From assembly GCA_027062285.1 (NCBI GenBank), contig JAMOTL010000011.1, forward strand, positions 1 to 52,267: DNA of 52,267 bases, read 5' to 3'. The stretch is from Nautiliaceae bacterium (GTDB lineage Bacteria; Campylobacterota; Campylobacteria; Campylobacterales; Nautiliaceae). Each line of letters starts with the position of its first letter. Positions within the stretch are counted from its first letter, which is position 1. This document shows, one piece after another, positions 1 through 52,267 of this stretch. The notes beneath the pieces are model-generated. The model saw only the letters and a program-made list of their open reading frames with translations. It was not told the DNA's origin and made no database searches. Made by a program: the position numbers and the translations under genes.

Positions 1-1341
1 TGGTATTTAACTTTATTGTTGCCGGTTTTCTATTTTTTAGGATGTGGAGGTGTTACTACTAATGTATCTACTTCAAAACAAAACGTAAATGAAGTTGTAA
101 AGTATAAAGGACCGAAAGCAAGGATAGCCGTAGCTTCTTTTAAATGTAAAGCCGCTAAATGTAACGGACAAATTGGAAGTGGTATTTCCGATATGCTTAC
201 CACAGCTTTGTTTAAGACGGGAAAATTTATTGTAGTTGAAAGAAGCGGAGAAGGACTTGGAGCAATTGAAAAAGAACTTTCGTTAAATACTTCAATGAAC
301 AGACCGAGTAGAAATTTAGAAGGTGCCGATATTTTAGTAGTAGGAGCTATTACGGCTTTTGAACCGAAAGCCGGTGGAATTACAGCAGGAGGTATTGTCG
401 TTCCAAGAGGCGTTCCGTTTTTAGGAGGAATGAAATTTGGTAAAAACGAGGCATATATTGCTGCCGATATAAGACTTATTGATGTAAGAACCGGAAGAAT
501 TATTAACGCAACTACGGTTGAAGGAAGAGCGAGTAAATGGAGTGTCGGCGGACTTGGCGGTGGAGTTACATCAAGCATAGCGCTTGGTGGAGGACTTAGT
601 GTATATAAAAACACTCCTATGGAAAAAGCTATTAGAGTGATGATAGATAATGCGGTTAAAGAAATATCTAAACTTGTACCGGAAAATTATTACAGATATG
701 ATGCTGCAGGAAATCCGGTAAAACCGGCAACACAAAATAATCAAAATCAAACCTTAAATGCCCCTCAAAAACAAAGTCAACAAAAAAAAGAGAATTATAA
801 ATTAATTTTTAGTGAAGATTTTGAAAAATACGGAAACGGACAAAGTGTACCGTTTGGACCGTGGAAAGGTCAAGGAGGTCATATTACGGTTGGGGTTCAG
901 GCAAATGGAAAAGTTGGAAAAGTTCTAAATATTAATGCTGATGATGTTATGGTTTGTTTAGAAAGTGTAAAAGTAAAAGATTTTATTTTAGACTTGGATG
1001 TTTTAAAATATAATCCTGTGATCTATTTTAGATTAAGTGACAATCCGAAAGTCGGATATAAAATACATTTTTCTTGGAATGACATAGTGTTGGATAAAAT
1101 TGCAGGAAACATTGTAACTCAGGTTGCTAAAAACAAACTTACAGGAGTGGATACAAATAAATGGTATCATATGAAAATTATCGCAAAAGATAATCATATT
1201 CAAGTTTTTATAAACGGAAGAAATCATATTGACGTAGTGGATGATGATAAATTTATGAATAAAAAAGGAAAAATCTGTTTTGGTGAAGATGGTTCTTATC
1301 CTTATTATGTTGATAATATTCAAATTAGGGTAATAAAATGA
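1..1341 (+). CDS. CsgG/HfaB-family outer-membrane lipoprotein with lectin-like C-terminal domain (5' end outside window)
   Basis: The reading frame is open from base 1, and the first visible residues are the hydrophobic end of a signal peptide closed by a lipobox (F-L-G-C, Cys codon at 43-45). The true start therefore lies upstream; an internal TTG at 16 is not a credible start. Numbering the visible codons, roughly 35-235 match the CsgG family: an ARIAVASF-like opening, a GADILVVGAITAFEP-like strand, and the Gly-rich GGLGGGVT region before a C-terminal amphipathic segment. CsgG proteins form an oligomeric outer-membrane pore for curli-type export. A Gln/Asn/Lys-rich linker (about 236-262) leads to a roughly 180-residue all-beta segment resembling LamG/DUF1080-type concanavalin folds (W-Y-H-M-K-I, then an F-I-N-G-R turn). 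The CsgG assignment is firm, the lectin-like assignment is by pattern only, and the exported substrate is unknown. The stop overlaps the next gene's start (ATGA). Confidence 0.8.
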   Translation, partial: WYLTLLLPVFYFLGCGGVTTNVSTSKQNVNEVVKYKGPKARIAVASFKCKAAKCNGQIGSGISDMLTTALFKTGKFIVVERSGEGLGAIEKELSLNTSMNRPSRNLEGADILVVGAITAFEPKAGGITAGGIVVPRGVPFLGGMKFGKNEAYIAADIRLIDVRTGRIINATTVEGRASKWSVGGLGGGVTSSIALGGGLSVYKNTPMEKAIRVMIDNAVKEISKLVPENYYRYDAAGNPVKPATQNNQNQTLNAPQKQSQQKKENYKLIFSEDFEKYGNGQSVPFGPWKGQGGHITVGVQANGKVGKVLNINADDVMVCLESVKVKDFILDLDVLKYNPVIYFRLSDNPKVGYKIHFSWNDIVLDKIAGNIVTQVAKNKLTGVDTNKWYHMKIIAKDNHIQVFINGRNHIDVVDDDKFMNKKGKICFGEDGSYPYYVDNIQIRVIK

Positions 1342-1808
1342 AAAAATTTATAGTTTTTTTTCTTTCTATTTCCGTTTTATTTGGTTATTATGAAAAAATG
1401 TGCGAAATAATTCCGGATAAAATAGATGCTTTTAAAAAAGAAGGCAGATGTGAAGGTATGGATATTAAAACAAATGAAATCAGCAGTTCCCAGGCAGTGA
1501 AATATTTTGTAAAAGACGACAAAAACCTAAAGATTCATCTTTTAACCGGAACATTCGCAATGGAAGCCAGCGCACCTGTTATGATGAATATGCAAATGGA
1601 AACGAATGATGTAATAATTGAAACAGCTCTTTTTGAGGGTTATAAAACTATGATGACTTATCAAAAACCCGATAAAAGCGGTAACTTTATTATTATTTTA
1701 AAACCTTCTTATGTGATGGTGGTAGAATTTGAAAACATAACTCCTGGGGAAGTTAAAAAAATAATAAAAAATTATATAGATTTGAAAAAAATAGAAAAAG
1801 AACTATGA
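1338..1808 (+). CDS. Exported protein of unknown function, coupled to the CsgG-type gene
   Basis: This 156-residue protein begins with a clear signal peptide (MKKFIVFFLSISVLFGYY). The mature part has two early Cys (C-E-I-I-P and R-C-E-G), a Met-rich stretch around residues 75-90, and alternating short strands ending in a helix of Lys and Glu. The start overlaps the stop of the CsgG-type gene by four bases, so the two are very likely translated together. The product could be a periplasmic helper or a cargo of that pore. I do not recognise the family with confidence. Its end overlaps the convergent phosphoesterase gene by six bases. Confidence 0.7.
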   Translation: MKKFIVFFLSISVLFGYYEKMCEIIPDKIDAFKKEGRCEGMDIKTNEISSSQAVKYFVKDDKNLKIHLLTGTFAMEASAPVMMNMQMETNDVIIETALFEGYKTMMTYQKPDKSGNFIIILKPSYVMVVEFENITPGEVKKIIKNYIDLKKIEKEL

Positions 1809-2504
1809 GACGGGATTTTCTAAAGGAACGTGAGGTTCTGCGTATTTTTTCTTAGCGGGTACTTGAATAATTTCATATTCCCATGGTTTTAAAGAATTTG
1901 GAATAACAAGAGCCGTTAATTTGTTTCCATAAACGCAACCGGTGTCTATTCCTGCTGCGAATCTGTTTTTTTTGACTTCTAAAAACGGATTATGGCCGTA
2001 TACTACAAATCCTTCATGCCCGTCATAGACATCTGCCCAGTATTTTGCGTTTGGATAATTATGATTTAGAGGTAAAAATTTATCATTTTCATCTACTTCT
2101 CTTAAAAAAAGTAAAAGTGTCATTATATTTAATGGAGGATTGTTAAGTCTTATTCTATTGGTAATACCAGCATGAACTATTGTTAAATGATTTAATTTTA
2201 AAAAAAAAGGCATTGATTCGATAAAATCAAAATCTTCCTGTTTTAATTGAGGGTATATTTTTTGCTGGTCTTCATCAAGCTGGACTTTTCTTCCCCAATA
2301 TTTTCTTATATGTTTATATTCGTGATTTCCCATGATTGTAAAAATTTTATTTTTTTTAGCATATCTCAGAGCTTCAACGGGATAAGGACCTTTATCTAAT
2401 ATGTCTCCTACACTTATCTCCCATGCGTTTTTAGGTATTAACTTTCTAAGCTCTTCCCATTCTTCAAGACATCCGTGTACGTCTCCGTAAATAACATATC
2501 GCAT
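1803..2504 (-). CDS. Metallophosphoesterase (ApaH/PrpE/PPP-like)
   Basis: This 233-residue cytoplasmic protein has the ordered metallophosphoesterase motifs: G-D-V-H-G near residue 7, G-D-I-L-D-K-G near 33, G-N-H-E near 59, then V-H-A-G and a late Y-G-H-N. These bind a di-metal centre. The family includes diadenosine tetraphosphate hydrolases and Ser/Thr protein phosphatases, and the sequence alone does not decide between them. The start is an ATG behind a good AAAGGA ribosome site, which lies inside the 3' end of tilS. It is last in the rimO-tilS-phosphoesterase operon. Lys replaces the usual Arg of the G-D-x-x-D-R-G motif. Confidence 0.8.
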   Translation of the reverse strand: MRYVIYGDVHGCLEEWEELRKLIPKNAWEISVGDILDKGPYPVEALRYAKKNKIFTIMGNHEYKHIRKYWGRKVQLDEDQQKIYPQLKQEDFDFIESMPFFLKLNHLTIVHAGITNRIRLNNPPLNIMTLLLFLREVDENDKFLPLNHNYPNAKYWADVYDGHEGFVVYGHNPFLEVKKNRFAAGIDTGCVYGNKLTALVIPNSLKPWEYEIIQVPAKKKYAEPHVPLENPVS

Positions 2505-3421
2505 AATTTTTCCTTTGCTATATAACCTCTGATTTTTGGAGGGATTTTATTGATTCTAAAAAGTTCTTTTTGATTTTTGGTTAGTGGAATTTTAACATAA
2601 GGAGATAGATAAATTTTGGAGTCGTTGGAGTCGATTGCTATTTTTCCTTGAATGACACAGTTAAAATTTGTTCTTAGTATTTCATCTTTTTGAGCTTTTG
2701 TAGGAAGTATGCCGAGTCTTTTTAATATTAAATCTATTTTCTTTATATCTTTTTCAGGAATACTTTTTTCAAAAAAATAAAGTTTTTCAATCTTTTTCCA
2801 GTTAGTATCTATCAAAAGTTTTTTATCTTCTTCCAAAAATTCGAAGCTTCTTTTGACTCCCTCTTCAAACATCTCTATAAATTTATCCGAAAATTCATGA
2901 CGTATGAGATTTCTTTTATATTTTTTATCAAAGTTACTTTCATCTACAAAATATTTAATATTGTATTTATGTAAAAATTCTATAATTTCCCTGCGAGATA
3001 CATTATAAAAAGGCCTATATATTTTATAAAATTCTCTCTCCTCCCATTTTTCCATTCCTATTAACTCTTTAAGTCCCGCTCCTTTACTAAGTTGCATCAA
3101 AAACCATTCGAATCTGTCATTTAGTTGGTGTGCTAAAATAAGAGTGTCATATCCGTATTTTTTGATAATTTCTTCAAAAAATTGATACCGGCAATCTCTT
3201 GCTTTTTTTTCACTGAATTTTTTTAATTTACAATCTTTTATAAATATTTTTTTATTATATTTTTTTGCTAAGTTTTTGGCATAGTCCACTTCTTCATCAC
3301 TTGTTTGACGGGTGTGATAATTTACTATAGCCAAATCAAAAGGAATATTTTTTTCAAGAAGCCAGAAAAAAAGAGCGCTTGAATCTACACCCCCTGAAAA
3401 AGCAAGCAGATTTTTAGCCAA
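2438..3421 (-). CDS. tilS: tRNA(Ile)-lysidine synthase TilS
   Basis: TilS uses ATP to attach lysine to C34 of the tRNA-Ile that reads AUA codons, and is essential in most bacteria. The PP-loop signature S-G-G-V-D-S-S lies at residues 9-15. The N-terminal ATP-pyrophosphatase domain is complete, including the L-I-L-A-H-Q-L-N-D-R segment. The protein has 327 residues, short like other Campylobacterota homologues, with a reduced C-terminal region. Translation starts at a TTG with an upstream TAGGA site that lies in the end of rimO (8-base overlap). At its own 3' end it overlaps the phosphoesterase gene by 67 bases, which is unusually long. Confidence 0.93.
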   Translation of the reverse strand: MAKNLLAFSGGVDSSALFFWLLEKNIPFDLAIVNYHTRQTSDEEVDYAKNLAKKYNKKIFIKDCKLKKFSEKKARDCRYQFFEEIIKKYGYDTLILAHQLNDRFEWFLMQLSKGAGLKELIGMEKWEEREFYKIYRPFYNVSRREIIEFLHKYNIKYFVDESNFDKKYKRNLIRHEFSDKFIEMFEEGVKRSFEFLEEDKKLLIDTNWKKIEKLYFFEKSIPEKDIKKIDLILKRLGILPTKAQKDEILRTNFNCVIQGKIAIDSNDSKIYLSPYVKIPLTKNQKELFRINKIPPKIRGYIAKEKLCDMLFTETYTDVLKNGKSLES

Positions 3422-4715
3422 TGATTTTTCCTATTAGCTGGTCTTTGGCAAGCTCGGTTACTTGTACTTTATATAAATTACCAACTTCTAAATCTTCGAT
3501 ATTGCTTTCATTTATCAAAATATCTCCGTCAACTTCCGGGGCCCATAGTTTTGGTCTGACCGAATAAAAAAGCCCGTCATCCGTCAGGCCGTCCATATAA
3601 CATTCACACGTTTTATTAAGATATTTTTTTAATGATTCCTGTGTAGTTTGTTTTACCGTTTTTTCTATCTCTTTTACCCTGGCTTCTATAACGGCATCAG
3701 GTAGTTTATCTTTTCTTTTGTAAGCGGGAGTCTCTTCTTCATCAGAATAGGCAAATACGTTTACCCTATCAAATTTATATTCTTCTAAAAATTTTCTGAG
3801 TTCTTCAAAATCTTCGTGCGTTTCTCCAGGATGTCCAACTATTACGGAAGTTCTGACAAAGCTGAAATCTTTTCTCATTTCATATAAAAGTTCTTTTAAT
3901 TTCTCAACACTGCCCGGACGTCTCATGATTTTTAGCATTCTTGGAGTAATATGCTGAATTGGCATATCAAAGTAATTTTGAACGTTTTTTGATTCGAAAA
4001 TTTTTCGTATAAGTCTTTTTGTAGTTGTAGCAGGATAAAGATATAATATTCTAACCGTAATTCCTTCGATTTTATCTATTTCGTCAATCAATCTCTCAAG
4101 TCCGTCTCTAATGCCGTAATCTCTAAGATAAGAGCTAGAATCCTGGCTTGCTAGTGAAAAGTCTTTAAAGCCTTTATCTTTTAAACGTTTAATTTCATCT
4201 ATAATTTCTTCAATAGGTCTTGATTGTAGTTTTCCTTTAAAGTTTGGGATAGCGCAAAATGCGCATTTTTGATTACATCCTTCGCTAAGTTTAATATAAG
4301 CGTGATAACTGCTGCCTGTAATAATCCTCTCATCATTGTGAATCAGATAAACTCTTGGAGTGAAATATTTCTTTTTTCCTGATTTTATTACCTTGTCAAT
4401 ATTTCCAAAATCACCCACTCCAGTCCAGATATCAACTTCCGGAATTTCATCGGGAAGTATGTTTTTATATCTTTCACTTAAACATCCGGCTACCACGATT
4501 TTGGCGTTTTCTTTTCTTTCATTGGCAAGTTCGAGAATCGTATCTATTGATTCTTCTTTTGCGGGATTTATAAATCCGCAGGTATTTACAATTATTAAAT
4601 CCGCTTCATTGGGATTATCCGTAAGTGTGTATTCGTTTTTTAATTTTCCCAGCATTACTTCGCTGTCAACTAAATTTTTCACACATCCGAGAGAGGCTAA
4701 ATAGAGCTTTTTCAA
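3414..4715 (-). CDS. rimO: Ribosomal protein S12 methylthiotransferase RimO
   Basis: This radical-SAM enzyme adds a methylthio group to an Asp of ribosomal protein S12. An N-terminal UPF0004 domain carries Cys11, Cys46 and Cys78 for one Fe-S cluster. The radical-SAM triad C-x3-C-x2-C lies at 147, 151 and 154, and a TRAM-like tail follows. A longer frame exists upstream, but the start chosen is the TTG at 4715 because AAGGAT sits just before it and the protein then begins MKKLYLASLGC, as in homologues (433 residues). E-G-C-N-Q-K-C and the S-L-G-C-x-K-N-x-V-D opening favour RimO over the related tRNA enzyme MiaB. It is first in the rimO-tilS-phosphoesterase operon. Confidence 0.93.
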   Translation of the reverse strand: MKKLYLASLGCVKNLVDSEVMLGKLKNEYTLTDNPNEADLIIVNTCGFINPAKEESIDTILELANERKENAKIVVAGCLSERYKNILPDEIPEVDIWTGVGDFGNIDKVIKSGKKKYFTPRVYLIHNDERIITGSSYHAYIKLSEGCNQKCAFCAIPNFKGKLQSRPIEEIIDEIKRLKDKGFKDFSLASQDSSSYLRDYGIRDGLERLIDEIDKIEGITVRILYLYPATTTKRLIRKIFESKNVQNYFDMPIQHITPRMLKIMRRPGSVEKLKELLYEMRKDFSFVRTSVIVGHPGETHEDFEELRKFLEEYKFDRVNVFAYSDEEETPAYKRKDKLPDAVIEARVKEIEKTVKQTTQESLKKYLNKTCECYMDGLTDDGLFYSVRPKLWAPEVDGDILINESNIEDLEVGNLYKVQVTELAKDQLIGKIIG

Positions 4716-4750
4716 GGCTATCCTTTTTATTAAGATTTTAACAAAAATGG

Positions 4751-4756
4751 TATAAT
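4751..4756 (+). promoter_or_regulatory. -10 box (TATAAT) for the small membrane protein gene
   Basis: A perfect TATAAT lies in the divergent gap between rimO and the gene starting at 4775. No good -35 is visible, which is common for housekeeping promoters of this phylum. The implied leader is very short. Confidence 0.5.
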
Positions 4757-4774
4757 TTGGCAAAAAGGAAGCAG

Positions 4775-5014
4775 TTGAGATTTATAGGTATTCTTCTTGG
4801 TATCGTTCTTGGTCTTTACGGACTTTTTAGAATAGATTACGTTTTATATGAGGGTCTTAACTATTTTGGAAAATATGTTTTTTTTACATTGTTTAATCTT
4901 TTTGTTTTATATGTTTTTTGGTTTTTTTATAAAAGATTCAGCGGTTGGGTTCAGCCTGCTATTATTACTCTTTACGGGCTAGTTATATTTTTGATTAGTT
5001 ATAAATTAGTTTGA
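4775..5014 (+). CDS. Small integral membrane protein
   Basis: About 79 residues, with three hydrophobic segments (roughly 3-18, 34-52 and 62-78) separated by short charged or aromatic loops. The frame can be extended to a TTG at 4757. I chose the TTG at 4775 because AAGGAAG lies directly before it and a TATAAT at 4751 would leave no room for the longer form. It is a single gene, divergent from rimO; its stop abuts the stop of the csd6-like gene. I do not recognise a family. It is a plausible real gene because of the promoter, ribosome site and consistent membrane topology. Confidence 0.6.
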   Translation: MRFIGILLGIVLGLYGLFRIDYVLYEGLNYFGKYVFFTLFNLFVLYVFWFFYKRFSGWVQPAIITLYGLVIFLISYKLV

Positions 5015-5971
5015 TTATTTTTCAATTATTATTTTAAAAATGTTACCGAATTTTTGAAGATAAACTTCTTTGTTTCCTTTAAAAGTATAGGTTGGTGAGA
5101 TATATTCTTCATACATTTCAACTTTGTAAATCGGTAAATTTTGTAAATTTTGATAAGGAGTTATTTGAATATTTTTGAAATAAATTTTAACTTTCTGTCC
5201 TTTTTTTGAACGGAAGACGCGAGATTTATACTCTTTAAATCTTTTTAAGTCCATTCCGTTGCTTCTTTGGAAATTTTTATCATAAAAAGAGATATATCTT
5301 TTAAGATCGTTATTTTTCCAGGCTTCTCTCCATTTATAGATAGTTGCTAAAATTTTTGCAATGTCTTCTTTTTTTGCAAAAACAGGGTTTTGGGTGATTT
5401 CCAATATCGAATTTTTAAAATTTATAAGCTTATCGAGATATAAGATTTCGTTATTCTCCAAAACGATACATCCTTTGCTTAAGTCCCCTCTCTCACCGTC
5501 CAGAGGTTTTCCGTGTATCCAAATTCCATAGCCGTCTTTTTTGTGAACTTTATCAAAAAGATTCGGATAAGAAGTGACAAATGCTAGAGGTCCGTAAAAC
5601 GTATTTCCGGGAATTATGCGGTTAATTAATCTATAATTACCTATTGGTGTTCTTAAGTCTCCTTCTTTTTGTTTATCTCCGAGTTTTCCTACAATAAGAT
5701 TCGTAAATGTTTTAATCTCTTTCGTTTTCCCGTTTTTATATTTGATTACTTTTAAACTTTTATTTAGTTTATTACAAAAAAGAATAAAAGTGGGCTTTTC
5801 AAAATATCCGTACTTAACATCCTGATTTTTTAGTCTCTCAAGCCAAAATTTTTCACTTTGTAGATTTTTTTCCAAAAGTTTTATGGTTTTATCTATACCT
5901 TCATATCTATAAGTGTCAAAAACGTCGGCAAATAAAAAAATCGAGCTTATAAATATAATAATAAATTTCAT
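5015..5971 (-). CDS. Csd6/Pgp2-like L,D-carboxypeptidase (YkuD domain), cell-shape peptidoglycan enzyme
   Basis: An exported protein of 318 residues with signal peptide MKFIIIFISSIFLFAD. The YkuD catalytic domain (about 60-200) has the His-153 motif (I-H-G-K-P) and the catalytic Cys-168 in S-K-G-C. A C-terminal NTF2-like segment (about 210-318) follows, the architecture of Helicobacter Csd6 and Campylobacter Pgp2, which trim tetrapeptide stems to tripeptides and set helical shape. The annotated start is the ATG at 5971 with AAGGAG just before it; an upstream in-frame ATG is rejected. It follows panC by 8 bases and that ribosome site overlaps the panC stop, so the two are probably co-transcribed. 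A simple L,D-transpeptidase role cannot be excluded. Confidence 0.82.
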   Translation of the reverse strand: MKFIIIFISSIFLFADVFDTYRYEGIDKTIKLLEKNLQSEKFWLERLKNQDVKYGYFEKPTFILFCNKLNKSLKVIKYKNGKTKEIKTFTNLIVGKLGDKQKEGDLRTPIGNYRLINRIIPGNTFYGPLAFVTSYPNLFDKVHKKDGYGIWIHGKPLDGERGDLSKGCIVLENNEILYLDKLINFKNSILEITQNPVFAKKEDIAKILATIYKWREAWKNNDLKRYISFYDKNFQRSNGMDLKRFKEYKSRVFRSKKGQKVKIYFKNIQITPYQNLQNLPIYKVEMYEEYISPTYTFKGNKEVYLQKFGNIFKIIIEK

Positions 5972-5979
5972 TTTACTCC

Positions 5980-6798
5980 TTAAATCCAAATATTGTCTAT
6001 AAGTCTTGTAGAACCTACATATGCTGCTATCAGTATAATGGTGTTGTTCGGTTGTATTTTTTCTATGTAATTAAAATCCCTATCAACAAAAGCGATATAT
6101 TGTAGTTTGTCCACATCTAAAATTTTTAACATTTCTTCTTTAATTTTTTCTATATTTTTAGTACTCATTGATAGTTTAGCCGCTCTTTTAAGGGCTTTAC
6201 TGATACTAAGAGCTCTTTTTCTTTCTTCTTCACTTAAATAAATATTTCTGCTTGACATCGCAAGACCGTCTTTTTCTCTTATGGTCTCTCCCTCTATTAT
6301 TTCAATATCAAAAAAGAAATTTTTTACCATTTGTTTGATAAGATAAAGCTGCTGGGCATCCTTTTTTCCAAAATATGCTCGGGTAGGGCGTATAATGTTA
6401 AAGAGTTTATTTACTACCTGTAAGACTCCGTCAAAATGTCCGGGTCTAAAAAAACCTTCTAAAATATAACCTTTTATTTTGGGCGCTTTTACTAAAATTT
6501 CGTCTTCAGAGTACATATTTTCAGGACTCGGCGTAAAAACAGCGTCCACTCCGGCTCTTTTGCATATCTCAAAGTCGGCTTCAAGTCGTCTTGGGTATTT
6601 GTTAAAATCTTCGCCCGGTAAAAACTGAGTCGGATTTACAAAAATAGAAACTATTACGAAATCATTTTCTTCTCTGGCTTTTTTAATTAATGACAAATGT
6701 CCTTCGTGTAAAGCTCCCATGGTGGGTACAAACCCTAGAGTTCCTTTGAGGCTTTTTCTATATTCTATGGCCTCGGCGGGCGTTTTTAAAATTTTCAT
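5980..6798 (-). CDS. panC: Pantothenate synthetase PanC
   Basis: PanC joins D-pantoate and beta-alanine using ATP, the last step of vitamin B5 synthesis. The 272-residue protein has the nucleotidyltransferase HIGH-like motif in [10 protein letters not shown] (about 26-35), [15 protein letters not shown] and the M-S-S-R-N loop. Length is typical. No panB or panD is visible in the window. It is the first gene of a two-gene unit with the csd6-like gene and is divergent from prfB. Confidence 0.95.
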
Positions 6799-6856
6799 AC
6801 GCGAGCCTTTTTTGATAGAATTATATAAAACTATTGAAAATAATAAAAGGAGAATA

Positions 6857-7951
6857 ATGGACGCTTTTGAATATAGCGAACTTATAAAAGATTTGGAAAA
6901 TAAATTAAAAAATATAGAATCAATTCTAAAACCTGAGGAACTTCAAAAAAGACTTGATGAAATTACACAAATGGAAAATGATCCTGAATTTTGGAACGAT
7001 CCTAAAAAAAGCGCAAAAATACAAAAAGAAAAAAACGCTATTGTAAGAAAACTTGAAAAATATCAAAAAGCAGCTCAGGCATTGGAAGATAATAAAGATA
7101 TGTACGAACTTGCGTCTTTAGAAGAGGATGAAGAGACGTTAAATGAAGTTTTTAACGACGTAAGAGAACTTGAAAATAAAATCAGAGACCTTGAAATTGA
7201 AGTAATGTTAAGTGGTGAAAATGATGAAAAAAACGCTATTATCACTATTCACCCGGGTGCTGGCGGTACGGAATCGCATGACTGGGCAAGTATGCTTTAT
7301 AGAATGTATATGAGGTTTGCCGAAAGAAAAGGGTGGAAAGTGGAAGTGCTTGATTATCAGGCCGGAGAGGAAGCCGGAATAAAAGACGCCACTCTTTTAA
7401 TAAAAGGCGAAAACGCATACGGATATCTTAAGGTTGAAAACGGAATTCACAGACTTGTAAGAGTAAGTCCGTTTGACAGCGCCGGAAGACGCCATACTTC
7501 ATTTGCGTCCGTTCAGGTATCTCCGGAAATCGATGACGATATAGAAATAGAAATAGACCCTAAAGATATCAGAATCGATGTTTTCCGTGCAAGCGGAGCA
7601 GGAGGTCAGCATGTAAATAAGACCGAAAGTGCCGTTAGAATAACCCATGAACCCACAGGAATAGTGGTAAGCTGTCAACAGGACAGAAGCCAGCACAAAA
7701 ATAAAGAGATGGCATTTAAAATGCTAAAATCAAAACTTTATGAACTTGAACTTGAAAAAAGAAGAGCGGAAGAAGAGGGTAAACCAAAAGATGAAATGGG
7801 ATGGGGGCATCAGATTAGAAGTTACGTATTATTCCCGTATCAACAGGTAAAAGACAATAGAAGCAATAAAGCATACAGCAAAGTCGATGATATTTTAGAC
7901 GGGGATTTGGATGAGGTTATAGAAGATGTATTAATTTCTCAACAAAGTTAA
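6857..7951 (+). CDS. prfB: Peptide chain release factor 2
   Basis: RF2 ends translation at UGA and UAA. The protein has 364 residues, with the stop-codon-reading S-P-F motif at 204-206 and the peptidyl-tRNA hydrolysis motif G-G-Q at 249-251, almost exactly the E. coli positions. The start is the ATG at 6857, behind AAAAGGAG; the longer frame from 6719 runs into panC and is rejected. The N-terminal part is continuous in one frame, so the autoregulatory +1 frameshift common in other bacteria is absent. Confidence 0.96.
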
Positions 7952-7977
7952 AAGGAGTAGGAGAAAAAGGGGGAATA

Positions 7978-8475
7978 ATGAAAAAATTTTTTTTGGCTTT
8001 TTTGCCATTTTTATTATATGCTTCGGTTATTGACGATTATAAAGAAAAAAAATACGACAAAATATGTGTCAGTAAAAATTTAAATACTTCGGATGAAAAA
8101 ATATTGAGTTTAGTAGGAATTTCTTGTGTAAAAAGCGATAAATTGTATTTATTGCCTTTTATTATTAATAAACTCAAAAAAACAAGGCTTGGAAGGACGA
8201 ATTCGGTATATTTTTCAACAATCGTTCTTCAAAAAAAACTTCTATACGGATTTTTATTTGACGGATTTTCTATAAAAGGATTTTCTTTCCCGAAGGGAGA
8301 TTATATTTTATCGGTGGTATTTGACAATATAAAAAAAGGTAATTATATTTTTGAAAACGGTATTTATATTATTAATCTTTCTCAAAAGATTATTTATTTT
8401 TACAAAAACGGCGATAAGATGATAATAGATGAGTATAAAAACGGAAAACTCATCTCTTCTAAATGGTTTAGATAG
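7978..8475 (+). CDS. Exported protein of unknown function
   Basis: 165 residues, beginning with a signal peptide (MKKFFLAFLPFLLYAS). The mature part has two Cys near residues 31 and 50, then alternating hydrophobic strands and Tyr/Lys/Asn-rich turns (Y-F-Y-K-N-G-D-K style), suggesting a small beta-rich periplasmic or surface protein. It is preceded by a purine-rich GGGGGAATA ribosome site and sits 26 bases after prfB, so it may share that transcript. Its end overlaps the convergent kinase gene by 8 bases. Family not recognised. Confidence 0.65.
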   Translation: MKKFFLAFLPFLLYASVIDDYKEKKYDKICVSKNLNTSDEKILSLVGISCVKSDKLYLLPFIINKLKKTRLGRTNSVYFSTIVLQKKLLYGFLFDGFSIKGFSFPKGDYILSVVFDNIKKGNYIFENGIYIINLSQKIIYFYKNGDKMIIDEYKNGKLISSKWFR

Positions 8476-9421
8476 TTTTCGGGATTTTTATTATGAAACC
8501 TTTTTTATTTTCAGCTAAATTTATTTTCCCCTTGTGAGCTTCTATTATCTCCTTGCTTAAAGCAAGTCCCAGTCCGTTACCTTTTGTTTTTGTAGATTTA
8601 AACGGCTCAAAAAGAATATTTTTATTTTCAAAATCTTTACCGCTGTCATAAATATTAAATATATGAAAATCTTTATCACTTTCATACAAAACTTCTATAA
8701 TTCCTTCTTCTTTTTCATCCTCTTCAATGGCATCTATTGCGTTAAAAATCATATTTTGAAGTACTAGCAATAATAAATCAAAATCTCCTTTCATTTTGAT
8801 ATTCGGTAAAAAGAATACGAACTTAATCTCTTTTGAGTGGGAGTAATATTTTATGCTTTCTCTTAATTCCTTTTCAAACTCACTGATGGCAAAGTCTCTT
8901 ATTTTAAGTTGTAACCCTTTTGAAAACAGAAGAGTGGATTTAATTATTCTCTCAATCCTAAAAACTGCGCTTTTCATTTCATCTACTATTTCATTTGCCG
9001 GACATGTATTTTTCAGTAATGACAAAAGAATAGAAATAGAACCGATTGGATTTCTTATTTCATGAGCCAGATGTGCCGCCATTTGCCCCATTGCTATTAG
9101 TCTTTCGTTTCTTTTTTGCTCCGTAATGTCTGTAGCGCTTATAATTTTTTTGTCTTTTATTGTTGAAGATTGTATCAGATAATGTTTGGAGCCTACTTCT
9201 ATTTCTCCTTCGCTTGGAATAAAATCAAACTCTTTTGCTTTTGAGTTTTGAACTATTATCTCATTGTTTTTATCTACAACCCATAAAGCCTGGGGTAAAA
9301 ATTCTATTACTCCGTTTAAAATGTTTTTGAGTTCTATAAATTCTTTTTCAACTTCATAAGTCCGGGCTATCAGTTTTTCTAAGTTTTTTAACAGTTCTTC
9401 GTTGGAAGAAGGAAGGTCCAT
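8468..9421 (-). CDS. flgS: Soluble PAS-type sensor histidine kinase, FlgS-like
   Basis: 317 residues with no membrane segment. It begins with a short coiled coil (about 5-35), then a PAS-like fold (about 36-100), a HisKA domain with the phospho-acceptor His-120 in H-E-I-R-N-P, and a HATPase domain with the N-box (N-M-I-F-N-A-I-D-A) and the G2-type G-N-G-L-G-L-A-L. The A-H-L-A-H-E-I-R-N-P-I-G-S-I-S block and lack of membrane anchoring match FlgS, which with FlgR controls sigma54-dependent flagellar genes in Campylobacter and Helicobacter. The flgR partner is not in the window, so the flgS name is an inference. Start ATG preceded by AAGG. Confidence 0.75.
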   Translation of the reverse strand: MDLPSSNEELLKNLEKLIARTYEVEKEFIELKNILNGVIEFLPQALWVVDKNNEIIVQNSKAKEFDFIPSEGEIEVGSKHYLIQSSTIKDKKIISATDITEQKRNERLIAMGQMAAHLAHEIRNPIGSISILLSLLKNTCPANEIVDEMKSAVFRIERIIKSTLLFSKGLQLKIRDFAISEFEKELRESIKYYSHSKEIKFVFFLPNIKMKGDFDLLLLVLQNMIFNAIDAIEEDEKEEGIIEVLYESDKDFHIFNIYDSGKDFENKNILFEPFKSTKTKGNGLGLALSKEIIEAHKGKINLAENKKGFIIKIPKTI

Positions 9422-9441
9422 TTTCAGCCTTTTTTATTTGT

Positions 9442-9447
9442 TATAAT
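9442..9447 (+). promoter_or_regulatory. -10 box for the acyl-CoA ligase gene
   Basis: TATAAT in the 52-base divergent gap, about 27 bases before the acyl-CoA ligase start. No clear -35. Confidence 0.5.
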
Positions 9448-9473
9448 AACATATCAACCGTCAAGGAGTATAT

Positions 9474-11024
9474 ATGAAATATCCTTATAATAATTTTTAC
9501 GAAGTACTTGAGAGAAATGCTCAAGAATATGGAAAAAAACCGGCTTATTTTCTTGATAAAGAAAAAGTAACATGGAAAGATGTTAAGAAAAAAGTAGATA
9601 CTTTTGCCAGAAGTTTAGAATTATTGGATATTAAAAAAAATGATAAAGTTCCGATATATGTCGGGAATTCTCTAGAATATGTTATTGCGCTTTTAGGGAT
9701 TCAAAAAATTGGAGCGGTACCGGTACCTATTAATACGTTTTTAAAAGAAGATGAAATTGCTTTTATATTAAACGACGTAGAAGCAAATACAATGGTGGCA
9801 AGTGCGAAATTTGCCGATAATATTAAAAATATAAGAGAAAAAACTTCTATAAAAAAAATTATCTGGGAAGGAGAGCCGGATATAATAGATGAAAACAACA
9901 TATCCTTTAAGGAAATATTAGCCAATATAGAACCTCATGAAGCAATTAAACTACCTGAGCTTGATGATTTAGCTGTTATAATTTATACTTCCGGGACTAC
10001 AGGAAAACCAAAAGGTGCGATGCTGACATACAAAAATATCTTTGCCGATATTTTAGGAATAAATGAAATAGTAAAAATCACCCCAAAAGATAGATTTATA
10101 GCTTATCTGCCTATGTTTCACTCTTTTACTCTTACAGTTAATATTCTTCTGCCGCTTTATGCGGGTGCAGGAGTTGTAATTATTAAATCCATTATGCCTT
10201 TTAGTAATATTATAAAACAGACTCTTCTTAGAGGTGTTACGATATTTACCGGTGTTCCTGATGTCTATTCGGCACTTAGCCGTGCTAAGCTTCCTTTTTA
10301 TTTTCACTGGTTTAATAAAGTTAGATTCTATGTCTCAGGTGCGGCTGCGCTTCCAGGGGAAGTATTGGAGAGATTCTCTAAAAAATTTAAAAAAGGTAAA
10401 CTTCTTGAAGGATACGGACTTAGTGAAACTTCACCTGTTGTCGCCGTAAATAGACCGCATTTACAAAAACCGGGCTCAGTAGGACCGGCAATTCCGGGGG
10501 TGGAAGTGAAAATAGTAAACGATGAGCTTGTGGAAGTACCCTTAGGGGAAGCCGGTGAGATAATCGTCAAAGGCGATAATGTTATGAAAGGTTATTATAA
10601 AAGAGAAGAGGCTACAGCCGAGACGATAATAAACGGATGGCTATTAACCGGGGATATCGGAAAAATGGATAAAGACGGGTTTATTTATATTTTGGATAGA
10701 AAAAAAGATTTGATTATCAGTAAAGGCGTTAATATATATCCAAGAGAAATAGAAGAAGTGTGTATTAAGTTTCCAGGAGTTAAAAACTGTGCGGTGGTAG
10801 GTAAAAAAGATGAAGCACATGGTGAAATTCCAATAGCGTTTGTCGAACCGGAAGAAGACAGTACTTTAAATGAAAAAGAATTGAAAAAATTCTTAAAAAG
10901 CAAACTTGCCAATTATAAAGTTCCAAAACATATTTATATCGTAGATAATTTACCTAAAAACGCTACCGGAAAAATCTTAAAAAGGGTATTAAGAGAAAAA
11001 TTAGACCAATACATAAAAGAGTAG
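9474..11024 (+). CDS. Long-chain acyl-CoA (fatty acid-CoA) ligase
   Basis: A 516-residue ANL-superfamily enzyme that activates a carboxylate to an acyl-adenylate and then a CoA thioester. Motifs in order: the P-loop Y-T-S-G-T-T-G-K-P-K-G (about 171-181), the A5 motif G-Y-G-L-S-E-T-S-P, the hinge/A8 region L-T-G-D-I-G then D-R-K-K-D-L-I-I-S-K-G, and the catalytic Lys in N-A-T-G-K-I-L-K near the C-terminus. Best read as FadD-like; the substrate cannot be fixed by eye. Start ATG with AAGGAG. Single gene, followed by a long inverted repeat. Confidence 0.88.
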   Translation: MKYPYNNFYEVLERNAQEYGKKPAYFLDKEKVTWKDVKKKVDTFARSLELLDIKKNDKVPIYVGNSLEYVIALLGIQKIGAVPVPINTFLKEDEIAFILNDVEANTMVASAKFADNIKNIREKTSIKKIIWEGEPDIIDENNISFKEILANIEPHEAIKLPELDDLAVIIYTSGTTGKPKGAMLTYKNIFADILGINEIVKITPKDRFIAYLPMFHSFTLTVNILLPLYAGAGVVIIKSIMPFSNIIKQTLLRGVTIFTGVPDVYSALSRAKLPFYFHWFNKVRFYVSGAAALPGEVLERFSKKFKKGKLLEGYGLSETSPVVAVNRPHLQKPGSVGPAIPGVEVKIVNDELVEVPLGEAGEIIVKGDNVMKGYYKREEATAETIINGWLLTGDIGKMDKDGFIYILDRKKDLIISKGVNIYPREIEEVCIKFPGVKNCAVVGKKDEAHGEIPIAFVEPEEDSTLNEKELKKFLKSKLANYKVPKHIYIVDNLPKNATGKILKRVLREKLDQYIKE

Positions 11025-11029
11025 CTCCT

Positions 11030-11096
11030 CTTTTTTTCTTTACCTTGTAAGAAATTGAGTCAGTCACTTTTAGTTAAGGTAAAAAAGAAAAAAAGC
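11030..11096. terminator. Long imperfect inverted repeat between convergent genes
   Basis: A pyrimidine-rich left arm (11030-11046) pairs with a purine-rich right arm (11076-11095): seven pairs, a three-base bulge and ten pairs. The loop is about 29 bases. It lies between the converging acyl-CoA ligase and rplT transcripts and may stop or separate them. The stem is A-T-rich, so it would be weak at high temperature. Confidence 0.4.
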
Positions 11097-11115
11097 GGAT
11101 TATAAAGCCGCTTTT
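11087..11115 (-). terminator. Rho-independent terminator of rpmI-rplT
   Basis: On the minus strand, AAAAGCGG (from 11115) and CCGCTTTT (to 11091) form an 8-bp stem with a 9-base loop, followed by a T run to 11088. The left arm lies in the last rplT codons and the stop codon sits in the loop. Confidence 0.75.
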
Positions 11116-11450
11116 GCTTGTTCTACTAATTTTGCGAATGTTTCAGGTTCATTCATTGCTAAATCAGCTAAAACTTTTCTATCAAGTTCAATTCCGACTT
11201 TTTTAAGTCCGTTAATAAATCTTGAATAGCTAATATCGTTTAATCTACAAGCTGCATTAATTCTAATAATCCAAAGTTTTCTAAAATCTCTTTTTTTCTG
11301 TTTTCTGTCTCTAAAAGCATATACTAAACTTCTTTCAACTTGTTCTTTTGCTTTTCTAAAGTGTTTTCTTCTACCTGAGTAGAAGCCTTTTGCCATTTTT
11401 AATATTTTTTTATGTCTTTTTCTTCTAACTGTACCAGTTTTTACTCTCAT
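11100..11450 (-). CDS. rplT: Ribosomal protein L20
   Basis: 116 residues, highly basic, with the standard L20 opening ([17 protein letters not shown]) and core (G-F-Y-S-G-R-R, then W-I-x-R-I-N-A-A). It binds 23S rRNA early in 50S assembly and in several bacteria represses its own mRNA. It is second in the rpmI-rplT unit, after an unusually structured 101-base spacer, and is preceded by AAGGAGAG. infC is not adjacent. Confidence 0.98.
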
Positions 11451-11557
11451 TGTCTCTCCTTATTTTTGGCGTGCATCAATAGCAACTTAGCGCATCAGCG
11501 CGGAAGCTTACACTGCTTCACTTAGCCTCTTCTTCACGATCTAACTGAACGTTAGAT
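11451..11557 (-). promoter_or_regulatory. Hairpin-rich rpmI-rplT spacer, possible L20 autoregulatory element
   Basis: The mRNA between the two ribosomal genes can form at least three local hairpins: ATCTAAC/GTTAGAT (11557-11551 with 11545-11539, covering the rpmI stop codon), GAAGC/GCTTC (11519-11515 with 11507-11503) and GCGC/GCGC (11501-11498 with 11493-11490). It is more G+C-rich than other spacers here and ends at the rplT ribosome site. L20 repression of rplT through mRNA structure is known in other bacteria; the role here is inferred. Confidence 0.4.
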
Positions 11558-11746
11558 ACAAAGCATTAATTTTACTTCTTTAATGTTTGTTTGGTCTACG
11601 TATTTAGGCTGTCTTAGATTTCTTTTTCTTTTTTGTGATTTTTTAGTAAGGATATGGCTTCTGTAAGCACTTCCTCTTTTAATTTTTCCACTTTTTTTAA
11701 CTTTGAATCTTTTAGCAGCCCCTCTAACTGTTTTCATTTTAGGCAT
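11552..11746 (-). CDS. rpmI: Ribosomal protein L35
   Basis: 64 residues, Lys/Arg-rich, with the L35 pattern [22 protein letters not shown] and the S-H-I-L-T-K-K-S stretch. The start is the ATG at 11746 with AAGGAG before it; a longer frame to 11806 lacks homology and is rejected. First gene of the rpmI-rplT operon. Confidence 0.97.
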
Positions 11747-11774
11747 GATGGCTCCTTTTTGGATTTGAAATGAA

Positions 11775-11780
11775 ATTATA
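11775..11780 (-). promoter_or_regulatory. -10 box for rpmI-rplT
   Basis: Minus-strand TATAAT preceded by TGTGG, resembling an extended -10, about 29 bases before the rpmI start. The gap to the divergent gene is only 71 bases. Confidence 0.5.
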
Positions 11781-11817
11781 CCACAAAATGTGATAAAATT
11801 ATACAAAAAGGTTTTAA

Positions 11818-12633
11818 ATGAAAATCGAAGCTTTTGTCGATCCTGTAAAAAGTGCCGAATACAATTCAGTAAAGAATAAGACTTTAGAAGAAATTATAAA
11901 ATATATAAATAAAAACGAAATAGAGAGATTTTATATCACGATAGATAAAAAGCCTATTTTTTTATTTAATCATGCTGAAATTATCGATATTTTTTTAAAA
12001 AACAGACTTCATTTGAGTTTTGAAGAATTTTATAACGATTTAGAAGATTATAAATTAGAAGTAATAAAATCCAGTAAACACATAATAGATACATATAATT
12101 ATCTTAGAAAAAATAAATTGAATTTAGCTCCTGTAGTTAAGAATGATCAGTTAATAGGAGAAATTAATTTTGCTACTTTAAGCCTTAAAATCAGTTTTAT
12201 TGCTATAAAAGATCCTTTAACCGATACTTATAATCAAAAATATTTCGACGTTCTTGTGGATGAATATAATGAAATTTCAGAAGCCCTTGGAATTATTATG
12301 ATAAAAATTTATGATTTATCTATTTTTGAAGGATTATACGGATATGATTTTAAAAATAAGATATTAAAAGAATTTGGAACACAAATAAAAAATTCTGTAA
12401 GGGATGTTGATTTTGTATTTAGAAATGAAGATGTTTTTAAAATATTGACATTTAATCCAAGTGATATTACAATGAAAATAAAAAATAGAATAGAAGAGAG
12501 ACTTAAAGAAAAAACGAAAATTGATGAAATTTTAATTCCTTATAAAGTAGTGGCTACTCATATTCCTGATTTAGAACAAAATATATTTTTAGCGATAGAT
12601 AGCTTGGAGAGCAAATTAATTAAAAGGGACTAA
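11818..12633 (+). CDS. CBS-pair protein with a degenerate GGDEF domain
   Basis: 271 residues without membrane segments. Residues about 1-125 look like a tandem CBS pair (strand-helix units ending [14 protein letters not shown]). From about 133 a GGDEF fold starts with D-P-L-T-D-T-Y-N, the usual D-x-L-T-x-x-x-N opening. The catalytic signature is lost: R-N-E-D-V at 202-206 stands where G-G-D-E-F would be. It is therefore unlikely to make c-di-GMP and is more likely a ligand sensor or binding protein. Single gene; it runs 18 bases into the convergent fabH. Confidence 0.7.
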
Positions 12634-13581
12634 AGCACTTCCCCAAGTAAATCCGCCTCCAAACGCATCAAGTAACATAATGTCACCTTTTTTCAGCTTG
12701 CCTTCTTTATACATATCGTTTATAGCCATTGGAATTGAGGCACTTGAAGTATTTCCGTATTTGTGTACTGTTAGAACTGATTTTTCGCTTGGCATTTTGA
12801 TAGCTCTGGCTACTGCGTCGATTATTCTATAGTTTGCCTGATGTGGAACGAACCAGTCAATGTCATCACTTGTCATATTGTTTCTCTCAAGTATATCTTT
12901 AACGCTTTGAGAAAGAGTCTTTACAGCTATTTTAAAGGTTTCGTTACCTTTCATCTCTAGCCATATCCTATCCGTATCACATCCGTATTTTACGCCTCGT
13001 CCCGGAGTAATTAAATAATCTTGATATTTTCCATCGGCATTAATATCAATATCTATAATTGCTTCGTCTTTATTTTCAGTTGCGCTAATAATAGCTGCTC
13101 CCGCTCCATCACCAAATAACACACATGTGGTTCTGTCTTTCCAATTTACTATTTTACTAAGTGTTTCTGCTCCGATAATCATTACATTTTTATACATTCC
13201 GCTTTCAATAAATGCTTTTGCGTGAGCAAGAGCATATATAAAGCCCGTACACGCGGCACTTATATCAACCGCAGGTCTTACTATACCGAGTTTGTCAGCA
13301 ACTACGCAGGCGGTAGAAGGCATAGTAAAGTAATCGGGGGTAATCGTAGCTACGATTATCATATCTATATCTTCAGGTTTCATATTAGCGTTTTTTAAAG
13401 CATCAAGAGCCGCTTTATAAGCCAAATCGCTTGTTACTTCGTTTTCAGCTATATGCCTTGTTTTTATACCGGTTCTTTTTGTTATCCATTCGTCGTTTGT
13501 ATCAACTATTTTTTCTAAATCTTTATTTGTTAAAACTTTTGGAGGGACATACGCTCCGATACTTGTAAATTTAGCATACAT
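12616..13581 (-). CDS. fabH: 3-oxoacyl-ACP synthase III FabH
   Basis: FabH condenses acetyl-CoA with malonyl-ACP to start fatty-acid synthesis. 321 residues with the catalytic triad: Cys-111 in A-A-C-T-G-F, His in W-F-V-P-H-Q-A-N, and Asn in Y-G-N-T-S-S-A-S. It starts on the base where plsX ends, so translation is coupled. It closes the ndk-yceD-rpmF-plsX-fabH series. Confidence 0.95.
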   Translation of the reverse strand: MYAKFTSIGAYVPPKVLTNKDLEKIVDTNDEWITKRTGIKTRHIAENEVTSDLAYKAALDALKNANMKPEDIDMIIVATITPDYFTMPSTACVVADKLGIVRPAVDISAACTGFIYALAHAKAFIESGMYKNVMIIGAETLSKIVNWKDRTTCVLFGDGAGAAIISATENKDEAIIDIDINADGKYQDYLITPGRGVKYGCDTDRIWLEMKGNETFKIAVKTLSQSVKDILERNNMTSDDIDWFVPHQANYRIIDAVARAIKMPSEKSVLTVHKYGNTSSASIPMAINDMYKEGKLKKGDIMLLDAFGGGFTWGSALVPFN

Positions 13582-14567
13582 TAATGAACCTTTAAAGACT
13601 CTTTTATTTTATTGGTTACGTCGTTTTCAATATATTTTACCGCTTGGAAAATAGCGTTTTTTATAGCTTTTGAATTACTTTTTCCATGAGCAATTATAAC
13701 ACAACCGTTTACACCTAATAAAGGAGCTCCTCCGTATTCGGCATAGTCAGTTACTTTTTTTAATCCTTTAAATACAGGTCTCAATAATAAAGCGCCTATT
13801 TTTTGTAAAAGTCCGGAGCTTTTAATTTCTTCTTTTATTAATTTACCGATAGTTTCAGCTGCACCTTCACTAGCTTTAAGTACGATATTACCTATGAATC
13901 CGTCAGTTACAACGACATCAACAGTACCTTTAAATATGTCGTTTCCTTCAACATTTCCATGAAAATTATCAAATTTTTCTTTTAACAGTTTAAATGCTTC
14001 TTTAGTAACGGCGTTACCTTTACTTTCTTCTTCCCCGTTGCTTAAAAGGCCTATAGTGACATCATCTTTGTTTAATACTACTTTTGCGTAAACTTCACCC
14101 ATCAGACCAAACTGGTATAAATTTTCCGCATCGCAGTCTACATTTGCCCCTACATCAAGTAAAAGTGTGTAAGTTTTCTTAATATTAGGCATAAAAGTAA
14201 CGATAGCAGGTCTTTTGATACCTTTTATTCTTCCTATTCTAAGTGTGGCCAAACTCATGGTGGCTCCGCTGTGACCGGCCGAAACTACAGCATCCACTTC
14301 TCCGTTTCTTAAAAGTTCGATAGATTTATAAATAGTGCTCTGTTTTCTTTTTAAAGCTTCTGTGGCGCTTTCTTCCATTCTTATGTAATCTTCACTATTT
14401 ATAAATCTAACTTTATCGTGAAGATTTTTTGGAACTAAAGGTTTTATAATTTTTTCATCGCCTACTAAGTATGGAGTAAAATCTTTAATTTTCAGTGCTT
14501 TAATAACGCCTTCGATAATCGGTTCGGGACCGAAGTCCCCACCCATTGCATCAATTGCTATTCTCAT
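13581..14567 (-). CDS. plsX: Phosphate acyltransferase PlsX
   Basis: PlsX makes acyl-phosphate from acyl-ACP for phospholipid synthesis. 328 residues with the family opening [20 protein letters not shown] and the end motif [10 protein letters not shown]. Its ATG shares one base with the rpmF stop (TAATG). Neighbours rpmF and fabH form the widely conserved lipid/ribosome cluster. Confidence 0.95.
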
Positions 14568-14716
14568 TAATACTCACCGCAGCTAGGACATGCTCTGTGA
14601 GGTCTTTTGTAAGCGCCGCAGTTTGAGCACTTAACTACTGTAGATAATTTAACTTTGTAGTGTGTTCTTCTTTTTGCTGCTCTAGTTTTTGAGTTTCTTC
14701 TCTTAGGAACTGCCAT
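14567..14716 (-). CDS. rpmF: Ribosomal protein L32 (zinc-ribbon form)
   Basis: Translating the minus strand gives 49 residues that start [20 protein letters not shown] and end in a zinc ribbon, C-S-N-C and C-P-S-C, then G-E-Y. The presence of all four Cys marks the zinc-binding type. The start has GGAGAT upstream. It lies between yceD and plsX and overlaps plsX by one base. It is too short for a 60-residue ORF cut-off. Confidence 0.96.
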
Positions 14717-14725
14717 TTTATCTCC

Positions 14726-15055
14726 TTAAAATTCTTTATTAAAGTCTTCTTTTTGACAACTTTCGCAAACGTTATAATCATTTTTTATCGATTCGGCTTC
14801 GCTTTTTAATATCTCTTCCAAATCATATTTTTCCTGTTCGATTATATCGTATTCATCATCAAAACCGTCATAAGGTGGTTGGACTACTTTAAATTTTACA
14901 TCTTCGTCTATTTCTTTGTCGAATTCTTTTAAACATTTTACACATTCTACTTTGACGGAACCGGTTAATTTTCCGGTAATAACAATAGAACCGTCTTTGT
15001 TTTTTACACTGTCACCCTCTAAGGTTAAATTTTCAAAAGTTTTTTTAACTTTCAA
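14726..15055 (-). CDS. YceD/DUF177-family protein
   Basis: 109 residues, acidic. Cys pairs C-V-K-C near 38-41 and C-E-S-C near 97-100 resemble the YceD/DUF177 family, which is almost always encoded just upstream of rpmF and has been linked to 23S rRNA accumulation. Translation begins at a TTG directly after the ndk stop; GGGAG lies inside the last ndk codons, so the two are coupled. The position before rpmF strongly supports the call. Confidence 0.82.
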   Translation of the reverse strand: MKVKKTFENLTLEGDSVKNKDGSIVITGKLTGSVKVECVKCLKEFDKEIDEDVKFKVVQPPYDGFDDEYDIIEQEKYDLEEILKSEAESIKNDYNVCESCQKEDFNKEF

Positions 15056-15469
15056 TTATAAAATCTCCCTCTCAGCGAAAAAGAATGCTATTTCTTTTTT
15101 AGCATTTTCAAGACTGTCGCTACCATGAACAGCATTTGCTTCAATACTTTCAGCAAAATCGGCTCTGATTGTTCCAGGAGCAGCTTCTTTAGGGTCTGTA
15201 GCACCCATTAATTCTCTGTTTTTAGCCACTGCATTTTCACCTTCAAGAACCATTACAACTACAGGACCGCTACTCATATATTCGCATAAATCATTAAAAA
15301 ATGGTCTTTCTTTATGTACTTCATAAAATTTAGCAGCATCTTCTTTAGTTAATTTTATTTTTTTCATAGCTGCGATTCTAAGTCCGTTGCTTTCGAATCT
15401 GTCTACGATTTTACCGATAACATTTTTTGCCACTGCGTCAGGTTTAATTATTGAAAGAGTTCTTTCCAT
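15056..15469 (-). CDS. ndk: Nucleoside diphosphate kinase
   Basis: Balances NTP and dNTP pools by phosphate transfer through a phospho-His. 137 residues; opening [11 protein letters not shown], the G-A-T-D-P loop and the active-site region N-A-V-H-G-S-D-S with the catalytic His. Start ATG with GGAG. Likely first gene of the operon to fabH, with a TATAAT at 15497-15502. Confidence 0.97.
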
Positions 15470-15496
15470 TTTCTCTCCTTGAGTTTTTAGAGAGGA

Positions 15497-15502
15497 ATTA
15501 TA
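15497..15502 (-). promoter_or_regulatory. -10 box for ndk operon
   Basis: Minus-strand TATAAT, 28 bases before the ndk start, in the 67-base gap after the ferredoxin gene. The context GATATAAT recurs before several genes of the window (metE, uvrD, COG3400 gene). Confidence 0.5.
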
Positions 15503-15536
15503 TCAAATTTTTGAAGAAAAAAAGAAGAGGGAGGGA

Positions 15537-15815
15537 TTAACAAGCGTCCATTACAGGAGTACCAGGCTCACCTCTGTAGTCTGCGCAAGTTTGACCTTCT
15601 TTACACTCATCCCAAACAATACATCCTTCAGTAGGACATGCTTCAGCACAAGCAGGACAGTCATAATAATCTACACACTCAACGCATTTATCAGGATATA
15701 CATAATAAATTTCTTCTCCTGTTGGGTTTTCGCTATCATCTACGATTGCTTCAACTGGGCATTCATCAATACAAGCACCGCAGTTAATACAAATATCAGT
15801 AATTTTTACTGCCAT
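15537..15815 (-). CDS. 2[4Fe-4S] ferredoxin with Cys-rich tail
   Basis: 92 residues, acidic. A first cluster motif C-I-N-C-G-A-C-I-D-E-C-P is followed by a second, expanded motif (C-V-E-C, then D-C-P-A-C-A-E-A-C-P) of the Allochromatium type, in which the insertion lowers the potential. Thirteen Cys are present in all; the tail holds three beyond those needed for two clusters. A low-potential electron carrier for pyruvate or 2-oxoglutarate:ferredoxin oxidoreductases is the likely role. ATG start with AAGGAG; separate gene. Confidence 0.9.
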   Translation of the reverse strand: MAVKITDICINCGACIDECPVEAIVDDSENPTGEEIYYVYPDKCVECVDYYDCPACAEACPTEGCIVWDECKEGQTCADYRGEPGTPVMDAC

Positions 15816-15923
15816 TTTAACTCCTTTATTTTTATTTAATTGTACTTAAAAATATATCATTAATTTCTTAATATCTGCTTAAAAAAACTTTTTTTGTCTT
15901 AATTTGTTTCTATTCGTGACAAC

Positions 15924-17072
15924 TTATTTAAGGTTTAAATATTCTTTAATTTCTTCTACTTTATCTGTTTTTTCCCAACTGAATTCTTCTCTTCCGAAAT
16001 GCCCATATACAGACGTTTTTCTATAAATCGGTTGTAGTAAATTAAGTGATGTTATTATACCTTTAGGTGTTAAATCGAAAATTTTTCTAACAGCTTCTTC
16101 TATTTTTTTCTCATCCACTTTTGCCGTTCCGTGTGTATCTACGTAAATACTTACAGGTTCGACTACACCTATAGCATACGCTATCTGAAGCGTTAATTTA
16201 TCGGCTACCCCGGCAGCCACTAAATTTTTGGCTACGTATCTTGCTGCGTACGCTCCGCTTCTGTCTACTTTTGTAGGATCTTTTCCACTGAACGCTCCTC
16301 CTCCGTGAGGTGCAGCTCCTCCGTATGTATCTACGATAATTTTTCTACCAGTAAGTCCTGCGTCGCCTTGAGGACCTCCGATTACGAATTTTCCGGTAGG
16401 ATTTATAAAATATTCAACGTTTTTGCTAAGCATAGTGGCAGGGATAACCTTTTTAATCACTTCTTCTATTACCGCTTCTTTTATTTCAGAATAGTTAATA
16501 TCAGGTTCGTGCTGCGTTGAAACTACAACTTTTTCAACGCTTACAGGTTTTCCGTCTACATATTTAACGCTTACCTGTGCTTTGCCGTCCGGTCTTAGCC
16601 ATGGAATAATCGCTTCTTTTCTACATATCGCAAGTCTTTTTGTAAGTTTGTGGGCAAGCATTATAGGAAGAGGCATTAATTCCGGTGTTTCTTTACATGC
16701 GTAACCGAACATCATTCCCTGGTCTCCCGCACCGATTTCTTCACCTTTTTCCACGCCTTGGCGTATGTCGGGACTTTGCTCGCCGACTCCGTTTAAAACT
16801 CCGGCAGTTCTATAATCAAATCCATATCTCGCGTCAGTATAACCTATTTCTCTTATAACTTCTCTGGCTATTTCTTGCATGGGAGCGTATGTGGTAGTTT
16901 TAAGCTCTCCTGCTATTATACAATAACCGTTACTAAGAAGAGTTTCGCAAGCCACTTTTGCGTTAGGATCTCTTTCTATAATATAATCCAATATCGCGTC
17001 GCTTATTTGATCGGCCATTTTGTCCGGATGTCCTTCAGTTACGGACTCACTAGAAAAAAGATATTCTCTCAT
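15924..17072 (-). CDS. metK: S-adenosylmethionine synthase
   Basis: Makes SAM from methionine and ATP. 382 residues, normal length, with [11 protein letters not shown] near the N-terminus, G-A-G-D-Q-G-M-M-F and the phosphate loop G-G-G-A-F-S-G-K-D. Upstream AAGGAGAATG start. It lies near metE, so methionine formation and activation are neighbours, although the envelope protein gene separates them. Confidence 0.97.
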
Positions 17073-17112
17073 TCATTCTCCTTGGAAGTTTTTTGTAAGT
17101 ATATCATATTGA

Positions 17113-18477
17113 TTATTTTACTATACCTTTATAAAAGTTTAAAATTATCCCCACAGAAAAAATCGATGTGTTTAATCTTCCGTCTATGGCCTTAATGCGT
17201 CCGCCTGAGATAAAAAAGTATTTATATTTGATACCTATATCGGCTTTTGCCAATAGGCCGCCTCCTACATCTACATTTCCGCCTCCTCCGGCTCCTATTG
17301 CTCCTCTTATAAACAGATTATCCGTAATATCATACTGAGCACCGAACATTCCTACGGCGTATCCTCCGCTGTCACCGTTGTAAGCAGCAGCCGTGTTTAC
17401 GAATAAAGATAGATTGTCTTTTTTATAGATTCCTATATCCAAATTGATTAAATCAAGTCTTTTTGATTCTTTGGTTTTACGGATAGTTTTTGAAGGAAGA
17501 TAAGATTCGGAATAAATTTTAAAATTAAATTTTTTAGGTTTAAAATTTACTAATTTATTTCCCGTCGTAATAAAATTAAAACGTTTTGAGAGTGATGCTT
17601 TGGCAAAAAGGGTTTTTATACCTCCTGGGGCATTCATAAATCCGGCGGATAAGTTAAAAGTTTTGAAATTAGTTTCAGTTTCGATTTTATAAATAAATCC
17701 TCCTTTGGTGTCTACTTCTCCGCCTCCCCCGGCTCCTATGGCTGCTTTTAGTTTTATATATTTGAATTTTTTTCCGGCACCGAAAAGATACTCGGCGTAT
17801 CCGTCACTGTCGCCCTTAAAAGCTCCGGCAGCTGTTAAAAAGGCGAAAAAATTATCGTAATCTTTGTCTATTTCCGCTCCGATTAGAGTAAATCTTTTTT
17901 GAGTTTTTCCGGAAGTTGTTTTGGAATTTATAGGTATATATTCCATAATAAAAGGCGAAAAAGTTATTTTTTCTATTCCGTATTTACCGAATAATTTTGA
18001 AGGTTTATTGGAAAAATATACTTCTTTAAAATTATAATCCATTATAAAACCGAGTTGAGTCGAATCTATTTCACCGTCTTTAAACCAAATATGGTTAATA
18101 TTTAAACCGAGTTCATAATTTTTATACGGATATAAAAATCCGGCATGAGCTTTTAACATTAGACCGCTGCCTTGAGGAGCATGTCCTCCTCCACCGCCTC
18201 CGATAAAAACTCCGCTGTCAACATAGAATTTGTTTATAGGATATTTTATTCCTCCGATTATACCACCCGTAAAAAATCCTCCTCTTTTTCCGGTTACGGC
18301 TGAATAAACACCGATACCCGTATAAAATTTATCAATATAAAAAAGATAAGAAGTTTCAAAAAGTCCCATATGTTCATTATTGAATTTTAAATTTTGAAAA
18401 GAGAGTCTCAGAGAGTTATTTGTAGTTGCGCAAAAGGCAAATGTACACGATAATATAATTAAAAGCTTTTTTAGCAT
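17113..18477 (-). CDS. Exported Gly-rich protein with three repeats, probable outer-membrane or surface beta protein
   Basis: 454 residues with a signal peptide (MLKKLLIILSCTFAFCA). The mature protein consists of three related units of about 100-110 residues. Each holds a run of Gly: G-G-G-G-G-G near 93-98, G-A-G-G-G-G-E-V-D near 248-255, and G-A-G-G-G-G-N-V-D-V-G-G-G near 395-407. Each is preceded by G-D-S-x-G-Y-A or a similar turn and followed by alternating aromatic strands. Strand periodicity suggests beta-barrel or beta-solenoid structure. No known enzyme motif is seen. It lies between metK and metE with its own TATAAT. Family unknown to me. Confidence 0.7.
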   Translation of the reverse strand: MLKKLLIILSCTFAFCATTNNSLRLSFQNLKFNNEHMGLFETSYLFYIDKFYTGIGVYSAVTGKRGGFFTGGIIGGIKYPINKFYVDSGVFIGGGGGGHAPQGSGLMLKAHAGFLYPYKNYELGLNINHIWFKDGEIDSTQLGFIMDYNFKEVYFSNKPSKLFGKYGIEKITFSPFIMEYIPINSKTTSGKTQKRFTLIGAEIDKDYDNFFAFLTAAGAFKGDSDGYAEYLFGAGKKFKYIKLKAAIGAGGGGEVDTKGGFIYKIETETNFKTFNLSAGFMNAPGGIKTLFAKASLSKRFNFITTGNKLVNFKPKKFNFKIYSESYLPSKTIRKTKESKRLDLINLDIGIYKKDNLSLFVNTAAAYNGDSGGYAVGMFGAQYDITDNLFIRGAIGAGGGGNVDVGGGLLAKADIGIKYKYFFISGGRIKAIDGRLNTSIFSVGIILNFYKGIVK

Positions 18478-18498
18478 ATTGATACCTTGAAGTTTTTA

Positions 18499-18509
18499 AT
18501 TATATTATA
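18499..18509 (-). promoter_or_regulatory. Overlapping -10 boxes for the Gly-rich envelope gene
   Basis: Two overlapping minus-strand TATAAT boxes (18504-18509 and 18499-18504) lie 22-32 bases before the start, within the 70-base gap after metE. Confidence 0.45.
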
Positions 18510-18547
18510 TAAAAGAAATAAAAAAGAGAGAAGAAAAGAGGGGTTTT

Positions 18548-20806
18548 TTATTTGATTTTGTTTCTAACTATTTTAGCTGCTTCCACCATATTTTTGAGGC
18601 TTGGTTTAACTTCTTCCCATTTTCTCGTTTTCAAACCGCAGTCAGGGTTTACCCATACTTTCTCAGCCGGCAATACTTCTAATATCGCTTCTATTTGTTC
18701 TACCATCTCTTCAGTTGAAGGGATTCTTGGGCTGTGAATGTCATAAACTCCAGGTCCAATTTCACCTTTATATCCTCTTTCTTTAAAGATTTTAAGAAGG
18801 CTGTTATCACTTCTTGCATTTTCGATTGAAATTACATCGGCATCCATAGCTTCAATTGCGTCCATAATGTCGCTGAATTCAGAATAACACATATGAGTGT
18901 GAATTTGAGTTTCAGGTTTTACGCTTGAAGTTGTAATTCTAAATGCTGTAATTGCCCAATCTTCGTAATCAGCTCTTTTTTCGTTTCTTAAAGGATAACC
19001 TTCTCTAAGAGCCGCTTCGTCAACCTGAATCACTTTAATTCCGGCTGCTTCAAGGGCTTCCACTTCATCTCTGATAGCAATTGCCATTTGATACGCAGTA
19101 GTTCTTTTACTTTGGTCGTCTCTTACAAATGACCAGTTAAGCATTGTAACAGGTCCTGTTAGCATTCCTTTCATTGGTCTGTCAGTCAGACTCTGAGCGT
19201 ATGTAATCCATTCTACCGTCATATCTTTAGGTCTAGAAACATCTCCATAAATTAGAGGAGGTTTTACACATCTGCTTCCATAACTTTGTACCCATCCGTT
19301 TTGAGAGAAAGCAACTCCGTTTAACTGCTCACCAAAATATTCAACCATGTCGTTTCTTTCAAATTCACCATGAACAAGTACATCAAGGTCAATTTCTTCT
19401 TGGAATTTAACGGCATCGGCTATCATTTCTTTGATTTTTGCTTTATATTCTTCTTCGCTTATAACTCCGTTTTTATAATCTCTTCTTAATTTTCTAAGCT
19501 CAGGCGTTTGCGGAAAACTTCCGATAGTAGTTGTTGGTAAAATAGGGTATTTTAGGTTTTCGTGTTGAAGTTTAATTCTCTCAACAAATGGCATACTTCT
19601 GTGTTTGTCTTTTTCCGTTAAGTTACTTACTCTGTCTTGAACGATTGGATCATGGATTTTTTTAGAAGTTTTTCTTGTGGCGATTGCGATTTTATTGCCT
19701 TCAAGCACTTCTTTGTCATATTCATTTAACTCTTCATCTTTTACAAGTTTATTTATCACTCTAATTTCGTCAAGTTTTTCTAAAGCGTAACTGATCCAAG
19801 ATTTAATGTCTTCATCCATTTTCGTTTCATATTTTAATGTATAAGGTACATGAAGTAAACTACAGCTGCTTCCTATATGAACTTTATCATTTTCAACCGC
19901 TTCTGTTAAACCTTTTACAAAAGCCGCTGATTTTTCAATATCGTTTACCCATACGTTTCTTCCGTTTACAATTCCGATACCTACTTCTTTTCCGGCATCT
20001 ACAAGTGCTTTTATTGAGTTTTCACTTCCTGCTACGAAATCTAAAAACATACCTTTAATAGGAGTTTTAGCAAGAACTTCATTTGCTTCGTTTGAATGTT
20101 CGAAATATGTAGCCACATAAATATTTGCGTCATTAGCGAGTTCATTATAGACTTTTTCGAGAATTTCAAGATCTTCTTTCGTAGGGTTCGTTACAAAATA
20201 TGGCTCGTCCATTTGAATTTTAATATTTGGATTCAATTCTTTAAGTTTTGCTATGATTTCTTTATAAACAGGTACCAATTTTTCGATTATAGCTTTTTCG
20301 TCTCCGTTTACGATTTTAGAAAGTTTTACGTAAGTGATTGGTCCTATTATATTTACTTTAGGTTCGATACCTAGTTCTTTTGCTTCTTTATATTCCAAAA
20401 TGATTTTATCGATGTTTGGTTTGAAGTCCATATTAATATCTAATTCAGGTACGATATAGTGATAGTTTGTATTGAACCATTTAGTCATTTCCATAGCTTT
20501 ATGATTGTCATCACCTCTTGCCATGGCGAAATATCTGTCCATACAGTTTTCTATATCTTTATATCTTTCAGGTACGGCATTTAACATAACTGTCATATCA
20601 AGCATATTGTCATAAAAACTGAAGTCATTTACGCTAATCATATCAATACCGGCATTTTTTTGATAAGTCCAATGTCTTTTTCTTAAGTCACTTGCCGTTT
20701 GTTTTAATTCATCTTGGCTGATTTTACCGCTCCAATACGCTTCAAGTGCTTTTTTAAGCTCTCTTTGCTCACCGATTCTTGGGAAGCCCACTACATAAGT
20801 TGCCAT
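18548..20806 (-). CDS. metE: Cobalamin-independent methionine synthase MetE
   Basis: Transfers a methyl group from methyltetrahydropteroyl-triglutamate to homocysteine. 752 residues; two (beta-alpha)8 barrels, the C-terminal one holding zinc ligands in I-H-T-H-M-C-Y-S and V-N-P-D-C-G-L-K-T. G-P-V-T-M-L-N-W-S-F is also present. Own promoter-like TATAAT in the 35-base gap upstream; start ATG behind AAAGGAAAC. No methionine or SAM riboswitch fits in this short leader. Confidence 0.97.
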   Translation of the reverse strand: MATYVVGFPRIGEQRELKKALEAYWSGKISQDELKQTASDLRKRHWTYQKNAGIDMISVNDFSFYDNMLDMTVMLNAVPERYKDIENCMDRYFAMARGDDNHKAMEMTKWFNTNYHYIVPELDINMDFKPNIDKIILEYKEAKELGIEPKVNIIGPITYVKLSKIVNGDEKAIIEKLVPVYKEIIAKLKELNPNIKIQMDEPYFVTNPTKEDLEILEKVYNELANDANIYVATYFEHSNEANEVLAKTPIKGMFLDFVAGSENSIKALVDAGKEVGIGIVNGRNVWVNDIEKSAAFVKGLTEAVENDKVHIGSSCSLLHVPYTLKYETKMDEDIKSWISYALEKLDEIRVINKLVKDEELNEYDKEVLEGNKIAIATRKTSKKIHDPIVQDRVSNLTEKDKHRSMPFVERIKLQHENLKYPILPTTTIGSFPQTPELRKLRRDYKNGVISEEEYKAKIKEMIADAVKFQEEIDLDVLVHGEFERNDMVEYFGEQLNGVAFSQNGWVQSYGSRCVKPPLIYGDVSRPKDMTVEWITYAQSLTDRPMKGMLTGPVTMLNWSFVRDDQSKRTTAYQMAIAIRDEVEALEAAGIKVIQVDEAALREGYPLRNEKRADYEDWAITAFRITTSSVKPETQIHTHMCYSEFSDIMDAIEAMDADVISIENARSDNSLLKIFKERGYKGEIGPGVYDIHSPRIPSTEEMVEQIEAILEVLPAEKVWVNPDCGLKTRKWEEVKPSLKNMVEAAKIVRNKIK

Positions 20807-20826
20807 TTGTTTCCTTTTTTGCCGAA

Positions 20827-20832
20827 ATTATA
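20827..20832 (-). promoter_or_regulatory. -10 box for metE
   Basis: Minus-strand GATATAAT 20 bases before the start codon, in the only spacer between metE and the operon upstream. Leader would be about 15 bases. Confidence 0.45.
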
Positions 20833-20841
20833 TCAAAAAAA

Positions 20842-21924
20842 CTATCTTACTTCTTTAAATGCTCCGTTTATTATTTGATAAAGTTTTATTTTATATAAAA
20901 TTTGATTATCAAAAATATAAGTTTTAAAATCATTCATATAAAAATTTTCTTCCCCGGTTTGATTATTGTATATTTTATTCAATAATATATTTGAAGCATA
21001 ATTTAACCAGTTGTATTTTATATCCGTATTAATAATAAGATTATAATCTTCTATTAATAAAGGCGGATGAATTATTGAATTGGCGATTATAAGTTTTTTA
21101 ACGTCATCCGGTTGGGTGATTCCTATTAAAAGAGGATCATAGTTAATTTGAGAAGCCAGTTGAAGTTTCGTTTCAAGTTCGTAATATGTTATTTTTGATA
21201 ACACCTGAGCTGTTTTTGCCGTTCTTGTGTTAAAAAATACAAAACTGTTATTGAGGTCATTGTAATTAATGTTTGGATATTCGTACGGAATTATCGTTAA
21301 GTTTAGTTCGTTTTCATATTTAAAGAGTTTGTTTGAGAGATTGGTGTTTTCATTAATAGAGATTGCTTTATTATCATCAATAAATTCTGCTAACTTATTT
21401 ATCTGTTCTTTATAATCAATGCCTCCGAAGTAAAGATTAGTGGTGTTTGTTTCGATTTCTTTTTTATTAAAAATAGGAATATAAAATTTTGAATTATTAT
21501 ATTCACTTAAATTTTGAATATATTTTTTATTCAGTGAATAAATGATAGTGTCATTACATTCGCCGTTGATTTTTTCAATACTTTCATTAATATCAAAAAC
21601 TTTTAATTCATAATCAACATCTTTATAAATTAAATAAGCGTTTAAAGAATTGATAATAGAAGGGACAAATTTAAAGAATCTTTTTTTATTTATAACTACA
21701 CAAACTTTTACATGAGGTTTTAAAGATACGAAGTTGTCTTCCAGTACTATTTCTTCTTCTTTTATTGTTTCGTTGTTATCAAAAACCGATTTCGTTTCAC
21801 TGTTTTTTGTTGAATTTATTTCGCTTGTATTAGTATCCGGGATATTGAAAACAGGTGTTTCATAATATAGACTTTCTTGAGCGAATAATAACAATCCGAT
21901 TAAAATTGCCGCTACTTTTTTCAT
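20842..21924 (-). CDS. Exported protein with periplasmic-binding-like fold
   Basis: 360 residues with a signal peptide (MKKVAAILIGLLLFAQ), a low-complexity Asn/Thr/Glu linker to about residue 65, and then repeated strand-helix units typical of type I periplasmic binding folds (V-K-V-C-V-V-I opening, L-Y-F-G-G-I-D-Y, and P-L-L-I-G-I-T-Q-P near the end). Its start overlaps the udg stop by four bases. A lipid- or cell-wall-related sensor of the LpoA type is one thought, but no specific motif supports this. Found last in the COG3400-aroB-mscS-udg operon. Confidence 0.62.
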   Translation of the reverse strand: MKKVAAILIGLLLFAQESLYYETPVFNIPDTNTSEINSTKNSETKSVFDNNETIKEEEIVLEDNFVSLKPHVKVCVVINKKRFFKFVPSIINSLNAYLIYKDVDYELKVFDINESIEKINGECNDTIIYSLNKKYIQNLSEYNNSKFYIPIFNKKEIETNTTNLYFGGIDYKEQINKLAEFIDDNKAISINENTNLSNKLFKYENELNLTIIPYEYPNINYNDLNNSFVFFNTRTAKTAQVLSKITYYELETKLQLASQINYDPLLIGITQPDDVKKLIIANSIIHPPLLIEDYNLIINTDIKYNWLNYASNILLNKIYNNQTGEENFYMNDFKTYIFDNQILYKIKLYQIINGAFKEVR

Positions 21925-22565
21925 AGCATACTCTTTATAAGCAAAAAGTCTTTATAAGCTTCTTTTTTTGCACTCGGATTTCTTAATAAATAACTCGGAT
22001 GATATGTCGGTATCACTTTTTTTCCTTTATATTCGAATATTTGACCTCTGACTTTACTAATCGGCATATCGGTATTTAAAAGATACATAAAAGCCGTTTT
22101 GCCAAGACATACTAAAATTTCAGGATTTATTATATCAATTTGTTTTAATAAATAAGGTTTGCATGTCTCCGCTTCTTCAATTGTAGGAACCCTGTTATTA
22201 GGAGGACGGCATTTAACGATATTCGATATATAAACGTCTTCTCTTTTTAATTCCAATACGTTTTCAATTATTTTAGTCAAAAGTTTACCTGCTCGTCCTA
22301 CAAAGGGACGTCCAGTTTTATCTTCCATTTCTCCCGGTCCTTCTCCTATAAACATTAATTTGGCTTTCGGGTTTCCTTCCCCGAATACCACGTTTGTTCT
22401 GGTCTTTGCTAAATCACAAAGAGTACATGTTTTGCATATTTTTTCCAGTTCTTTAAGTTCGTTTGGCATATCTATTTTTCTTTCTTGAGAAGTAAAACCT
22501 TCGAAATAATCTATCCCCGATTCTTTTAATTTATAAAGATATTTTAATTTAAGAAGGTTTTTCAT
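21921..22565 (-). CDS. Family 4 (Fe-S) uracil-DNA glycosylase
   Basis: Removes uracil from DNA, a frequent lesion when cytosine deaminates at elevated temperature. 214 residues with G-E-G-P-G-E near 72-77, four Cys for a [4Fe-4S] cluster (C-K-T-C near 44-47, K-C-R-P-P and E-T-C-K-P) and the active-site H-P-S-Y-L-L-R. Family 4 enzymes are common in thermophiles and also occur in mesophiles. AAGGAT precedes its ATG, which lies 17 bases inside the end of mscS. Confidence 0.87.
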   Translation of the reverse strand: MKNLLKLKYLYKLKESGIDYFEGFTSQERKIDMPNELKELEKICKTCTLCDLAKTRTNVVFGEGNPKAKLMFIGEGPGEMEDKTGRPFVGRAGKLLTKIIENVLELKREDVYISNIVKCRPPNNRVPTIEEAETCKPYLLKQIDIINPEILVCLGKTAFMYLLNTDMPISKVRGQIFEYKGKKVIPTYHPSYLLRNPSAKKEAYKDFLLIKSML

Positions 22566-24072
22566 AACTATCCTTCGGAGGCAGTTTAGGAAGACTTTTT
22601 GATTCTTCCATATTTATTTCGCCTTTAATACTATACGTAGGATAAGCTATTTTTATGTCTTCTTCTTTTAAGAAAGCCTCTAAAATTTCGGAAGATATAG
22701 TGCTTCTTAAGTTAAGAGGTGCGTAATTGTTTAAATACCAACAGCTTATTCTTATTCCGTTTTCTTCTATAAACGTATATACTCTCGGTTCCACATTGGC
22801 ATTTTTTATATGATAGATCGCTTTTAATTTTTTCATTCTTCTTTTAGTAATATCCGTATAACCTTTCGAGTATTTATTTACTATTTCTTTAGCGAGATAA
22901 ACCGCTTTTTTATAGTTGCTGTCAAATGTGATGGTAATATCTATACCGTCCCATACGGTAGAAAGACCATGGTGTGTGTAATTGAAAATAGGATGGGTGA
23001 ATATTACGTTGTTGGGAATAAAAACAATTCTTCCCGCTCTTCTGTTATAAAGATATGTTGTAAGAGTTACGTCTTCATAAATAGCTATTTTGGTAGGCGT
23101 TATGTCTATTACGTCTCCTACTATTCTTACCTGACCGTTTTGCATGTAAATTTTAATTCTATCACCCACTTTAAAACTTCCGCTGGTCATAATAACAAAC
23201 CAGCCGAAAATATTCATAAACCAGTCTTTCATCGCAATAGCGATACCGGCTGAGGCAAATCCCAAAATGGTAATTAAATAAGTCGCGTTGTTTATGTAAA
23301 AGAACGAAATTATTAAGATTATTACGGTTATATTGATAAAGTTTAAGATTTTATTTATTATATAAACGCTTTCGTCTTTTACGTATTTTCTGACTGCTAT
23401 TTTTATAAAAGTAAATATTAAAATACTTATGGCAATGGAAAATGCCAGATAAATGAGTTTGTTTATTTCTTTTTGAATGGCGTAATTTATTTTTTGAATA
23501 TAAATTTCCGCTTGTGTTTTTAAAGTTTTTAATTTTGTTTTATATACGCTGTCGATAGTTTGAAAATCAGTAATTAATTTTTCTAATTCCGGGTCTTTTT
23601 TACCTTCTTTATCTAAAAGTTCTTTTAATTTCAGTAATGATTCATAAGTTTTATGAAAATTTTCATAATTTTCTTCGTTTTGCTTTATTATTGTTTTTAT
23701 TTCTTTTTCATAATTTATTCCGCTTAAAATGCCGAAAGGATTTTTGATTTCGGGAGGAGGAGGTAACTCTTTTAATTTTATAATCGTGTCAAAAATATTT
23801 TTATTTTTTTTTAAAAGTTCCAGTTCTGTTTGAACGCTTAATAGTTTTTCTTTGTATTTTTTGGGATTGATTCTGGCGAGTCTTTTATATTTTTTTAGAG
23901 ATTCTTCCAGTTTTTTGTAATTAAGATATGATTGATAATTGAGATAGAATTCGTTTTTTTTAAGGGATTTTCGTATTTGTTGAATTTGAGTGTTGATTTG
24001 ATTTTGTATTAATGTTTTATTCTCTTCGGCAAATAAAAATAGAGCCAAAAAAAGAATAACAACTATTCTCAT
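22549..24072 (-). CDS. MscS-family mechanosensitive ion channel
   Basis: 507 residues. A signal-like N-terminus is followed by a long charged coiled-coil region (about 20-205), then membrane helices around 206-300 and the MscS pore and beta domain: G-F-A-S-A-G-I-A-I-A-M-K-D, F-K-V-G-D-R-I, F-I-P-N-N-V-I. Opens under membrane tension to release solutes. It overlaps aroB by four bases (ATGA). The same aroB-mscS order occurs in Campylobacter. Confidence 0.9.
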   Translation of the reverse strand: MRIVVILFLALFLFAEENKTLIQNQINTQIQQIRKSLKKNEFYLNYQSYLNYKKLEESLKKYKRLARINPKKYKEKLLSVQTELELLKKNKNIFDTIIKLKELPPPPEIKNPFGILSGINYEKEIKTIIKQNEENYENFHKTYESLLKLKELLDKEGKKDPELEKLITDFQTIDSVYKTKLKTLKTQAEIYIQKINYAIQKEINKLIYLAFSIAISILIFTFIKIAVRKYVKDESVYIINKILNFINITVIILIISFFYINNATYLITILGFASAGIAIAMKDWFMNIFGWFVIMTSGSFKVGDRIKIYMQNGQVRIVGDVIDITPTKIAIYEDVTLTTYLYNRRAGRIVFIPNNVIFTHPIFNYTHHGLSTVWDGIDITITFDSNYKKAVYLAKEIVNKYSKGYTDITKRRMKKLKAIYHIKNANVEPRVYTFIEENGIRISCWYLNNYAPLNLRSTISSEILEAFLKEEDIKIAYPTYSIKGEINMEESKSLPKLPPKDSYEKPS

Positions 24073-25094
24073 TGGCTGAACTTTTTTAAAACTTTCATAA
24101 CTTTATCTTTTTCGATATCTTTTACTATTTTGTATCGGCCGATTTTTTCCGGAATTATGAATTTAATTTTATTATCGGACGTTTTTTTATCAAGAAAGAA
24201 ATGTTCGTAAAACTCTTCAGGATCTTTTATTTTAAAATCAGTCGGAAGATTGTATTTTTGCAATACATTTTTTATTTCTGCCGCTTCTTTTTCACTCAAT
24301 AATCCGAGTTCGTGTGATAGTTCGTTTGCCATTACCATTCCAATTGCCACTGCTTCTCCGTGTAAATATTTTTTATAATCGGTCAGATTTTCTATTACGT
24401 GTCCGAAAGTATGACCGTAATTTAAAACGCTTCTAACACCCTTTTCTTTTTCGTCCTGATTTACCACTTCTGCTTTTAACTCTACAGCTCTTTTAATCAT
24501 TTCTTCAATACTTAAAGTTCCTTTTTTTATTTTATCAAAAAATTCTTTATCGAACATTACCGCCATTTTTATTATTTCGGCCATTCCCGCAGCAAATTCT
24601 CTTTTTGGGAGGGTTGAGAGAAAATGCGTATCAATATATACGGCTTCTGGTTGATAAAAACTGCCTATAAGGTTTTTACCATACTTATTGTTTATTCCCG
24701 TTTTACCGCCCACTGAACTGTCTACCATGGCAAGAAGGGTTGTTGGGATTTGTATAAATTCAATGCCTCTTAAAAAAATACTTGCAGCAAATCCGGTCAT
24801 GTCTCCTATAACTCCTCCTCCAAAAGCTATAAGGGTGGAATTTCTGTCGAATTTTGCATCGAAAAGTCTATTAAGAGCGTATTCAATACTTTGCCAGTTT
24901 TTATACTCTTCTCCGTCAGGCAGGGTAATGATATGAAGTTCTTTTGCTTTTAATCTGTTTGTTAAATAATTAATATGAAGACCGCTGACTTTCGGGTTTG
25001 TAATGATTGCTACTTTTTTATCAAGTGTAATTTTAGGAAGTTTATCGATAATTATGTCATATGTTTTATTTGGTGTATTAACCGTTACTTTCAT
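24069..25094 (-). CDS. aroB: 3-dehydroquinate synthase
   Basis: Second step of the shikimate pathway, converting DAHP to 3-dehydroquinate using NAD and a metal. 341 residues from the start chosen, the ATG at 25094, which has AAAGGAT at good spacing; the ATG six bases earlier is too close to that site. Motifs: G-G-G-V-I-G-D-M-T-G-F-A-A, D-S-S-V-G-G-K-T-G-I-N and N-Y-G-H-T-F-G-H with a metal-binding His. Confidence 0.95.
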   Translation of the reverse strand: MKVTVNTPNKTYDIIIDKLPKITLDKKVAIITNPKVSGLHINYLTNRLKAKELHIITLPDGEEYKNWQSIEYALNRLFDAKFDRNSTLIAFGGGVIGDMTGFAASIFLRGIEFIQIPTTLLAMVDSSVGGKTGINNKYGKNLIGSFYQPEAVYIDTHFLSTLPKREFAAGMAEIIKMAVMFDKEFFDKIKKGTLSIEEMIKRAVELKAEVVNQDEKEKGVRSVLNYGHTFGHVIENLTDYKKYLHGEAVAIGMVMANELSHELGLLSEKEAAEIKNVLQKYNLPTDFKIKDPEEFYEHFFLDKKTSDNKIKFIIPEKIGRYKIVKDIEKDKVMKVLKKFSQ

Positions 25095-26490
25095 TGTCAT
25101 CCTTTATTGGAATTAAAAATTGATTGAATTTGTCAAGCAGTACGTATGACTCCTCGATTTTAGGGAAGAGATATTGCCATATTTTTGCTCTTGGCGGTTT
25201 TGGAAAAGATTCTATAAGACAGATGTTTTTTTCTTTTTTTAATAGTGTTATGGGATTTTCTTTCGATGAAATAAATTCAACCTGGGTGAAGTTAAAGTTT
25301 TTAGCCAGGTGTCTTAAATATTCTATCGCTTCGGTATGGGAATTTTCCGGATCAATGTCAAAGAATTTAATTTTTAATCCGAGCTGGTAAGAAAGGTCAA
25401 AAATAACCGATGCGATTTTAGTGATGTATTTATCGTTTAGAACTACTGCTAAGGCTCCGCATTTTTTTATCGATTCGTTTCCTAATTTAAGTATCGGTTT
25501 TTTTATTTCAAAAAATGTTTTGACATATTTGTAGAATAATTTATTTATTGTGATAATAAGACCTATGTTAAGACGTTTATTGTCTTCTATCAAAATTTCT
25601 TTATAATCCGATTTTTTATATTCGGTTTCAATGTCAATTTTAGAGAATTTGTAAAGTTTGTAAATTCTTAAAGCCTTAGTGTTTGGATTTATTATTTTAA
25701 TAATAAGTCTTTTATGTTTTAATTTTCTATGTAGATGTAAAGCGGCTTTTAATGTTTTTGATATTTCCGATTGATCCATCGTTTTCATATCCAAAATTAC
25801 ATATATATTTTGTCCGTAAGGTTGAGGGAATGCTCCTATGTTACTTTTAATCTGGTTGAAAATTTCTTTTAATCTTTGTGGATGCCCTATTAAAATAAGC
25901 TTATCATTGGGAAGAATCAATGTGTCTTTATTGACGAGTTTTAGTTCGTTGTTTCTGTATATTGCTGCAACTTTTACGCCATATCTGTTGAAAATAGAAG
26001 TCTGTTTATAAGCAAAAGGAGAATGAGGAGGTACCTCAACTTCCATTATTTCACCGATTCCAAGTCCTATATCTCTTGCGTATAAAGGGACGTTTGGCAA
26101 GAAGTCTATAACTTTATTGGTAATAATTTCCGGTATGTCGATTATTTCTATATTGTTTATATCAGGAATTTCAAATTCGAGCCAGAATTTAATAAAAAGA
26201 ATAGGGGTTTTATAATATTTGATTTTTTTAAGTACGAATTGAGCTTCTTTTTTATTTTTGATAAAGACTATAATTTTATTAAAATCTTTTCTCAAAAGCT
26301 GCTTATATAATTCAAAAGCATAAAAATTTATTTTATAAAAAAATAAATTTTCTTTTTCTTCAAAACCGTTTTTTATTTCGTCATCTTCGTAAATGATATG
26401 AAATTCGCCAAGATTTAGATATTGCTCGCTTATTTTTTGTATTAAAAGTTTTGATTCTTGTGCCCCGGCGAATATTAAAATTTTATTCAA
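25078..26490 (-). CDS. COG3400-type protein with TrkA-C (RCK_C) domain
   Basis: 470 residues without clear membrane helices. An N-terminal Rossmann-like region (I-L-I-F-A-G-A-Q-E-S), then an RCK_C-like segment around 150-215 (E-V-E-V-P-P-H-S-P-F, N-D-K-L-I-L-I-G), and a second alpha/beta half. TrkA-C domains sense ligands in K+ transport and channel proteins, but no channel is adjacent except MscS. The TTG start has AAAAGGG upstream. It keeps the Campylobacterota order tgt / COG3400 / aroB / mscS. Precise role not known. Confidence 0.7.
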   Translation of the reverse strand: MNKILIFAGAQESKLLIQKISEQYLNLGEFHIIYEDDEIKNGFEEKENLFFYKINFYAFELYKQLLRKDFNKIIVFIKNKKEAQFVLKKIKYYKTPILFIKFWLEFEIPDINNIEIIDIPEIITNKVIDFLPNVPLYARDIGLGIGEIMEVEVPPHSPFAYKQTSIFNRYGVKVAAIYRNNELKLVNKDTLILPNDKLILIGHPQRLKEIFNQIKSNIGAFPQPYGQNIYVILDMKTMDQSEISKTLKAALHLHRKLKHKRLIIKIINPNTKALRIYKLYKFSKIDIETEYKKSDYKEILIEDNKRLNIGLIITINKLFYKYVKTFFEIKKPILKLGNESIKKCGALAVVLNDKYITKIASVIFDLSYQLGLKIKFFDIDPENSHTEAIEYLRHLAKNFNFTQVEFISSKENPITLLKKEKNICLIESFPKPPRAKIWQYLFPKIEESYVLLDKFNQFLIPIKDDNESNG

Positions 26491-26509
26491 ACAGTCCCTT
26501 TTTTCCAGA

Positions 26510-26515
26510 ATTATA
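26510..26515 (-). promoter_or_regulatory. -10 box for the COG3400-aroB-mscS operon
   Basis: Minus-strand GATATAAT in the divergent gap with tgt, 20 bases before the start codon. Confidence 0.45.
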
Positions 26516-26533
26516 TCATATGTTTTATTTTAG

Positions 26534-28770
<2,237 letters not shown>

Positions 28771-28771
<1 letters not shown>

Positions 28772-29601
28772 TATGTTCTAAACCTTGTAGGTAATACTTT
28801 GAACTCCAATCCCTTTTTAATTTTTTTTACGTTTCCTTGCGAATCTAATTCTATTGTAATATATTTTTCCGCTCCCATATAATCTTGCGAAATAACGTCA
28901 ATCTTTATTGAATCATTTGTTATTTGTACTTTTTTAGGAGTGTCGTCAAGGCCGAAATCATAACTTTTAGCCCATATTATTTTGTTGTTTTTTATGTATA
29001 TCACTAAAAGGTCTTCAGATTTCGGATGCTGATATGAGCCTATGATTACATATCCGTCTTTAAATTTTTTTATAAAGTTTGGAAGTTGGTTGTTTTTTTC
29101 TTTAAAAACTTTCGTTTTTCCTTTTGAATAAATTTCAATATCCGCACCGTCTTTATATGTTAAAAGAAGTACTGTTAATGAACCGTTTTCTATTATCGCG
29201 TCTTTTGGGATATCAAATTTATTGGCAATGTATTGTTCTTTTTTTATGTTTAAATTTTTATCAAGGGTTACGATTACAGGTCTGTTTTTTATTTGATCGT
29301 ATCCTATAAGATAAATGTTCTTACCGTCCGTTAAAAGTTTATGTCCTTCAATCAGTTTTTTAATAACTTTTCTTTCTTTTAAATTATAGTTTGAATCCAG
29401 TTTGATAATAGCGATTCCGTTTGGATCTGGTTCATAAAAATAATAGTCGTTATCTATTTTTGTTAGAGAGTTTTTTGTAATGTGATATTTTTCAACTATC
29501 TGTTTTTCAACGGCGGTTTCTTTTATTTTATTGTCAATATTAGGATTGTTAGCGCATCCTAAGATTAAAAGTGCGGCGGGGAAGAGATATTTTATTTTCA
29601 T
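28771..29601 (-). CDS. Lipoprotein with repeat-rich beta structure
   Basis: 276 residues with a lipobox (L-I-L-G-C-A) at residue 16. The mature part repeats short units of strand, turn and Lys-rich segments such as G-K-N-I-Y-L-I-G and D-G-Y-V-I-I-G-S, suggesting a beta-propeller or similar fold. Sits between rsmD and PilZ in one operon. No enzyme motif was seen; function unknown. Confidence 0.68.
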
Positions 29602-29609
29602 AGTTGATC

Positions 29610-30197
29610 CTATTCGTAAAATGTTACGGCGCTTTTACCGAACTTTTTAGTTTTTGTTTTTTTGTATTTTCCGAGCTGTTCAGGAAAATCGTAATCGCTT
29701 TGATGTTCGATTAAAATTTTTTCCACGTTTATTTTAGGAAGTTGTTTTATTAAATTTTGAACTTTTTCATAAATATCCTCATATCCCTCTCTTATAGCAA
29801 ACGGAGGGTCGAAATAAAAAATCGCTCTGTCTTTTTCTCTTTTTAATCTTTCAATTACATCCCATATGGTATCAAAACTATCACCAAGGATAATTTCGGC
29901 TTTTTGAGAATCTTCAGGTTTTAGTGAATCTATATTTCTTTTTAAAACTTTTGCAGCTTCCGGGTCTTTTTCAAGAAAATAAGCTTTTTTTGCTCCTCTG
30001 CTTAATGCTTCGAGTCCTATACTGCCTACACCGCTGAATACTTCAACCCATGTGGAATCCGGTACTTCCCATTGAAGAGAGTTGAAAATCGCTTCTTTTA
30101 AAATCTGTTTCGTACTTCTCGTAGTCTCTTTATCGCCCATGTAAAGTTTTTTGCCTCTGTATTTACCGCCGATAATTCTTATATTACCTTTTTCCAT
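29610..30197 (-). CDS. rsmD: 16S rRNA (guanine-N2)-methyltransferase RsmD
   Basis: Methylates G966 of 16S rRNA. 195 residues: R-I-I-G-G-K-Y-R-G-K-K near the N-terminus, the T-R-S-T-K segment, SAM-binding V-F-S-G-V-G-S-I-G-L-E-A and catalytic D-P-P-F. Start has AAAGGAG and lies 14 bases inside the preceding gene. Followed closely by the lipoprotein gene. Confidence 0.93.
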   Translation of the reverse strand: MEKGNIRIIGGKYRGKKLYMGDKETTRSTKQILKEAIFNSLQWEVPDSTWVEVFSGVGSIGLEALSRGAKKAYFLEKDPEAAKVLKRNIDSLKPEDSQKAEIILGDSFDTIWDVIERLKREKDRAIFYFDPPFAIREGYEDIYEKVQNLIKQLPKINVEKILIEHQSDYDFPEQLGKYKKTKTKKFGKSAVTFYE

Positions 30198-30471
30198 AAT
30201 ACTCCTTTATGAGTTTTTTTAGTTTTGTTTTAAATTCTTCAAAAATTTTGTCAAATTCCTCTTCAAAAGAAGGTTTTGTTTTTATCAGTTTTTCAAGTTG
30301 TAGCAAAAGGGTTGTCTTCGTAAATGGTTTTACGATATCTTTTCCTATAATTATGCCTTCTTTTTCCGGATTATCGGTAATAACTATACCGTTTTCATCC
30401 AGGTAATCTTTTAAAAAATGTTCAAGAGCCCTTTGTAAAAGAGGGGAGTCACAATCAATTTTTACTTTCAT
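30184..30471 (-). CDS. Small protein with pseudo-receiver-like fold
   Basis: 95 residues from the ATG at 30471 (AAAAGG upstream). A further in-frame start at 30498 has no ribosome site. The first 70 residues follow alternating strand and helix, including I-V-I-T-D near 35 and K-P-F-T near 57, which resemble the end of a CheY-type receiver. The phospho-accepting Asp/acidic pocket is not evident. A charged helix (about 70-95) follows. It is upstream of rsmD and overlaps it. Family unclear. Confidence 0.55.
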   Translation of the reverse strand: MKVKIDCDSPLLQRALEHFLKDYLDENGIVITDNPEKEGIIIGKDIVKPFTKTTLLLQLEKLIKTKPSFEEEFDKIFEEFKTKLKKLIKEYYGKR

Positions 30472-30504
30472 TAAAACCTTTTTACATAATTTTATCAAAA
30501 AAAT

Positions 30505-30530
30505 TAAATTTTTTTTAAATATGCCGATTT
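30505..30530 (+). promoter_or_regulatory. Sigma28 (FliA)-like promoter for flaG operon
   Basis: TAAATTTT (30505-30512), a 12-base spacer, then CGATTT (30525-30530), close to the Campylobacterota FliA consensus (about TAAAGTTT-N12-CGATWT). It lies 27 bases before flaG. This agrees with late flagellar genes being under FliA. Confidence 0.6.
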
Positions 30531-30556
30531 GTATTTAGAAAGTAAAGGAGAAGGCT

Positions 30557-30913
30557 ATGGATATTTTTAGCGGAGTAAATAACATTACACGGAAGTATGA
30601 CATTAATGTTACTCAAAGCTCTGAAGTTCAAAAACCTACCGAAATTCAAAAAACAGAAGATGATTTTGCCAATAAATCCAAAGAAGAGATAAAAAGAGAA
30701 CTTCAAAATGTTATTGAAGAATTAAATAAAGCCATGAATCCTTTAAATCAGGATTTGAAGTTTCAGTTTAACGATAAAGTGGATGAGCTTATCGTACAGG
30801 TTGTAGATAAAAAAAATGATATTGTAATTCGCGAGTTTCCGCCGAAAGAAGCTTTAAAACTTATGGAAAAAATGAGAGAACTCGTAGGATTACTTTTTGA
30901 TAAGAAGGGGTAA
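30557..30913 (+). CDS. flaG: Flagellar protein FlaG
   Basis: 118 residues with a hydrophilic N-terminal half and a conserved C-terminal part (L-K-F-Q-F-N-D-K, then V-V-D-K-K-N-D-I-V-I-R-E-F-P-P). FlaG affects filament length in related species. Start ATG with AAAGGAG; first gene of a tight four-gene flagellar run. Confidence 0.9.
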   Translation: MDIFSGVNNITRKYDINVTQSSEVQKPTEIQKTEDDFANKSKEEIKRELQNVIEELNKAMNPLNQDLKFQFNDKVDELIVQVVDKKNDIVIREFPPKEALKLMEKMRELVGLLFDKKG

Positions 30914-30915
30914 AG

Positions 30916-32616
30916 ATGGCTGATTTGGGAACACTTTCCTCACTCGGTATAGGAAGCGGGGTATTAAATTACGATGTAATAGATAAATTAAAAGATGCCG
31001 ATAAAAACATAATGGTAAAACCTCTTGAAAATAAAATAGATATATTAAAAAAGAAAGAAAGCGCACTTTCTCAGTTTATAACAATAGGTTCCACAGTCAA
31101 AACCGATATACTCGATATTGCTGATGGCAGTTTATTTGCTAAAGTAAATACGAATGTAAATGGAAGCAGTGTGGAAGTCCAGGCAAATGACGGGGTTATG
31201 CCCCAAGAATTTACTATTGATGTAAAACAACTTGCCAAAAACGATATTTTTGAATCCGCAGGTTTTTCTTCTCTTACAAGTACTGTAAATTCTAATTCTC
31301 AACCTGTAAGTATAGATATCGGAGTGGGTGAGACACTCTCATCAATTACTTTACAGCCGGGTGCTACACTTGAAGATTTGAAAAATGCCATCAATGATGC
31401 AAAAGCGGGTGTAACCGCAACTATAATCGATACCGGAATAGGGGAAAATCCGTATAAACTGGTTTTGAAGGCGGAAGAAACGGGAAAAGACAACATTATA
31501 AAATTCGATTATTCAAAACTAGAAGATTTGGGTTTAAATACCGTAGTTTATAAATCCGCTCATTATTCGGCTGATACTGATTTGGTAAATAAAAGCGGAA
31601 GTACACAAACTTTTTCCATTGATATAAATGGAAAAACTTATTCTATGGATGTTGCGGATTCTGCCAGCGTAAAAGACTTTATTGATGCTATAAATAACGG
31701 GGAGCTTAAAGATAATGAAGGAAATTCACTGGATATTAGCGCTGATTTTGTGGATGGATATATTCAGTTTAATTTGAAGGCTATAGGCGATATTAAAATC
31801 AATGATGATAATTTAACAACTTCTTTTAATGAAAATACCGATTTTACTAATGATAATAGAATACAAACGGCGCAAAATTCAAAATTTACTTATAACGGGG
31901 TGGAAATAGAAAGAAGTTCTAATACCGTAGAGGATTTGATTACGGGAGTTAAAATAGAACTGAAATCTACCGGGGAATCAAAAATAAAAATTGATAACAA
32001 TATAGATTCGATTGTAGAAAGTATTAAAAAATTCGTAGCCGATTATAACGCAATGGTGAGTAACATTCAAAATCTTACGGCTTTTAATAAAGATACCGGG
32101 GATGTCGGGCTGTTTCAAGGAGACGGTGATTTTACGAGATTAGAGAGTATATTCAGTAAGGATTTATTCGGGACTACATTTAGTTATAAAACAGAAAAAA
32201 TGGATAGAAATGGAAACAAATATACGTTAAATGCTTTTTTTTCAGCGGCAAATGCCGGATTTTCAATGGATAGAAACGGAATGATAAGTTTTGACGAGAG
32301 TAAATTCAAGGAAAGTTATCAAGAAAACCCGGACATTACACAAAGATGGTTTGAGACCACATTTACCAAATTAAAAGATGATTTTGAAAAAACAATTACG
32401 GGGGATAATTCTAACCTTTCTTTACTTAATAATGAAATAAAAGATGAAGAAAAAAGATATGAGGAAAGAATTGATGCTATGAAGGAATTTTTGGATACGA
32501 AATATGAGATTATGGCTAAACAATTCGCAGCATATGATGAAATGATCAATAAATTCAATGCTATGAGTCAAAGTCTTACAATGGCTATAGAACAAGCATT
32601 AAATACAAAAAAATAA
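30916..32616 (+). CDS. fliD: Flagellar filament cap FliD
   Basis: 566 residues. Terminal coiled-coil segments (S-S-L-G-I-G-S-G-V-L near the start; a long helical tail) enclose a beta-rich central part. FliD caps the growing filament and guides flagellin folding. It lacks a signal peptide, as expected for export through the flagellar type III apparatus. Between flaG and fliS, as is standard. Confidence 0.94.
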   Translation: MADLGTLSSLGIGSGVLNYDVIDKLKDADKNIMVKPLENKIDILKKKESALSQFITIGSTVKTDILDIADGSLFAKVNTNVNGSSVEVQANDGVMPQEFTIDVKQLAKNDIFESAGFSSLTSTVNSNSQPVSIDIGVGETLSSITLQPGATLEDLKNAINDAKAGVTATIIDTGIGENPYKLVLKAEETGKDNIIKFDYSKLEDLGLNTVVYKSAHYSADTDLVNKSGSTQTFSIDINGKTYSMDVADSASVKDFIDAINNGELKDNEGNSLDISADFVDGYIQFNLKAIGDIKINDDNLTTSFNENTDFTNDNRIQTAQNSKFTYNGVEIERSSNTVEDLITGVKIELKSTGESKIKIDNNIDSIVESIKKFVADYNAMVSNIQNLTAFNKDTGDVGLFQGDGDFTRLESIFSKDLFGTTFSYKTEKMDRNGNKYTLNAFFSAANAGFSMDRNGMISFDESKFKESYQENPDITQRWFETTFTKLKDDFEKTITGDNSNLSLLNNEIKDEEKRYEERIDAMKEFLDTKYEIMAKQFAAYDEMINKFNAMSQSLTMAIEQALNTKK

Positions 32617-32625
32617 GGTGGGAAA

Positions 32626-32997
32626 ATGACATATCATAAAGCGTTAAATAGTTATAATCAAATAAATACCAGTGTTGAAAGACCGGAAAAACTTATTTTA
32701 ATGTTATATGAAGGAGCGTTAAAATTTGCAAATTTCGCTAAAAAAGCTATAAAAGAGGGTAATATAGAAGAAAAAGTGAAATACATAATCAAAACTTCGA
32801 ATATTTTTATAGAACTTATTAATTCTCTTGATTTTGAAAAAGGCGGAGATGTGGCTTATTATCTTAACGGACTTTATGCTTATCAACTCGAATTGTTGGC
32901 AAAAGCGAATGCTGAAAACAATGAAAAATATTTAGATGATGTCATCAGGGTATTAAAAGGGCTTATTGAAGCCTGGAAAGAGGAGACCGGATTATGA
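32626..32997 (+). CDS. fliS: Flagellin chaperone FliS
   Basis: 123 residues, mostly helical. The motif L-I-L-M-L-Y-E-G-A-L, then A-I-K-E-G-N and the D-F-E-K-G-G-D-V-A segment fit FliS, which binds flagellin C-termini before export. Overlaps the next gene by four bases (ATGA). Confidence 0.94.
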   Translation: MTYHKALNSYNQINTSVERPEKLILMLYEGALKFANFAKKAIKEGNIEEKVKYIIKTSNIFIELINSLDFEKGGDVAYYLNGLYAYQLELLAKANAENNEKYLDDVIRVLKGLIEAWKEETGL

Positions 32998-33242
32998 GTT
33001 TTTTAAAAGATTTAAAAATAGCGGTCATAAATAAAGATTTCGATAAATTAAAAAAAATCAGTGAGATGAATCCCGAATTCAATTCGATAGAAGAAGCCAA
33101 TGAAATGCTAAAATATATTATAGAAGCGAAAAGAATCTTAGAAGAAGAAAAGTCTTCCTTGTCTTTAGATATGAAAGAGATTCAAAAACTTAAAAATTTT
33201 TATAATTCCTCCGATAAAGGAAAAATTAATTTTAAAATTTAA
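32994..33242 (+). CDS. Small helical protein, probable FliT-like chaperone
   Basis: 82 residues, Lys/Glu-rich, with about three helices and no cysteine. It is translation-coupled to fliS, the place FliT has in many flagellar operons. No sequence motif proves the match; FliT is inferred from size, position and helix content. Confidence 0.6.
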   Translation: MSFLKDLKIAVINKDFDKLKKISEMNPEFNSIEEANEMLKYIIEAKRILEEEKSSLSLDMKEIQKLKNFYNSSDKGKINFKI

Positions 33243-33250
33243 TTAAAATC

Positions 33251-33279
33251 TTGAAAAATAAAGGAAAAAGTTTTATAAT
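33251..33279 (+). promoter_or_regulatory. Sigma70 promoter of rhodanese gene
   Basis: TTGAAA (33251-33256), a 17-base gap and TATAAT (33274-33279). This is the best consensus-like promoter in the window. An inverted repeat begins four bases later. Confidence 0.65.
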
Positions 33280-33282
33280 TGT

Positions 33283-33302
33283 CTGAATGATAGTTCATTC
33301 AG
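33283..33302 (+). promoter_or_regulatory. Perfect palindrome at transcription start of rhodanese gene
   Basis: CTGAATGA-TAGT-TCATTCAG: an exact 8-bp inverted repeat with 4-base spacer just after the -10 box and directly before the AAGGAG ribosome site. It may be an operator for a repressor, or an mRNA hairpin near the 5' end. Confidence 0.55.
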
Positions 33303-33313
33303 AAGGAGAAACT

Positions 33314-33781
33314 ATGAAAAAGCTGTTAATCGCATTAGGACTTGGTTTAGTGTTTTCGACTTCTTTGTTTGCTATTAGCGGGCCGTATGCTGATGTTTTT
33401 ATCTCTCAATTAAAAGAAAATTCAAAATACGTAAAATTTATCACCCCTCAAACTTTACATGATTGGATACAAAAAGATAAAGATTTTGCCATTTTAGATG
33501 TAAGAGAACCGGACGAATGGAAAGCTGGAGAAATTGACTGGCCTGAATATTATGAAATTCCAAGGGGTTTTGTAGATGTAATGGCGGCCCAAGGAGCGAT
33601 AGATCCTAAAAAAGTGTATGTGGTAGTATGTGCTAAAGGTGGTAGGGCTACACTTGCCGGAGGAGAGTTGGCTAAACTTTATCATTTTAAACATATTTAT
33701 GTTTTAAAAGGCGGTATGAAAGGTTGGCTTAAAGCGGGATATCCCGTTATTAACAAATTAGGGGAATTATATTTTAAATAA
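33314..33781 (+). CDS. Periplasmic single-domain rhodanese-like protein
   Basis: 155 residues from the ATG at 33314 (AGAAGGAG upstream); the ATG at 33287 lies within the palindrome and is rejected. Signal peptide to about residue 20. A single rhodanese domain follows (I-L-D-V-R-E-P-D-E-W near 60-69; active-site C-A-K-G-G-R with Cys-106). Likely moves sulfane sulfur in the periplasm, useful for a sulfur-reducing organism, but the substrate is unknown. Monocistronic with its own promoter and terminator. Confidence 0.87.
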   Translation: MKKLLIALGLGLVFSTSLFAISGPYADVFISQLKENSKYVKFITPQTLHDWIQKDKDFAILDVREPDEWKAGEIDWPEYYEIPRGFVDVMAAQGAIDPKKVYVVVCAKGGRATLAGGELAKLYHFKHIYVLKGGMKGWLKAGYPVINKLGELYFK

Positions 33782-33795
33782 TTCCCTTTTATTTT
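33762..33795 (+). terminator. Rho-independent terminator of rhodanese gene
   Basis: GGGAATTAT (33762-33770) pairs perfectly with ATAATTCCC (33778-33786) around a 7-base loop, followed by TTTTATTTT. The stop codon is in the right arm. Confidence 0.75.
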
Positions 33796-34526
33796 ACTCT
33801 GAAAAAACTGCTTCCGCTACCTGAGAAAAATCCGAAATCCTGATATTTATATAAATCCGGATATAGCATTAACGCAGGTTGTAGTAAATCATTTAATTCC
33901 GAAGGTTTATAATTTTCCAGAAGTTCAATGGTTTCTTTTGTGTCAAAATCGGTATCTTGCGGATTGAAAAAATTTTGTTTATAAGCGTTATAAACCGCCG
34001 GTGTAGAACACTCTATGGGAGGTGTTAATATCTCAAGGTCTAGCGCTTTTTCATCTCTTGGTACTACTACGTCTCCTCTTGAGTATACGTCTGCAACATC
34101 CGCATCCGTTATAAAAAAAGCCACGTCACTGCCTACTTTTTTGCCTACTTCAATCAATTCTTCAGTTGATAGATTAAGCCCACTTTTTTCATTTACAAGC
34201 CTTAAAAAAGCAGCCGCGTCACTGCTGCCTCCTCCAAGCCCGGCCATTTCAGGGATTCTTTTATGTATTCTTATTTCTTTGCCTATAAACCATTTTTTAA
34301 TATCGGGGTATTTTGTAGTAAGTTCAACATAAGCTTTAAAAACGCTATTGTCTCTGAGGACGCAGTTGATATCGCCTACGATATTGAATTTATCAGATTC
34401 TACTATTTCTATTTCATCATATAAATTTTTTACTTTCATAAATCTGGATTTTATTAAATGATAAATTCCGTCATGTCCTACGATTTTTAAAAAAATATTA
34501 ACTTTTGCATAGGCTTTAATTTTCAT
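33789..34526 (-). CDS. ispE: 4-diphosphocytidyl-2-C-methyl-D-erythritol kinase IspE
   Basis: ATP-dependent step of the MEP isoprenoid route. 245 residues, short but similar to other Campylobacterota. GHMP kinase signature P-E-M-A-G-L-G-G-G-S-S-D-A-A and C-terminal F-F-S-G-S-G-S-S-F. Overlaps csrA by 11 bases; last in uvrD-truB-csrA-ispE. Confidence 0.92.
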   Translation of the reverse strand: MKIKAYAKVNIFLKIVGHDGIYHLIKSRFMKVKNLYDEIEIVESDKFNIVGDINCVLRDNSVFKAYVELTTKYPDIKKWFIGKEIRIHKRIPEMAGLGGGSSDAAAFLRLVNEKSGLNLSTEELIEVGKKVGSDVAFFITDADVADVYSRGDVVVPRDEKALDLEILTPPIECSTPAVYNAYKQNFFNPQDTDFDTKETIELLENYKPSELNDLLQPALMLYPDLYKYQDFGFFSGSGSSFFRVK

Positions 34527-34749
34527 GTAATACCTTTGAAATCTCTTTTAATTCGTCTATTGAAACTTCTTTATTTGCTTTTTTGTTTTCATTTGTAATC
34601 TCTTCAATTAACTCGCTTCTTAAGATTTGAATTTCTTTTGGAGCTTCTATACCGATTTTTACTTGGTTTTTCGATATTTCTACAATAACTATTTCTATAT
34701 CGTCTCCGATTTTTATTCTTTGGTTTTCTTTTCTGGATATTACAAGCAT
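34516..34749 (-). CDS. csrA: Carbon storage/post-transcriptional regulator CsrA
   Basis: 77 residues: M-L-V-I-S-R-K-E-N-Q-R-I opening with the RNA-binding strand, I-E-A-P-K-E-I-x-I-L-R-x-E. CsrA binds GGA motifs in mRNA leaders; in Campylobacter it is a repressor of flagellin translation, held by FliW. No fliW is present here. It overlaps truB by 10 bases and ispE by 11. truB-csrA-ispE also occurs in other Campylobacterota. Confidence 0.96.
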   Translation of the reverse strand: MLVISRKENQRIKIGDDIEIVIVEISKNQVKIGIEAPKEIQILRSELIEEITNENKKANKEVSIDELKEISKVLHEN

Positions 34750-35570
34750 AATTCAATCCTATTTAGTAAGTATTTTACTTTTTCGTTTATTTCTATAATA
34801 GCCATATATTTATCGTATAAAACATAATAAACACCCGGCTTTTGTATTTCAAAATCTTTTATATCAAGTTTTTTTCCTAAAATCAAATCATTTTTATCTT
34901 TTTTATAATGATTTTGAGGTATTTTTAAATATTCGGCGGGATTTAACGCTTTTTCGCATTCATAAGTAAACTTTCCTTCTTTTTCTCTTTCAAGATAAGT
35001 TAAAGTTCCGTCACATCCTAATTTTTTTGCGATATCTTCTCCAAGTGTTCTTATAAAAGTCCCTTCACTTACACTTGCTCTGAAAGTTATAAAGGGATGA
35101 GAATAATTAATAAATTCAATGTCGAATATTTCTATTTCTATCTCTTTTAGTTCGATTTTTTTATTTTCTCTTGCAAGTTCGTAAGCTCTTTTCCCGTTTA
35201 TTTTTTTTGCACTGTATTTTGGGGGAATCTGTTTTTGTTTTCCGACAAAAGTTTTTAAAGTTTTTTTGATTTCTTCTTCATTAAAAGGATTTACCGGAGT
35301 GATTTTTTCTATTTTTTCAATATCCAAAGTCGCAGAAGAGGCTCCAAGCATTAGGGTTGTGAGATAAACTTTCGGGGTTTTATCTAAAAATCTGAAAAGT
35401 TTCGTATACTGTCCGCTTGCTATTATAATACTTCCACAGGCAAAAGGATCAAGAGTCCCGGAAAACCCCATTTTTTTTATTCCGTATTTCTTTTTTAAAT
35501 CCGATAAAAATTTATTGGAAGTAATATACATCGGCTTGCGGGCAACAAAAAGTCGATTTTTACACTCCAT
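34740..35570 (-). CDS. truB: tRNA pseudouridine-55 synthase TruB
   Basis: 276 residues. Catalytic Asp in K-M-G-F-S-G-T-L-D-P-F-A-C-G, then K-Y-S-A-K-K-I-N-G-K-R-A-Y. Modifies U55 in the T-loop of tRNAs. Starts one base after the uvrD stop and overlaps csrA. Confidence 0.95.
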   Translation of the reverse strand: MECKNRLFVARKPMYITSNKFLSDLKKKYGIKKMGFSGTLDPFACGSIIIASGQYTKLFRFLDKTPKVYLTTLMLGASSATLDIEKIEKITPVNPFNEEEIKKTLKTFVGKQKQIPPKYSAKKINGKRAYELARENKKIELKEIEIEIFDIEFINYSHPFITFRASVSEGTFIRTLGEDIAKKLGCDGTLTYLEREKEGKFTYECEKALNPAEYLKIPQNHYKKDKNDLILGKKLDIKDFEIQKPGVYYVLYDKYMAIIEINEKVKYLLNRIELCL

Positions 35571-35571
35571 C

Positions 35572-37560
35572 TCAGACCTTCTCTACAAAATCACTTAAGA
35601 TTTCTCTGATACTGCCTCCGAAATCAATTTTTAGTTTTGTTTTATTCCCTGCTTTGTTTATGCCTATGACTCTACCGGTACCGAAAACTTTATGTTTTAC
35701 AAGAGTTCCGTTTTTGATGGCTGAAGATTCTTTTAAATTAACTCTCTCACCTCTTATTAATCCGGCTTCGGTTAAGAATCTGCTTTTGCTTACCTGGGTT
35801 CTTTGACCTCTTAAAAATCTGCTTTTTACATAAGAGAGGGTAAGTTCTTTTTTTGCTCTGGTGATAGCAACGTAAGCAAGTCTCCTTTCTTCTTCTATAT
35901 CCGCGTCATTAAGAGGGAAAAAGCCTTCTTCCATACCTATTACAAAAAGATGCTCAAATTCAAGTCCCTTGCTTGCGTGAATCGTCATTACGTTAATAAG
36001 AGTGTCGGCAATTTTATCCTGGTCACTTTCAAGTGAAAGTTCGTTTAAAAATTCTCTAAGTGTTAAGTCGCTTTTTTCTCTCATCATTCCGTAAAATTCT
36101 TCAATGTTTCTTCTTTTGTCTTCATCTTTGTAAGATGTTGAAAGTTCTATTGTTTCTTCGATGGAATCAATTAAATCATCAAGTTTAAGTGTTGACAAAA
36201 ACTCAATCATATTTACGAAATCTTTTAGTGTTTTTGCCGCTTTTTTACTTAAAAAGTTCAAATCATTCTCTTTTATAAATTCAAAAAACGATTTATCGCC
36301 TTTTGCTTCTTCAAGTTTTATAAGAGTGGTTTTTCCAATTCCTCTTCTTGGTTTATTTACGACTCTTTTAAATGAATAATCATCGTTCGGATTTATCATG
36401 AGTCTTAGATAACTTATCAGATCTTTTATTTCTTCTCTTTCGTAAAATTTCATACCGCCTACGAGTTTATAAGGAATTCCGTAATTTCTAAGTCCATCCT
36501 CTATTGAACGTGAGAGGGCGTTTATTCTGTAAAGAACGGCTATTTCATTGGGATTCACTCCGGAATCAATAAGGTTTTTTATTTTTTTAGCTATTGCTTC
36601 CGCTTCTGCGCTTTCATTGTAATTTTCTATTATTTCTACTTCTTTACCGTCGCCTATAGCTGAGACTAATTTTTTGTCGTATCTGTTTTTATTAAAACTT
36701 ATAAGATTGTTTGCGGCTTTTAGAATTTGATTTGTGGAACGGTAATTCAGTTCTAATTTGATAACTTTCGCGCCGAAATCTTTTTCAAAATCCAGTATGT
36801 TTTTATGATTGGCGCCTCTGAAGCCGTAAATACTTTGATCGTCATCTCCCACGACACAAATATTGTTATGGGTTAAGCATAGTTTTTTGAGAAGTAAAAG
36901 CTGGATTTCATTGGTATCTTGATATTCATCTACCATGATATATTGATATTTTTGTGAAATTTCCCTGTTTAGATCTTCATTTTCATGGAGAATTTTATAT
37001 GTAAGCAGCAACAAATCGTCAAAATCGACAAGATTATTATCAAGAAGATATTTTTGATATTTTTCATAGATAAAAGCCATTTTTTTATAAATTTCTTCAT
37101 TGGCGAGGGCATAAACCTCATCGCTGCTTAAGAATGAATTTTTATATTTACTGATTTCTTTTGCCATAAAGTTAGGCGGTAGATCCGCGGAGATGGATTT
37201 TAAGATTTTTTTCTGGTCGTCACTGTCAATGATTACGAAATTATTATCTCTGTTTATCAGATGAATATAAAGCTTTAAGAATAAAAGTCCGAATTTGTGA
37301 AAAGTAAGAAGCAAAGGAGGGTGAGGGATGTTGTCTTCAATCATTCTCATGGCCCTCTCTCTCATTTCACTTGCCGCTTTATTGGTAAACGTCAGTGTCA
37401 AAGTGTTAGCAGGGTCTATTCCAAGTGAGAGCAAATAAGCAAGTCTTGTGGTGATTGTTTTTGTTTTTCCGCTTCCGGCACCGGCTAATATAAGTAAAGC
37501 TCCGTCAATATGAGTGGCCGCTTCTTTTTGGGATTCGTTAAGTTCGTCTAAAAATCTCAT
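35572..37560 (-). CDS. uvrD: UvrD/Rep/PcrA-family DNA helicase
   Basis: 662 residues from ATG 37560. Superfamily 1A motifs in order: Walker A A-G-A-G-S-G-K-T near 29-36, T-F-T-N-K-A-A, D-E-Y-Q-D-T-N, G-D-D-D-Q-S-I-Y-G-F-R-G-A, L-N-Y-R-S, T-I-H-A-S-K-G-L-E-F, and V-A-I-T-R-A. A C-terminal loop binds DNA or partners. A GTG nine bases upstream could also serve, but GAGGA lies between and favours ATG, though its spacing is short. UvrD, Rep and PcrA cannot be separated by eye. Confidence 0.92.
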   Translation of the reverse strand: MRFLDELNESQKEAATHIDGALLILAGAGSGKTKTITTRLAYLLSLGIDPANTLTLTFTNKAASEMRERAMRMIEDNIPHPPLLLTFHKFGLLFLKLYIHLINRDNNFVIIDSDDQKKILKSISADLPPNFMAKEISKYKNSFLSSDEVYALANEEIYKKMAFIYEKYQKYLLDNNLVDFDDLLLLTYKILHENEDLNREISQKYQYIMVDEYQDTNEIQLLLLKKLCLTHNNICVVGDDDQSIYGFRGANHKNILDFEKDFGAKVIKLELNYRSTNQILKAANNLISFNKNRYDKKLVSAIGDGKEVEIIENYNESAEAEAIAKKIKNLIDSGVNPNEIAVLYRINALSRSIEDGLRNYGIPYKLVGGMKFYEREEIKDLISYLRLMINPNDDYSFKRVVNKPRRGIGKTTLIKLEEAKGDKSFFEFIKENDLNFLSKKAAKTLKDFVNMIEFLSTLKLDDLIDSIEETIELSTSYKDEDKRRNIEEFYGMMREKSDLTLREFLNELSLESDQDKIADTLINVMTIHASKGLEFEHLFVIGMEEGFFPLNDADIEEERRLAYVAITRAKKELTLSYVKSRFLRGQRTQVSKSRFLTEAGLIRGERVNLKESSAIKNGTLVKHKVFGTGRVIGINKAGNKTKLKIDFGGSIREILSDFVEKV

Positions 37561-37580
37561 AATCCTCACTTTTTATTTTT

Positions 37581-37586
37581 ATTATA
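37581..37586 (-). promoter_or_regulatory. -10 box for uvrD-truB-csrA-ispE
   Basis: Minus-strand GATATAAT, 20 bases before uvrD. No convincing -35. Confidence 0.45.
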
Positions 37587-37598
37587 TCAAAAAAACTT

Positions 37599-37628
37599 TT
37601 GCAATTTATTATAAGTTTTAGTTATAAT
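37599..37628 (+). promoter_or_regulatory. Promoter of the LysR gene
   Basis: TTGCAA (37599-37604), an 18-base gap and TATAAT (37623-37628), ending 28 bases before the start. It is divergent from uvrD. Confidence 0.5.
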
Positions 37629-37656
37629 TACCATAAAAAAAGATAAAGTCGGAGAA

Positions 37657-38526
37657 ATGGTTATAAAATATCTGGATAAAATATATACTTTTTTGGTGAT
37701 AAACAGAGAGTCAAGTTTTTCAAAAGCAAGTAAAATTTTAGGTATATCCCAGCCAGCCGTTACGCAACAGATAAGAATACTTGAAAATTTTTTGGGGGTT
37801 AGTCTGTTTGAGCGTAAAAAAAACGGCGTAATTTTAACTAAAGAAGGGCAAAATTTTTTAAAAATAGCTTTGGAGTTTGAAGAATTTTTAAAAGAATTCG
37901 ATACGAAAGTAAATAAATTTAAAAATGTCGATACACCGTTTTTAATAGGAGCAAGTCCGACTGTCGGTAATTATAACTTGCCTGAATGTATTAAATACTT
38001 TAAAACGCTTATTAATAAAGAAATTAACCTTATAATAAAAAGCAACGATTCACTATTTGAAGATATAAAAAATTCAGCAATAGATATGGCTTTTGTAACC
38101 AAAAAGAAAAATAACGGATTAAATTATGTAGAGTGGCTTGAAGACGAGCTTGTGGTTTTTTCAAATAAACCGCTGCCGCCTACAATCGAAATGGAAGATT
38201 TAAAAAATTATAAAATGATATGCCGTGAGCCGGATTCTTCTACAAGAGATTTTATTAAAAAAGTTTTTGAAGAAAATAAATTTGAATGCGACGTATTGAA
38301 TATTTTAAGCGTAGTTCATAATTCAACCGCCCTTAAATTTACCGTAATGAATGCTCCGGAACAAGTGGTTTCGATTATTTCTAAAATGGTTATAAAAGAT
38401 GAATTAAAAGAAAAGAAACTTTTTGCTTCTAAAATAAAAGGTATCAACCTTAAAAGAAAAACTTATATTGTCTTTAAAGAAAAAACAAAAGACATAGAAG
38501 CGATTTTAAGTTTTATTCGCTCATAA
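37657..38526 (+). CDS. LysR-family transcriptional regulator
   Basis: 289 residues. N-terminal winged helix (about 1-65): S-F-S-K-A-S-K-I-L-G-I-S-Q-P-A-V-T-Q-Q-I, L-G-V-x-L-F-E-R. A co-inducer domain follows. LysR proteins usually control an adjacent divergent gene, here uvrD, but this could be coincidence. Ligand not identified. Overlaps the convergent SspB-like gene by 14 bases. Confidence 0.88.
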   Translation: MVIKYLDKIYTFLVINRESSFSKASKILGISQPAVTQQIRILENFLGVSLFERKKNGVILTKEGQNFLKIALEFEEFLKEFDTKVNKFKNVDTPFLIGASPTVGNYNLPECIKYFKTLINKEINLIIKSNDSLFEDIKNSAIDMAFVTKKKNNGLNYVEWLEDELVVFSNKPLPPTIEMEDLKNYKMICREPDSSTRDFIKKVFEENKFECDVLNILSVVHNSTALKFTVMNAPEQVVSIISKMVIKDELKEKKLFASKIKGINLKRKTYIVFKEKTKDIEAILSFIRS

Positions 38527-38938
38527 ATTTTTTGTTTCTTGGATTTGCGGCAAAAGGATTTTTCGGTTTTTCTTCTTTCGGTTTCGGAAGGGTGGCCGCA
38601 GGATTTATGAAAAGCGGTGTTTCATATTGTAAAATCTGGATGATATTTCCTATAGGTACCGTTACTACGCTTCCGAAATTTTCTTCTCCGAATCCCGCTT
38701 CAAATATTAAATTATCATCTTCTATTTTTGCAGTGGAGAGGGTATAGTTGGCTAAAACGAATATTATTATATCTTTATATGCGCTGATAATATGTTCGGG
38801 TAATTTCGGCTCAAATTTTATACCTTCAAGAGCACAAACAATTGAAAATTCGTCATTTACATTATCTAAAAGAAAATACAAAAGCTCTTTTGCGTGAGCT
38901 TCTTTTAGTTTTCTGAATTCTTTATTTTTTATAATCAT
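38513..38938 (-). CDS. SspB-like protein (possible ClpXP adaptor)
   Basis: 141 residues. The arrangement resembles the SspB substrate-binding core: a helix with F-L-L-D-N, then I-V-x-A-L-E-G-I-K-F, I-I-I-F-V-L-A-N, E-D-D-N-L-I-F-E-A-G-F-G and V-T-V-P-I-G-N-I-I-Q-I-L. SspB delivers ssrA-tagged proteins to ClpXP. The tail (about 115-141) is charged and Pro-rich; a typical C-terminal ClpX-binding motif is not obvious. It follows pepF with a 17-base overlap. The call rests on pattern only; it may be a diverged relative. Confidence 0.5.
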   Translation of the reverse strand: MIIKNKEFRKLKEAHAKELLYFLLDNVNDEFSIVCALEGIKFEPKLPEHIISAYKDIIIFVLANYTLSTAKIEDDNLIFEAGFGEENFGSVVTVPIGNIIQILQYETPLFINPAATLPKPKEEKPKNPFAANPRNKKFMSE

Positions 38939-40658
38939 TACTTATATCCTTAAATTCTAATAGCATATCTTTTACTACGTTAATACCTTTTTCCCAGAAA
39001 TCTTCACTTTCGATATTAATATTGAAAAGTTCGGAAAACTGTTTTTTTGGAGGTATGCTTCCGCCTTGTTTTAAAAATTCAATGTATTTTTCTTCGAAAT
39101 TTTCAAAACCTTCTTTATAAAGTTTATATAAACTCAGTACTAAAAGCTGGGCATAAGAGTATGCATAACAGTAAAATGGCGAATGAATAAAATGAGGAAT
39201 ATAACTCCACCAGATTTCATAATTTTTTGTAAGATATATGCTTTCACCGAACATTTTTTGATTTTCTTCCATCCAGAATTTATTATATTCTTCCGGTTTT
39301 AATTCATCAAAACTGTGAACTCTTCTTTCAAAATTAGTAAATACAATCTGTCTAAAAAGCGTTGCGAAGATATCTTCAAGTTTAGCTGCATATGTTTCAA
39401 TCAATTCTTCTTTTGGGAGAGTTTTTTTAATCTCTTCAAATAAAAGCATTTCAGCAAAAATACTTGCTGTCTCAGCAGTTGTAAGAGGTGTGTCTTGATT
39501 TAGATATCCAACGTCTTTTGCCAGATACTGATGTATGGCGTGTCCCAGTTCGTGAGCCAGGGTAAATACGTCTCTTCTTTGATTTGTATAGTTTAAGAGT
39601 ACGTAAGGATGAGCTTTTGGAGTGGCTGAATGTGAAAAAGCGCCGCTTCTTTTACCTTCTTTTGGATATACGTCTATCCATCCTTCCTCAAAGGCTTTTT
39701 TAGCTATTTCATAAAATGTAGGAGAGAAATTTTTAAATGCTTTCAAAACCAGCTCTTTTGCTTCTTCATAAGAAATTTCCGGAGTTTTGTCTGTGAGTTT
39801 AATCGGAGCGTATCTGTCGTAATCATAAAGTCTTTCATATCCTAATAGTTCTTTTTTTATGTTGTAATATTCTTCTACGATAGAAGTGTTGGAATTTACA
39901 GTATTAACAAGTGCGTCCACACTTTTTTTGCTGACTCTGTTAGCTAAATGTCTCGGGGATTCAGGTTCGTCATACCCTCTTATATCCAAATAATCTATTT
40001 TCCAGTCTTTTTTTACCTGATTGTAGATATAAGCTAATAGTTCCTGATGAGGTTTTAATCCCAAAGTCAAGCTGACTTGTGCTTTTTTTCTTTCATTTCT
40101 ATCAGGCGAATATAGTTTGCTTAAAACTTCTTCTTCGCTTAAAAGTTTTCCGTCCAAGAAAAATTTAATTCTTGAAATCGTCTCATCAAAGAGTCTTGTA
40201 AACGCGCTGCTTGAAGTCAAATCTTTTTTCATAAGTATTTTTTCTTCTTTTTCGCTGAGTTTATAAGGAGCTTCTTCTTGTAAATGGATGAGATAATATT
40301 TATAAACTCCGGCGTTATCGATGAATCTTTGTTGTTTGTCAATAGGAAGGTGGATAAATTCAAGTTCAAACCAGATTAAATGTTCTTCCGCCTGGGTTGC
40401 AAGTTCTTGAAATTTGGCTAAAAATGTTCCCTTGCTTGAATCGGTGGCAAATTCCAGATATACATATGTCAAAGCCCTTCCGATATTTTCCCAAATATCT
40501 TCATATTCTTTTAAAACTTCTATAAATTCTTCAGAAGTTAAAGTATATAGTCTGTTTTTGTATTTTTTTTCAAATTCTTTTGCTCTGAAAATCGCTTGTT
40601 TTAAAAATTCTTCAGCTTCTGTAAGAGAATCAAAAAGTGCCGATAAGTCCCAATTCAT
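38922..40658 (-). CDS. pepF: Oligoendopeptidase F (M3B family)
   Basis: 578-residue cytosolic zinc peptidase for short peptides. Zinc site H-E-L-G-H in the T-L-A-H-E-L-G-H-A-I-H-Q stretch (about 367-378), followed by a downstream Glu in T-A-E-T-A-S-I-F-A-E. Size and flanking motifs match the family. Likely co-transcribed with the SspB-like gene. Confidence 0.9.
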   Translation of the reverse strand: MNWDLSALFDSLTEAEEFLKQAIFRAKEFEKKYKNRLYTLTSEEFIEVLKEYEDIWENIGRALTYVYLEFATDSSKGTFLAKFQELATQAEEHLIWFELEFIHLPIDKQQRFIDNAGVYKYYLIHLQEEAPYKLSEKEEKILMKKDLTSSSAFTRLFDETISRIKFFLDGKLLSEEEVLSKLYSPDRNERKKAQVSLTLGLKPHQELLAYIYNQVKKDWKIDYLDIRGYDEPESPRHLANRVSKKSVDALVNTVNSNTSIVEEYYNIKKELLGYERLYDYDRYAPIKLTDKTPEISYEEAKELVLKAFKNFSPTFYEIAKKAFEEGWIDVYPKEGKRSGAFSHSATPKAHPYVLLNYTNQRRDVFTLAHELGHAIHQYLAKDVGYLNQDTPLTTAETASIFAEMLLFEEIKKTLPKEELIETYAAKLEDIFATLFRQIVFTNFERRVHSFDELKPEEYNKFWMEENQKMFGESIYLTKNYEIWWSYIPHFIHSPFYCYAYSYAQLLVLSLYKLYKEGFENFEEKYIEFLKQGGSIPPKKQFSELFNINIESEDFWEKGINVVKDMLLEFKDISNDYKK

Positions 40659-40670
40659 TATATTCCTTTT

Positions 40671-41237
40671 TTATATAATTATATCAAAATCCTTTATTTC
40701 GTAAAATCCTAAAATTGCGTTAAGCATGGCTATTTTTTTAAAGTAGGGCAGGTCGTATTTATGTATATTTTCTTCTTTTAAAAAACCTTTATCAAGTAAT
40801 TCTTCTCTTTTCGTTCCGTAAAATAGCGGATGTTTTGGTGTGTACCATTCTTTACCGTCAAAAAAAGCAAGATTTGAAATAGTAGTGTCGGTTATGAGAT
40901 TGTTTTTAATTAAAATAAATTCGTCAAAGCCCGTGAAACTTTTTTTTATATTTTCAAAAATTTTACGGTTTTTGTATTTAAAAGCATACTCGAATGAGAT
41001 ATTTATTAACTTAAATTTTTTAAAATTTCTTTTGATTAAAGGAAAATATTCGATATTTTTAATACCTGAGGAGCTATAGGTTATTCTTACTCTTGCGTCT
41101 TTTTTTAAGTCTATATTTTTAAGCTCGGGAATTTTTTTCCATTTAAAATGTTTTGCTGTTTTATTTATTCGGTTTTGATGGTATTTTAAGTTCTGTATTT
41201 CAGAATTTTTAATTAAAACGGTCTCTATAAAATCCAA
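40671..41237 (-). CDS. pabC: Class IV PLP enzyme, probable aminodeoxychorismate lyase PabC
   Basis: 188 residues, short for fold-type IV aminotransferases. A likely PLP-binding Lys in the F-K-Y-K-N-R-K region (about 90-95) and the I-T-D-T-T-I-S-N motif support the class. With pabB in the window the lyase role in p-aminobenzoate synthesis is favoured. In several relatives PabB and PabC are fused, here they are separate and about 3 kb apart. Single ATG start, weak ribosome site. Confidence 0.75.
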   Translation of the reverse strand: MDFIETVLIKNSEIQNLKYHQNRINKTAKHFKWKKIPELKNIDLKKDARVRITYSSSGIKNIEYFPLIKRNFKKFKLINISFEYAFKYKNRKIFENIKKSFTGFDEFILIKNNLITDTTISNLAFFDGKEWYTPKHPLFYGTKREELLDKGFLKEENIHKYDLPYFKKIAMLNAILGFYEIKDFDIII

Positions 41238-41298
41238 TTTTTTTCTCCGTTGATTAAAATTTATACAAATTTTAAGACTATTTTTATATTTAGTTGGT

Positions 41299-41304
41299 TA
41301 TAAT
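41299..41304 (+). promoter_or_regulatory. -10 box for glnA
   Basis: TATAAT 27 bases before the glnA start, with G-rich context TTGGT just upstream. No strong -35. Confidence 0.5.
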
Positions 41305-41331
41305 TATTCCAAAATAAAAAAAGGAGAGCAA

Positions 41332-42756
41332 ATGAAAATCAAAGAATTTATTCAAGAATGCAAAGATAGAGAAATTGAGTTCGTTGATTTTAGGTTTACA
41401 GATATTAAAGGTGTATGGCATCACGTAACTTATGATATCGACGCTATTGATGAAGACATTTTAAGAAACGGACTTCCGTTTGACGGTAGTTCAATTCCCG
41501 CATGGCAGCCTATTAACGAATCAGATATGGTATTAAAACCTGATCTTGAAATCGGAACGCATTTTGTTGACCCGTTTACAGCTGATCCTACAATGGTTGT
41601 ATTTTGTGATGTTTATAACACTGACGGAACTCCTTATGAAAAATGCCCGAGAAGTATTGCTAAAAGAGCTTTAAAATATATGGAAGAGCAAGGAATTGCC
41701 GATACTGCTTATTTCGGACCTGAAAATGAGTTTTTCGTATTTGAAAATGTGGTTGTTAGGGATGAAATTAACGCTCAGTGTTATGAAGTTGATACTGCTG
41801 AAGGTGCTTGGAACGATTATGTGGCCGAATTTGGAGATGAATTAAATATAGGTCACAGACCAAGAACAAAAGGCGGATATTTCCCTGTGCCTCCTGTTGA
41901 TAGTATGATGGATTTAAGAGCTGAAATGGCGAAAGTATTAAAAGAAGTAGGACTTCAAACATTTGTTCTACATCATGAAGTTGCTCAGGGGCAAGGTGAG
42001 ATTGGAGTTAAATTCGGTACATTAATTGAAGCGGCTGATAATGTTCAAAAACTTAAATACGTTGTAAAAATGGTAGCTCACCTAAACGGAAAAACAGCGA
42101 CATTTATGCCAAAACCACTTTACGGAGATAACGGAAGCGGTATGCATACTCACATCTCTTTATGGAAAGACGGAAAAAACCTTTTCTATGGTGACGGGTA
42201 TGCGAATTTAAGCAAACTAGGACTTAACTTTATCGGGGGAGTTTTAAAATACGCTCCGGCAGTTGCGGCATTTACAAACGCTTCAACAAACTCTTATAAA
42301 AGATTAATTCCAGGATTTGAAGCACCTTCAATTCTTACATACTCTGCTAAAAACAGAAGTGCAAGCTGTAGAATTCCTTGGGGAGCAGGAGAAAAATCAG
42401 TAAGAGCTGAATTTAGATTTCCTGATAGTTCGTCTTGTCCGTATCTTGCATTTACAGCGCTTTTAATGGCTGGACTTGAAGGAATTAAAAATGAAATTGA
42501 TCCGGGTGAACCGATGGAAATCGATTTATTTGAATTGACTCTTGATGAGATTAGAGAAAAAGGAATAAGACAGCTTCCTCATACTTTAAGAGAAGCTATT
42601 GAAGAAATGCTTAAAAATAAAGAGCTGTTCAAACAAGGTAACGTAATGACGGAAGATTTTATTCAAACTTATCAACACTTTAAATTTGAATCTGAAATCT
42701 GGCCGTGGGAAGGAAGACCGCATCCATATGAATTCATCACAACTTATTCTTGCTAA
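41332..42756 (+). CDS. glnA: Type I glutamine synthetase
   Basis: 474 residues. N-terminal beta-Grasp with L-P-F-D-G-S-S-I; catalytic motifs [16 protein letters not shown], the G-S-G-M-H-T-H loop and R-I-P-W-G. Makes glutamine from glutamate and ammonia. The usual adenylylation Tyr region (N-L-Y-D-L) reads D-L-F-E-L here, with Phe-400 in place of Tyr, so AMP modification is not expected. ATG with AAAGGAG. Confidence 0.96.
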
Positions 42757-42781
42757 TTCCTTCTTTTTTTTCTTTTTTTGC

Positions 42782-42787
42782 TATAAT
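42782..42787 (+). promoter_or_regulatory. -10 box for the two-receiver cyclase gene
   Basis: TATAAT 23 bases before the start, in the 54-base gap after glnA. Confidence 0.45.
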
Positions 42788-42810
42788 TTGTAAAAACACT
42801 AAAGGAAATT

Positions 42811-44007
42811 ATGAACATTTTAGTTGTTGAAGATTCTATAGTTTATAGAAATGCCATAAAAAATAAAATAGAAAAGAATCTTCTTTTTGCAAAATGTAAT
42901 ACCATATCTACTTTTAAAGAATTAAAAAATCAGTCAAAATCTTATGATTTGTATATTTGCGATTATAATCTTCCTGATGCCCCAAACGGAGAACATATTG
43001 AATCATTAATAAATGCCGGTAAAGACGTGATTGTTATGACAAAATATGAAAATGCATTTTTGGACTTTTCTTTGAAAGAGAAGGTTCTTGAATATTTGAT
43101 AAAAGATGATAATTCGATGCTTGATTATTTAATCAAGTTTATAAGACGCGTAAATAAAAATAAAAACATTAATTTACTTATTGTGGAAGATTGTCATATG
43201 ACAAGAGAAATTCAAAAGCGTATTTTAAAAAAGCTTAAATTTAAAATATTTGAAGCGGAAAATGGAGAAGAAGCTCTTGATATTTTGAAAAATAATGAAA
43301 TAGATTTGATTATTACTGATTTGACAATGCCTAAAATAGATGGAAAAGAGCTTATAAAAAAAGTTAGAAAAAAGAAAAAAATAACGGAACTTCCAATCAT
43401 AGTAATTTCTTCTAATGAAGATAGTTCTATGTTTTTAAAAGCTTTGAAACTCGGGGCAAATGATTATTTAAAAAAGCCTTTTTTAAAAGAAGAACTGGTA
43501 ATTAGAGTGAATAATTTATTAGATTTATATGATTCGTTTAAACGCATAAGCTCTCAACTGCAAAAAGATTCTCTAACGGGAGTTTATAATAGATTTTATT
43601 TGGAAAATACGTTAGAGAGTATTTTTAATATGTATGAAAAAAAATCTATAGTAATGCTTGATATCGATTATTTTAAAAAAATTAACGATAATTACGGTCA
43701 TCAGTTTGGAGATGAAGTCTTAAAAAATTTTGCTGAAAAAATAAAAAACGTTATAAGAAAAAGTGATATAGTTATAAGATACGGAGGAGAAGAATTTCTT
43801 ATATTTATGCCTAACACTTCGAAAGAAGAAGCTTTGATAGTTTTATTAAAAATAAAAAACGTCATAAAAAATGATAAAACTTTTAAATATACTTTTTCAG
43901 CAGGTATAGCCGATGAAGGCGAAACCCTTGCCGAGATGATAAAAATTGCAGATGACAGACTTTATAAAGCTAAAAAGAGCGGAAGAAATAAAATTATTTT
44001 TAAATAG
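42811..44007 (+). CDS. Response regulator REC-REC-GGDEF, diguanylate cyclase (CbrR-like)
   Basis: 398 residues. Two receiver domains: the first (about 1-118) with D in I-C-D-Y-N-L-P, the second (about 120-238) with D in I-T-D-L-T-M-P and a K-K-P-F switch Lys. A GGDEF domain (about 250-398) has D-x-L-T-G-V-Y-N-R, the active loop G-G-E-E-F and an R-K-S-D product-inhibition site five residues before it. All features are intact, so c-di-GMP synthesis under phosphorylation control is likely. The architecture equals Campylobacter CbrR. No partner kinase is adjacent. Confidence 0.9.
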   Translation: MNILVVEDSIVYRNAIKNKIEKNLLFAKCNTISTFKELKNQSKSYDLYICDYNLPDAPNGEHIESLINAGKDVIVMTKYENAFLDFSLKEKVLEYLIKDDNSMLDYLIKFIRRVNKNKNINLLIVEDCHMTREIQKRILKKLKFKIFEAENGEEALDILKNNEIDLIITDLTMPKIDGKELIKKVRKKKKITELPIIVISSNEDSSMFLKALKLGANDYLKKPFLKEELVIRVNNLLDLYDSFKRISSQLQKDSLTGVYNRFYLENTLESIFNMYEKKSIVMLDIDYFKKINDNYGHQFGDEVLKNFAEKIKNVIRKSDIVIRYGGEEFLIFMPNTSKEEALIVLLKIKNVIKNDKTFKYTFSAGIADEGETLAEMIKIADDRLYKAKKSGRNKIIFK

Positions 44008-44911
44008 GAATATAAACTTTTTTTATCATTTCTTCATATTCTTTTTTTAAATCGCTGTCTATTGTAATACCCCCGCCGCTTTTATAGATAAATTCATTGG
44101 GTTTGGTTGTTTTTTCAATATATCTTATAATTACCGCACTATCTAAAAACGTTTTTTCATCCGTAATTCCAAAAATTCCCGTATAAAAACCTCTTTGGTA
44201 ATTTTCAGCTTTTTTTATAATCTCCACCGTCTTTTTTTTAGGAGTACCCGTTACAGAACCGGCAGGAAGCATTTTGGAAATTATCTCCATCCAGTTTTCT
44301 TGCCAGGAGGGTATTTGGGCTTCTATTTCACTACTTACTTGTAAAAGTTCTTTTTCTCCGGCTTTTATTTTGTCAATAAATCTGAATTTATTTACTTTTA
44401 CATGTTTTCCGATAATACCTAAATCATTTCTAAGTAAATCAACTACCATAGTGTGTTCGGCCATCTCTTTTTGGTCGTTTAAAATTATCTCTCTTGCTCT
44501 TGGGATTGATGCGTCTATTGTACCTTTCATCGGATAGGTATAAATTTTATCATTTTGTATTTTTACAAATCTCTCAGGTGAAAAAGTTACGAATTTGTCC
44601 TTAAAATAGAGCTTAAATGGTGCTTTTGAGGAAGCAAAGATTTCAAGTAAAGAGCAGTTTGTTTTAATAAGTGTCGGAAAAGTTAAATTTAATAAATATG
44701 TGTTTCCTTTTTTTATCTCTTCTATTACATAATTAAAAGCATCTTTATATCTTTTAAAAGAAACGGGGTTTTTTGAAGTGATTTTACAATTTTTTTTCGG
44801 TAAATCTAAAGGCATATGGGAAAAAGAGGGAAAAGAGAAATAGATATCTTTTATATTTTCAATGTTCTCTATATATTTGTTTCCGTTAAAATCGATTAAA
44901 AAAAATTTCAT
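44000..44911 (-). CDS. pabB: Aminodeoxychorismate synthase component I (PabB)
   Basis: 303 residues, the chorismate-binding half only, with F-V-T-F-S-P-E-R-F, P-M-K-G-T-I-D-A, E-H-T-M-V-V-D-L-L-R-N-D and S-V-T-G-T-P-K-K. Short compared with E. coli PabB (about 450), lacking the N-terminal part, as in other short homologues. It converts chorismate with ammonia or glutamine-derived ammonia. Starts two bases after the pyrB stop; overlaps the cyclase end by 8 bases. Confidence 0.88.
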   Translation of the reverse strand: MKFFLIDFNGNKYIENIENIKDIYFSFPSFSHMPLDLPKKNCKITSKNPVSFKRYKDAFNYVIEEIKKGNTYLLNLTFPTLIKTNCSLLEIFASSKAPFKLYFKDKFVTFSPERFVKIQNDKIYTYPMKGTIDASIPRAREIILNDQKEMAEHTMVVDLLRNDLGIIGKHVKVNKFRFIDKIKAGEKELLQVSSEIEAQIPSWQENWMEIISKMLPAGSVTGTPKKKTVEIIKKAENYQRGFYTGIFGITDEKTFLDSAVIIRYIEKTTKPNEFIYKSGGGITIDSDLKKEYEEMIKKVYIPI

Positions 44912-44912
44912 T

Positions 44913-45785
44913 TTACCCTATTAAATGTTTTAAAATCGCCATTCTGACAGCAACTCCGTTTTTTACCTGTTCTAATACCAAACATCTCTCATCTTCCAGA
45001 ACTTCATCTTCTATGTCTATATTTCTGTGAACCGGCCCCGGGTGAAGGATATAAATATTTTTATCTTTTATTAAATCTTTTGTGATTTTAAAATTTTCAG
45101 CATAATCTTTAAGACTTGCAAATGTCTGATTTTGATGTCTTTCCGTTTGAGTTCTTAAAGAAATTACGGCATCGGCAAAATCAATAGCTTCTTTTATATT
45201 ATGCGTAGTCGGAAGATGGGTTTTTGGTAAAAAGTGAGGAGGCCCGACTAAGAGAACTTTTGCTCCGAATCTTGTTAAAAGTTCTATATCGCTGTTTGCC
45301 ACTCTGCTGTTTCTTATATCACCTACTATTGCTATTTTTTTACCTTCTACTCCTCCCCATTTTTGAAAAAGGGTAAAAAGGTCTAATAGTCCTTGTGTCG
45401 GATGCTGATGAGCTCCGTCTCCCGCGTTTATTATAGAACATTTTACGTATTTTGAGAGAATCTTCGGAACTCCCGCTCTATTGTGTCTTACTACAATCGC
45501 ATCAGGTCCCATGGCATCAAGATTTGCCGCGGTATCAAAAAGAGTTTCTCCTTTAGCAGTCGAGCTTTTAGCTACATCTAGATTAACTACATCGGCACCA
45601 AGTCTTCTTGCGGCTATTTCAAAACTACTTCTGGTACGGGTCGAATTTTCAAAAAATATATTAATAATCAGTTTTCCTGCCAAATCGTCTCTTTTTATTT
45701 CATCGAGGTATTGTGCGGCATTTGAAAAGATTTGTAATATTTCGGCTTTTGTAAAATCTTTTGTATGAGTTAAATGTTTTGACAT
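44913..45785 (-). CDS. pyrB: Aspartate carbamoyltransferase catalytic chain
   Basis: First committed step of pyrimidine synthesis. 290 residues with [15 protein letters not shown], and H-P-T-Q-G-L-L-D. No pyrI regulatory chain is adjacent, as usual in Campylobacterota. Start ATG with AAGGAA. Probably cotranscribed with pabB. Confidence 0.95.
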
Positions 45786-45800
45786 TTAATTCCTTTTTTG

Positions 45801-45806
45801 TATAAT
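45801..45806 (+). promoter_or_regulatory. -10 box for the membrane microprotein
   Basis: TATAAT 33 bases before a 32-codon ORF that has a strong ribosome site (AAAAAGGAG). Confidence 0.5.
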
Positions 45807-45838
45807 TTTACTATAAACTGGAAAAAAAGGAGAAAAAA

Positions 45839-45937
45839 ATGGATTTCGGATTAATTTTAGTTTCAGGGTTTATTACTACGTTTGCATTTATAGCGCTTGT
45901 ATATTACTATATGTTTAAAGCGACTCCGGACGCTTAA
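45839..45937 (+). CDS. 32-residue single-pass membrane microprotein
   Basis: ATG with AAAAAGGAG at ideal spacing and a TATAAT promoter. The product starts MDFGLILVSGFITTF, continues into a hydrophobic helix to about residue 25 and ends K-A-T-P-D-A. It overlaps the convergent cmoB stop by four bases. Size and topology recall small subunits of terminal oxidases or other membrane complexes, but there is no diagnostic motif. It would be missed by ORF cut-offs. Confidence 0.6.
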   Translation: MDFGLILVSGFITTFAFIALVYYYMFKATPDA

Positions 45938-46815
45938 TATTTTAATTTCAGATAACATCTGAGAGGGGGTTCGTACCCTTCAATTGTTTTCGTTTGGTCT
46001 TTATTCAGAAAACTTTCCAAACTTTCACCGTCAATCCAATCTGTTTTACGTTGCTCGTTTGTAGTGGTGTATCTTTTCCCTATAAATTGAATATCACTGA
46101 ACTTTGCTTTTTCTATCCAATTATATAATGCTTTAACCGTCGGAATAAAATAAACGTTTTTCATCTTTGCGTATCTTACAGGGCATAGTGCCACGTCATC
46201 ATTTCCTTCTATTATCAAGGTATCAAGTATAACTTCTCCACCTTTATTAAGTCCCGCTTTTAATTCTTTTAACATATCGATAGGATCCCGTCTGTGATAT
46301 AAAACACCCATACAGAAAATTACATCGAATTTTTTTTCATAATAGGGAATATGTTCGACTCCGAGAAGTTTATAATCTATATCGCTTTTTATGAATTTAT
46401 TAATAAAATCGAATTGAAGATTAAACAGGGCGCTCGGGTCGAATCCCGTTATGCTTTTCGGATTCATTTCAAGCATTCTAAACATATAATATCCGTTATT
46501 ACATCCAACATCCAAAACATCTTTATTTTCTAAATTTAAATGAGGCTTTAAAGAGTTCCATTTTATGTAACTTCTCCATTCACTGTCTATAAAAAGGTCG
46601 TTTATTTTAAAAGGACCTTTTCTCCACGGTTTTAACATTAGAGCCAGTTCTTTAATTTGAGGTGTTAGATTATCATTGGTTGTAATTTCTATTGTGTCGT
46701 TTAGTTTGTAGTCAGCACTGTTTACTTGAAAGTTATCGAGTTTTTCTTTTATAGGTTTAATATTTTTCCACTCAAACCACTTTTGTCGCTCTTTTAAAAT
46801 TTCAGCTATATTCAT
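45934..46815 (-). CDS. cmoB: tRNA U34 carboxymethyltransferase CmoB
   Basis: Uses carboxy-SAM to make cmo5U34 in tRNA. 293 residues: W-R-K-G-P-F near 87, SAM-binding V-L-D-V-G-C-N-N-G-Y-Y, G-V-E-H-I and M-G-V-L-Y-H-R-R. The carboxy-SAM maker CmoA is not in the window. Overlaps the upstream lipoprotein stop. Confidence 0.93.
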   Translation of the reverse strand: MNIAEILKERQKWFEWKNIKPIKEKLDNFQVNSADYKLNDTIEITTNDNLTPQIKELALMLKPWRKGPFKINDLFIDSEWRSYIKWNSLKPHLNLENKDVLDVGCNNGYYMFRMLEMNPKSITGFDPSALFNLQFDFINKFIKSDIDYKLLGVEHIPYYEKKFDVIFCMGVLYHRRDPIDMLKELKAGLNKGGEVILDTLIIEGNDDVALCPVRYAKMKNVYFIPTVKALYNWIEKAKFSDIQFIGKRYTTTNEQRKTDWIDGESLESFLNKDQTKTIEGYEPPLRCYLKLKY

Positions 46816-47000
46816 TAATTACACTCCAGGCATACAGGTTTTTTCTTTTTAAATTTTATTATCATGTCTTTACATTCTTTATAATAAGTTCCGTAAAATC
46901 CGTAATTTTCTTCACATTCCGGATAATATTTATATGAAATTCCTTCTTTTGTAACACAACCTATGAAAAAAAGTGGTATCATAATTAAAAAAAATTTCAT
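46815..47000 (-). CDS. 61-residue lipoprotein
   Basis: A signal peptide ending in lipobox F-I-G-C at residue 15, then a short mature part with five further Cys residues and a Lys-rich region (K-K-K-K-P). The ATG is preceded by AAGAGAAT, a weak site. It shares one base with the cmoB start, so is likely cotranscribed. Function unknown. Confidence 0.55.
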   Translation of the reverse strand: MKFFLIMIPLFFIGCVTKEGISYKYYPECEENYGFYGTYYKECKDMIIKFKKKKPVCLECN

Positions 47001-47037
47001 TGTTATTCTCTTTTTTTTGAAATTATAACAAAGGTAA

Positions 47038-48249
47038 ATGATGAAAGCTTTAAAAGAGGTATTAAGGATATTTGAAAAATTGACAAAAATTCCTCATTGT
47101 AGCGGTAAAACCGAAGAGATGAGAGATTTTATAATAGACTATGCCAAAAATTTCGGATATGAAGTAAAAGTTGATAAAGCAGGAAATATATTAGCTGCGG
47201 TAGATAATCCTAAACTCTGCCTTCAGTCTCATTACGATATGGTATGCGTCGGACGTGCTCCTGATATTGAAATTATGGAAAAAGACGGGTGGCTTATGGC
47301 CAAAGATTCTTCTTTAGGTGCTGATAACGGAATCGGGGTTGCTATTATGCTTTATTTTATTTCTCAAAAAAAAGCTCTTGAATTTTTATTTACTAACGAT
47401 GAGGAAATAGGTCTTATCGGGGCTTTTAATTTAGAGCATAAAATCAAATCGAAATATCTTTTAAATTTAGATAGTGAAGATGAAAATATTTATATCGGAT
47501 GTGCGGGAGGTGTAGATGCCAAAATCATATATCCTGAAGTTAAAAAGAAAGTCTACGGAACAAAAGGGGAAATAATTATAGATAAACTTCCCGGAGGACA
47601 CAGTGGAGTGGATATAGACAAAAATATTCCTAACGCAATTATAGAGCTTTTAAAAAGAGTAAAAAACAGCGCTTATTTAAAAGGAGGGGAGAGAAGAAAT
47701 TCTATCCCGGTTAGAGCTTTAAGTGAAGAGGTTTTTGATGGAAACGAAGAAATTGAAGTGTATGATGAAAAATATATACATTTTCTGCGTGGACTTCCTC
47801 ATGGAGTTTTGGAATATGATTTTAAATATAAAGTTCCGAGCAAGTCTGTGAATTTTGCTTTGCTTGACGGATTTGAAGCGGTTTTGAGTGCTCGTGCCAA
47901 CAGTGCTGAAAAGTTAAAAGAAGTAAAAGAGTATATTTTGGCTAAAGCCAAAGATGCCGAAGTTGAATTTGAAGGAGAATATCCGGCTTGGGAACCGAAA
48001 GAAAACGAGTTTAGCCGAATGCTAAAAGAAATTACGGGGAGTGAGCTTAAAGTAATTCACGCGGGTCTTGAATGTGCTGTTTTAAAAGATAAATTTCCTG
48101 ATGTAAAAATGGCTTCATACGGCCCAATCATAGAAAATCCTCATTCTGTAAGGGAAAGAGTTAAAATAGATTCGATTAAAAGAGTAATTGAAAATTTGAA
48201 AAAATTATTGAAGGATGAAAAATGGCTAGAAAACTTTTCGAAGGAGTAG
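47038..48249 (+). CDS. pepD: Aminoacyl-histidine dipeptidase-like M20 peptidase (PepD)
   Basis: 403 residues, shorter than E. coli PepD (about 485). Zinc/active-site residues: Q-S-H-Y-D-M, L-G-A-D-N-G-I-G, D-E-E-I-G, L-N-L-D-S-E-D and the late I-H-A-G-L-E-C. The lid domain appears reduced. ATG-ATG at 47038 and 47041 both usable; AAAGG is upstream. The gene overlaps the carbonic anhydrase by 28 bases. Confidence 0.87.
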   Translation: MMKALKEVLRIFEKLTKIPHCSGKTEEMRDFIIDYAKNFGYEVKVDKAGNILAAVDNPKLCLQSHYDMVCVGRAPDIEIMEKDGWLMAKDSSLGADNGIGVAIMLYFISQKKALEFLFTNDEEIGLIGAFNLEHKIKSKYLLNLDSEDENIYIGCAGGVDAKIIYPEVKKKVYGTKGEIIIDKLPGGHSGVDIDKNIPNAIIELLKRVKNSAYLKGGERRNSIPVRALSEEVFDGNEEIEVYDEKYIHFLRGLPHGVLEYDFKYKVPSKSVNFALLDGFEAVLSARANSAEKLKEVKEYILAKAKDAEVEFEGEYPAWEPKENEFSRMLKEITGSELKVIHAGLECAVLKDKFPDVKMASYGPIIENPHSVRERVKIDSIKRVIENLKKLLKDEKWLENFSKE

Positions 48250-48842
48250 TTAATTTTAAAAAAGAAGATTTTGAAAAAAATAAAAACTTTTTTCAAGGTC
48301 TCAAAGACGGACAAAAACCTCATACTTTTTATATAGGTTGTAGTGACAGCAGAATAGTTCCGAATTTGATAACCAAAACTCTTCCCGGGGAGTTGTTTGT
48401 GGTAAGAAATATTGCCAATATCGTTCCTCCATATGAAATAAACGACGGGACATATAAATGTACGGCAAGTGCTCTTGAATACGCAGTAAAATATTTAAAC
48501 GTAAATAACATTTTGGTTTGCGGACACAGCAATTGCGGAGGGTTAAAAGCGCTTTTTTATGATGAAGAAAAACTTTCTCAACTTGTTTTTGTAAAAAAAT
48601 GGCTTGAACTTGTTAAAGATATCAAAGAAAAAGTTCAAGATATAGAAGATATAAAACTCAGAGAATGGGAAGCGGAGCAGTTAAATGTAATAAAGCAGCT
48701 TGATAATCTTTTAACATATCCTTTTGTAAGGGAAAAAGTTGAAAAAGGTGAATTGAATTTGATAGGCTGGTATTATATTATTGAAACAGCTGAAGTATAT
48801 AACTATAATTTTGAAAAAAACGAATTTGAATTAATTAATTAA
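48222..48842 (+). CDS. Beta-class carbonic anhydrase
   Basis: 206 residues with the zinc ligands Cys-40 (C-S-D-S-R), His-102 and Cys-105 (G-H-S-N-C-G-G), and Asp-42/Arg-44 dyad. Interconverts CO2 and bicarbonate, important for carboxylating enzymes in an autotroph. Its AAGGAT ribosome site and start lie within the pepD end. Ends overlapping the convergent amidase by 4 bases. Confidence 0.93.
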   Translation: MARKLFEGVVNFKKEDFEKNKNFFQGLKDGQKPHTFYIGCSDSRIVPNLITKTLPGELFVVRNIANIVPPYEINDGTYKCTASALEYAVKYLNVNNILVCGHSNCGGLKALFYDEEKLSQLVFVKKWLELVKDIKEKVQDIEDIKLREWEAEQLNVIKQLDNLLTYPFVREKVEKGELNLIGWYYIIETAEVYNYNFEKNEFELIN

Positions 48843-50164
48843 GGGTTTTTTTTGAAATATTCATCAATACCTTTGGCTATTCCTTTAGCAATGCGAGATT
48901 GATAATCGGAGTTAAAAAGTCTTTTCGCTTCTACAGGATTTGTAAGATAGCCCATTTCTATAAGAATGGCCGGCATTTGAGTACCTACAAGTACCCAAAA
49001 AGGAGCTGGTCTTACTCCTCCGTTTTTTACGAAATATTTTTTTCTTATTTCTTTTAGCATTCCGTTTTGAATGTCTATAGCCAGTTTGTTTGAATCTATT
49101 ATTCTGTCTCTGTTTAAAAAATTTAAAATAACTCGTTGGTCTAAATAATTTAGTCCTTTTATCTCTTTATTTTCAAGTCTTGCCACTTGAATGGCCCTTT
49201 CGTTTCTTGTAGGCGAGAGATAATATGTTTCTATTCCGTGAGGAGATTTTAGGTGTTTTGGAGCGATATTACAATGTAATGAAATAAAAAGATCCGCTTT
49301 TTTCATATTGGCAAAATGTGTTCTTTTTTTTAGAGGGATAAATATATCCGTAGAGCGTGTCAAATATACTATATATCCTTTTTTTTTCAGTTCTTTTGCC
49401 AGTTTTTTCGCTACAGCCAAAACGGCGTGTTTTTCATATCTTCTGCCTATTCCAATACCTCCGCTGTCTTTTCCTCCGTGTCCCGGGTCAATTACGATTA
49501 TTTTTTTCCTTTTAAAAGAAGTTTTTTTAATTTGTGCTTTTTGTTTAAATTGCTGAGGATTTATCAGTTCGGTAAAGAGTTTGTTTTTTAATATTTTATA
49601 TTTGAAATAAAAAGGTTTATTTGAAGAATAAACGATTCTAACGGTATTTTTGTTAAACTGAGCAATTCTAAGAGTGATATTGCCTATTTTTCTTTTAATA
49701 AATTTAGGAGTTATTGCGTTTGGTATGTCTATTACTTCTTTATAAACATTTTTTCTTTTTATGGTAAAGTGTTTTACTTTATTTGAAGGTATTGAGATTT
49801 TAAGAGGATTGGTTGAGTGAATTTTTATATATTTTTTAAATGCGTCTTTTTTACTCTGTGAAATTTTTTGGGGAGGAGTTATTTTTTTAGGTGGAGTTTT
49901 TTTGGATTGTGTTTTAGGCTCTTTTTTATCATAAGACATCAAAAGTTTATATTTTTTTTCATATGTTGAAATATCAAAATTTAAATATTTCCCGCACTCT
50001 ATTAATTCTTTTAGAGCTTTTTTTTGAGTGTTTTTATCGTTATTTAAAAGACTTTCAATGTAAATTTGTTGATATTTATAATAATCCTGATAAGCTGTAT
50101 TATAAGAATTGGTATTACAGGCAAATAAAAAAGTAAAAAGAAGGAAAAAAAGTATTTTTTTCAT
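48839..50164 (-). CDS. N-acetylmuramoyl-L-alanine amidase (Amidase_3), predicted lipoprotein
   Basis: 441 residues. A lipobox (L-F-A-C-N at Cys-16), then a helical region with a Lys/Pro/Gln/Ser linker, an AMIN-like segment about 130-210 and the zinc amidase domain: V-I-D-P-G-H-G-G-K-D, R-S-T-D, S-L-H-C-N and the late E-M-G-Y-L-T-N. It cleaves the stem peptide from peptidoglycan, for cell separation. Same order tyrS-NMO-amidase is found in Campylobacter. Confidence 0.9.
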   Translation of the reverse strand: MKKILFFLLFTFLFACNTNSYNTAYQDYYKYQQIYIESLLNNDKNTQKKALKELIECGKYLNFDISTYEKKYKLLMSYDKKEPKTQSKKTPPKKITPPQKISQSKKDAFKKYIKIHSTNPLKISIPSNKVKHFTIKRKNVYKEVIDIPNAITPKFIKRKIGNITLRIAQFNKNTVRIVYSSNKPFYFKYKILKNKLFTELINPQQFKQKAQIKKTSFKRKKIIVIDPGHGGKDSGGIGIGRRYEKHAVLAVAKKLAKELKKKGYIVYLTRSTDIFIPLKKRTHFANMKKADLFISLHCNIAPKHLKSPHGIETYYLSPTRNERAIQVARLENKEIKGLNYLDQRVILNFLNRDRIIDSNKLAIDIQNGMLKEIRKKYFVKNGGVRPAPFWVLVGTQMPAILIEMGYLTNPVEAKRLFNSDYQSRIAKGIAKGIDEYFKKNP

Positions 50165-51249
50165 TATTCTCCGATTAATTCTTTCATGAGTTCGTTTACG
50201 TGGAGTAGTTTATCCGCTTTATATGCGTAAGCACCGCTGAAATAAAGACCGTTTTCTAAATCTCCTTCATATGCATCGGCTAATCTGTCCGCTATACAGT
50301 ATCCTACTTTTTTTGCTTCTTCACCTCTGTGACACGGTTGTACGCAGTTTGAAATACATTTGATGGCAGGGCCTTCTCTTTTTTCTACTTTTTCAATAAG
50401 TTTTGTTCTTATTCCTCTTGCCGGATATCCCACAGGTGATTTCATAAGGATAATATCTTCTTTTTTTGCGTTAAGTAACGTTTGTTTGAATTCGTCGCTT
50501 GCGTCACATTCATATGTTAAAGCGAATCTCGTTCCTATTTGAACTCCTTGTGCTCCTAAGTTTAAAAATTTAACAATATCTTCATGAGTCCATATACCTC
50601 CGGCAGCTATTATTGGAATATTTTTATCCCAGTTATCAACTTCTTCTCTGACTTTGGGAACTAAATTTTCAAGCTGGTTTTCTTCTTTAAAACAATCTTC
50701 GTATTTAAATCCCTGATGACCACCGCTTAAAGGACCTTCTACAATAACCGCGTCAGGAAGTTTTTTATATCTTTTTTCCCATCTTCTGGCAATTACTTTA
50801 AAAGCTCTGTCGGTAGAAACGATAGGTACCAGAGCAACATCAGGAAAGTCTTTTGTATATTCTGGCATATCGGTCGGAAGTCCGGCACCGGTTATGATAA
50901 TATCCGCACCCGCTTCGCATGCGTCTCTTACGACTCTTCCGTAGTCATTTATAGCATAAAGAATATTACACCCAAGAGGGGCATCGCCGCATAATTTTCT
51001 TGCGTTTTCAAAAATTTTAAAAAGTGCGTCACGGTTGTAAAACTCTTTTTCCAAAAGAGGTCTGCCTTCTACCAGTTTTTTTGCGTATTTTTTATTTTCG
51101 TAATATCCTGTCCCAACGGCGCTTATAACTCCAAGGCCACCTTCTTTGCTAACGTTTCCTGCGAGTTTGTCCCAGCTGATACCAAGTCCCATTCCGCCTT
51201 GTACGATAGGATATTTTATAGTGTGTTTTCCAATTTTTAACGGATTCAT
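50164..51249 (-). CDS. Nitronate monooxygenase-family flavoprotein (NMO/2-NPD-like)
   Basis: 361 residues, TIM-barrel with FMN motifs: Q-G-G-M-G, G-G-H-Q-G with the base His, A-A-G-G-I and G-A-Q-G-V-Q-I-G-T-R-F. A Cys cluster near the C-terminus (C-x3-C-x3-C-x11-C) is present. True nitronate oxidation, FabK-like enoyl reduction or another flavin role cannot be decided. It starts within the tyrS stop and ends where the amidase starts. Confidence 0.78.
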   Translation of the reverse strand: MNPLKIGKHTIKYPIVQGGMGLGISWDKLAGNVSKEGGLGVISAVGTGYYENKKYAKKLVEGRPLLEKEFYNRDALFKIFENARKLCGDAPLGCNILYAINDYGRVVRDACEAGADIIITGAGLPTDMPEYTKDFPDVALVPIVSTDRAFKVIARRWEKRYKKLPDAVIVEGPLSGGHQGFKYEDCFKEENQLENLVPKVREEVDNWDKNIPIIAAGGIWTHEDIVKFLNLGAQGVQIGTRFALTYECDASDEFKQTLLNAKKEDIILMKSPVGYPARGIRTKLIEKVEKREGPAIKCISNCVQPCHRGEEAKKVGYCIADRLADAYEGDLENGLYFSGAYAYKADKLLHVNELMKELIGE

Positions 51250-52267
51250 TATTTCACCTTTACCTTGGCAAATTTTCTTTTGCCTATTTGTAATATATAT
51301 TCTTTTCCGCTTTCGAGCATTAAATTTTGATCACTGATTTTTTCCTGATTTACTCTTACGGCTCCACCTTTTATGTGACGTCTTGCTTCGCTTTTTGAGT
51401 TTGCGAGTTTAGTTTCTACTAAAGCATCCACTACATTCATAGGTTCGATTTCGAATTCAGCTATGTTATCAGGAATCTGTCCTTGTTTATGAACCCTGTC
51501 GAAATGTTCTTTTGCTTTAATTCCAGCACCTTTTCCGTGAAATCTATCTACGATTTCTATTGCCAGCATCTCTTTTGCAATTTTTGGATTCATTCCCTCT
51601 TTTACTTTTTGTTTAAGCTCTTCAATCTCCTGAATGGATTTTTCGCTTAGTAATTCATACCAGTCCCACATAAGTTCATCTGAAATTGATAAAACTTTAG
51701 CAAAAATAGTATTAGGGTCTTCCGTTATCCCTATGTAATTGCCAAGAGATTTACTCATTTTGTTAATACCGTCAAGTCCTACAAGCAGAGGCATCATAAT
51801 TACACTTTGCTGTTTTCCTACATTATAAACATTTTGAAGGTGTCTTCCCATTAAAAGATTAAATTTTTGGTCGGTTCCTCCTATTTCTATGTCGCTTTTT
51901 AAAGCCACGCTGTCATAACCCTGTAAAAGAGGATAAATAAATTCACTAATGGCTATTGGGGTTTGACTTTTAAATCTTTTTTCAAAATCATCTCTCTCAA
52001 GCATTCTTGCTACGGTATAAGTTGTTGTCAGTTCTACTATTCCCGCTGCTCCAAGGGCATTTAGCCATTCACTGTTGAAAACGACATCCGTTAATTCTTT
52101 ATCAAGTATTTTAAATACCTGTTCTTTATAAGTTTTTGCGTTTTCTTGGACTTCTTCGGGAGTCAGCATTTTACGGGTTGCGTTTTTCCCTGTAGGGTCA
52201 CCGATTTGTGCGGTGAAATCACCGATTAAAAACTGAACTCTCGCTCCGTATTTCTGAAAAGTTTTTA
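51249..52267 (-). CDS. tyrS: Tyrosyl-tRNA synthetase, 3' part (start outside window)
   Basis: About 338 residues visible; the frame continues past the right edge. G-D-F-T-A, the I-G-D-P-T-G-K-N region, D-Q-K-F-N, the K-M-S-K-S loop and a C-terminal S4 RNA-binding domain ([12 protein letters not shown]). The HIGH-like motif lies beyond the window. An internal ATG at 52169 is not the start. Confidence 0.94.

Follow-up and report, generated by a model that had tools for sequence, protein, structure and literature searches.

We report here that a 454-residue protein encoded in a 52,267-nucleotide stretch of DNA from a Nautiliaceae bacterium (contig JAMOTL010000011.1 of assembly GCA_027062285.1; the whole stretch is referred to below as the window) is a true triplication of a single domain. 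The protein is predicted to fold as three eight-stranded barrels within one chain, and belongs to a widely distributed family, without a name in the libraries searched, whose genes lie beside OPX polysaccharide export genes far more often than expected. Of the explanations considered, the best, to which we give about an even chance, is that the protein serves as a multi-barrel outer-membrane accessory of OPX-type export, with a role like that of GfcD/YjbH but from another family; the evidence that points to such a function comes from gene neighbourhood and co-occurrence. Both the wide phylogenetic spread of the family and its link to OPX export genes had been missed in the original prediction. 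The gene and the features discussed in the following paragraphs are (window positions, all on the minus strand):

17113..18477 (-): gene for the 454-aa predicted triple-barrel outer-membrane protein; ATG start at 18477, stop at 17113-17115 (open reading frame and translation)
18484..18488 (-): likely ribosome-binding site AAGGT, 6 bases ahead of the ATG (upstream sequence)
18424..18477 (-): putative signal peptide, about residues 1-18 (MLKKLLIILSCTFAFCAT), as read from the sequence
18013..18432 (-): predicted barrel 1, residues 16-155, eight strands (AlphaFold2 strands and VIA-align 2)
18271..18291 (-): second conserved loop of barrel 1, predicted on the surface side, residues 63-69 (GKRGGFF); R65 in 99% of 68 sequences
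18163..18201 (-): Gly-rich predicted surface hairpin of barrel 1, residues 93-105 (GGGGGGHAPQGSG), the strand 5-6 loop; invariant or near-invariant glycines in 68 sequences
17563..17991 (-): predicted barrel 2, residues 163-305, eight strands (AlphaFold2 strands and structural matches)
17698..17736 (-): Gly-rich predicted surface hairpin of barrel 2, residues 248-260 (GAGGGGEVDTKGG) (conservation and model)
17122..17541 (-): predicted barrel 3, residues 313-452, eight strands (AlphaFold2 strands and structural matches)
17257..17295 (-): Gly-rich predicted surface hairpin of barrel 3, residues 395-407 (GAGGGGNVDVGGG) (conservation and model)

In the window's genus the triple-barrel gene is flanked by metE and metK. 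It had been credited with a promoter of its own, but a promoter scan returned no minus-strand promoter-like site in the 70-bp upstream gap, and co-transcription with metE is therefore equally possible. Upstream of metE lies a gene (20842-21924, minus strand) for a 360-aa protein with a signal-peptide-like start and no recognised family, which occupies the same position in a congener (L113:4448-5518). A search of the 1.55-Mb source genome (98.7% complete, 111 contigs) for a second copy of the triple-barrel gene returned its own locus as the sole match at E <= 0.001.

That the protein is composed of three homologous units, as had been proposed, is borne out both by profile-profile comparison and by cross-unit scores measured against shuffled sequences. 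In hhalign comparisons of unit profiles drawn from 12 relatives, the E-values were 8e-32 (unit 2 against unit 3), 7e-17 (1 against 3) and 9e-12 (1 against 2), in agreement with the further proposal that units 2 and 3 are mutually closest. Cross-unit scores of the unit profiles ranged from 6 to 101 bits, and the top scores among 1,800 shuffled unit sequences were 17.4, 9.7 and 13.2 bits for the profiles of units 1, 2 and 3, respectively; four of the 12 unit-2 copies fell below 17.4 bits against the unit-1 profile, and all remaining cross-unit scores exceeded the best shuffle of their own profile. The unit itself is larger than the 100-110 residues first supposed, at approximately 147 residues with eight strands. 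The glycine cores near residues 93, 248 and 395 had been placed correctly and are invariant in 68 sequences of the family, whereas the V-D-x-x-G-G turn that was thought to accompany each of them is, in the window protein, present in units 2 and 3 but replaced in unit 1 by A-P-Q-G-S-G. When the three units of 11 proteins are compared, giving 33 unit copies, seven residues (one Ala and six Gly) never vary.

Structure prediction gave a consistent repeat. AlphaFold2 models built with 12 sequences reached a pLDDT of 81.6 and a pTM of 0.70, and those built with 68 sequences a pLDDT of 93.7 and a pTM of 0.86 (92.4 to 93.7 across five models), with lowest confidence at residues 1-18, the signal-peptide-like N-terminus. 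In the 68-sequence model the predicted strands number 8 + 8 + 8, joined by linkers of about seven residues and with no middle domain, such that three separate barrels are modelled in one chain; the pTM suggests that they adopt a defined mutual arrangement. VIA-align 2 aligned residues 18-152, 169-300 and 315-445 each separately to eight-stranded barrels (Z 10-15), with the following matches: for barrel 1, NspA (Z 15.2, rmsd 2.6 over 132) and the OprF N-domain (Z 15.2, rmsd 2.4 over 121); for barrel 2, PagL in the first model (Z 13.8, rmsd 2.0 over 115) and Ail in the second (Z 10.1, rmsd 3.2 over 123); and for barrel 3, OmpW (Z 13.4, rmsd 2.5 over 129) and OmpA (Z 13.1, rmsd 2.3 over 115). No whole-chain match to a large barrel was seen among the 50 Foldseek matches listed per model, for which query TM-scores were at most 0.27. 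A single large porin was rejected on these low whole-chain scores and on the three closed small barrels in both models, and we hold with high confidence that the protein is predicted correctly as three closed small barrels in one chain rather than as one large barrel. Together with the signal-peptide-like start, the barrel prediction points to an outer-membrane location. The earlier suggestion of a new type of beta barrel or surface protein is thus upheld as far as a predicted outer-membrane beta-barrel is concerned but not in its claim of a new barrel type, the units being modelled as classical eight-stranded barrels; what is unusual is the fusion of three of them in one chain and the conservation of their surface side.

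Chain ends of known barrels are periplasmic, and on this assumption the barrels can be given a probable orientation in the membrane. With this orientation, the outer strand halves are more conserved than the inner halves (1.97 vs 1.43 bits over 68 sequences), as are the surface loops relative to the periplasmic turns (2.04 vs 1.25). Because the loci had been retrieved through two unit-1 motifs, conservation was re-tested on units 2 and 3 alone, where outer and inner halves differ at p 9e-5 and loops and turns at p 0.03, and on 12 sequences retrieved without motifs, where outer and inner halves differ at p 5e-7. For the loops that join strands 3-4 and 5-6, conservation reaches 2.1-2.8 bits in every one of the three units; in units 2 and 3 the first loops vary as much as turns do (1.23-1.26 bits), and the last loop of unit 3, at 1.51 bits, lies below the strand average. 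Counterparts of the GKRGGFF loop, two glycines of which are invariant over the 33 unit copies, are GDSDGY (222-227) in barrel 2 and GDSGGY (368-373) in barrel 3. This pattern of conservation suggests that the working face of the protein is its cell-surface side, where the same Gly-rich loops are repeated three times. It is unusual that the surface side should be what selection keeps most.

The identity of the conserved residues bears on two further readings. An outer-membrane enzyme or lipid-handling protein, similar to PagL or PagP, that modifies at the surface either lipid A or the glycan being exported would be consistent with the appearance of PagL and PagP (the latter at rmsd 4.9) among the structural matches, with the placement of the conserved residues on the side where such active sites can lie, and with the retention of E35 and S139 in 85% of the 68 sequences. 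However, the 48 positions at which one residue is found in >= 90% of these sequences are mostly Gly, along with R65, F68, F69, F132, I137, Q141, Y373 and a few Ala; Ser, His, Asp, Glu and Cys are all absent from them. The idea of an enzyme that keeps a catalytic set was accordingly rejected, and we regard the enzyme or lipid-handling reading as very improbable. Alternatively, the protein may be a general outer-membrane structural or surface-binding protein (an adhesin, a receptor or an OmpA/OmpW-like protein), as the resemblance of its units to general eight-stranded barrels would suggest. The surface loops of adhesins vary, whereas those of this family are conserved across phyla; the genomic evidence for and against this possibility is considered below.

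Sequence searches did not assign the window protein to a named family. The protein matched no Pfam model (E up to 10) and no NCBIfam model, so that no Pfam family covers its three units, and sequence searches of the PDB found no significant relative of the protein or its family among solved structures; on these searches a known family was ruled out for the window protein. Among 68 members, Pfam matches (E up to 0.1) were scattered and weak, the best being OMP_b-brl (PF13505; 3/68, best E 8.2e-5, with none for the window protein) and DUF481 (5/68), and seven NCBIfam models matched one member each. A YjbH-type model, which we take Pfam to contain, matched neither the window protein nor 12 members (both E up to 10), nor any of the 68 members (E up to 0.1). 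The family description was also not recognised in the open-licence PMC literature, as judged by titles and the beginnings of abstracts. OmpA, the OprF N-domain, NspA, OmpW, OmpX/Ail and PagL share the predicted fold of each unit, but they are single barrels, and the family shows no significant sequence relation to solved structures.

Relatives were found in Campylobacterota, Pseudomonadota (Gamma- and Betaproteobacteria), Nitrospirota, Bacteroidota (Flavobacteriaceae), Acidobacteriota and Planctomycetota, many of them in metagenome bins for which single record titles may be wrong. A scan of a genome contig collection (84,980 species by its description) with the single protein found no relative, whereas a profile scan of the same collection succeeded, yielding 90 loci of which 80 were kept. 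In a survey of 397 genomes of the window's phylum, Campylobacterota, a relative was found in 13 by single-sequence search and in 17 by profile. Members of the family carry three units: 75 of the 83 family reading frames in the 80 loci (start codons picked by script) cover the whole triple profile (position <= 37 to >= 480), and the remaining eight comprise six frames cut by contig ends and the two halves of a split gene in L049. Likewise, of 298 genomes, 11 gave matches to a unit profile (E <= 0.001), in every case precisely three and all in a single reading frame, and a lone unit was never found in the 298. The family is also an unambiguous example of the triplication of an entire barrel domain within a single chain, and no later reduction was seen among the genomes searched.

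The family tree places the window protein together with two congeners and G061 (100/100 support). Several members depart from the common pattern. One Campylobacterota contig carries two very different copies head-to-head (L016:5931-7478, minus strand, and L016:7580-9061, plus strand), the first of which is the longest end branch of the tree (1.63), and a Planctomycetota contig carries tandem triple-barrel genes (L061:107-1702 and 1986-3413, both plus strand), with six predicted barrels in neighbouring genes. The split gene (L049:7974-9472, plus strand) is read in two frames (376 + 123 aa), perhaps through a frameshift or sequencing error. The Gly motifs are eroded in a diverged branch, genus g47 (G191, G288, G305 and G360; e.g. 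L135:8029-9486 and L136:8111-9571, both plus strand), in two genomes of which (G191 and G360) the family gene lies beside what are, by name, presumably a sensor kinase and a response regulator. Candidate fusions to OPX or another domain were rejected: the long open frame of G191 reads, in our interpretation, antisense over a kinase gene, and those of L059, L069, L082 and L084 contain no Pfam domain.

The neighbourhood of the family genes points to a function. An OPX-like open reading frame, detected with an HMM of nine long OPX neighbours plus two short OPX queries, lies near the family gene in 16 of the 80 loci, at 8 to 3,858 bp (measured to the open frame rather than the start codon), where 0.55 would be expected for the flanks searched, given 91 OPX matches in 159.5 Mb. 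Although the loci in this count are not independent, mapping the adjacency on the tree (17 rows labelled, with G308 among them) requires a minimum of six gains or losses. Ten of the 16 OPX neighbours share the strand of the family gene, seven of them at no more than 178 bp, and the other six lie on the opposite strand. Contig ends truncate three of the 16, including the one in L088, which is a weak fragment (42 bits). The long OPX protein forms the largest neighbour group across the 80 loci (16 loci, with groups based on greedy ORF calls rather than curated genes), and all nine of the 16 that were scanned contain Poly_export and SLBB domains, one with a marginal GfcC_C match. Wzz/GNVR chain-length proteins also occur near several loci (groups of 7 and 4 loci; three members scanned). 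In G308 the family gene is part of an exopolysaccharide cluster with CpsB, a Wzz/GNVR-type kinase, OPX, glycosyltransferases and a polysaccharide deacetylase; a transposase gene between the OPX gene (238 aa) and the family gene counts against the link. An OPX gene is thus found within a few genes of the family gene in these 16 loci and in the G308 cluster, and not in the window.

Co-occurrence points in the same direction. Among Campylobacterota, Poly_export (OPX) is present in 16 of the 17 family-bearing genomes vs 111 of the 380 others, the two 397-genome surveys (family and OPX) being taken as the same set by matching handles; the Fisher p-value is 8e-8 when genomes are counted and 4e-4 when genera are, with no correction for kinship in either case. 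OPX is common in any case (127 of the 397 genomes of the phylum, and 45 of the 50 genomes behind the loci, a figure with no control set). The one exception among the 17 is the genome that contains the window; its 111 contigs, at 98.7% completeness, gave no match to Poly_export, SLBB, Wzz or a congener's OPX. Across the five genomes listed for its genus, barrel and OPX occur together in two, neither occurs in two, and the barrel alone occurs in the window's.

This absence speaks for a general surface protein, for which nearness to OPX would reflect the clustering of surface genes and not a shared function. Consistent with that reading, the family gene stands at orphan sites among housekeeping genes in several clades, next to what we take, from their names, to be dxr-tsaD in Sulfurimonas and metG in Iodobacter. 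In 64 of the 80 loci, among them all Bacteroidota, Iodobacter and most Sulfurimonas, no OPX was found in the flanks searched (up to 8 kb a side, shorter at some contig ends). On the other hand, the reading sits poorly with adjacency in 16 loci where 0.55 would be expected, with the six or more changes that this adjacency needs on the tree and with co-occurrence in 16 of 17 genomes, and we consider it possible but rather doubtful. Other recurring neighbours were also observed: in most Bacteroidota loci (L045, L047, L051, L054, L070, L081 and other Flavobacteriaceae loci) the family gene follows, in fixed order, a molybdopterin oxidoreductase gene and a gene that, by name, is presumably FdhD, with no OPX nearby, and in three Sulfurovum-like loci (L028, L034 and L036), also with no OPX nearby, it has a DUF1287 gene on one side and an FtsJ/S4 methyltransferase gene on the other, as seen in the one of these loci that was scanned and by grouping. 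The molybdopterin oxidoreductase of Bacteroidota and the ClpB-like, T2SSE and DUF1287 neighbours were rejected as clues to function, being confined to few clades and pointing to no shared function.

If the family does act in OPX export, its part in the process has to be compared with those of known barrels. A polymer would not fit through the interior of an eight-stranded barrel, and for this reason the triple barrel cannot simply be the channel. Proteins with more than one barrel in a single polypeptide, a property predicted here as well, were reportedly described by Solan et al. in 2021. Wzi, with a role in capsule attachment, is a non-channel outer-membrane barrel tied to polysaccharide clusters and provides a parallel of role only, differing from the present family in being one 18-stranded barrel. 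In the account given of it in PMC9603273, that barrel also contains a helical plug. GfcD/YjbH proteins of the group 4 capsule and yjb operons have several barrels per chain and are encoded with OPX or other polysaccharide genes (as outlined in PMC11494523 and PMC9603273). GfcD, described as a predicted two-barrel protein (PMC11494523, PMC8592465), is reported to have 12 + 13 strands together with a middle domain in the periplasm and a lateral gate (PMC11494523), unlike the predicted 8 + 8 + 8 arrangement without a middle domain; the triple-barrel family also lacks a YjbH-type Pfam match.

A further possibility is that the protein is itself the pore, its units forming or lining a polymer conduit (a single 24-stranded barrel or the gap between barrels) in place of a Wzp/EpsX-type porin. 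The composite translocons of Myxococcus, with Wzp (WzpX/S/B) and EpsX/EpsY, resemble the family in that an outer-membrane barrel gene lies beside an OPX gene, and its OPX pairing recalls the OPX/porin pairs described in PMC9603273 and PMC9601211; in G308, moreover, the partner is a short OPX (238 aa), the kind that, according to PMC9601211, is usually paired with barrels. However, Wzp and EpsX are single 18-stranded porins (a feature of 16-18 strands in the descriptions of PMC9603273 and PMC9601211), whereas both models here consist of three closed small barrels. The partners also differ: in the survey of PMC9601211, the OPX that accompanies a barrel measures <= 280 aa for 93% of the OPX-coupled barrels, but the triple-barrel family is found mostly with long OPX, the 13 uncut neighbours having open frames of 780-952 aa. 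Of 14 OPX C-termini that are whole or nearly whole, the final stretch is hydrophobic in nine (best 19-residue hydropathy 1.27-1.53) and less strongly so in five (0.60-0.92, one of them cut); the G308 OPX likewise ends in a hydrophobic stretch. Such a C-terminus may be a Wza-type outer-membrane helix that spans the membrane. If so, the triple barrel would act as an accessory and not as the pore, and we consider the pore reading improbable.

The accessory reading, which we prefer, may be set out as follows. The protein would be secreted by Sec and fold into the outer membrane as three predicted eight-stranded barrels, where it would sit with or beside an OPX (Wza-type) channel and help the polymer to leave, to be held or to be anchored at the surface, as proposed for GfcD or Wzi. 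GfcD, encoded in the operon of the class-1 OPX GfcE, would be the parallel for an accessory as opposed to a pore. In the window's organism, where no OPX was found, the protein must either work with another partner, or with one that escaped detection, or else be a remnant.

More tentatively, and with appreciably less confidence than in the accessory role itself, we suggest that this pan-phylum, obligate triple-barrel family, with its thrice-repeated and strictly conserved Gly-rich surface face, may constitute a dedicated outer-membrane component of polymer export, mostly associated with long OPX, that serves as a platform for exit, gating or anchoring and is separate from Wza pores, Wzp porins, Wzi and GfcD. 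Of two published surveys of OPX-linked barrels, one began from known sequences (Wzp, PgaA, GfcD, YjbH, BcsC, AlgE and Wzi queries, as described in PMC9603273) and the other reported barrels that, in 93% of cases, lie beside short OPX (PMC9601211). Many OPX systems still lack a settled account of how the polymer passes the outer membrane or is retained there, and a widespread family encoded mostly beside long OPX genes offers a concrete and testable candidate for a missing part of the export machinery.
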